NCBI GenBank assembly: GCA_903852815.1
Contig: CAINRW010000106.1
Span: 1-35,307, forward strand
Reading direction: 5' to 3'
Length of the DNA stretch: 35,307 bases
Source: an uncultured Actinomycetes bacterium
GTDB taxonomy: Bacteria > Actinomycetota > Actinomycetes > Nanopelagicales > Nanopelagicaceae
Each line of letters begins with the position of its first letter. Within the stretch, counting starts at the first letter, position 1. Shown here in pieces: positions 1 to 35,307 of this stretch. Under the pieces are notes generated by a model. It did not search any database. It was not told the origin of the DNA and was given only the letters and a program-made list of their open reading frames with translations. The position numbers were made by a program, and so were the translations under genes.

Positions 1-186
1 AAGTTCTAGAACTAATCGAAGTACACCGTGAGTTGATGGGTGTTGTGGGCCCATGTTTACAACTACGCGCTCTTCTTTAGTTGAACCGATTTCTTGAACG
101 AGTGAATCCCAGTCGCCGCCAGTTACTGAATAAACCGTGCCTTCAGTTGTATCGCGCGATGGTGCATACGGATCAAATGTTGTCAT
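1..186 (-). CDS. nuoD: NADH-quinone oxidoreductase subunit D, N-terminal part (runs off the window)
   Basis: The 49 kDa-type subunit of respiratory complex I. It lies in the peripheral arm and helps form the quinone-binding cavity with NuoB. Only the first 62 codons are present. The translation starts [12 protein letters not shown] and reaches [17 protein letters not shown], the strongly conserved [12 protein letters not shown] block near the N-terminus of every NuoD. The ATG at 184-186 overlaps the nuoC stop by four bases (ATGA), so the two are translationally coupled. The gene continues beyond position 1. Identity is certain from the motif and the nuoABC order; nothing can be said about the C-terminal part. 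Confidence 0.95.
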
Positions 187-812
187 TTGTAATTTCTCCG
201 CTCATTTGGAGGCGGCGTAGTTGCGCCTTTGTATTCGACTGCAATTCCACCGAGTGCATAATCTTTGCGCTGTGGGTGTCCTTGCCAATCATCGGGCATC
301 AAAATTCGTGTTAAGCCAGGATGTGAATCAAAAATAATTCCAAACATGTCAAAAGTTTCGCGTTCGTGCCAGTTATTACCAGCCCATACTTCAACGAGAG
401 AAGGAATGTGTGGATCTGAATCTGGAACTGAAACTTCTAAACGAATACGGCGATTATTAGTGATTGAAAGTAGTGGGTACACCGCATGAAGTTCGCGACC
501 TGTATCGGCTGGGTAATGAACACCAGAAACTCCCATGCACATTTCAAATTTCAATGTGTCACGCAAAATCATTGCTACATCGACCAGCTTTTCGCGCTTT
601 ACATGCAGGGTTAATTCGCCGCGATCAACAACAACGCGTTCGATTGCCTCAGAAAAAAGCGGATATGCACGTTCTAAATCATCGGCAACTTCATCAAAAT
701 AACTACCGTATGGGCGCTCCGATGATCCAGTTGATGCTGCAGTGCGGACTAGACCACCGTAGCCCGATGTGTCACCAGTGCCTTGAGCACCAAACATTCC
801 TTGTTGAGTCAT
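183..812 (-). CDS. nuoC: NADH-quinone oxidoreductase subunit C
   Basis: The 30 kDa-type subunit of complex I, a peripheral-arm protein that packs against NuoD and NuoB. It has 209 residues, normal for a stand-alone actinobacterial NuoC. The family signature [11 protein letters not shown] is at residues 149-159, followed by [13 protein letters not shown] (164-176) and GHPQRKDY (179-186). The first 40 residues are Gly/Ser/Thr-rich and look disordered, a variable extension in this family. The ATG directly abuts the nuoB stop and the stop overlaps nuoD by four bases, so it sits in the middle of a tightly coupled nuo operon. Confidence 0.97.
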
Positions 813-1370
813 TTATGCCAGCAAGCCCTTCATCTCAATGGTTGGCTTTGCATTCATTGCTGCGAGTTCAACTTCTTTAATGATTTGTGCGCGGTTTGAA
901 CCAAGTTTTTCGTCATAGATATTTTCGTGCAATTTCAAGATTGCATCGAGCAACATTTCAGGACGTGGTGGGCAACCTGGAAGATAAATATCAACTGGAA
1001 CGACGTGATCGACACCTTGAACAATTGCGTAGTTGTTAAACATTCCGCCTGAAGATGCGCATGCTCCCATTGCAATTACCCATTTAGGTGCTGCCATTTG
1101 ATCATAGATCTGACGAAGCACTGGAGCCATTTTGTTGGAAACTCGTCCAGCAACAATCATTAAATCTGCTTGGCGTGGTGATGCACGGAAAACTTCCATG
1201 CCGAATCGTGAAATGTCATATTTAGCAGCTGAACCAACTGCCATCATCTCGATTGCACAACATGCAAGACCAAATGTTGCAGGCCACAGCGAGTTCTTGC
1301 GCATATATCCCGCAAGTTTTTCTACAGTCGTTAATAAAAAGCCGCTTGGGATTTTCTCTTCAAGACCCAT
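813..1370 (-). CDS. nuoB: NADH-quinone oxidoreductase subunit B (N2 Fe-S cluster subunit)
   Basis: The PSST subunit of complex I. It carries the terminal 4Fe-4S cluster N2, which passes electrons to menaquinone. All four cluster cysteines are visible: the adjacent pair Cys37-Cys38 ([10 protein letters not shown]), Cys104 (GACASSGG) and Cys133 (PGCPPRPE). It has 185 residues, normal for the family. It lies three bases downstream of nuoA and immediately before nuoC on the same strand. No missing key residue was seen. Confidence 0.98.
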
Positions 1371-1373
1371 GTG

Positions 1374-1745
1374 TTAATCCCATTCCAATCCACCGCGACG
1401 CCAAACATATGCATATGCAACAAAAACTGTTCCAATAAATAATGCCATTTCAACAAGGCCAAAAATTCCAAGTGAATCAAATGACACTGCCCATGGATAA
1501 AGGAAAACGATTTCGATATCAAAAATAATAAAGAGCATCGCAGTTAAGAAATACTTAACTGGAAAGCGACCGCCTTCAACTGCTTGTGGTGAAGGTTCAA
1601 TTCCGCATTCATATGCATCGGCCTTCGCTCTGTTATAACGTGTCGGACCAGTCAGTGCACCGGCAACAACTGAAATGAGAGCGAAGCCAAAACCGATCGC
1701 CCCTAGCACCAAGATTGGTACGTATGGATTTGATGTGGATATCAC
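1374..1745 (-). CDS. nuoA: NADH-quinone oxidoreductase subunit A
   Basis: A small membrane subunit of complex I. It has 123 residues with three predicted membrane helices (about 10-32, 65-85 and 93-115). The conserved loop YECGIEPSPQ and the stretch FLTAMLFIIFDIEIVFLYPW are diagnostic of NuoA. The start is GTG at 1743-1745. There is no Shine-Dalgarno sequence, but TAAGAT ends seven bases upstream, so I infer a leaderless transcript that opens the nuo operon. The menG stop is only 40 bases upstream on the same strand, so read-through from menG is also possible. Confidence 0.96.
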   Translation of the reverse strand: MISTSNPYVPILVLGAIGFGFALISVVAGALTGPTRYNRAKADAYECGIEPSPQAVEGGRFPVKYFLTAMLFIIFDIEIVFLYPWAVSFDSLGIFGLVEMALFIGTVFVAYAYVWRRGGLEWD

Positions 1746-1752
1746 GTGTGAA

Positions 1753-1758
1753 ATCTTA
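1753..1758 (-). promoter_or_regulatory. Putative -10 element (TAAGAT) of a leaderless nuoA promoter
   Basis: On the minus strand TAAGAT is followed by seven bases (TTCACAC) and then the GTG start of nuoA. It fits the TANNNT -10 consensus, and transcription starting six to seven bases downstream would begin at the start codon. No -35 box is obvious and there is no ribosome binding site, which supports a leaderless mRNA. Confidence 0.55.
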
Positions 1759-1785
1759 GAGTCGCCCGGCCTATGCCGCTAACCG

Positions 1786-2478
1786 CTAGCCCTTTTTCCC
1801 GCTGTGAACTGCAACAACTCCGCCAGTGAGGTTTTTCCAACCCACCTGGAGCCATCCTGCCTTTTCCATCGCCGTTGCAAGCCCAGCTTGGTCTGGCCAC
1901 GCCCGGATGGATTCTGCCAAATAAATATATGCATCGGGGTTAGATGCCGTTTTTCGGGCAATTGCTGGCAGAGCTTTCATTAAATATTCGGTATAAATGG
2001 TGCGAAACGGACCCCAAGTTGGTTGACTGAACTCAACCACGACCATTCGCCCCCCTGGTTTTGTGACTCGAAGCGCTTCGGCGAGCGCTTTGGGGTAATC
2101 GGCAGTGTTGCGCAGGCCGTAAGAAATCGTCACAACGTCAAAGGTATTGGCCTCAAAGGGCAGATTTAGAGCATCGGCCTTGGAAAAATTCAGATATGGG
2201 CGTGTTTTTCGACCTACCGCCAGCATTCCCTCGGAAAAATCAGTGGCAAAAACGGTAGCGCCAGCTTTGTGCAGGGGCTCCGAGGATGAGCCCGGCCCTG
2301 CGGCTAGATCCAAAATCACCATTCCAGGGGCTGGGGCGATTATCTTGGTCGCCGCCCGACGCCACGCCTTGGTTTGACCCAAACTGAGCAGGTCATTGAC
2401 CAGGTCATAGCGCTTGGCGACCCCATCAAACATCGCCGCCACTTCGTCGGGATCTTTATTGAGGTTGGCGCTGGACAT
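1786..2478 (-). CDS. menG: Demethylmenaquinone methyltransferase
   Basis: The SAM-dependent methyltransferase (UbiE/MenG family) for the last step of menaquinone synthesis, methylation of demethylmenaquinone. From the ATG at 2476-2478 it has 230 residues. Visible are RYDLVNDLLSLGQTKAWRR, the family's entry motif, the SAM-binding LDLAAGPGSSS (the glycine loop is usually LDxAxGTGD) and SYGLRN. I chose the inner ATG because it follows AGGGAG at good spacing; an upstream in-frame start would add 22 residues that do not resemble the family. It lies just upstream of nuoA and divergent from bioY, linking quinone synthesis to the complex that uses it. Confidence 0.93.
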   Translation of the reverse strand: MSSANLNKDPDEVAAMFDGVAKRYDLVNDLLSLGQTKAWRRAATKIIAPAPGMVILDLAAGPGSSSEPLHKAGATVFATDFSEGMLAVGRKTRPYLNFSKADALNLPFEANTFDVVTISYGLRNTADYPKALAEALRVTKPGGRMVVVEFSQPTWGPFRTIYTEYLMKALPAIARKTASNPDAYIYLAESIRAWPDQAGLATAMEKAGWLQVGWKNLTGGVVAVHSGKKG

Positions 2479-2498
2479 ATCGGTATTCTCCCTTGAAG

Positions 2499-2504
2499 TA
2501 GGCT
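2499..2504 (+). promoter_or_regulatory. Putative -10 element (TAGGCT) for bioY
   Basis: TAGGCT lies 33 bases before the bioY ATG. A start six to seven bases downstream would give a leader of roughly 27 bases that includes the ribosome binding site GAGAAAGG (2523-2530). The same hexamer recurs before several other genes in the window. The element sits in the 59-base divergent spacer shared with menG. No convincing -35 box was seen. Confidence 0.45.
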
Positions 2505-2537
2505 CATCCACAACTTTGCTTCGAGAAAGGTTTGGCC

Positions 2538-3122
2538 ATGTCATTTCCTGCTACTTCACTTCGTGCCTGGGCAATGCCCCGTGCAAGCGTTTTAAGCAAT
2601 GCAACGTTAGTCCTTGGTGGAGTTATGGTCCTGGGCGCTTTGGCACAAATCGCAATTCCTGTACCGGGTTCACCAGTACCCGTGACTGGGCAAACTCTTG
2701 GCGTCCTACTAGTCGGAACCACATACGGTCTTTCACTAGGTGCAGCCACTTTCGCTTTATATCTCTTAGCTGGAATTGCTGGAGCGCCGATATTTGCAGG
2801 CCAAAGTTTTGGAATTGAAAAAATCACTGGAGCAACTGGTGGTTATTTGATTGGAATGTTTATTGCAACTTATTTCTTAGGTTTCGTTGCCCGCAAACGC
2901 CTAGATCAGAAATTTTCAACTGCCCTGCCCTCAATGATTATTGCAAGTGTGATTACTTTTTCTTTTGGATTGACTTGGCTTCATCACTTCACTGGACAGA
3001 GTTGGGGTTGGACAATTAATGCAGGACTTACTCCATTCATTGTTGGTGAATTTATCAAGATTGCAATTGCTGGCACATCACTTCCACTTCTTTGGCGCTT
3101 TGTAAATCGAAAGAACGCTTAG
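2538..3122 (+). CDS. bioY: Biotin transporter substrate-binding membrane protein (ECF S component)
   Basis: BioY captures biotin in the membrane, alone or with the energy-coupling (ECF) ATPase/transmembrane module. It has 194 residues with about six hydrophobic helices. The region IAIPVPGSPVPVTGQTLGVL and the following YLLAGIAGAPIFAG are hallmark BioY segments. The ATG at 2538 is preferred over a TTG two codons upstream because GAGAAAGG lies seven bases before it. It sits between menG (divergent) and menF (14 bases downstream, same strand), an unusual location inside the menaquinone genes. No ECF ATPase or T component is in this window, so the partner must be elsewhere or the protein works alone. 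Confidence 0.93.
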   Translation: MSFPATSLRAWAMPRASVLSNATLVLGGVMVLGALAQIAIPVPGSPVPVTGQTLGVLLVGTTYGLSLGAATFALYLLAGIAGAPIFAGQSFGIEKITGATGGYLIGMFIATYFLGFVARKRLDQKFSTALPSMIIASVITFSFGLTWLHHFTGQSWGWTINAGLTPFIVGEFIKIAIAGTSLPLLWRFVNRKNA

Positions 3123-3136
3123 CGATATTTGAACTT

Positions 3137-4357
3137 ATGCCTTCCCTGACTCCAGTAACAACTACGCGACTTGGCAGTCATCTGCCGTTGCTTGATTTAC
3201 TTCCCGATGCGCAACCTTTTGCTTGGGTTCGAATGGGAGATGGAATTGTTGGCTGGGGTGTTCATGCGACAACTACCGTTAGTGGCCCTCATAGATTTTC
3301 TGATGCACGACACTGGTGGCAAAAGCAGTTAGAAAGTTTTGCTGTGACTAACACCGTGCATGGAAATGGGACTGGCCCTGTTCTCTTCACTTCATTTTCA
3401 TTTTCACCTGAAGATGTATCGGTTCTTGTCATTCCAAAAGTAATTGTTGGAAAAAAGGGCGATAAGTCTTGGATTACGTGGATTGGTTCAGATCCACAAC
3501 CAATACTCAATGCGGAAGTTCAAGAATTAAAAAATGTTTCCGTAACTTGGGAAGTTGATGGAGAAGCTGATGCTGCTTGGAAAACGCGAGTGCAAACCGC
3601 AGTCGATCGTATTCAATCAGATGTTCTCGATAAAGTAGTTCTGGCACGAGATGCAATTGGAACTGCTAAAACTTCTATCGATGCTCGCTCAGTTTTACGT
3701 ACATTATCAACTGAGTATCCATCAACGTGGAACTTTTCAATCTCAGGATTAGTTGGTGCGACCCCTGAACTGCTGCTCCGTTTGACTCGAGGAATGATTA
3801 CTTCGCGAGTGCTGGCGGGAACGATTAGTAAAACGGGAAATGACGAACGCGATTTAGCTTTAGCTGGTTCACTTGCTCGCTCTTCAAAAGATTTAGAAGA
3901 GCATGAGTATGCAGTTCGCTCGGTGGCCGATGCAATTGAACCATTTTGCACTTCAATAAATGTTCCTGAATCACCGTTTGTATTACACCTTGCAAATGTT
4001 ATGCATCTTGCAACTGATGTAACGGGTGCACTTGCTGAAACTCTGGCTCACGTAGATGCATTCACAATTTTGGAACAACTGCATCCATCTGCGGCAGTTT
4101 GTGGAACTCCTAGACCCAAAGCTGCGCAACTAATTAGTGAAATTGAAGGAATGTCACGTGGTCGTTATGCAGGGCCTGTCGGTTGGATAGATGCTGCAGG
4201 TGATGGTGAATTAGGAATCGCACTTCGATGTGGTCAAATCAATGGTGACTCAATTCGAATTTTTGCAGGTTGTGGGATTGTGGCTGGTTCTGACCCAGTG
4301 AAAGAACTTGCAGAAAGTGAAGCTAAGTTCGTTCCAATGCGAAGTGCACTGCGTTAA
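3137..4357 (+). CDS. menF: Isochorismate synthase
   Basis: Converts chorismate to isochorismate, the first committed step toward menaquinone. From the ATG at 3137 it has 406 residues. The chorismate-binding C-terminal half shows DKVVLARD with the catalytic lysine at about residue 166, the conserved acidic segment SSKDLEEHEYAVRSV, LHPSAAVCGTPRP, and RGRYAGPVGWIDAAGDGE, the signature separating isochorismate synthases from anthranilate synthase. A longer frame starting inside bioY is rejected because it has no ribosome site and the extra 15 residues are bioY sequence in another frame. GATATT ends seven bases before the ATG, a weak leaderless promoter candidate. Its stop overlaps the convergent menD by four bases. 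An isochorismate synthase for siderophores is unlikely here given the neighbours. Confidence 0.93.
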   Translation: MPSLTPVTTTRLGSHLPLLDLLPDAQPFAWVRMGDGIVGWGVHATTTVSGPHRFSDARHWWQKQLESFAVTNTVHGNGTGPVLFTSFSFSPEDVSVLVIPKVIVGKKGDKSWITWIGSDPQPILNAEVQELKNVSVTWEVDGEADAAWKTRVQTAVDRIQSDVLDKVVLARDAIGTAKTSIDARSVLRTLSTEYPSTWNFSISGLVGATPELLLRLTRGMITSRVLAGTISKTGNDERDLALAGSLARSSKDLEEHEYAVRSVADAIEPFCTSINVPESPFVLHLANVMHLATDVTGALAETLAHVDAFTILEQLHPSAAVCGTPRPKAAQLISEIEGMSRGRYAGPVGWIDAAGDGELGIALRCGQINGDSIRIFAGCGIVAGSDPVKELAESEAKFVPMRSALR

Positions 4358-5928
4358 ATAGATTTCATAGCGTCGTAAATTGCGCTTAAAGATTGTGCAT
4401 TCTCTTCACGCGATGGAACATTTGCCACTACTACGCTTATTCCATTAACTGGCTTGCTAATAATTCCCTGTAGTTCTGCAAGTGAGTTAATTGTAAATGA
4501 TTTGATTCCCATCGATGCTGCAATTGCCGCAGGATCAAGGCCATGAGGTGTTCCGAATACAGTTTCAAATCCCTGAACACCTTTTTGAGGCAAAGTTGAA
4601 AATATTCCACCACCATCATTATTAATGACAATAATGCAACAATTAATCGGCTCTCGCGTAATTAATCCAGTTAAGTCATGTAAAAAAGAAAGATCTCCTA
4701 GAACTGCAAAGGTTTGTGAACTTGCTGATGCGATGCCAAGTGCAGTTGAAATATTTCCATCGATGCCAGCTAAACCACGGTTGGCATATGTAGTTACTCC
4801 TGTACGCGGTGTGGCAAAACCTTCAAGATCTCTTATTGGGCGTGAAGATGAAACAAATAGTGCGCAGTCATTAGGTAAGGCGGCAGCTAAATCTCTAGCA
4901 ATTGTGGCTTCGGTAAATCCAGAAAGTGCATCAATTTCTTTTTTACAACGTGCTGAAAATTTCTGCCACTGTCCCAGCCATTCTTCGTTTGCTTGGCGAA
5001 TATTAAGCGTTGGTAGTTCAGTAAAACGCTTATCTGCATGACGATGGCTATCAACGGTTGCAATCCGTGGATCGATGGCTATTTGGGTTGGAGCCAATTT
5101 AATAAATGTGTTAATTGATCGCGACAAAGTTGTGCGCCCAATAACAATGACAGTTTGTGGAATTAGCGCGGCACGAATTTCAGAGGATGTTAAAAAGATA
5201 GATGCATGTGCGATTGCATCTGGAAAAGTTAGTGGATCTTCACTTATGACCGGCCAACCCAACTCATGCGCGAATTTCTTAACTGCTTGGCTATCTAGTC
5301 CACCTCGGTCGTGACCGATAACCAGGACACCACGACTTGAATCACTTTTCAGATTCAGAGGTTTTGTTCTTGCTTTAAATTCCTTTGGAGAGTTCTGTAT
5401 TTCATCCAGCCATTGATTTGATTCATCGGGCAACATCGGTTCATCAAATTGAATATTTAAATGGACTGGTCCTGTTCGCAAACTATCTAGAGCCAACTCC
5501 AAAGGAAAGACAGGTCCATCAACATCGGCAAAATATCGAACGGCCTTCCCAAAAATACGAGCTTGTTCGGTTGTTTGGTTTGCGCCTGTCTTGCGCAAAA
5601 TTGCTGGTCGATCTGCTGTTAACACTAATAGTGGTGCATTTGTATGACTGGCCTCTAAAACTGCTGGGTGATAATTCGCTACTGCTGTTCCGCTTGTACA
5701 CACTATTGGTACTGGGCGACCCGTTGCTTTAATTAATCCCAGGGCAAAAAAACTAGCCGTACGTTCATCGATTCGTACATGTAGTTTGATGAGTCCACGC
5801 TCTGCTGCGGCATAAAAAGCTAGAGAGAGTGGAGCGTTTCGTGAACCAGGCGAAATCACGACATCTGTAATTCCAGATTCGATAATTTGTCTGACAACCA
5901 CTCGAGCCAGCGAAGTTGAATTGTTCAC
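4354..5928 (-). CDS. menD: 2-succinyl-5-enolpyruvyl-6-hydroxy-3-cyclohexene-1-carboxylate synthase (SEPHCHC synthase)
   Basis: A thiamine diphosphate enzyme joining isochorismate and 2-oxoglutarate in menaquinone synthesis. It has 524 residues from the GTG at 5926-5928. Visible are SPGSRNAPLSLAFY and CTSGTAVANYHPAVLEASH in the pyrimidine-binding domain, LTADRP, GANQTTEQ, and in the pyrophosphate-binding domain NRGLAGIDGNISTALGIA, LGDLSFLHDLTGL and NNDGGGIFSTLPQ. The GTG is chosen because its GTGA overlaps the menC stop by four bases and GGAG lies eight bases upstream. An ATG 14 codons further up would run inside menC with no ribosome site. Confidence 0.96.
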   Translation of the reverse strand: MNNSTSLARVVVRQIIESGITDVVISPGSRNAPLSLAFYAAAERGLIKLHVRIDERTASFFALGLIKATGRPVPIVCTSGTAVANYHPAVLEASHTNAPLLVLTADRPAILRKTGANQTTEQARIFGKAVRYFADVDGPVFPLELALDSLRTGPVHLNIQFDEPMLPDESNQWLDEIQNSPKEFKARTKPLNLKSDSSRGVLVIGHDRGGLDSQAVKKFAHELGWPVISEDPLTFPDAIAHASIFLTSSEIRAALIPQTVIVIGRTTLSRSINTFIKLAPTQIAIDPRIATVDSHRHADKRFTELPTLNIRQANEEWLGQWQKFSARCKKEIDALSGFTEATIARDLAAALPNDCALFVSSSRPIRDLEGFATPRTGVTTYANRGLAGIDGNISTALGIASASSQTFAVLGDLSFLHDLTGLITREPINCCIIVINNDGGGIFSTLPQKGVQGFETVFGTPHGLDPAAIAASMGIKSFTINSLAELQGIISKPVNGISVVVANVPSREENAQSLSAIYDAMKSI

Positions 5929-6872
5929 TTGATTAACTCCGCAGTTCTCATGATGCGATTCTTCCACCATTCAAAGCGTTCGGGTGCAACATCAAGGCCA
6001 TCTAACTGTGGTTCAACATCAGCAACCTCAATCGAGCCATCAATGACAGGCAGGTCACCAACATTGTTGGAAAGCAGCGATGCAGTTGCTAAGCCACAAG
6101 CAAAATCCAACGTGGGAAGCGCTGCGGCGAGCTTTAATCCATATGAAATTCCAACTGCGCTTTCTAAGGCGCTAGAAACAATCACTGGAAGATTGTGATG
6201 TTTGGCCAATTCCATTGCCCGTCTTATTCCACCTAGTGGTTGCACTTTGAGCATTAAGTAATCCACTGCGCCCTCTAAACTTACTGAAAATGGATCTTTG
6301 GCTTTTCGGAGAACTTCATCACCGGCAATCTTGAGTGGAATTCTGATTTTATTTTTTAGTTCTCTTAATTCATCAACTGTACGGCAGGGCTGTTCAACAT
6401 ATTCAAGGGCTCCCACCTCTTCATAAATTGCATAAAGATTACGAAGAGCTTCTTCGACGCTCCAATTTCCATTAACGTCAACTCTTATCGCAGTTTTTCG
6501 ATTTAATGATCTCACCCAAGCAATGCGAGCAACATCTTCTGACAAGTTGTCGCCTATTTTAATTTTAAAAGTTTTTACTCCTGGATACAGCGCGACAAAC
6601 TCTTCAATTTTTTTTCGATCATTTATTGCTGGAATTGTTCCATTCATTGCAATTGTGCTTCGATGCAACGTCGGAGTCGGCATAGTCGCAGCTTCAATTG
6701 CACATTCAAGCCACGGAACACACTCTTGATCGTCATATTCAAGAAAGGGTGAAAACTCTGCCCAGCCTTGTTCACCTTTAAAAAGCGCGATTTCACGATG
6801 ATTGATTCCACGAAAATTTGTTGTCGTTGGAATTGTTATGACTCGCAGTGAGTCAAGAATCATCTCGAGCAT
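5925..6872 (-). CDS. menC: o-Succinylbenzoate synthase
   Basis: An enolase-superfamily dehydratase forming the aromatic ring of o-succinylbenzoate. It has 315 residues. The catalytic framework is complete: Lys103 and Lys105 in FKIKIG, metal ligands Asp132 (RVDVNG), Glu160 (VEQPC) and Asp185 (AGDE), and the second catalytic Lys209 in MLKVQPLGG. The start could be the ATG at 6872 or one three codons later (6863); neither has a good ribosome site. The menB stop ends only three bases before the first ATG, so coupling is likely. Some members of this family also racemise N-acylamino acids, but the cluster makes the menaquinone role nearly certain. Confidence 0.95.
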   Translation of the reverse strand: MLEMILDSLRVITIPTTTNFRGINHREIALFKGEQGWAEFSPFLEYDDQECVPWLECAIEAATMPTPTLHRSTIAMNGTIPAINDRKKIEEFVALYPGVKTFKIKIGDNLSEDVARIAWVRSLNRKTAIRVDVNGNWSVEEALRNLYAIYEEVGALEYVEQPCRTVDELRELKNKIRIPLKIAGDEVLRKAKDPFSVSLEGAVDYLMLKVQPLGGIRRAMELAKHHNLPVIVSSALESAVGISYGLKLAAALPTLDFACGLATASLLSNNVGDLPVIDGSIEVADVEPQLDGLDVAPERFEWWKNRIMRTAELIK

Positions 6873-6875
6873 TGA

Positions 6876-7754
6876 TTAGGGACGCTTAGGAAATTTTCCG
6901 AAATCAGGATTTCGTTTTTCTTTATATGCATCGCGGCCTTCTTGACCTTCTTCAGTCATATAGAAAAGCAAGGTTGCATCTCCAGCTAACTGTTGCACGC
7001 CAGCCAATCCATCATCGGCAGCATTCAAGCTGGCTTTAAGCAAGCGAAGTGCAAGCGGTGAGTTACGAAGCATCTCACGACACCATGAAACAGTTTCGGC
7101 TTCTAACTCTGCAACTGGAACTACCGTATTTACTAATCCCATATCCAAAGCTTCTTGCGCATCATATTGTCTGGTTAGAAACCAAATTTCACGGGCTTTC
7201 TTCTGACCAACATGAGCAGCTAATAAGCCTGCGCCATAACCACCATCAAATGAACCGACCATTGGTCCGGTCTGTCCAAATTTTGCATTGTCAGCGGCGA
7301 TCGTTAAATCGCAAACAACATGAAGAACATGTCCACCGCCAACCGCCCAACCTGCAACCATTGCAACAACTGGTTTTGGGGTGCGGCGAATTTGTACTTG
7401 TAAATCTAAAACATTTAAGCGACCTATACCTTTTTTCGCTAACTTGTCATCGCCAAGATAACCATCATCACCGCGAACACTGATATCTCCGCCAGAACAG
7501 AAAGCTTCGCTACCTTCGCCCGTAAAAATTATTACGCCGACTTCTTCATTGTCGCGCGCTAAATGAAAAGCCTCAATTAATTCAATAATGGTTTGTGGTC
7601 GGAATGCATTACGCACTTGTGGGCGATTGATCGTGATCTTGGCCATGCCTTCAGCCATCTGATATTTAATATCGGTGAATTCTTCGCCACCTGGTGCATT
7701 TACCCATGCTGGGATTTCTCGACTGCCACTTTCGCGCTTAAACGGCTTGCTCAC
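6876..7754 (-). CDS. menB: 1,4-Dihydroxy-2-naphthoyl-CoA synthase
   Basis: A crotonase-family enzyme that closes the second ring of the naphthoquinone from o-succinylbenzoyl-CoA. It has 292 residues, with the longer N-terminus typical of actinobacterial MenB. Visible are the CoA/oxyanion-hole segments [11 protein letters not shown] (about 86-95) and [11 protein letters not shown] (135-145), the motif [10 protein letters not shown] (167-176) with its conserved Asp170, and the C-terminal [16 protein letters not shown]. The start is GTG at 7752-7754, preceded by GGAGG four bases upstream; an ATG two bases further up runs straight into a stop. It heads the menB-menC-menD operon and is divergent from menE. 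Confidence 0.96.
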
Positions 7755-7780
7755 ATTTCCTCCATTGTCTTTCCTAGCGA

Positions 7781-7787
7781 TAGCCTA
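7781..7787. promoter_or_regulatory. Overlapping divergent -10 elements between menB and menE
   Basis: The seven bases TAGCCTA read as TAGCCT on the plus strand, nine bases before the menE ATG, and as TAGGCT on the minus strand, 27 bases before the menB GTG. Both fit TANNNT. The minus-strand start would give menB a leader of about 21 bases that contains GGAGG, while menE would have almost no leader. The hexamers overlap by five bases, so one melted region could serve both directions. Confidence 0.45.
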
Positions 7788-7795
7788 CGGCTGCA

Positions 7796-8872
7796 ATGGA
7801 CATGAAGTCACAACGAGATATTCGCAGGGTGCGCCCTGCCTGCTCAATTGAGGATTTTGCCGCGCAAATCACGCAGGCGCTAGTGGGCAATGGTCCTGCC
7901 ATTGGAATCGGTGAAATCCATTCTCAAATCTGCCCAAGCAATATCGCCTTAGTTGTTGGCACCAGCGGGACAAGTGGGTTAAGTAAAGAGGTCGCATTTA
8001 CTGCTTCGGCCGTACTTAAATCAGCAAAATCTGCCAATAAATTTCTCAATGCCAAACCTGGGTCACGATGGTCACTGCTCTTGCCGTTGACCCATATTGC
8101 GGCAGTCAATGTAATTGTTAGATCGATGGAGCTTGGAACATTACCCATTGATTTACGCGAAAGTCATGAGCAATATCCAAAGGTTGATTTCACATCAATT
8201 GTGCCAACGCAGCTTTTTCGTGCACTTAATGGCGATAATCAGTTATTACAACATATACAAAATGCACAGAGCGTTCTTGTTGGTGGTGCCGCGCTTACAT
8301 CCACTTTGCGGGAACAAGCGCTAAAGCAAAACATTCACATCATTGAAACATATGGAATGACCGAAACTTCAGGAGGCTGCGTTTACAACGGGCAACCTAT
8401 TGAAGGTGTTGAATTTGCATTAACAGATGAAGGTTTAGTAAAAATTCGCGGACCAGTTTTAGCAACAAGTTATTTAAATACCCCTGAGTTATTTAAAGTT
8501 AACGATGGTTGGTTTCAAACTAATGACTTAGGTGAAATCAATAACGGACAATTAACAATTTTAGGTCGTGCTGATGATGTAGTTATTTCTGGTGGAGAAA
8601 ATATTTCACTCACTGCAATCGAAGCCACACTTTCAATTCGATTTCCGGAGATTGAATTCGCCGCCTTTGCAATCAAAGATCTTCAATGGGGCGACGCACT
8701 TCATTTAGCCGTGGTGGGTGACATAACTGACAGTGAAATTGCACTTTATCTTGAGGCCGCACTGGGTTTTGCCTCAAAACCTAAAGGAATCCACCACATT
8801 GATTCGCTACCATTACTAGGTATCGGCAAAGTCGATCGCAGTGCTCTTGCGAAAATGGTGAGTAATGAATAA
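7796..8872 (+). CDS. menE: o-Succinylbenzoate-CoA ligase
   Basis: An AMP-forming ligase activating o-succinylbenzoate with CoA before MenB acts. It has 358 residues, the short form usual in actinobacteria. The adenylate-forming motifs are present in order: the phosphate-binding loop GTSGTSGLSKEV (from residue 55), ETYGMTETSGG, WFQTNDLGEI, GRADDVVISGGENIS and, near the C-terminus, GIGKVDRSAL with the catalytic lysine. The start is the ATG at 7796; a second ATG two codons later is possible. No ribosome binding site is seen, and TAGCCT ends nine bases upstream, so a nearly leaderless mRNA is inferred. The stop overlaps menA by eight bases. Confidence 0.95.
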   Translation: MDMKSQRDIRRVRPACSIEDFAAQITQALVGNGPAIGIGEIHSQICPSNIALVVGTSGTSGLSKEVAFTASAVLKSAKSANKFLNAKPGSRWSLLLPLTHIAAVNVIVRSMELGTLPIDLRESHEQYPKVDFTSIVPTQLFRALNGDNQLLQHIQNAQSVLVGGAALTSTLREQALKQNIHIIETYGMTETSGGCVYNGQPIEGVEFALTDEGLVKIRGPVLATSYLNTPELFKVNDGWFQTNDLGEINNGQLTILGRADDVVISGGENISLTAIEATLSIRFPEIEFAAFAIKDLQWGDALHLAVVGDITDSEIALYLEAALGFASKPKGIHHIDSLPLLGIGKVDRSALAKMVSNE

Positions 8873-9713
8873 ATGGATTCTTGGTGCACGCCCTCGCACG
8901 CTTCCAGCGGCGATCGCGCCAGTTGTTGTTGCCACTGCACTCGCGGGTTCTGATTGGAACTGGTTTCGCGCTGCGTTAGCTTTGAAGGTTGGCGTTTGGT
9001 TACAAATTGGCGTTAATTTTGCAAATGATTATTCCGATGGAGTTAAGGGAACGGATGCAACGCGCATTGGTCCTACTCGATTAGTCGCAAGTGGTCTTGC
9101 TTCAGCAAAGAACGTTAAGCGAGCTGCATTTCTTTCATTTGGTGTTGCATCTATTGCAGGTACGTGGCTGGCTTTGCTAACTTCACCGTGGCTGATTTTA
9201 ATTGGCATTGCTTCCATCATTGCTGCTTGGGGATATACCGGAGGTAAGAATCCATACGGTTACAAAGGCTTAGGGGAAGTATCTGTTTTTATTTTCTTCG
9301 GCCTAACCGCAACCGTCGGATCGTATTTTGTGCAAACTGGATTAATAACTTTTCAAAGTTTTCTCTGCGCTATCCCAATGGGCACTTTGGCTTGTGCGAT
9401 TTTGGCAGTTAATAACATCCGTGACAGAGCACAAGATGAACTCGTTGGAAAGCAAACAATGGCGGTTCGCTTGGGAGATGTTCGTGCACGCCGCGGATTT
9501 GTTCTCTTACTAATAATCGCCCACATCGCGGCGCTAGCAACTTTCATTCCATGGGCAATGCTGACACTTCTTGCTCTGCCACTGACAACCTCAATTTCGC
9601 GTTCAGTTTTAAATGGTGCAACCGGTCGCGATTTGATTCCCTTGCTTGGAAAGACTGGAAAGCTCCAGTTAGTTTTTGCGTTTCTTTTTTCTTTAGCACT
9701 AGCGATTAGTTAG
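8865..9713 (+). CDS. menA: 1,4-Dihydroxy-2-naphthoate polyprenyltransferase
   Basis: An integral membrane UbiA-family enzyme that attaches the isoprenoid tail to dihydroxynaphthoate, giving demethylmenaquinone, the MenG substrate. It has 282 residues and about eight hydrophobic helices. The N-terminal GARPRTLPAA and the first Asp-rich motif NFANDYSDGVKGTD (Asp55, Asp58) are diagnostic for MenA, and NNIRDRAQDELVGKQT carries the second Asp-rich motif. GYTGGKNPYGYKGLGEVSVF is a further family block. It overlaps the end of menE by eight bases and is probably translated by coupling. Confidence 0.96.
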   Translation: MNKWILGARPRTLPAAIAPVVVATALAGSDWNWFRAALALKVGVWLQIGVNFANDYSDGVKGTDATRIGPTRLVASGLASAKNVKRAAFLSFGVASIAGTWLALLTSPWLILIGIASIIAAWGYTGGKNPYGYKGLGEVSVFIFFGLTATVGSYFVQTGLITFQSFLCAIPMGTLACAILAVNNIRDRAQDELVGKQTMAVRLGDVRARRGFVLLLIIAHIAALATFIPWAMLTLLALPLTTSISRSVLNGATGRDLIPLLGKTGKLQLVFAFLFSLALAIS

Positions 9714-9721
9714 GAAGAAGT

Positions 9722-9727
9722 TACACT
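9722..9727 (+). promoter_or_regulatory. Putative -10 element (TACACT) of a leaderless gene
   Basis: TACACT is followed by six bases (TAAACC) and the ATG at 9734. There is no Shine-Dalgarno sequence between menA and this gene, so a leaderless start is the simplest reading, although read-through from menA is also possible. Confidence 0.45.
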
Positions 9728-9733
9728 TAAACC

Positions 9734-9997
9734 ATGCCTAGACTCGTACTCCTTTTCCTAATCTTCGGAAGCACTATTTACGCTCTTGTAGATTGTGCAC
9801 GGAGAGATGAATCGGAAATAAAAAATCTACCCAAATGGGGATGGATTTTAATTATCATTTTCTTAGGGCCACAGGCTGTAGCAATAGGACCCATTGCTTA
9901 CTTAATCGCCGGTCGTACTCGAATTAATAGAGCTCCAAAGCCCAAGCGTCGCATCTTGCCACCAGATGATGATCCTGATTTCTTAGGCAAACTTTAA
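9734..9997 (+). CDS. Small PLDc_N-domain membrane protein
   Basis: An 87-residue protein of unknown function matching the phospholipase-D N-terminal (PLDc_N) membrane domain found alone in many actinobacteria. The first helix (about 3-20) leads into LVDCARRDESEIKNLPKWGW, then a second helix (about 38-63) with the typical LGPQAVAIGPIAYLIAGR ending, and a charged Pro/Arg-rich cytoplasmic tail. There is no HKD catalytic motif, so it is not a phospholipase. It sits between menA and the cytochrome c maturation genes, and its stop overlaps the convergent ccsB stop by four bases. A membrane-associated accessory role is only a guess. Confidence 0.8.
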   Translation: MPRLVLLFLIFGSTIYALVDCARRDESEIKNLPKWGWILIIIFLGPQAVAIGPIAYLIAGRTRINRAPKPKRRILPPDDDPDFLGKL

Positions 9998-10887
9998 AGA
10001 CCTGAGTACGTGTGCTTTCCGGTTCCCCAAACATTTACATAAACATAGTTAAACAAGAATGTAGAGCCGGCAAATAAACACAGCCATGCTGCTTTTCTTC
10101 CACGCCAACCAACAGTTACTCGTGCATGCAAATATGCAGCGTAGGCGACCCAAGTAATAAAAGCCCACGTCTCTTTTGGATCCCAGCCCCAATATCTTCC
10201 CCACGCACTCTCCGCCCAAATTGCACCTGCAATGACTGCAAAAGTCCATAGTGGAAAAACAAAAGCCACCAGTCGGTAAGAGAGTTGATCTAGAACTTCA
10301 AGTGAGGGAAGTCGTTTTGCCCAAGCAGTTCGCTCACCTTTGGCTTCCATTGAATCTAGATAGAGATATGCGGCGGCAATTGTATTTGCCAAAAGAAATA
10401 CACCACCAGAAATGATTGCTGCTGAAACGTGTATTACAAGCCAAGTTGATTTGAGTGCAGGAACTAGAGGAGCACTTGGTCGGTAAAGAACTGCGACCGC
10501 AGTACCTAACGTTAAAAGAACAGCGATAGATACCAATAGACCAAGCCAACGAAGATCGTATTTACGCAAGGCTGCGAGATACGCACCTGAAAAAGCCATT
10601 GCACCGGTGATTGAGAACTCATACATGTTGCCCCATGGGACTCGACCTGCAGAAATTCCACGAGCAATAACGCCTGCAACTAAAAGCAAGAATCCTAGAA
10701 TCATCATGGCCGTTGCAATACGTGCAACTTTTTCAGTTCGCTTATAGTCAAGAGTTTGTTCGGACTTCTCTTCAGTAATTCTCACTGCCCACGCTGTCTC
10801 TATTGCATGAGCGAAAAAGGACAGCGTGTAAACAGCCATTGCTGAATAGACAAGATAGTTAGATAGAAAAGCCCAAGTACGTGACAT
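9994..10887 (-). CDS. ccsB: Cytochrome c biogenesis protein CcsB (heme-handling subunit)
   Basis: The CcsA/ResC-type membrane protein of system II cytochrome c maturation. With ResB it moves heme across the membrane and attaches it to apocytochrome c. It has 297 residues and about eight helices. The tryptophan-rich WWD heme-binding loop, WGRYWGWDPKETWAFITW, is at residues 229-246, flanked by conserved histidines His153 (WLVIHVS) and His254 (AYLHAR). It ends in YVNVWGTGKHTYSGL, a standard C-terminus. It follows resB with no gap, as in mycobacteria. Symbols ccsA, ccsB and resC are used interchangeably for this subunit. Confidence 0.95.
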   Translation of the reverse strand: MSRTWAFLSNYLVYSAMAVYTLSFFAHAIETAWAVRITEEKSEQTLDYKRTEKVARIATAMMILGFLLLVAGVIARGISAGRVPWGNMYEFSITGAMAFSGAYLAALRKYDLRWLGLLVSIAVLLTLGTAVAVLYRPSAPLVPALKSTWLVIHVSAAIISGGVFLLANTIAAAYLYLDSMEAKGERTAWAKRLPSLEVLDQLSYRLVAFVFPLWTFAVIAGAIWAESAWGRYWGWDPKETWAFITWVAYAAYLHARVTVGWRGRKAAWLCLFAGSTFLFNYVYVNVWGTGKHTYSGL

Positions 10888-12360
10888 CTATTTCTCTCCC
10901 TTAAGCATCGCGATGAATTCTTTTACTTCTACTTCTAAACCAGGTGCTGCATTTTTTGCCAAGCCAGCAACTTCGACGCGATTGCCAACACGTATCCATA
11001 ATCTTCGTCGTCTTGTAAACAATGAAGCGAGTAAACCAAGGATGGCAACAATACCTCCGAGAAGTGCAAAGTTCTTGCCAGGATCGTTAACGATCTGAAG
11101 ATTGACCCATTGTTGATAGCCCTCAAAAACAATTGAACCTTGCGGATAGGTAAAACTCTCACCTGGCTTTAAAGATTTAAGTCCTACCTGTTTCATCGAA
11201 GACGTATCGATGCGGTAGACAGATTGTGGAACCCCGCTATCCAAACCTAAATTTCCAACCCAAGCCGAAAGTAATAATCGTGGATCAAGAGCTTCGGGAA
11301 AAACACTTATTGCACCATTGCCATTACTTCGTGCATATGTCGGAACAAATGATCCTACAAAACCGATTTGCGGATCTGCATCAGGAACTTTGATGGCACC
11401 GATGGAACGTAGATTCCCATCTTGTGGCAAAAACGGCACCGGACCTTGAAAAGCTACATTGCCTTTAGAATCTCTAACAGTTACTACAGGTGAATACCCG
11501 TTGGCCTGCAGATAAATCTTTGTATTGCCAAGAGTGAGCGGTGAATTAACTTTGATAATTTTCTTTGAAGATTTTGTTAGGTCATCCTCACTAAGACTCA
11601 CATTCAATGTGTAATCCTCAGGTGCATTGGTTTCAACATTATATTTTGCAACAAACTTGTCAATTGTAATTGTGAAAGGCGGCAAGTCACCTTCTTTATA
11701 GAGTTTGCCGTATTGCAAAGAGTCATAACTTGTTGGCGTGTTTACGAAACGCTCACCGACATTAAGAATTGCTTCGCCACGCATTCCAAAAAGTGAGCTA
11801 AAGGAAATTCCTAAGAGAATTAAAATAAGGGCTAGGTGAAAAAACAGATTGCCTGATTCACGTATATATCCCTTTTCCGCTGAAATTGCGCCGTCGATCT
11901 CAAGAGTTCTAAATCCTTTCTTTGCAAACCACTTGCGTGCACTTTCTAGTTCATCCCCTTTTGCTTCCCAACTATCAAAATGCTCCATACGATCTAGATT
12001 CTTTGGCACCATAGGAGGTAAAGCTCGGAGCGTTTTGAAATGTTCAAGAGTGCGTGGAAGAACGCATCCAATTAATGAAATAAATAACAAAATATAGATA
12101 GCACTAAACCATGGAGAGCCATAAACATCAAAGAGGGAGAATTTGTCCATCCACTGTGACAAGGTTGGTGAGTTCTTAAAGTATTCACTAACTTTCATTG
12201 GATTTTGAGTTCGTTGGGGTATTAACGATCCTGGAACTGCGGCAAGTCCCAATAAGAGCAACAAAATAAGTGCGGTGCGCATGCTCGTTAATTGTCGCCA
12301 TGCGTATCTGAGCAATCCAACGCTATCTAGCTCGGGCAGTTTTATCTCTTCATTGTTCAA
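10888..12360 (-). CDS. resB: Cytochrome c biogenesis protein ResB
   Basis: The large partner of CcsB in the system II heme lyase. It has 490 residues. Three hydrophobic helices lie in the first third (about 28-48, 85-105 and 170-190) with the family motif LLLLGLAAVPGSLIPQR near the first. A long extracytoplasmic domain rich in beta strands follows, then a C-terminal helix (about 430-450) before a basic tail. It starts immediately after the ccdA stop and ends directly before ccsB, so the operon is continuous. Confidence 0.94.
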   Translation of the reverse strand: MNNEEIKLPELDSVGLLRYAWRQLTSMRTALILLLLLGLAAVPGSLIPQRTQNPMKVSEYFKNSPTLSQWMDKFSLFDVYGSPWFSAIYILLFISLIGCVLPRTLEHFKTLRALPPMVPKNLDRMEHFDSWEAKGDELESARKWFAKKGFRTLEIDGAISAEKGYIRESGNLFFHLALILILLGISFSSLFGMRGEAILNVGERFVNTPTSYDSLQYGKLYKEGDLPPFTITIDKFVAKYNVETNAPEDYTLNVSLSEDDLTKSSKKIIKVNSPLTLGNTKIYLQANGYSPVVTVRDSKGNVAFQGPVPFLPQDGNLRSIGAIKVPDADPQIGFVGSFVPTYARSNGNGAISVFPEALDPRLLLSAWVGNLGLDSGVPQSVYRIDTSSMKQVGLKSLKPGESFTYPQGSIVFEGYQQWVNLQIVNDPGKNFALLGGIVAILGLLASLFTRRRRLWIRVGNRVEVAGLAKNAAPGLEVEVKEFIAMLKGEK

Positions 12361-13086
12361 TTACATCACCGGTACAAAATCAGATACAACTGCTCGGATT
12401 GAATTCATTAATTCTCCCCAATATCCAGTTACTTCTAAGATTCCTATTACGATCAGAAATACTCCGCCAATTTTTGAAATAAGGTCACCGCGTTTTACTA
12501 AATATGCACGCAAACGTTGAGATCTATCTAGAAAAACCCCCGAAAGAATAAATGGCAGTCCGAGACCGAAGCAGTAACTCAAAGAGAGAATTGCTCCACG
12601 CACTGCGCTTGATTCTTGAAAAGCCAAAGCCTCGACAGCGCCAAGTGCTGGCCCGATGCAAGGAGTCCAGCCCACTCCAAATAAGAAACCAAGAATCGGT
12701 GCACCAATAAGTCCACCGGTAGTTTTAATTGCGGGGCGAAAAGTTGGCGCAAAAGGAAATCTTCCTAAAAAGACAAAGCCTAGAAAAATTGTTACGACTC
12801 CTAGGAATCTTGAAATGACATCTTCGCTAGATGCTAATTGATTTCCAAGGCCACCAAAAATTGCGCCATAAGAAATGAATACCGCGCTAAAACCTAAAAC
12901 AAATAATATTGAGCCTAATAAAACTTTCCCGCGGTTAACTGAAAAACCTGCGGCAAAAGATAAATAGCCTGGAACAAGTGGAAGTACACATGGCGATAAA
13001 AATGAAATCAGTCCTGCGGCAAATGCGATTGGTAATGCAATTACTAACACTCCGCTAAAAATCTGTTCTACAACAAACTCTTTCAT
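12361..13086 (-). CDS. ccdA: Cytochrome c biogenesis protein CcdA (thiol-disulfide electron transporter)
   Basis: A membrane protein that carries reducing equivalents from cytoplasmic thioredoxin to extracytoplasmic thioredoxin-like proteins, keeping apocytochrome c thiols reduced. It has 241 residues and six helices. The two redox cysteines are in the standard contexts: Cys33 in FLSPCVLPLVPGY and Cys143 in GWTPCIGPALGA. Its ATG overlaps the stop of the upstream thioredoxin-like gene by four bases, an arrangement consistent with the two proteins being redox partners. Confidence 0.95.
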   Translation of the reverse strand: MKEFVVEQIFSGVLVIALPIAFAAGLISFLSPCVLPLVPGYLSFAAGFSVNRGKVLLGSILFVLGFSAVFISYGAIFGGLGNQLASSEDVISRFLGVVTIFLGFVFLGRFPFAPTFRPAIKTTGGLIGAPILGFLFGVGWTPCIGPALGAVEALAFQESSAVRGAILSLSYCFGLGLPFILSGVFLDRSQRLRAYLVKRGDLISKIGGVFLIVIGILEVTGYWGELMNSIRAVVSDFVPVM

Positions 13087-13628
13087 TCGTTGCTCACTCT
13101 TTCTATTAGTTGACTCAGAGAAGCAACGGTCACTTGTCCAGATATTCGAGCTGCAACTTTGCCATTTTTATCGATAACGACGGTGGTTGGAATTGCATTA
13201 GCGGGCAGTGATCCTTTAAAACCTATGAGTAATGAATCATCAATGAGTGTTGGATAAGAAAGGTTGAAGCGACGTTGAAACGCTTCGGCAGTAGCTGGGT
13301 TGTCTCGCGTAAGAATTCCAATAAATGATGTCTCTGGGTATTTCTTAGAGAGTGCGACAAGAGTCGGTGCTTCTGCACGACAAGGTGAACACCATGAAGC
13401 CCAAACATTTACGACAGCAGTTTTACCACCTGAAAATTCATAGTACGTACCAGAAAGAGTTTGACCTGAGAGGTGCGGTGCACTTGTGCGCTTATTAATA
13501 TCAATGAAAGTAACTGCACCATTTCCGGAGACAAAACTTTCTTGTGAAGATGATGTACCGCCACCGCTACATGAAGTGAGAGTGATTGCGAGCGCAATTA
13601 ATCCACTAATTTTGTAGCGAAGTTTCAT
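13083..13628 (-). CDS. TlpA/ResA-like thioredoxin lipoprotein
   Basis: A membrane-anchored extracytoplasmic thioredoxin that probably reduces apocytochrome c heme-binding cysteines using electrons from CcdA. It has 181 residues. There is a lipoprotein signal with the lipobox LTSC (Cys20), a Ser/Gly-rich linker, and a thioredoxin domain with the active site WASWCSPCR (Cys80, Cys83). The cis-proline loop is in NAIPTTVVIDKNGKV. Its ATG overlaps the phosphatase stop by one base (TAATG) and it overlaps ccdA by four. By family and position it is the ResA of this system; substrate specificity cannot be read from sequence. Confidence 0.92.
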   Translation of the reverse strand: MKLRYKISGLIALAITLTSCSGGGTSSSQESFVSGNGAVTFIDINKRTSAPHLSGQTLSGTYYEFSGGKTAVVNVWASWCSPCRAEAPTLVALSKKYPETSFIGILTRDNPATAEAFQRRFNLSYPTLIDDSLLIGFKGSLPANAIPTTVVIDKNGKVAARISGQVTVASLSQLIERVSNE

Positions 13629-14251
13629 TACTTCTTCTCGGGTAATAAATGGCGGGCAGGTTCGCTATAGGTAAGCCCTGAAATAAAACCCTCATCATCG
13701 AAATGCACGCTAGTAACTGATGCGAGCGTGCACTCACGCTTACGTGGATCATGCAGCAAACGACGATTTTCAATTGCACTTCTTAGAATCCAAATAGGAA
13801 GTTGATGTGAAACACAAATTGCATCCTTACCCTTAGCAGCATCGCGTGCAGCAAAAATCGCAGCAAGCATTCTGTTTATCTGCTGATCGTAAGGTTCACC
13901 CCACGATGGTTTCCAAGGGTTCCATAAGTGCTTCCAAGAAGAAGGGTGTTTTAAGACTCCATCCCCAACGCCAAAAGGTTTTCCTTCAAAAATATTCGCA
14001 GCTTCGATTAAATTCTCATCAGTTGTGATTGAGATTCCATGTGCTTTGGCAATGGGCGCCGCAGTTTCTTGCGCACGTTGTAATGGTGAAACATGAAGTG
14101 CGCCGAGATCAATTACTTTAGACCAGTCGCCTAAAACTTGTGCCATTTCTTGTCCACGCTTTGAAAGGCTCCAACCGGGTTGGCGACCATAGAGAATCTT
14201 GTTTGGATTTTCGACTTCTCCATGGCGCAGGACGTGAACTGTTGAACTCAT
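13628..14251 (-). CDS. Histidine phosphatase family protein
   Basis: A phosphoglycerate-mutase-like phosphatase of unknown substrate. It has 207 residues from the ATG at 14251. The catalytic VLRHGEVENP (His10 as phospho-acceptor), SPLQRAQETAAPIA, and CVSHQLPIWIL with the second catalytic histidine are present. An upstream in-frame ATG at 14308 is rejected because TATGCT ends six bases before 14251, indicating a leaderless start. The same position is held by a phosphatase in front of the ccs operon in mycobacteria, so it probably begins this operon, but its role in cytochrome maturation is unproven. Confidence 0.88.
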   Translation of the reverse strand: MSSTVHVLRHGEVENPNKILYGRQPGWSLSKRGQEMAQVLGDWSKVIDLGALHVSPLQRAQETAAPIAKAHGISITTDENLIEAANIFEGKPFGVGDGVLKHPSSWKHLWNPWKPSWGEPYDQQINRMLAAIFAARDAAKGKDAICVSHQLPIWILRSAIENRRLLHDPRKRECTLASVTSVHFDDEGFISGLTYSEPARHLLPEKK

Positions 14252-14257
14252 TGGCAA

Positions 14258-14263
14258 AGCATA
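14258..14263 (-). promoter_or_regulatory. Putative -10 element (TATGCT), leaderless promoter of the ccs operon
   Basis: On the minus strand TATGCT is followed by six bases (TTGCCA) and the ATG at 14251. No ribosome binding site is present. This would be the main promoter for the phosphatase, the thioredoxin lipoprotein, ccdA, resB and ccsB, because all downstream junctions overlap or abut. Confidence 0.55.
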
Positions 14264-14289
14264 AAGCGTCTTAATTGGCCTTAGTTCGT

Positions 14290-14295
14290 TAAGGT
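14290..14295 (+). promoter_or_regulatory. Putative -10 element (TAAGGT), leaderless promoter of the HAD gene
   Basis: TAAGGT is followed by six bases (AGTGAC) and the ATG at 14302, with no Shine-Dalgarno sequence. It is divergent from the TATGCT element 26 bases away, so two leaderless promoters share a 50-base spacer. Confidence 0.55.
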
Positions 14296-14301
14296 AGTGA
14301 C

Positions 14302-15069
14302 ATGGCACTCACGGCGAAGCGAGCGGCCTTTTTCGATGTCGATAACACCTTGATTCGTGGCTCATCGCTCTATTTCCTCGGGCGTGGCATGTATCAGCGT
14401 GGTTACTTCACTAAAAAGGACATCTCTCGATTTGTCCTGGCTAATTTACGTTTTAGATTAACGGGCAAAGAGAATCGCGAAGAGATTCAAAGGTTTCAAG
14501 ATGCGGCAACAGATTTCATTGGCGGTCATAGCGTTGCAGATATCGAGAAAATCGCACAAGAGATCTACGATCAATATGTTTCACCAGCGTTGTGGCAAGG
14601 CACTATCGATATTGCCCAAAGCCATTTAGCTGCCGGGGAGGAAGTCTGGTTAGTAACAGCAGCCCCTGAAGATATGGCTGTTTTAATTGCTAAGCGATTA
14701 GGTTTCACTGGCGCGCTTGGCAGCAAAGCCGAAGTCAAGGATGGAATGTATACAGGTGCAATGGTTGGCTTGTTACTGCACGGAAAAGAAAAAGCCGTTG
14801 CTGTTCATGAGTTGGCAAAAGAAAAGGGTTTCGATCTCGATGAGTGCTATTCATATTCAGATAGCCACAATGATTTTCCGCTTTTGCAATGCGTAGGGCA
14901 TCCCTCAGCGATTAATCCAGACGCGATTTTAGGTTTGCGCGCAATGGCTGAAGGTTGGCCGATTCATGACTTTCGCAGGGCTCGCCACATCGCCAAAATA
15001 GTTTCACCTGTAGTTGTTCGCTTGGCCGCATTGGCAAGTTGGCTAACTCCTCGCGGAAAGAAAAACTAA
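14302..15069 (+). CDS. HAD-IB family hydrolase (SerB-like phosphatase)
   Basis: A haloacid-dehalogenase-type phosphatase of subfamily IB. It has 255 residues. Motif I is AFFDVDNTLIRG with nucleophile Asp12 and general acid Asp14; motif II is LVTAAPEDM; motif IV is YSYSDSHNDFPLL. The helical cap between motifs I and II is characteristic of the IB group, and the basic C-terminus with a hydrophobic stretch (about 232-248) is common in actinobacterial members. The substrate is unknown; phosphoserine or a lipid phosphate are both possible. It starts from a leaderless-type promoter and is followed 40 bases later by the helicase-associated gene. Confidence 0.9.
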   Translation: MALTAKRAAFFDVDNTLIRGSSLYFLGRGMYQRGYFTKKDISRFVLANLRFRLTGKENREEIQRFQDAATDFIGGHSVADIEKIAQEIYDQYVSPALWQGTIDIAQSHLAAGEEVWLVTAAPEDMAVLIAKRLGFTGALGSKAEVKDGMYTGAMVGLLLHGKEKAVAVHELAKEKGFDLDECYSYSDSHNDFPLLQCVGHPSAINPDAILGLRAMAEGWPIHDFRRARHIAKIVSPVVVRLAALASWLTPRGKKN

Positions 15070-15094
15070 TTCGCCCCACAGAGCATTTGCCCAG

Positions 15095-15100
15095 TAATGT
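15095..15100 (+). promoter_or_regulatory. Weak candidate -10 element (TAATGT) before the helicase-associated gene
   Basis: TAATGT ends nine bases before the ATG at 15110, slightly farther than the six to eight bases seen at the clearer leaderless starts. No ribosome binding site is visible, so either a very short leader or the second ATG at 15116 is possible. Confidence 0.3.
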
Positions 15101-15109
15101 AGGCAAGTT

Positions 15110-17305
15110 ATGGAAATGCGCTCCTTCTCCGACTACCTACGTAGTATCGATGATGCTGCTTTCCTAAAACTTTTTGCATCACGTCCTGATCTTGTTATTC
15201 CAGTACCACCTGATATTGCTTCACTCGCTGTACGCGCTTGTTCGGCACCAAGTTTGGCGCGCGCGATTGATTCGCTCAATCATTGGCAATTTCAAGTTCT
15301 TGAAGCGTGTGTGTCATTGAGTGAACCGTTTTTATTAAAAAATCTCACCGCAATAACAGATAGGGCAGCAGCGAAAGCTTTAGATCATTTAATTTCTATC
15401 GGTCTGGTTTATCCATCTGATGATGGAATGCGGTTACCCTCACAATTGCGTGATGTGATTGGTAATGAACCTGCCGGTCTTGGCCCAGCTTCAATGGTTA
15501 AGTTGAAGTTGTCAGAAATTGACGATGCTCCGCAAGATGCTAAGAAAGTTTTAGAGAGATTGGTTTGGGGACCACCTCGTGGAAGTGTTGGTGACATTAA
15601 GAATCCTGGTCCTGGTGTTGCTTGGCTGCTTGAAAAGAAATTTCTTGTTCCCCTCGATCAGCGCACGGTAATTTTGCCGCGAGAAGTTGGTATCTATTTA
15701 CGTGGTGGAAAGATTCACAAACAAAGTTTTGTTGAACCGCCCACTCTGACTGGAAATAAACGCGACGAACGACAAGTAAACCTTGCAGCAATCGCAAATA
15801 TTTCAACCGTACTTCGTTGGGTTGAAGAATTACTTAATTTCTGGGCTGATGAACCCGCAGATGCTTTACGCGCCGGCGGGCTGGGTGTTCGAGATTTAAA
15901 AATAATCTCAACGCATTTAGGTGTAGATGAATCGTGCACGGCCTTTATTGCAGAGCTTGCTTATCTTTCATCATTGATAAGCATTGATGCTGATGATCGC
16001 ATAATGCCAAGCAACAAATTTGATATTTGGTTGCTGCAATCTCCTGCCCAACGTTGGCAAACACTTGCTTCACAGTGGCTGATTACTTCGCGCGTAAGTG
16101 GGTTAGTCGGAAGATTAGAATCAAAAAATGTTGCAGCACTCGGTCCTGAACTAGATCGGGTAAATGCCGCAAAAGTCCGAGCGATGACCCTTTCGATTCT
16201 CAATGACAATGTGGGAATTGCGCCTGATTTAACTTCTTTCAATGCACTTTTAGCGTGGCGTACTCCAGTTCGTCGAAACTCATCACTTCAAGAAGAGTTG
16301 GCTGCCTGGACTCTGCGAGAGGCTGAATGGTTAGGAATTACTGGGCAAGGGGCGATTTCTTCATACGGAATTGAATTTTTGTCAGGAAATGATCTCAATG
16401 TAATTAATGATGATTTACCTAAAACAGTTGATCATATTTTGATTCAAAGTGACAACACTGCAATTGCTCCAGGTCCACTCGAGCATGAAATTTCGCAGCA
16501 GCTTGCCATGATGGCCGAAATTGAAAGTCGTGGTGGTGCAACGGTTTATCGATTCAGTGAATCCACGATTCGTCGAGCTTTGGACCATGGAAAAACAGGC
16601 GAAGAGATAAAAAACTTCCTTGCAAAGACTTCAAAAACACCCATGCCGCAACCACTTGAATACTTAATTTCAGATGTTTCAAAAAAGCATGGAAAATTGA
16701 GAGTTGGAAACACTTCCGCTTTTATTCGTTGTGAAGATACTTCGTTAATCGCACAGATTATGAACGATAAGCGATTAGACGGCCTTGCACTGCGCCGTAT
16801 TGCTCCTGAAGTTGTTATCTGTGATCTTGATGCAAGTGACACCATGCGAATTTTGCGTGAGGCTGGATACCTTCCTGCAGGAGAGTCAGCGACAGGAATA
16901 ATGCTGATGGGTCCGCGCGCAAACAGAGCGCAATCAAAACCGCGTCCGCCACGGGTGATTGGTGAAGTTGAAATTCCTAGCGAAGATAATTTGAATGCAG
17001 CTATTCGTGCTTTGCGAACAGGTGAAAAATCTACGCACAAACAGACGCATCTGCGCCAAATTGCAAACGAAGCTCTTGGTGCGCTTCCCAGAACAACTGC
17101 CAATGAAACTATGGATTTAATTAATAGATTTATTGTGCAAGAGAAATCACTTTCCATTGGCTATGCCGATAACAATGGATCAGTGACTCATAGAATCATT
17201 GATCCCATTCGAGTAAGCGCTGGTGCGTTAATTGCCCGCGACCATGCAACGGGAGAGGTCCAATCCTTTCGGATTCCCCGTATCACTGGCGTTGCACCGC
17301 TATAG
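15110..17305 (+). CDS. Helicase-associated (Helicase_C_3/WYL-like) protein, partner of XPB
   Basis: A 731-residue protein resembling the actinobacterial family of mycobacterial Rv0862c, which is adjacent to the XPB helicase gene. It has no Walker motifs and is not itself a helicase. The N-terminal half is helical, with winged-helix-like segments around 50-125. From about residue 438 to 540 is the Helicase_C_3 (XPB/Ssl2-type) region beginning VDHILIQSDNTAIAPGPL. The last 65 residues, from LINRFIVQEKSLSIGYADN to SFRIPRITGVAPL, look like the beta-barrel half of a WYL domain. A role in DNA repair with XPB is inferred from family and neighbourhood. Two ATGs (15110, 15116) are equally possible starts. 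Confidence 0.85.
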   Translation: MEMRSFSDYLRSIDDAAFLKLFASRPDLVIPVPPDIASLAVRACSAPSLARAIDSLNHWQFQVLEACVSLSEPFLLKNLTAITDRAAAKALDHLISIGLVYPSDDGMRLPSQLRDVIGNEPAGLGPASMVKLKLSEIDDAPQDAKKVLERLVWGPPRGSVGDIKNPGPGVAWLLEKKFLVPLDQRTVILPREVGIYLRGGKIHKQSFVEPPTLTGNKRDERQVNLAAIANISTVLRWVEELLNFWADEPADALRAGGLGVRDLKIISTHLGVDESCTAFIAELAYLSSLISIDADDRIMPSNKFDIWLLQSPAQRWQTLASQWLITSRVSGLVGRLESKNVAALGPELDRVNAAKVRAMTLSILNDNVGIAPDLTSFNALLAWRTPVRRNSSLQEELAAWTLREAEWLGITGQGAISSYGIEFLSGNDLNVINDDLPKTVDHILIQSDNTAIAPGPLEHEISQQLAMMAEIESRGGATVYRFSESTIRRALDHGKTGEEIKNFLAKTSKTPMPQPLEYLISDVSKKHGKLRVGNTSAFIRCEDTSLIAQIMNDKRLDGLALRRIAPEVVICDLDASDTMRILREAGYLPAGESATGIMLMGPRANRAQSKPRPPRVIGEVEIPSEDNLNAAIRALRTGEKSTHKQTHLRQIANEALGALPRTTANETMDLINRFIVQEKSLSIGYADNNGSVTHRIIDPIRVSAGALIARDHATGEVQSFRIPRITGVAPL

Positions 17306-17308
17306 GAT
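17303..17308 (+). promoter_or_regulatory. Putative -10 element (TAGGAT) overlapping the preceding stop codon
   Basis: TAGGAT begins with the TAG stop codon of the helicase-associated gene and ends six bases before the ATG at 17315. There is no ribosome binding site. If used, it gives a leaderless mRNA for the M20 peptidase and the overlapping XPB gene. Confidence 0.5.
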
Positions 17309-17314
17309 TAGTCC

Positions 17315-18376
17315 ATGTTGGCAACCCTTGAAGCCCTTGTTAAGTTGGAGTCTCCGACTGAAGATTTAGAAGCTTGTCGTGCAGTTATTCATTTAGCGAA
17401 CGATTTTGCCCAGCAAGTATTGGGAACACCCGCACAAATTACTGAAGTAAATGGGCGGCCTGTTTTCTGGTGGGGATCAAGTGAGCCAGACGTTGTTGTC
17501 TTAGCGCATCTAGATACCGTATGGCCAAAAGGATCATTTGTACCTGTGTGGAAAGTAGATGGAAACAAAGCTACAGGTCCTGGAATTTTCGATATGAAAG
17601 CTGGCTTTGTTCAAGCACTTTATGCAATGAAAGGTATTACGGGTTCTGCTGCCCTAATAGCTACTACTGATGAAGAAACTGGCAGCGCAACAAGTAAAGA
17701 ATTCATAAAAGAGATTTCTGCAAAAGCCAAAGCCGTACTCGTACTCGAAGCAACACTCAACGGCATGGTAAAGACCGGTCGTAAAGGTACGGCCATGTAT
17801 AACATTCAAATTCACGGAAGAGCCTCACATGCTGGTCTTGAACCAGAAAAGGGAGTTAACTCAACAATCGAAATTGCGCACGCAATTCTTGCAGTTGCCG
17901 CAATGGAAAATAAAGAACATGGAACCACCGTAGTTCCCACAATGCTTCGTGCGGGTAATACAACAAATACAGTTCCTGATTTAGCAACGTTAGATATTGA
18001 TATTCGCTCTTATTCTATGGAAGATTTAAAACGGGTTGATGCGGCAATTAGAAATTTACAACCAGTAAATGCAGAAACTCGTTATGAAATTTCTGGTGGC
18101 TTCAATCGTCCACCGCTTGAACCTTCTTCAACAATGGCTCTGTATGAGCGTGCAGAAAAAGTTGCCAAAGCTTTAGGAATGCCACCTTTGGGCCACGCGT
18201 CTGTTGGCGGAGCAAGCGATGGAAATTTTGCTGCAGCGGCGGGTGCGCAAGTACTTGATGGTTTGGGTGCAATTGGCGATGGCGCCCATGCTGCGCATGA
18301 ATGGGTAGATATCAGTACGCTTGAAGTTCGAAGTAATTTTCTGCACGCACTGATTAAGGACTTACTCAATGACTGA
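17315..18376 (+). CDS. M20 family zinc peptidase (glutamate carboxypeptidase-like)
   Basis: A co-catalytic two-zinc exopeptidase of the M20 family, closest in motifs to carboxypeptidase G2. It has 353 residues. All expected metal and catalytic positions are visible: His65 and Asp67 in AHLDTVWP, bridging Asp93 in FDMKAG, general base Glu120 and ligand Glu121 in TDEETGS, Glu145 in VLEATLNG, and His328 in AAHEWV. The dimerisation domain lies between about 155 and 270, starting at GRASHAG. No signal peptide, so cytoplasmic. It is inserted between the helicase-associated gene and XPB and overlaps XPB by eight bases. The substrate is unknown; a C-terminal glutamate peptide is a family-based guess. 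Confidence 0.9.
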   Translation: MLATLEALVKLESPTEDLEACRAVIHLANDFAQQVLGTPAQITEVNGRPVFWWGSSEPDVVVLAHLDTVWPKGSFVPVWKVDGNKATGPGIFDMKAGFVQALYAMKGITGSAALIATTDEETGSATSKEFIKEISAKAKAVLVLEATLNGMVKTGRKGTAMYNIQIHGRASHAGLEPEKGVNSTIEIAHAILAVAAMENKEHGTTVVPTMLRAGNTTNTVPDLATLDIDIRSYSMEDLKRVDAAIRNLQPVNAETRYEISGGFNRPPLEPSSTMALYERAEKVAKALGMPPLGHASVGGASDGNFAAAAGAQVLDGLGAIGDGAHAAHEWVDISTLEVRSNFLHALIKDLLND

Positions 18377-20018
18377 TGGCCCGTTAATCGTCCAAAGCGA
18401 TAAAACGCTGCTATTAGATATCGATCATCCACTTTCTACCGAATGTCGACGTGCGATTGCGCCATTTGCTGAGCTTGAACGTTCACCTGAACACATTCAT
18501 ACCTACCGTTTAACTCCACTCGGTTTGTGGAATGCGCGCGCAGCTGGTCATGATGCCGAACAAGTAATTGATACCTTAATTAAATATTCTCGTTACGCAG
18601 TTCCTCACTCTATTTTGATTGATGTCGCAGAGACGATGTCTCGCTACGGACGGTTGCGACTTGAAGCGGATCCTGTTCATGGTTTGATTCTTGTAACAAC
18701 TGATTCAGCTGTTTTAGAGGAAGTTATTCGTGCAAAGAAAATTCAACCTCTACTAGGTGCCCGCATTGATAAGGAAACAATTGCAGTTCTGCCAAGCCAG
18801 CGCGGCCAAATAAAGCAATCGCTACTTCGCTTAGGTTGGCCAGCTGAAGATTTTGCCGGGTACGTCGACGGACAAGCACATGAAATTGCACTTAAAGAAA
18901 ATGGCTGGAAAATTCGCCCGTATCAAGAGTTAGCAGCCGAAGGTTTTTGGCATGGTGGCTCAGGTGTCGTCGTTCTTCCGTGCGGTGCAGGCAAAACAAT
19001 TGTTGGAGCCGCAGCAATGGCACATGCAAAAGCCACAACATTAATTTTGGTTACAAACACAGTTGCGGCTCGCCAATGGCGGGAAGAGTTGCTTAAGCGC
19101 ACCACACTTAACGAAGATGAAATTGGTGAATATTCAGGCGCGAAGAAGGAAATTCGCCCCGTCACGATTGCCACTTATCAAGTAATGACCAAGAAGAAGA
19201 ATGGCGTGTATGCGCATTTAGATCTTTTTGATTCTTACGACTGGGGCTTAATTATTTACGACGAAGTGCACTTGTTGCCAGCACCGATTTTTCGTTTTAC
19301 TGCCGATATTCAATCAAGACGACGTTTGGGATTAACTGCAACGTTAGTTCGTGAAGATGGCATGGAAGGTGAGGTTTTCTCACTCATTGGCCCTAAACGT
19401 TTTGATGTTCCATGGAAAGAAATCGAATCGCAGGGTTATATCGCACCGGCTGAATGTATTGAGGTACGAGTAAATCTAACTGAGACCGAGCGCCTTACAT
19501 ATGCCACTGCCGAAGTAGAAAATCGATATCGATACTGCGCCACTACTCGTACCAAGCGCGATGTTGTTGAAGCACTCGTAAAGAAACACCAAGGTGAACA
19601 GATTCTTGTCATCGGTCAATACATTGATCAACTAGATGAACTCTCTGAGGTTTTAGGTGTGCCAGTTATTAAAGGTGAGACTCCGGTAAAAGAGCGAGAG
19701 ATTCTCTTTAATAAATTCAGAACTGGTGAGTTAACTACGTTGGTAGTTTCTAAAGTTGCAAACTTTTCTGTTGATTTGCCGGATGCAACAATTGCAATTC
19801 AAGTAAGTGGAGCTTTTGGAAGCCGACAAGAAGAAGCACAACGTTTAGGTCGTATTTTGCGTCCTAAATCTGATGGTCGTGGTGCAACTTTCTATTCAGT
19901 AATCTCGAGAGACACAATCGATCAAGACTTCGCCCAAAATCGCCAACGCTTCCTCGCAGAGCAAGGTTATTCATACAAAATTATTGACGCTGACGATGTT
20001 TTTCAAGGGAAGATCTAA
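18369..20018 (+). CDS. xpb: XPB-type DNA repair helicase (superfamily 2)
   Basis: A 3'-5' ATP-dependent DNA helicase of the bacterial XPB family, as in mycobacterial Rv0861c. It has 549 residues, close to that homologue. The N-terminal 180 residues include the damage-recognition-like region. Walker A is LPCGAGKTIVG (around 202-212), the DEVH box is YDEVHLLPA (298-301), motif III is GLTATLVREDGMEGE (321 onward, with the RED motif of XPB), and motif VI is EAQRLGRILRPK (about 488-499). The start overlaps the M20 gene (ATGACTGA), so the two are coupled. The 3' end overlaps the convergent glutaredoxin gene by 38 bases. Confidence 0.95.
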   Translation: MTDGPLIVQSDKTLLLDIDHPLSTECRRAIAPFAELERSPEHIHTYRLTPLGLWNARAAGHDAEQVIDTLIKYSRYAVPHSILIDVAETMSRYGRLRLEADPVHGLILVTTDSAVLEEVIRAKKIQPLLGARIDKETIAVLPSQRGQIKQSLLRLGWPAEDFAGYVDGQAHEIALKENGWKIRPYQELAAEGFWHGGSGVVVLPCGAGKTIVGAAAMAHAKATTLILVTNTVAARQWREELLKRTTLNEDEIGEYSGAKKEIRPVTIATYQVMTKKKNGVYAHLDLFDSYDWGLIIYDEVHLLPAPIFRFTADIQSRRRLGLTATLVREDGMEGEVFSLIGPKRFDVPWKEIESQGYIAPAECIEVRVNLTETERLTYATAEVENRYRYCATTRTKRDVVEALVKKHQGEQILVIGQYIDQLDELSEVLGVPVIKGETPVKEREILFNKFRTGELTTLVVSKVANFSVDLPDATIAIQVSGAFGSRQEEAQRLGRILRPKSDGRGATFYSVISRDTIDQDFAQNRQRFLAEQGYSYKIIDADDVFQGKI

Positions 20019-20232
20019 ATCGTTCAGGATCAACTTTAAAAAAGTCGTGATGAACTCCATCGATATGAATAACTGGAACTTGTTCACCATAAAGTTTTTC
20101 TAACTCTAGATCTCCATCAATGTAGATTTTCTCTATATCAAAGTTAAGTTCACTTTTCAGTGGTTCGAGAGTTTCAATGGCAACGTCGCACAAATGGCAT
20201 CCATGTCTGGAGAAAACTGTCACAGTTATCAT
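19981..20232 (-). CDS. Glutaredoxin-like protein
   Basis: An 83-residue small thioredoxin-fold protein of the glutaredoxin-like (DUF836) group. The N-terminal VFSRHGCHLCDVA carries the redox pair Cys12 and Cys15, and VPVIHIDG contains the cis-proline. The target is unknown. The ATG at 20232 has GGAAGAGG eight bases upstream, so this gene is leadered, unlike many neighbours. Its last 38 bases are antisense to the end of the XPB gene. In many actinobacteria a similar gene lies near rex or hemA, but these are not in the window. Confidence 0.85.
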   Translation of the reverse strand: MITVTVFSRHGCHLCDVAIETLEPLKSELNFDIEKIYIDGDLELEKLYGEQVPVIHIDGVHHDFFKVDPERFRSSLEKHRQRQ

Positions 20233-20314
20233 TTATGTTGCCTCTTCCCTGTTAATTTGCTTAGAGAATTGATATTTCTAACCCCGGGGCTATGGCCTAA
20301 TCATCTCACCTTGA

Positions 20315-20320
20315 TAGTCT
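20315..20320 (+). promoter_or_regulatory. Putative -10 element (TAGTCT), leaderless promoter of the metalloprotease gene
   Basis: TAGTCT is followed by six bases (GCACCA) and the GTG at 20327. No Shine-Dalgarno sequence lies in the 94-base spacer on this strand. The spacing supports the GTG as the true start. Confidence 0.5.
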
Positions 20321-20326
20321 GCACCA

Positions 20327-22720
20327 GTGCAAATAATTCCCGCTAAGGTTTTTAAGGCAAGGAGCTTTAAGGCAGGCGCAGTAATTCTTGCCCTCATCGC
20401 TTCGGTTTTAAGCACACCTTCTGCGCAAGCTTTGTATCAAGTCGTACCAGCAACTCAGTGGGTAAATATTTATGCTGGAACTGCAACAGGAGCACAACCA
20501 GAACATCGCACGAAAAGTGCAAACCTTGAAGTTAAATCGAAATTTAATGTTACTTATGACAACTTTCCAGATTGGGCACGCAAAGAAGTACAGGCAGCTG
20601 TCGATGTTTGGGCAGCCAACTTCCCTTCCTCAGTTCCCATTTCAGTTGATGCATCGTGGGGGCGTTCATCCTCATGGGGGATTTTAGGAAGTGCTCGGCC
20701 ATCAGATTTTTATTCTGGCTTTGCTGGTGCACCAGATCCTTCGCTCTGGTACCCGTCGGCTCTAGCAAATGCACTTGCTGGAAAAGATCTTGACAAAGCG
20801 AATCCCGAAATAATTATTCAAGTTAATTCAAATGCGGATTGGAATACGCGCGGAGATGGTGCTCCAAGTAATACCGAATACGATCTTGAATCAGTTTTCC
20901 TACATGAAATTGCCCATGGTTTAGGCTTTCTTTCAAATGATTCTTACGATTCGTTTTTTAATATTGGAAGCCTTGATCAACCAACTCCTTTTGATGCCTA
21001 TGCACAAACTTCTGATGGTCGTCGGTTAGCAGATCTACCAACTCCATCACTTGAACTTGCAACGGCCTTAACTACATCTTTAGTGTGGTCAGGTCCGCTA
21101 GGAACTGCAGCAAATGGTGGAGTTAAGCCAAAGTTATATACGCCAGCACGTTATGAATCTGGCTCTTCGACAAGTCACTTAGACGAAGCGACTTTCTCAA
21201 AAACTGGTTTGGACTCGGTTATGACTCCAAACCTTGATCCAGGTGAGATTTTTAAAGAGCCAGGCCCGCTTTTATTAGCCATGCTTGCCGATTTGCGAAA
21301 CAAGCCACCAGCTGGAGTTGCATCAGGTCTTCCAGGTGCGCCGCGAAATGTAAAAGCGTATGTTGCAGATTCTTCGGCCTACATTTCCTTTGATCAACCT
21401 ACGAATGTTCGAACCGCTCAAGTGACTGAATACGTCATTAAAAACCTTAAATCAGGTGTCGAGAAGAAAAGCGTTTCCAGTCCAGTTCTCGTGACTGGAT
21501 TAAAGAATGGTGTTTCTTATTCTTTTACTGTCACTGCCAAGAATTCACTTGGACTTTCGGAGAGTGCAACAAGCAATGCTGTCATTCCTGAAAGTTCGTG
21601 GAAGAGTGCGGTTTTAGATTCCACTGCAGATGGAAAATCGCTTGCAACCATCACTTTTAATGGTAAGCCAGCGATTGTTTACACTGATTCGAAAACTGGC
21701 AACCTTAAATTAGCGTTGTTTGATGGCAAGAGTTGGAAAAAATCTACAATTGACGGCGCAGGTGGAAGTAATGGCCGAACTTCTAATGACATCACTGGGC
21801 AAATCTCTTTGTGCGTAAATGGATCGGGAACAAAACAAACCTTGCATGTCTTTTATAGCGATTCGGCAGATAAAGATTTGCGTTATGCCTCGTATACGGG
21901 CGGCGCATTTGCTTATGATGTGATTGATGGAAATGGAAGCTCTATAAATGAATATTCCAATCCCATTCGAGTGAAAACTTCTAGCGACGTAAGTGTTTCA
22001 AACGCGTGTGTTGCCACTGCAAAGTCAATTCAAGTTTTTTACCGCGATGAGAGCCAAGGCGTACTTCTTGGTGCGGTAAAAAATAATAAGTCCCCATGGA
22101 CATATGAAATGATTGATGGAGATCGCAAGACAGATAGCCATACAACTGGTGATGTTGGTTTTCATTTAAAGGCGCTGCTTAACGGTTCAAAAACGATAAT
22201 TGCTTATGACTCAGTTGTATCTGCAAATCAAAAAAAGGAAATAACTTCTGGAGCTATTCGAGTTGCTACTCGTGAAGGAAGTGATGCAAACACCTGGAGT
22301 TACCAGACGCTCGATATCTCAACTGATGAGGCATCGATTTTTGGCTACGACGTTGCGTTGGTTAAGGTAGGCGGCGATGTACAAATAGTGTGGCTTGGAA
22401 CTTCTCTCGCTTCTTTCCCTCATCCAGATCAAATTCGATGGGCAATGTTAAGTAAGCCATTTAATATTTCAACGGTTAAAACTGATAACTACGGAACACC
22501 TTCGGAACATTTAGCCACTGATGGGAAAAACATTCTCTTCGGTTGCCAAGATCGTTTATGTGTACTTGACACTTCAAAAAAACCTTTAGATCAAAGCGCC
22601 ATTCACTTAGTAAAAAGCACCCAAGGCTCTGAATTAAACCAGAACGCTTGGGTGCTAATTAATAAAATTAAATATGCGTTAACCGCAGTTAACGGAAAGC
22701 TTTCACTGCTTAAGCCGTAA
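20327..22720 (+). CDS. Secreted zinc-metalloprotease-like protein with FN3 and propeller-like C-terminal region
   Basis: An exported protein of 797 residues, probable function proteolysis, substrate unknown. A signal peptide covers residues 1-35 (basic start, hydrophobic 17-30, cleavage after AQA). The catalytic region has HEIAHGLGF (His193, Glu194, His197), later GSSTSHLDE with His284, and SVMTPNL with Met299 as a likely Met-turn. This arrangement occurs in a bacterial family of secreted proteases where the third zinc ligand is not at the usual HExxHxxGxxH place; here that position is Ser203. A fibronectin type III domain spans about 335-421, followed by some 375 residues of repeated beta-strand blocks such as KPAIVYTDSKTGNLKLALFD that resemble a propeller. 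Start GTG 20327 chosen from the promoter spacing. Confidence 0.82.
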   Translation: MQIIPAKVFKARSFKAGAVILALIASVLSTPSAQALYQVVPATQWVNIYAGTATGAQPEHRTKSANLEVKSKFNVTYDNFPDWARKEVQAAVDVWAANFPSSVPISVDASWGRSSSWGILGSARPSDFYSGFAGAPDPSLWYPSALANALAGKDLDKANPEIIIQVNSNADWNTRGDGAPSNTEYDLESVFLHEIAHGLGFLSNDSYDSFFNIGSLDQPTPFDAYAQTSDGRRLADLPTPSLELATALTTSLVWSGPLGTAANGGVKPKLYTPARYESGSSTSHLDEATFSKTGLDSVMTPNLDPGEIFKEPGPLLLAMLADLRNKPPAGVASGLPGAPRNVKAYVADSSAYISFDQPTNVRTAQVTEYVIKNLKSGVEKKSVSSPVLVTGLKNGVSYSFTVTAKNSLGLSESATSNAVIPESSWKSAVLDSTADGKSLATITFNGKPAIVYTDSKTGNLKLALFDGKSWKKSTIDGAGGSNGRTSNDITGQISLCVNGSGTKQTLHVFYSDSADKDLRYASYTGGAFAYDVIDGNGSSINEYSNPIRVKTSSDVSVSNACVATAKSIQVFYRDESQGVLLGAVKNNKSPWTYEMIDGDRKTDSHTTGDVGFHLKALLNGSKTIIAYDSVVSANQKKEITSGAIRVATREGSDANTWSYQTLDISTDEASIFGYDVALVKVGGDVQIVWLGTSLASFPHPDQIRWAMLSKPFNISTVKTDNYGTPSEHLATDGKNILFGCQDRLCVLDTSKKPLDQSAIHLVKSTQGSELNQNAWVLINKIKYALTAVNGKLSLLKP

Positions 22721-22723
22721 TTA

Positions 22724-22822
22724 CTATTTAGCGTTGCGGCGCTGAATGCGAGTTTTCTTTAGAAGTTTCTTGTGCTTCTTCTTCGCCATACGCTTACGTC
22801 GCTTTTTAATTACGGAACCCAT
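22724..22822 (-). CDS. Small ribosomal protein bS22 (AURKAIP1/COX24-type micro-protein)
   Basis: A 32-residue, highly basic protein. It begins [19 protein letters not shown] and ends TRIQRRNAK, matching the actinobacterial bS22 family found on the 30S subunit in mycobacteria and annotated as AURKAIP1/COX24-domain protein. Almost half the residues are Lys or Arg. The ATG at 22822 has GAGAG eight bases upstream. It follows the proC / secreted-protein pair on the same strand, as bS22 does near proC in mycobacteria. Its stop lies three bases from the end of the convergent metalloprotease gene. Confidence 0.9.
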
Positions 22823-22873
22823 ATGTCACGCTCTCATTTCATAATCGGTTGTGCTTAGGGCGTTAGGTTACCT

Positions 22874-24040
22874 CTAGTTGAGGGTAAAAATCGAAACGGT
22901 ATCTGCGCTTGAAGTCAGGCATAAAAGCCCAAAATCAGCGGTAGAAACAAGGCCCAGCACCTGCTTTTCTTCAATCGGTGCGCTAAAAGCTCCAGCAATT
23001 GCGCCTTTGGAATTGAAATTAATAAGTAATGGGCGAACCGTTTTCGGCGCCCATCCTTTAAGCCCATCGACTGCTCCTGTTGATTCGATAAAAGCAAATG
23101 TGGCACCTGAGGTAAACGTGGTGCCAGTTGAAGCAAATCGGTAAGTCCATGTTGGAACAAATGTCGAAGAAAATTTGGTCACTGCGCTCTGGCTCTTCGC
23201 GCCGGTTTTAACATGCCCACCAAGTAGAAGTGATGACGTTGCACTATTCCAACTTCGGGAAGCTCCAGTTGCTGTGCTTCGAATAATTGATGTTATTTTA
23301 TTTGTTGTAGCTATCTTCATAATTATGCCGTCGACTTTTCCAACAACTTTCTTTCCACCTAGCGTCTCAGTGCTAGAACCCACAACAGTTAAGGAGTTAT
23401 CTTTATTTCTAACCACTGATTCAAAGCTAGTTCCTTCTTTACCAATGGTTAATGGTGCAGAGAAATTACCTGCTAAGTCTGCACGTATTATCATTCCTGA
23501 GCTTCCTACTGCGACAATTCCTGATTTATCTACCGCGATCGCATTTATTAACACGGGAGAAATCAATTGCAACGTTTGTTGCTTCAACTCTCGAGTTACA
23601 GGATTAATCGACCACAATGAAAAAGCATCAAGATCAGCTTTAAAAGTTTCAGGAACGTTTACCACTACATCTGGATCAAGTGGGGTTACCGTTGGTGTTG
23701 GCGAAGGTGTAGCACGTTTCAAGGAAGTTAGGCCGGCAAGCCAGATCAGGCCATTGCTGTCAACGGTGCCTGCAGTTACTACGGAAGGTGACGCATCATC
23801 GAGTGAAAGGCTCCATAATTCTTTCCCATCAATTCCCAGCGCGCGTAAATATGCCGAATCTCCTTTATTTCCAAAAACAAATAATGTATCTCCGCTTTCA
23901 ACTAAGCCGCCAAAATCAACTAATGGGCCAATAGTTGTAAGAAGTTTTAATCCTTTTACTGTTGGCGTCTTATTTGCTGCAAATGCAGTAGGCGTTAAAG
24001 CCAGAATTGAAATTAAAACTAAAGCTAGTAAACGTTTCAC
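22874..24040 (-). CDS. Secreted propeller-like protein of unknown function
   Basis: I do not recognise a specific family. It has 388 residues with a Sec signal peptide (residues 1-21, cleavage after AFA). The mature part consists of strand-rich blocks with a recurring pattern such as DTLFVFGNKGDSAYLRALG, SGIVAVGSSGMIIRADLAG and SLTVVGSSTETLGG, typical of a beta-propeller built from short degenerate repeats. A Thr/Pro linker, TPSPTPTVTP, at 111-120 interrupts it. No cysteine pairs, catalytic motif or membrane anchor is visible. The GTG start overlaps the proC stop by four bases (GTGA), so it is co-translated with proC although no functional link is apparent. Confidence 0.8.
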   Translation of the reverse strand: MKRLLALVLISILALTPTAFAANKTPTVKGLKLLTTIGPLVDFGGLVESGDTLFVFGNKGDSAYLRALGIDGKELWSLSLDDASPSVVTAGTVDSNGLIWLAGLTSLKRATPSPTPTVTPLDPDVVVNVPETFKADLDAFSLWSINPVTRELKQQTLQLISPVLINAIAVDKSGIVAVGSSGMIIRADLAGNFSAPLTIGKEGTSFESVVRNKDNSLTVVGSSTETLGGKKVVGKVDGIIMKIATTNKITSIIRSTATGASRSWNSATSSLLLGGHVKTGAKSQSAVTKFSSTFVPTWTYRFASTGTTFTSGATFAFIESTGAVDGLKGWAPKTVRPLLINFNSKGAIAGAFSAPIEEKQVLGLVSTADFGLLCLTSSADTVSIFTLN

Positions 24041-24831
24041 GCTAATTCCTGCGAGCGATTGCGCGCGGCTGTCATGGCTTTAGAAATAACCTCGCCGATT
24101 TTATCTTCTTCAAATGAAGCCAGCGCTGCGGCCGTTGTGCCGTTAGGGCTAGTCACATTTTCACGAAGTGTTGTTGCGCTCTTTCCTGATTCATCTAACA
24201 ACTTTGCTGCACCGACGATGGTTTGAATCGTTAGCGTTGATGCATCGGCTAGGGAGAGACCAAGCTCTTGTGCAGCGCTGACCATGGCTTCTACAAATCT
24301 AAAGAAATAAGCTGGACCGGATCCACTTGTCGCAGTTATTGCATCCTGCAAATCTTCAGTAACCTCAATTACTTTTCCAGTAGCGCCAAGAAAACCAGAA
24401 ACAAATGACCCTTGATGACTGCTCACACCTTTACCCAGTGACATTGCGGCCATTCCTGCACCAACAAGCGTTGGAGTATTTGGCATGACTCGTATGACTG
24501 GATTGCCCGTGCCTAGAAGGTTCTCAATAAAGGAAATCTTCTTACCTGCCGCGAAAGTTATGACTAAAGCAGAAGGATTGATGGCGTTTTTAATCTCTTC
24601 TAGAACCGCCGACATATCTTGTGGTTTTACAACTAATAGCAAAGCGTCGGCTGTGCTTACATTTGTTGCAAGCTCGGCCACTCTTATTCCGTAACGCTGC
24701 ACTAATTCATCAGCACGTTCACTTCGTTTTTCCGAAATTACGATGGAGTCTGCGGGTATGCCATAAGAGATTAGCGCCGCAATCAGTGCTTCTCCCATTA
24801 CGCCAGCGCCGACAACTCCAACTTGTTTCAT
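24037..24831 (-). CDS. proC: Pyrroline-5-carboxylate reductase
   Basis: The NAD(P)H-dependent last enzyme of proline synthesis, reducing pyrroline-5-carboxylate. It has 264 residues. The Rossmann loop VGVVGAGVMGEAL (4-16) opens the protein, MPNTP is in the cofactor/substrate interface, and the C-terminal dimerisation domain shows the signatures ATSGSGPAYFF and LRENVTSPNGTT. The ATG at 24831 has TAGGCT ending six bases upstream and no ribosome binding site, so it is probably leaderless. It leads an operon with a secreted protein and bS22. Confidence 0.96.
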   Translation of the reverse strand: MKQVGVVGAGVMGEALIAALISYGIPADSIVISEKRSERADELVQRYGIRVAELATNVSTADALLLVVKPQDMSAVLEEIKNAINPSALVITFAAGKKISFIENLLGTGNPVIRVMPNTPTLVGAGMAAMSLGKGVSSHQGSFVSGFLGATGKVIEVTEDLQDAITATSGSGPAYFFRFVEAMVSAAQELGLSLADASTLTIQTIVGAAKLLDESGKSATTLRENVTSPNGTTAAALASFEEDKIGEVISKAMTAARNRSQELA

Positions 24832-24837
24832 GTATGA

Positions 24838-24843
24838 AGCCTA
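24838..24843 (-). promoter_or_regulatory. Putative -10 element (TAGGCT), leaderless promoter of proC
   Basis: On the minus strand TAGGCT is followed by six bases (TCATAC) and the proC ATG. It is one of two TAGGCT copies pointing outward in this 38-base divergent spacer. Confidence 0.6.
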
Positions 24844-24855
24844 CCTTTATGCCTG

Positions 24856-24861
24856 TAGGCT
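24856..24861 (+). promoter_or_regulatory. Putative -10 element (TAGGCT) of the Cys-rich protein gene
   Basis: TAGGCT is followed by eight bases and the ATG at 24870, with no Shine-Dalgarno sequence. This placement was used to choose the gene start over in-frame ATGs further upstream, which lie within or antisense to proC. Confidence 0.55.
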
Positions 24862-24869
24862 CTGCGACT

Positions 24870-25682
24870 ATGTCGGAAATAAAGCCAGGATTTGCGCGAG
24901 ATTGGGTTGAATTTACTGACCCGAATGATCCAGAAGAAATCTTTAAGTGCGACCTAACATGGTTGACTTCTTATTGGACCTGCATTTACGGCGATGGCTG
25001 CCAAGGTGTATTTAAAAATCAACCTAATTCAGGTTGCTGCACAGAGGGTGCGATGTATACCGATGAGGATGATGAAAAGCGCACCGATAAAATCGCAGCT
25101 TACTTAACACCAGATATGTGGCAGTTTTATTCTGAAGCTCGCCCGAAGAAACCAGGCGGGCGCCTTCGCATCTCTGAAAAAGATGAAGATGGTGATCGCA
25201 AAACTCGTCGTGTTGAAGATGGTTGCATTTTCTTAAATCGTAAAGGGTATGAGGCTGAAGGTTTCACCGGAACTTTCGGCTGCGTACTTCACCATTTAGC
25301 AATTAAAGAAAAGAAACATTTTGTTGATACAAAACCTGACGTGTGCTGGCAATTGCCACTACGCCGCAGTTTTGAGACACGAGAAGTTGGCGAGCGCGAA
25401 TACTCAATCACAGTAATTGGTGAATACGAACGTCTTGCTTGGGGCGATGGCGGCAATGATTTCGATTGGTACTGCACTAGCAATCCTCAGGCGCACGTAG
25501 GCGCGGAGCCTGTCTATATCTCCAATAAGTATGAACTTCAAAAACTAATGGGCGAAGAGGCATATGCCGAGTTAGCTCGCTTATGCGATATACGAATTGC
25601 TGGAATTAAAGATGCCCAAAATCGCTCACTTCCACTATTTGTCATTCAACACCCAGCAACTGTTGCTGCCAAGAAGAATTAG
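24870..25682 (+). CDS. Cys-rich YkgJ/DUF3109-like protein, probable metal or Fe-S binding
   Basis: Conserved protein of unknown function, 270 residues from the ATG at 24870. It has a cysteine layout like the YkgJ/DUF3109 metal-chelating families: Cys27, Cys38 and Cys44, then the pair Cys56-Cys57 in NSGCCTEGAMYT, Cys119 in EDGCIFLN, Cys138 in FGCVLHHLA and Cys159 in KPDVCWQLPLRR. In those families such cysteines are thought to hold zinc, iron or an Fe-S cluster. A Lys/Asp/Glu-rich loop (about 91-115) separates the two halves. It lies between divergent proC and radA (26 bases downstream). The match is by motif pattern, not by a search, so the family name is provisional. Confidence 0.72.
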   Translation: MSEIKPGFARDWVEFTDPNDPEEIFKCDLTWLTSYWTCIYGDGCQGVFKNQPNSGCCTEGAMYTDEDDEKRTDKIAAYLTPDMWQFYSEARPKKPGGRLRISEKDEDGDRKTRRVEDGCIFLNRKGYEAEGFTGTFGCVLHHLAIKEKKHFVDTKPDVCWQLPLRRSFETREVGEREYSITVIGEYERLAWGDGGNDFDWYCTSNPQAHVGAEPVYISNKYELQKLMGEEAYAELARLCDIRIAGIKDAQNRSLPLFVIQHPATVAAKKN

Positions 25683-25696
25683 TCAGTACTTAGTTC

Positions 25697-25702
25697 TAGG
25701 CT
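25697..25702 (+). promoter_or_regulatory. Putative -10 element (TAGGCT), leaderless promoter of radA
   Basis: TAGGCT is followed by six bases (CTACAT) and the radA ATG at 25709. No ribosome binding site is present. The promoter would drive the overlapping radA, mutY and acetyltransferase genes. Confidence 0.6.
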
Positions 25703-25708
25703 CTACAT

Positions 25709-27076
25709 ATGGCCAAGGTAGAAAAAGATCCATTTCGTTGTAGTGAATGTGGTTGGAGTTCGCAGAAATGGGTTGGACGCTGTGGTGAATGCCAAGCTTG
25801 GGGCACTGTTGAAGAGTTGGCCGCGCCAAAGAAACTTTCACTTGTTGCTGGTCAAGTAAGCGCTAAAGCTACCCCGATTGGCGATGTTGATTTATCGGCC
25901 GCGCACGCACGCCCAACAGGTGTATCCGAACTAGACCGTGTCCTTGGTGGCGGCTTAGTTCCAGGAGCTGCAATCTTGTTAGCTGGTGAACCAGGTGTTG
26001 GAAAATCAACGCTTCTTCTTTCAGTTGCTGCACAAACTGCCGCTAAAGGAATACCTGCTCTTTATGTCAGTGGTGAAGAATCAGCATCACAAGTTCGCCT
26101 TCGGGCAGAGCGCATCAAAGCAATCGATCCTCAACTTTTTCTAGCATCCGAAACTGATTTAGGTGCAGTTATTGCACACATCGATGCAGTTAAACCTCAA
26201 CTTCTCATTATTGACTCAGTTCAAACAATCGGCAGCAGCGCCGCTGACGGCTCACCCGGTGGAGTCACACAAGTGCGTGAAGTTGCCGGTGCACTTATTA
26301 GAATCTGTAAAGATCGCGATATCACTTTGCTTCTTGTCGGCCACGTAACTAAAGATGGTTCAATCGCTGGTCCACGTTTGCTTGAACATATCGTGGATGT
26401 TGTTTTGCAATTCGAAGGCGAACGTCATTCACGACTTCGATTAATTCGCGCAATCAAGAATCGCTTTGGTGCATCCGATGAAGTTGGATGTTTTGATTTA
26501 AGTGATTCCGGAATTGAATCTGTAATTGATCCAACTGGTTTATTCACTTCGCGCCATACCGAACCTGTCCCAGGCACTTGCGTAACTGTAACGCTTGAAG
26601 GTCGTCGTCCACTCTTGGCGGAAATTCAAGCCCTGGTTAGCCAAGGTCGTGAAAATGATTTTGGAAATGCACGCCGCGTAGTTTCAGGTCTTGATTCAGC
26701 CCGTACTTCAATGACTTTAGCGGTACTTGAACTGCGTGCTGGTGTTCGAGTCGGAGGTCGCGATGTCTACGCCGCAACTGTCGGTGGAATGAAAATGTCA
26801 GAGCCTGCCGCAGATTTAGCGTTGGCGTTGGCCGTTGCCTCTGCCGCTAAAGGTTTAGCGCTTCCATCTGATTTAGTTGCTATCGGCGAAGTGGGTTTAG
26901 CTGGTGAAATTCGCAAAGTAAGTGGCGTTGATCGCCGCCTACAAGAGGCTTTTCGTTTAGGTTTCAAGCGTGCACTTGTTCCAACTGGTTCTGAAACAAA
27001 AATTGCTGGCATGGAAATCGTTGAGGTTTCACGGCTTGACCAAGCACTCAAACGGGTAAAAATAACTGGCGAATGA
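25709..27076 (+). CDS. radA: DNA repair protein RadA
   Basis: A RecA-like ATPase that processes recombination intermediates and drives branch migration. It has 455 residues. The zinc finger is CSECGWSS with CGEC (Cys11, Cys14, Cys25, Cys28), Walker A is GEPGVGKST (93-101), Walker B is LLIIDSVQT, and the RadA-specific KNRFG motif is at 250-254. The C-terminal third is the Lon-protease-like domain (ALAVASAAKGLALP, GEVGLAGEIRKV). It overlaps mutY by four bases (ATGA). All expected motifs are intact. Confidence 0.98.
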   Translation: MAKVEKDPFRCSECGWSSQKWVGRCGECQAWGTVEELAAPKKLSLVAGQVSAKATPIGDVDLSAAHARPTGVSELDRVLGGGLVPGAAILLAGEPGVGKSTLLLSVAAQTAAKGIPALYVSGEESASQVRLRAERIKAIDPQLFLASETDLGAVIAHIDAVKPQLLIIDSVQTIGSSAADGSPGGVTQVREVAGALIRICKDRDITLLLVGHVTKDGSIAGPRLLEHIVDVVLQFEGERHSRLRLIRAIKNRFGASDEVGCFDLSDSGIESVIDPTGLFTSRHTEPVPGTCVTVTLEGRRPLLAEIQALVSQGRENDFGNARRVVSGLDSARTSMTLAVLELRAGVRVGGRDVYAATVGGMKMSEPAADLALALAVASAAKGLALPSDLVAIGEVGLAGEIRKVSGVDRRLQEAFRLGFKRALVPTGSETKIAGMEIVEVSRLDQALKRVKITGE

Positions 27077-27924
27077 ACCAGCTTGAAAAACCAATAGTTA
27101 ACTGGTTTAAGAAAAATAAACGCGATCTGCCGTGGCGCAACACAACACCATGGGGCGTGATGGTCAGTGAATACATGTTGCAGCAAACTCCGGTTAATCG
27201 CGTACTACCTAAATGGCATGAGTGGATGGATCGCTGGCCAACTCCAGCTGATTTAGCCAAAGCCACACCTGCCGAAGTAATTACTGCGTGGGGACGTCTT
27301 GGCTATCCGCGTCGCGCACTTCGTTTACATGCAGCAGCTCAGATCATCACTGAAGATTTCGGTAATGAAATACCAGAAGATTTGGCAACTCTTCAAACTC
27401 TTCCAGGTGTTGGTGAATACACCGCTGCGGCAATCACCGCCTTTGCTTTTGAACAACAATCACTTGTAATGGATGTAAACATCCGACGCTTACTTACACG
27501 CATCATCGATGGACATGAACACCCAAAACCTGCACCAACAGCTAAAGAGAAAGCTTCACGCTTATCACTTCAACCAAATAAGAACGCCCATATCTGGTCG
27601 GCTGCGACTATGGAACTTGGTGCGCTTGTGTGTACATCAAAAAATCCAATGTGTGAAAAATGCCCAGTAATTGCGCAGTGCAATTGGCGCAAAAATGGTT
27701 ACCCAAAAACAGCCCTCGTTCGAAAGTCACAGGACTGGCATGGCACAGATAGGAAATGTCGCGGCACAATTGTTCAAGCGTTACGTGAAAATGATTCACT
27801 CACTGAGATTGCCATTAAGAAACTTTGGCCAGATGAATCACAAGTGGAAAAAGCTTTGAAAACTCTGCAAGCTGACTTACTTATCGAAGCCATTCCACGC
27901 AATCGCTATAGACTTCCGCAATGA
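27073..27924 (+). CDS. mutY: A/G-specific adenine glycosylase
   Basis: Base-excision repair enzyme that removes adenine mispaired with 8-oxoguanine. It has 283 residues. Catalytic Glu33 lies in VSEYMLQQTP, the helix-hairpin-helix in LPGVGEYTAAAI (110-121), the catalytic Asp134 in MDVNIRRLL, and the 4Fe-4S cluster cysteines at 187, 194, 197 and 203 (C-x6-C-x2-C-x5-C). The C-terminal MutT-like domain for 8-oxoG recognition is reduced to a short winged-helix-like tail, as in actinobacterial MutY. It overlaps both neighbours by four bases, so it is coupled to radA and the acetyltransferase. Confidence 0.96.
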   Translation: MNQLEKPIVNWFKKNKRDLPWRNTTPWGVMVSEYMLQQTPVNRVLPKWHEWMDRWPTPADLAKATPAEVITAWGRLGYPRRALRLHAAAQIITEDFGNEIPEDLATLQTLPGVGEYTAAAITAFAFEQQSLVMDVNIRRLLTRIIDGHEHPKPAPTAKEKASRLSLQPNKNAHIWSAATMELGALVCTSKNPMCEKCPVIAQCNWRKNGYPKTALVRKSQDWHGTDRKCRGTIVQALRENDSLTEIAIKKLWPDESQVEKALKTLQADLLIEAIPRNRYRLPQ

Positions 27925-28388
27925 TTCGTTTTGCAGTCAAAGAGGATTCGCCACGAATTCTTCAACTCATTAAAGATTTAGCTGACTATGAAAAAGCACC
28001 GAACGATGCCGTTGCGACCCTCGAACAAATTGAAGAAACAATTTTCGGTCCATCACCGAGCGCTTTTTGTCACGTGGCCGAAGTGAATGGCCAAGTAATT
28101 GGAATTGCTATCTGGTTTCTTAACTACTCAACATGGCTCGGAAAGCCAGGCATTTATCTTGAGGATCTTTATGTCGATCCCGCATACCGCGGCCAAGGTC
28201 ACGGCTTAGCATTTTTGAAAACCCTTGCAAAGATTTGTGTTGAGCGCGGATACGAAAGATTCCAATGGTGGGTTCTTGATTGGAACGAACCATCCATCGA
28301 GTTTTACAAATCCATTGGCGCAGTCGCCATGGATGAATGGACCATTTATCGCGTTAGCGGCGATGCGCTTAAGAAGCTAGGTTCTTAA
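27921..28388 (+). CDS. GNAT N-acetyltransferase (diamine/thialysine acetyltransferase-like)
   Basis: A 155-residue GNAT-fold acetyltransferase. The acetyl-CoA loop is PAYRGQGHG within LEDLYVDPAYRGQGHGLAF, and the features LADYEKAPNDAV, NYSTWLGKPGIYLEDLYV and RFQWWVLDWNEPSIEFYKS match the spermidine/spermine and thialysine acetyltransferase group rather than ribosomal-protein acetyltransferases. The natural acceptor is unknown; an amine or amino-acid side chain is likely. It overlaps mutY by four bases and ends two bases before the convergent clpC stop. Confidence 0.85.
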   Translation: MIRFAVKEDSPRILQLIKDLADYEKAPNDAVATLEQIEETIFGPSPSAFCHVAEVNGQVIGIAIWFLNYSTWLGKPGIYLEDLYVDPAYRGQGHGLAFLKTLAKICVERGYERFQWWVLDWNEPSIEFYKSIGAVAMDEWTIYRVSGDALKKLGS

Positions 28389-28390
28389 AT

Positions 28391-30892
28391 TTAAGCTGTT
28401 GGCGCTTGTGCAAGATCTTCAGGCGTATCAGGCATTTGTGCCTTAGTTGCACCTTTGAAAGTGAAGATTGCATCTGTGCCTTCGCCCTCTGCATCTACAA
28501 CAATGATTTCGCCGGCCTTTAGTTCGCCGAACAAGATGCGCTCTGAGAGTGCATCTTCGATTTCACGTTGAATTGTGCGGCGCAATGGACGAGCACCTAG
28601 AAGTGGGTCGTAACCGCGTTGCGCCAAAAGATCTTTAGCTGCAGGTGTTAATTCAATACCCATATCTTTAGCTTGTAGTCGATCATCAAGATTCTTAACC
28701 ATTAAATCAACGATTTGAATTATCTGATCCTTGGTCAACTGGTGGAAGACAATAACGTCATCGATACGGTTAAGGAATTCAGGGCGGAAGTGAGATTTAA
28801 GCTCATCACTTACCTTGCCCTTCATACGCTCGTAGTTTGTTTGATCGTCATCACTATTCGCAAAACCAAGACCTAAGCTCTTTGAAATATCGCGAGTACC
28901 AAGATTTGTTGTCATGATGATTACAGTGTTCTTAAAGTCAACGGTGCGACCTTGTGAATCTGTTAAGCGACCATCTTCTAAAACTTGAAGAAGTGAGTTA
29001 AAGATATCCGGGTGCGCTTTTTCAATTTCATCAAAAAGAACAACTGAGAATGGGCGGCGGCGAACTTTCTCAGTGAGTTGCCCACCTTCGTCATAACCAA
29101 CATATCCTGGAGGTGCACCGAATAAACGTGAGGCGGTATGGCGCTCAGAATATTCAGACATATCAAGTTGAATTAACGCATCTTGATCTCCAAATAAGAA
29201 TGATGCAAGTGTGCGTGAAAGTTCGGTCTTACCAACACCTGATGGACCTGCGAAAATAAATGATCCACCAGGACGACGTGGATCTTTTAATCCAGCGCGA
29301 GTACGGCGGATGGCTTGAGACAAAGCTTTGATTGCTTGGTCTTGTCCAATGACTCGATTGTGAAGTTCATCTTCCATGCGAAGAAGTCGTGCAGTTTCTT
29401 CTTCAGTCAACTTGAACACTGGAATTCCGGTTGATGCGGAAAGTACCTGTGCGATGAGTTCTTCATCAACTTCAGTCACTTTATCTAAATCAGTGGCTTT
29501 CCAATTCTTTTCAGCTTCATGCTTTTCGGCGATAAGCGTCTTTTCCTTATCGCGAAGTGATGCTGCCTTTTCGAAATCCTGTCCATCGATTGCAGATTCT
29601 TTTTCCTTACGAGCATCAGCGATTTTGTCATCGTATGCACGAAGTTCGGCAGGCGCGGTCATGCGCTTAATGCGAAGGCGTGATCCAGCTTCATCAATCA
29701 AATCAATTGCTTTGTCTGGCAAGAAACGATCTGAAATATAGCGATCAGCCATATTTGCTGCGGCAGCAAGTGCGCCATCTGTAATTGAAACGCGGTGGTG
29801 AGTTTCGTAGCGATCGCGCAGACCTTTAAGAATTTCAATTGTGTGCGCAACTGACGGTTCTTTTACTTGAATTGGTTGGAAGCGGCGCTCTAGAGCTGCA
29901 TCCTTCTCAACATGCTTGCGGTACTCATCGAGAGTTGTTGCACCGATAGTTTGTAATTCACCGCGGGCAAGCATTGGCTTCAAGATGCTTGCAGCATCGA
30001 TTGCACCTTCCGCAGCTCCTGCACCTACAAGTGTGTGAATTTCATCGATAAACAAAATGATGTCTCCGCGAGTTTTAATCTCTTTTAGAACTTTCTTCAA
30101 ACGCTCTTCGAAATCTCCACGGTAACGACTTCCGGCAACAAGGGCACCTAAATCAAGTGAATACAGTTGTTTATCTTTCAAAGTTTCTGGGACATCGTTT
30201 TTATAAATTGCTTGTGCTAGACCTTCTACAACAGCAGTCTTACCAACACCTGGTTCACCAATAAGAACTGGGTTATTTTTTGTACGGCGTGAAAGAACTT
30301 GCATCACACGTTCGATTTCATTTTCGCGGCCAATTACTGGATCAAGCTTTCCTTCACGTGCAGCTTGAGTAAGGTTGCGACCAAATTGATCTAGAACCAA
30401 CGATGTTGATGGTGTTCCTTCGGCAGGGCCACCTTGTGTTACAGCTTCTTTACCTTGGTAACCTGAAAGAAGTTGAATCACTTGTTGACGCACTCGATTT
30501 AAATCTGCGCCAAGTTTCACGAGAACCTGTGCAGCAACGCCTTCGCCTTCTCGGATGAGGCCAAGCAAAATATGTTCAGTGCCGATGTAGTTGTGTCCAA
30601 GTTGCAGCGCTTCACGAAGTGAAAGTTCAAGAACTTTTTTGGCACGTGGTGTAAATGGAATATGCCCACTTGGTGCCTGTTGGCCTTGACCAATAATTTC
30701 TTCAACTTGCGCGCGGACGGCTTCGAGCGAAATGCCGAGCGACTCCAGCGCTTTAGCGGCAACGCCTTCACCTTCATGGATTAATCCCAACAGGATGTGT
30801 TCGGTGCCGATGTAGTTGTGATTGAGCATGCGAGCTTCTTCTTGGGCCAGCACAACAACTCGGCGGGCTCGATCTGTAAAGCGCTCAAACAT
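28391..30892 (-). CDS. clpC: ATP-dependent Clp protease ATP-binding subunit ClpC
   Basis: A class I AAA+ unfoldase that feeds substrates to ClpP. It has 833 residues. The two N-terminal Clp_N repeats each carry [14 protein letters not shown] (25-38 and 100-113). The first ATPase domain has Walker A GEPGVGKT (212-219) and [15 protein letters not shown]/middle domain with [20 protein letters not shown] separates it from the second, with Walker A GPSGVGKT (around 555), [20 protein letters not shown] and FDEIEKAH. The start ATG is 30892. On the minus strand it has TAGGCT about 33 bases upstream and a purine-rich AGAAAGAGAG leader. Complete and full length. Confidence 0.98.
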
Positions 30893-30924
30893 GGGCAGGG
30901 CTCTCTTTCTGTGGAGTTCGCTTT

Positions 30925-30930
30925 AGCCTA
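30925..30930 (-). promoter_or_regulatory. Putative -10 element (TAGGCT) for clpC
   Basis: On the minus strand TAGGCT lies 32 bases before the clpC ATG. Transcription starting around 30918 would give a leader of about 26 bases containing the purine-rich AGAAAGAGAG. This is a leadered use of the hexamer that elsewhere marks leaderless starts. Confidence 0.45.
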
Positions 30931-30984
30931 ATACCTCCGGGCTCACGCTCGCGAGGTGGATTGCTACTGACTTTTACAACCCAA

Positions 30985-31016
30985 TTAGTGGGCAATTTAT
31001 GCCCGAAAACCACTAA
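30985..31016 (-). terminator. Nested hairpin after the argA-like gene
   Basis: The 32 bases form TTAGTGG (30985-30991) pairing with CCACTAA (31010-31016), with an alternative or inner stem GGGCA (30990-30994) with TGCCC (31000-31004). It begins three bases after the argA-like stop on the minus strand and lies between that gene and clpC. There is no clear run of T after it, so termination is probable rather than certain; a processing or protein-binding role is also possible. Confidence 0.5.
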
Positions 31017-31018
31017 AT

Positions 31019-31513
31019 CTAGGCGAGTTTTTTCAGCATTCGAGTGTTGCCCAGCGTATTTGGCTTCACTGATTCCAAATCCAGGAATTCAGCCACACCC
31101 GCGTCATAGGAGCGCAAGAGTTCGGCATACACCTCAGGGTCAACCGGGGTGCCTTCAATAACTTCAAAGCCGTGGGCTCCAAAGAAATCAGTTTCAAAAG
31201 TTAAGCAGAAAATTCTCTGCACTCCAAGATTTTGTGCTCGCTCAATAATCGCATCGAGGATTTGATGTCCAACACCTTTGCCGCGCAGAGATTCAACAAC
31301 GGCAACTGTTCGAACTTCGGCTAAATCTTCCCAAAGAACGTGAAGTCCCCCGCAACCCACAACTTCATTATTTTCAACTGCAACAGTAAATTCCTGAACG
31401 CTTTCGTACAAAGTTACTGTCTCTTTAGATAGCAGACGCCCTTGAGGTGCATATGAATCTATTAATGCACGGATTCCTTTAATATCGCTCGTGCGAGCGG
31501 GACGTATCTGCAT
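31019..31513 (-). CDS. argA: Short ArgA-type amino-acid N-acetyltransferase (N-acetylglutamate synthase)
   Basis: A single-domain GNAT protein of 164 residues, like the short actinobacterial N-acetylglutamate synthase Rv2747 that starts arginine synthesis. The N-terminal MQIRPARTSDIKGIRALID and APQGRLLSKETVTLYESVQEF are close to that family, and the acetyl-CoA loop is SLRGKGVGHQIL. The C-terminal GAHGFEVIEGTPVDPEVYAE is also typical. The ATG is two bases after the lysS stop, so it is probably cotranscribed with lysS. The glutamate specificity is inferred from family resemblance only. Confidence 0.82.
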   Translation of the reverse strand: MQIRPARTSDIKGIRALIDSYAPQGRLLSKETVTLYESVQEFTVAVENNEVVGCGGLHVLWEDLAEVRTVAVVESLRGKGVGHQILDAIIERAQNLGVQRIFCLTFETDFFGAHGFEVIEGTPVDPEVYAELLRSYDAGVAEFLDLESVKPNTLGNTRMLKKLA

Positions 31514-31515
31514 AT

Positions 31516-33021
31516 TTATTCCACTTCAGGTTTAACAAGTGGGAACAAAATAGTTTCACGAATACCAAGTCCGGTGAGCGCCATTAACAATCGATCAACA
31601 CCCATTCCCATTCCGCCCATCGGTGGCATTCCAAATTCCATGGCACGCAAGAAATCTTCATCAACTTGCATCGCTTCTAAATCACCTTTGGAACCTAGGG
31701 TTGCTTGTTCAACAAGTCGTTCGCGTTGAATTACTGGATCAATGAGTTCTGAGTAGCCGGTTGCGAGCTCAAAACCATCAACATATAAATCCCATTTTTC
31801 AGCAACACCTGGAATTTCACGGTGTGCACGAACAAGTGGAGAAGTATCAACTGGAAATCCCATAACAAAAGTTGGTTGAATCAATTGATCTTTAGCTACA
31901 TGCTCAAAAATTTCTTCAGCAAGTTTTCCAGTAATCCATTTCGGATCAATCTTCATGCCCAATTTATTTGCAATCGCTTTTAATTCATCGATTGAAGTCA
32001 GTGCAGTAACTGTCTGTCCTACACCCTCAGAAATAGCGTCGTATAAGGAGATTTCGCGCCAACTACCACCTAGGTCGGCTTGGCGACCGTCGTGATGTGT
32101 AACGACATGAGAACCGGCAACCGCCATCGCTGCATTTTGTACAAGGGTACGAGTTAAGTCAGCGATTGAGCGCCAATCACCGTAGGCCTGATAGCTCTCA
32201 ATCATTGCAAACTCAGGTGAGTGTGAAGAGTCTGCGCCTTCATTTCTGAAATTACGATTGATTTCAAAAACTCTTTCAATTCCACCAACTACACATCGCT
32301 TAAGAAATAATTCAGGTGCAATTCGAAGAAACAGATCCATGTCATATGCATTTGAGAAAGATTTGAATGGACGCGCAGCGGCGCCACCGTGCATAACCTG
32401 CAACATTGGAGTTTCAACTTCAATAAAGTTTTGGTCATGGAAAGTTTCGCGCAAGGAGCGCATCACTTGTGGGCGAAGTCGAGCATTTGATCTGGCTTCA
32501 GGCCGAACGATTAAATCTACATATCGCATTCGAACGCGAGTTTCTTCAGACATTGGCTTGTGGTCATTAGGTAGCGGGCGAAGTGATTTGGAAGCTAATG
32601 ACCAAGAGTTAGCAAGAATTGATAGCTCACCACGTTTTGAAGTAATAATTTCGCCAGTTACTGAAACGATGTCGCCTAAATCAATCTCTGATTTCCATGA
32701 ATCAATTGACTCTTGTCCAACTTTATCTAAAGAAAACATTGCTTGAAGTTCAGTTCCATCACCTTCACGCAAAGTTGCAAAGCAAAGTTTGCCAGTATCG
32801 CGCTTGAAAATTATGCGGCCCGTCAATGATTCAATATCACCCGTTGCAACATCGATTTCGAGGTTGGAGTATTTCTCGCGAATATCCTTTAGTGAATGTG
32901 TGCGGGGCACAGAAACGGGATAAGGCTCGATGCCATTTTCAATTAGCGCGGCACGCTTTTCACGGCGGATACGCAGCTGCTCTGGCAGATCCTCTTCGAT
33001 TGGTGTGTTTTCTGTGCTCAT
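31516..33021 (-). CDS. lysS: Lysyl-tRNA synthetase (class II)
   Basis: Attaches lysine to its tRNA. It has 501 residues. The N-terminal anticodon-binding OB domain includes LTGRIIFKRDTGKLCFATLR (about 65-84). Class II motif 1 surrounds FIEVETPMLQ, motif 2 is FEINRNFRNEGADSSHSPEF, and motif 3 is GMGMGVDRLLMAL near the C-terminus. On the minus strand the hexamer TAGACT lies ten bases before the ATG, with no ribosome binding site. This is the canonical cytoplasmic enzyme, without the extra N-terminal membrane domain of LysX. Confidence 0.98.
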   Translation of the reverse strand: MSTENTPIEEDLPEQLRIRREKRAALIENGIEPYPVSVPRTHSLKDIREKYSNLEIDVATGDIESLTGRIIFKRDTGKLCFATLREGDGTELQAMFSLDKVGQESIDSWKSEIDLGDIVSVTGEIITSKRGELSILANSWSLASKSLRPLPNDHKPMSEETRVRMRYVDLIVRPEARSNARLRPQVMRSLRETFHDQNFIEVETPMLQVMHGGAAARPFKSFSNAYDMDLFLRIAPELFLKRCVVGGIERVFEINRNFRNEGADSSHSPEFAMIESYQAYGDWRSIADLTRTLVQNAAMAVAGSHVVTHHDGRQADLGGSWREISLYDAISEGVGQTVTALTSIDELKAIANKLGMKIDPKWITGKLAEEIFEHVAKDQLIQPTFVMGFPVDTSPLVRAHREIPGVAEKWDLYVDGFELATGYSELIDPVIQRERLVEQATLGSKGDLEAMQVDEDFLRAMEFGMPPMGGMGMGVDRLLMALTGLGIRETILFPLVKPEVE

Positions 33022-33031
33022 AATGTGGCGA

Positions 33032-33037
33032 AGTCTA
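33032..33037 (-). promoter_or_regulatory. Candidate -10 element (TAGACT) for lysS
   Basis: TAGACT on the minus strand ends ten bases before the lysS ATG, giving at most a three- to four-base leader. It lies within the 21-base spacer after coaX, so read-through from coaX is also likely. Confidence 0.35.
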
Positions 33038-33042
33038 GCGAC

Positions 33043-33807
33043 TCAGGCATTTCGTTCGTGAATCAAGCGAAGGCCAATCAGCGTTAAATCCCGCTCATGG
33101 TGCTCAATAGTTTCAGATACTCCGATAATTAACGGTGCTAGTCCGCCAGTAGCGATGACAACCGGCTTTTCTGAATAAGACTCGAGCAGTTCGGCAGTTA
33201 TTCGATCAACTAATCCATCTACTTGGCCCGCAAATCCAAATATTGTGCCGGATTGCAGCGCTTCCACCGTATTTTTTCCAATTACATTCTTGGGGCGCAC
33301 AAGTTCGACTTTACGAAGTTGCGCCGCCCTTGCTGCAAGCGCATCCACTGAAATTTCAATTCCTGGTGCAAGTGCGCCGCCAAGGAATTCACCTTTAGGA
33401 GAGACAACATCCAAATTAGTCGAAGTTCCAAAATCAACAACGATTGCTGGACCGCCATAAAGAGTGTGTGCTGCCAAAGTATTAACGATTCTGTCAGCGC
33501 CGATTTCTTTTGGATTGTCTACTAATAGAGGTACCCCAGTTTTGATTCCTGGTTCGACAATTGTTACTCGGATATCTGAAAAATAATCATCAATCATGGA
33601 GCGAAGTTCGCGCAGAGTTGCTGGAACTGTGGAGCAGATAGAAAGTCCAGTAATTTCAAAATCTTCAACTAATGATCGGTATTGCAACCATAATTCATCT
33701 GCAGTGCTTCGAGGATCGGTCTTTACTCGCCATGAATGTGCGAGGTCGTCACCATTAAATATTCCAAGTACCGTATTTGTATTTCCGACATCGATAGTTA
33801 GTAGCAT
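33043..33807 (-). CDS. coaX: Type III pantothenate kinase
   Basis: Phosphorylates pantothenate in the first step of coenzyme A synthesis, using the ASKHA fold rather than the CoaA fold. It has 254 residues. The phosphate-binding IDVGNTNTVLGIF opens the protein (Asp6), GADRIVN carries catalytic Asp105, and VVDFGTSTNLDVV (Asp125) is the second ATP-binding loop. Its ATG directly follows the panC stop, so the two consecutive pantothenate/CoA genes are coupled. Confidence 0.96.
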   Translation of the reverse strand: MLLTIDVGNTNTVLGIFNGDDLAHSWRVKTDPRSTADELWLQYRSLVEDFEITGLSICSTVPATLRELRSMIDDYFSDIRVTIVEPGIKTGVPLLVDNPKEIGADRIVNTLAAHTLYGGPAIVVDFGTSTNLDVVSPKGEFLGGALAPGIEISVDALAARAAQLRKVELVRPKNVIGKNTVEALQSGTIFGFAGQVDGLVDRITAELLESYSEKPVVIATGGLAPLIIGVSETIEHHERDLTLIGLRLIHERNA

Positions 33808-34563
33808 TTAACGCCCCTGTCCCATTTTCATATTGTCTATTAATCGAACACCTTCGATCCAACCTGCAATGATCGCTCGCCGATTTGGAGTCTCATTGTT
33901 TGCAATTTCAAAGTTTTCTTCATTAATAATTGCCGCATAATCCAAAGTAAAACTGCTCTCGCTCGCTAAAGTTGAACTAATAACTTCCTGCGCAACTTCT
34001 ACGCTTGGTGCTAAATGTGCCGCTACCAAAGCGCGATGAATAATATTTGCACTTATTCGTCCCTTGGCCGATAGACGTACATTTCGTGAAGAGAGTGCAA
34101 GGCCATCGAATTCACGAACCGTTGGTGAGGAAACTATCTCAACCTGACTTTTCATTGATTTAATAATCGTCAATTGCTGAAAATCTTTTTCCCCAAAAAC
34201 TGCAGCTTTGGGTTTAACGATTTCAAATAGCCGATTTACAACCGTAACTACTCCATCGAAATGATCAGGACGCGAGTGACCTTCGAAAACGAGGCCGAGT
34301 GGGCCGGCAGAGATTTTCTTGATTTCATCGGGGAAAATCTCTTCATAATCCGGCAACCAAACTTCGGTAGCCCCTGCAAGTGTTGCTAACTCAATATCTC
34401 TTTGTGCATTTCTCGGATATTTTTCAAGATCAACTTTATTTTCAAATTGGAGTGGATTCACAAAAATACTTACGACAACGTTTTTATCCAATGTGCGCGC
34501 ACGTCTGATCAAGGCCTGGTGGCCTTTATGTAAGGCACCCATAGTTGGCACTAATACAGTCAT
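33808..34563 (-). CDS. panC: Pantothenate synthetase (N-terminally short)
   Basis: Joins pantoate and beta-alanine using ATP. The catalytic blocks are intact: the HIGH-type VPTMGALHKGHQALIRRA (5-22), SIFVNPLQFE, GVVTVVNRLFEIVKPKAAVFG, GEKDFQQL and LALSSRNVRLS. It has 251 residues against the usual 275-290, and lacks the N-terminal strand and helix that normally precede VPTMGALHxGH. The start is firm: GGAG lies seven bases before the ATG at 34563, and an in-frame TGA occurs six codons upstream. The C-terminal half looks normal. Likely functional, but the shortened N-terminus is unusual. Confidence 0.93.
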   Translation of the reverse strand: MTVLVPTMGALHKGHQALIRRARTLDKNVVVSIFVNPLQFENKVDLEKYPRNAQRDIELATLAGATEVWLPDYEEIFPDEIKKISAGPLGLVFEGHSRPDHFDGVVTVVNRLFEIVKPKAAVFGEKDFQQLTIIKSMKSQVEIVSSPTVREFDGLALSSRNVRLSAKGRISANIIHRALVAAHLAPSVEVAQEVISSTLASESSFTLDYAAIINEENFEIANNETPNRRAIIAGWIEGVRLIDNMKMGQGR

Positions 34564-34606
34564 CGTATGGCTCCAGTCCTTTCAGGTACCGGGCGAGATA
34601 CTTATA

Positions 34607-34612
34607 AGTTTA
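34607..34612 (-). promoter_or_regulatory. Weak candidate -10 element (TAAACT) for panC-coaX
   Basis: TAAACT on the minus strand lies 43 bases before the panC ATG, allowing a leader of about 37 bases that contains the GGAG ribosome site. Other hexamers in this AT-rich spacer (such as TATAAG) are equally possible. Confidence 0.3.
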
Positions 34613-34618
34613 GAGCCA

Positions 34619-35065
34619 CTAAGGCAATTGCTCCAAAATCTGACTGACGCGACCATGTGTAATTAAAACGGCGTCAGGCTCTATCTCTAACCAGGGCGCA
34701 AGAACGAAACGCCGCTCGTGTGCACGCGGGTGAGGCAGAAATAGTTCTTCGCTTTTGCTCAATATAGAACCGTATTGAATTAAATCTAAATCGATAGTGC
34801 GTGGACCCCAATGCTCAAGGCGTTCACGGCCCAAGGTTTTTTCTATGCCATGCAATAAAGACAACAGGGCTGCTGCCGATAGATCACTTTCAATAATGCA
34901 GACAGCATTCAGATAATCCGGTTGCTCTGGCCCACCAACCGGTGCAGTTGAGTGATAACTCGAAACTGCAATCAACTCTGTTGCTTCTTTCAGCAGCGCA
35001 ACAGCAATATCTAGATTTTCTTTTGGATTTCCAATATTGGCACCAAGAGCAATAACGGCTTTCAT
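34619..35065 (-). CDS. folK: 2-Amino-4-hydroxy-6-hydroxymethyldihydropteridine pyrophosphokinase
   Basis: Transfers pyrophosphate to hydroxymethyldihydropterin in folate synthesis. It has 148 residues. The N-terminal ALGANIGNPKENL, APVGGPEQPDYLNAV, RTIDLDLIQYG (metal-binding Asp pair) and LPHPRAHERRFVLAPW are the family blocks in order. The ATG overlaps the upstream folB stop by four bases (ATGA), the usual folB-folK arrangement. The product then passes to dihydropteroate synthase, not in this window. Confidence 0.96.
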   Translation of the reverse strand: MKAVIALGANIGNPKENLDIAVALLKEATELIAVSSYHSTAPVGGPEQPDYLNAVCIIESDLSAAALLSLLHGIEKTLGRERLEHWGPRTIDLDLIQYGSILSKSEELFLPHPRAHERRFVLAPWLEIEPDAVLITHGRVSQILEQLP

Positions 35066-35253
35066 CGCACCATCGAGATTTGTACTGCAAGATCTTTGAG
35101 TGTGGCTTCTACTGGAGCTTGTGGTTTATGCACTGTGACGGTGACTGAGTCAATTCTTATGTGTTCTTTCAAAATTCTTGCTGCAATTCTTCCTGCAAGT
35201 TTCTCGATTAAATTAACTGGGTTGTTTTTAAAATTGATACTATTCTTTTTTCC
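35062..35253 (-). pseudogene. folB: Dihydroneopterin aldolase, C-terminal fragment with a broken 5' part
   Basis: The last 52 codons are clearly FolB: PVNLIEKLAGRIAARILKE and then VTVTVHKPQAPVEATLKDL, including the conserved Lys in HKPQAP. Upstream of position 35220 the family similarity stops: the in-frame translation becomes Lys/Asn-rich and hits a TGA at 35254-35256. The expected sequence before PVNLIE (a VDY-type segment and the N-terminal half) is absent. The stop overlaps folK by four bases, so the 3' end is genuine. Either the gene is disrupted here or, more likely, the window ends in a sequence-assembly artefact. Confidence 0.75.
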
Positions 35254-35307
35254 TCAAAAGCAATTCGTCATTGAAATATTTATCCTTTTTATAGGTCTTA
35301 TATTTAC
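35221..35307. other. AT-rich tail unlike the rest of the window
   Basis: By hand count about 20 of 87 bases are G or C (roughly 23%), far below the flanking genes. On the minus strand it should hold the middle of folB but does not. Another frame on the minus strand is open for 21 codons from the window edge, Lys/Tyr/Asn-rich and ending in a TAG at 35240-35242. The composition suggests DNA from another source or a low-quality sequence end. Confidence 0.6.

Follow-up and report, generated by a model that had tools for sequence, protein, structure and literature searches.

The 35,307-base stretch of DNA analysed here (the window) breaks off within folB, the gene for dihydroneopterin aldolase, and closes with a short AT-rich tail, which raises the question of whether the truncated gene and its tail belong to the organism or to the assembly. 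The window spans all of contig C106, so that its end is a contig end, in a genome of 1,631,461 bases distributed over 149 contigs and 94.68% complete. To judge by its gene content, the organism resembles a freshwater actinobacterium. The first-pass annotation had reported folB similarity ending abruptly near this edge and an 87-base tail within 35218-35307, with a GC content of about 23%, a stop in the folB frame and a different, Lys/Tyr/Asn-rich frame open to the edge. It preferred a chimeric contig end to the border of inserted foreign DNA, and warned against inferring that FolB is absent. The composition of the tail was borne out. The terminal 87 bases have a GC content of 0.230, the lowest of the stretches tested, with none as low among the 35131 other 87-base stretches before 35218 (minimum 0.253, mean 0.446); over the 90 bases from 35218 to 35307 the value is 0.244, equalled in none of 35128 stretches. 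The folB frame does meet a stop codon when read across the tail, and the Lys/Tyr/Asn-rich frame, on the minus strand, is open to the edge as described but carries a TAG before the junction.

The remainder of folB is present in the same genome. The last 508 bases of the window match, apart from the window itself, the end of contig C111 (7294-7403) at 98%, in an overlap of 110 bases with two mismatches (35215 and 35180). Toward that edge C111 codes for TilS, a phosphoribosyltransferase, FtsH, FolE (PF01227), FolP (PF00809) and codons 1-103 of FolB (PF02152). Its folB portion scores 115.8 bits against PF02152 (E 1.9e-33), above the cut-off of 31.8, and the window ORF at 35062-35172 alone scores 23.1 bits, under that cut-off. 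The portion of folB in the window starts at NPVNLIEKL, includes 17 residues past the edge of C111 and is followed by folK and panC (Table 1); the two portions together count 120 residues, the same as FolB of the relative G011. The organism has folB, split between C111 and C106, and the caution against inferring its absence was right.

Table 1. Features at the folB end of the window, in window coordinates.
Feature	Position	Strand	Basis
panC (pantoate-beta-alanine ligase), neighbour	33808..34563	-	PF02569, E 3.6e-79
folK (HPPK), following gene in the folate cluster	34619..35065	-	PF01288, E 4.5e-39
folB 3' part (dihydroneopterin aldolase)	35062..35213	-	codons 1-103 on C111:7093-7401
8-base stretch common to folB and the Bacteroidetes gene	35216..35223	.	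comparison of window, C111 and L015
Foreign tail, within a Bacteroidetes beta-carotene 15,15'-dioxygenase-like (blh/BCD) ORF	35214..35307	+	94/94 identity

The tail has its counterpart in a different organism. When the genome collection was scanned with a degenerate pattern that represents one of the tail's readings, a single contig matched, CAIKZP010000209.1, from the metagenome-assembled genome (MAG) of an uncultured Bacteroidetes bacterium, isolate KT_bin-1943. The identity reaches past the pattern to every base of the tail, which corresponds to positions 7404-7497 of an 8000-base piece of that contig (L015). The whole contig is 57,019 bases long and its range places the match in the interior, at about 15404-15497. 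There the ORF is intact, with 293 amino acids, of which residues 40-288 match PF15461 (beta-carotene 15,15'-dioxygenase, E 2.9e-38), a Brp/Blh-type family for which we take blh to be the gene name. The tail encodes residues 14-43 of this protein, unchanged and rich in Phe, Leu and Ile, and thus lies mostly ahead of the Pfam match. Since the coding frame of the source runs on the plus strand of the window, the Lys/Tyr/Asn-rich frame, for all its openness, is not the coding one. The extent first given to the tail needs a similar correction: its low GC stands, yet the identity with the source covers 94 bases rather than 87, and the portion that is exclusively foreign amounts to 84 (35224-35307).

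Other sources for the tail were considered and rejected. A second copy in the window's own genome was represented by three weak matches of 14-21 bases, the best being located in C13 (21 bases, 95% identical, E 0.006), which were judged to be due to chance. A phage origin fared no better: in a blastn search against 50,697 phage records, 70 had matches, none of them covering 80% of the query, with E values of 3 to 10 among the matches listed (20 of the 70 records), and these too were attributed to chance. Two pattern scans of viral contigs for the tail returned no match.

At the junction itself the two origins meet in a short common sequence. The eight bases AACCCAGT at 35216-35223 are shared by C111, the window and the Bacteroidetes gene. 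At 35215 the window carries the Bacteroidetes base, differing from C111; 35214 is the same in all three (nine of ten bases in common), and farther from the tail the window agrees with the host, beginning at 35213. A single Bacteroidetes-type base therefore stands between the 8-base run and the first purely host base, and the crossover is not a perfect one. The Asn preceding the Pro of PVNLIE is likewise common to host and Bacteroidetes. When host and Bacteroidetes sequence were joined at random 1,000,000 times, a common run of at least 8 bases arose in only 182 cases; such runs being rare, the common stretch probably had a part in the formation of the chimera. Farther into folB, at 35180, the window has an Ala codon in place of the Glu codon of C111. 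The Bacteroidetes tail gives no explanation for this mismatch, which may represent strain variation or a read error.

Related genomes show the locus without interruption. A search of 12 congener genomes gave matches in 10, from which six loci were fetched (G001, G004, G007, G010, G011 and G012). In all six, folP, folB and folK are consecutive, folE of G012 being cut by a contig edge, and tblastn of the 293-residue blh-like protein against these loci yielded no match at E <= 0.001. The four alignments of the 12-congener search that reach the junction begin at bases 85, 88, 90 and 97 of the query, base 85 corresponding to window position 35223. A 194-base end query, in which bases 1-84 are the foreign-only part, was then compared with 60 other genomes of the same genus, drawn from a larger group. 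Matches were obtained in 15 of them, all starting at base 85 or later except for two, which start at bases 77 and 81 and so enter the foreign-only part by 8 and 4 bases. With these two exceptions, the abrupt end of folB similarity was confirmed. The remaining 45 genomes, having no match at all, are uninformative with respect to folB and indicate only the absence of a close copy of the tail; none of the 60 yielded such a copy.

These results also bear on the direction of the contamination. MAG contamination can run either way, and the tail might accordingly be native to the window's organism, with the Bacteroidetes MAG as the contaminated one. Such a reversal is exceedingly improbable: the stretch in question is internal to a 57-kb contig, where GC is 33% over 8 kb, and its intact ORF adjoins a lycopene cyclase ORF (PF05834, E 9.5e-8) with a photolyase ORF near by in the Bacteroidetes record, while the foreign-only part went unmatched in the 60 congeners, save for the two short run-ins of the folB alignments.

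The other contig ends of the assembly provide a measure of how exceptional this one is. The sample consisted of 83 ends: two of 500 bases from each of 40 other contigs, the two of C111, and the start of C106. Masked bases led to the removal of 26. Among the 57 that were left, the lowest GC over the terminal 87 bases was 0.264, so that an AT-rich tail is not a common property of contig ends here. The AT-rich start of C104 (1-87), a candidate for a third chimera, has 26.4% GC, compared with 53.5% in the following 413 bases; it matched no other location in the genome and nothing in Rfam. The C7 end (1-500) and the C110 end (3147-3646) share 95.8% of their sequence over 472 bases, and the bin may have retained both of two strain versions of one locus.

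In one of the sampled ends, that of C18 (2970-3085), 111-116 bases of rpoA appear to be joined, at the common stretch GCGCA, to a nitronate monooxygenase-like gene overlapping the end of C8. The terminal 116 bases find matches within the rpoA gene of relatives in six of 12 other genomes (five of eight of the same genus and one of four of the same class), and all six matches stop at base 116; the rpoA label derives from the complete ORF of G004 (PF01000, PF03118, PF01193), and the 37-residue peptide from the C18 end has no Pfam match alone. Bases 112-159 match the C8 end at 94%, within the nitronate monooxygenase-like gene (PF03060, E 2.7e-9), and the terminal 111 bases were not located elsewhere in their own genome. 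Here the assembly probably has a second chimera at a contig end.

The end of the window is almost certainly an assembly chimera, an artefact and not biology, because its tail is identical over 94 of 94 bases to the interior of a Bacteroidetes contig and the rest of folB lies on C111. The first-pass preference for a chimeric end is supported, unlike its second choice, in which inserted foreign DNA would have its border here. The unrelated tail has an identifiable source, the host locus continues elsewhere in the assembly (C111:7093-7403), and the arrangement is missing from related genomes, both in the six unbroken loci and in the 60-congener search. Neither two borders nor foreign DNA continuing with genes of its own, as an insertion would present, is seen, since the 94 bases reach the contig edge. 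The folE-folP-folB-folK-panC cluster would have been broken within folB into two contigs, C111 and C106, and the C106 side would then have been wrongly lengthened by 94 bases from the blh-like gene of a Bacteroidetes population. The most likely cause is a chimeric read or library molecule, produced by template switching at the short common sequence; we infer the switch, the one responsible read and the presence of the Bacteroidetes population in the same sample.

The assembler could also have created the join by itself: if it connected two paths that overlap briefly, no chimeric molecule would be needed. The overlaps between contig ends vary in length (40, 51 and 93 bases exact, and the 110 bases with two mismatches between C106 and C111), so that overlap-based joining may have been used, and a fixed k-mer overlap, as from a de Bruijn assembler, is unsupported. 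Assembler word and overlap lengths, however, are generally far above 8 to 10 bases, the length of the common stretch here, and the assembler acting alone is rather unlikely. A literature search on chimeras of this tail and junction type gave nothing usable. One article (PMC8121793) describes a MAG set from stratified lakes, for which reads of 2 x 150 bases were assembled with Megahit, and to which KT_bin-1943 might belong.

A biological alternative to the chimera would be that, in part of the population, Bacteroidetes DNA had truly entered folB by a very recent transfer and had thereby caused the contig to break. The occurrence of intact and joined versions of the folB region in one bin is what such a transfer could produce; yet the foreign part comprises just 94 bases that end with the contig, nothing in the window's genome matches the remainder of the 8000-base source piece at E <= 0.001, identity over the tail is 100%, an uninterrupted continuation of folB is found in the same bin, and another contig end of the assembly also looks chimeric. 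A transfer is, on these grounds, very improbable. Correspondingly, there is only a slim chance that a few cells carry a folB truly interrupted by newly acquired Bacteroidetes DNA for retinal synthesis (blh), a transfer between distantly related bacteria observed as it happens. The AT-rich tail and the truncation of folB are not real features of the genome. The matter is of consequence for curation only: the annotation should show folB divided between C111 and C106, with the final 94 bases trimmed or flagged; neither a loss of FolB nor a transfer from Bacteroidetes is to be inferred, and at least one other contig end, that of C18, calls for equal caution.

In comparison with known systems, the end of the window resembles other chimeric contig ends of MAGs in its short unrelated tail, sharp junction, short common sequence and true continuation on another contig; nothing distinguishes it from them, except that its tail can be traced to an exact source. 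What the tail encodes, residues 14-43 of a member of the Brp/Blh type of beta-carotene 15,15'-dioxygenases (PF15461), is only a fragment, the complete gene being located in a contig of another organism. FolB (PF02152) is the host gene at the break, and the order folE-folP-folB-folK is that of the congeners; the gene differs from theirs only in its division across two contigs.
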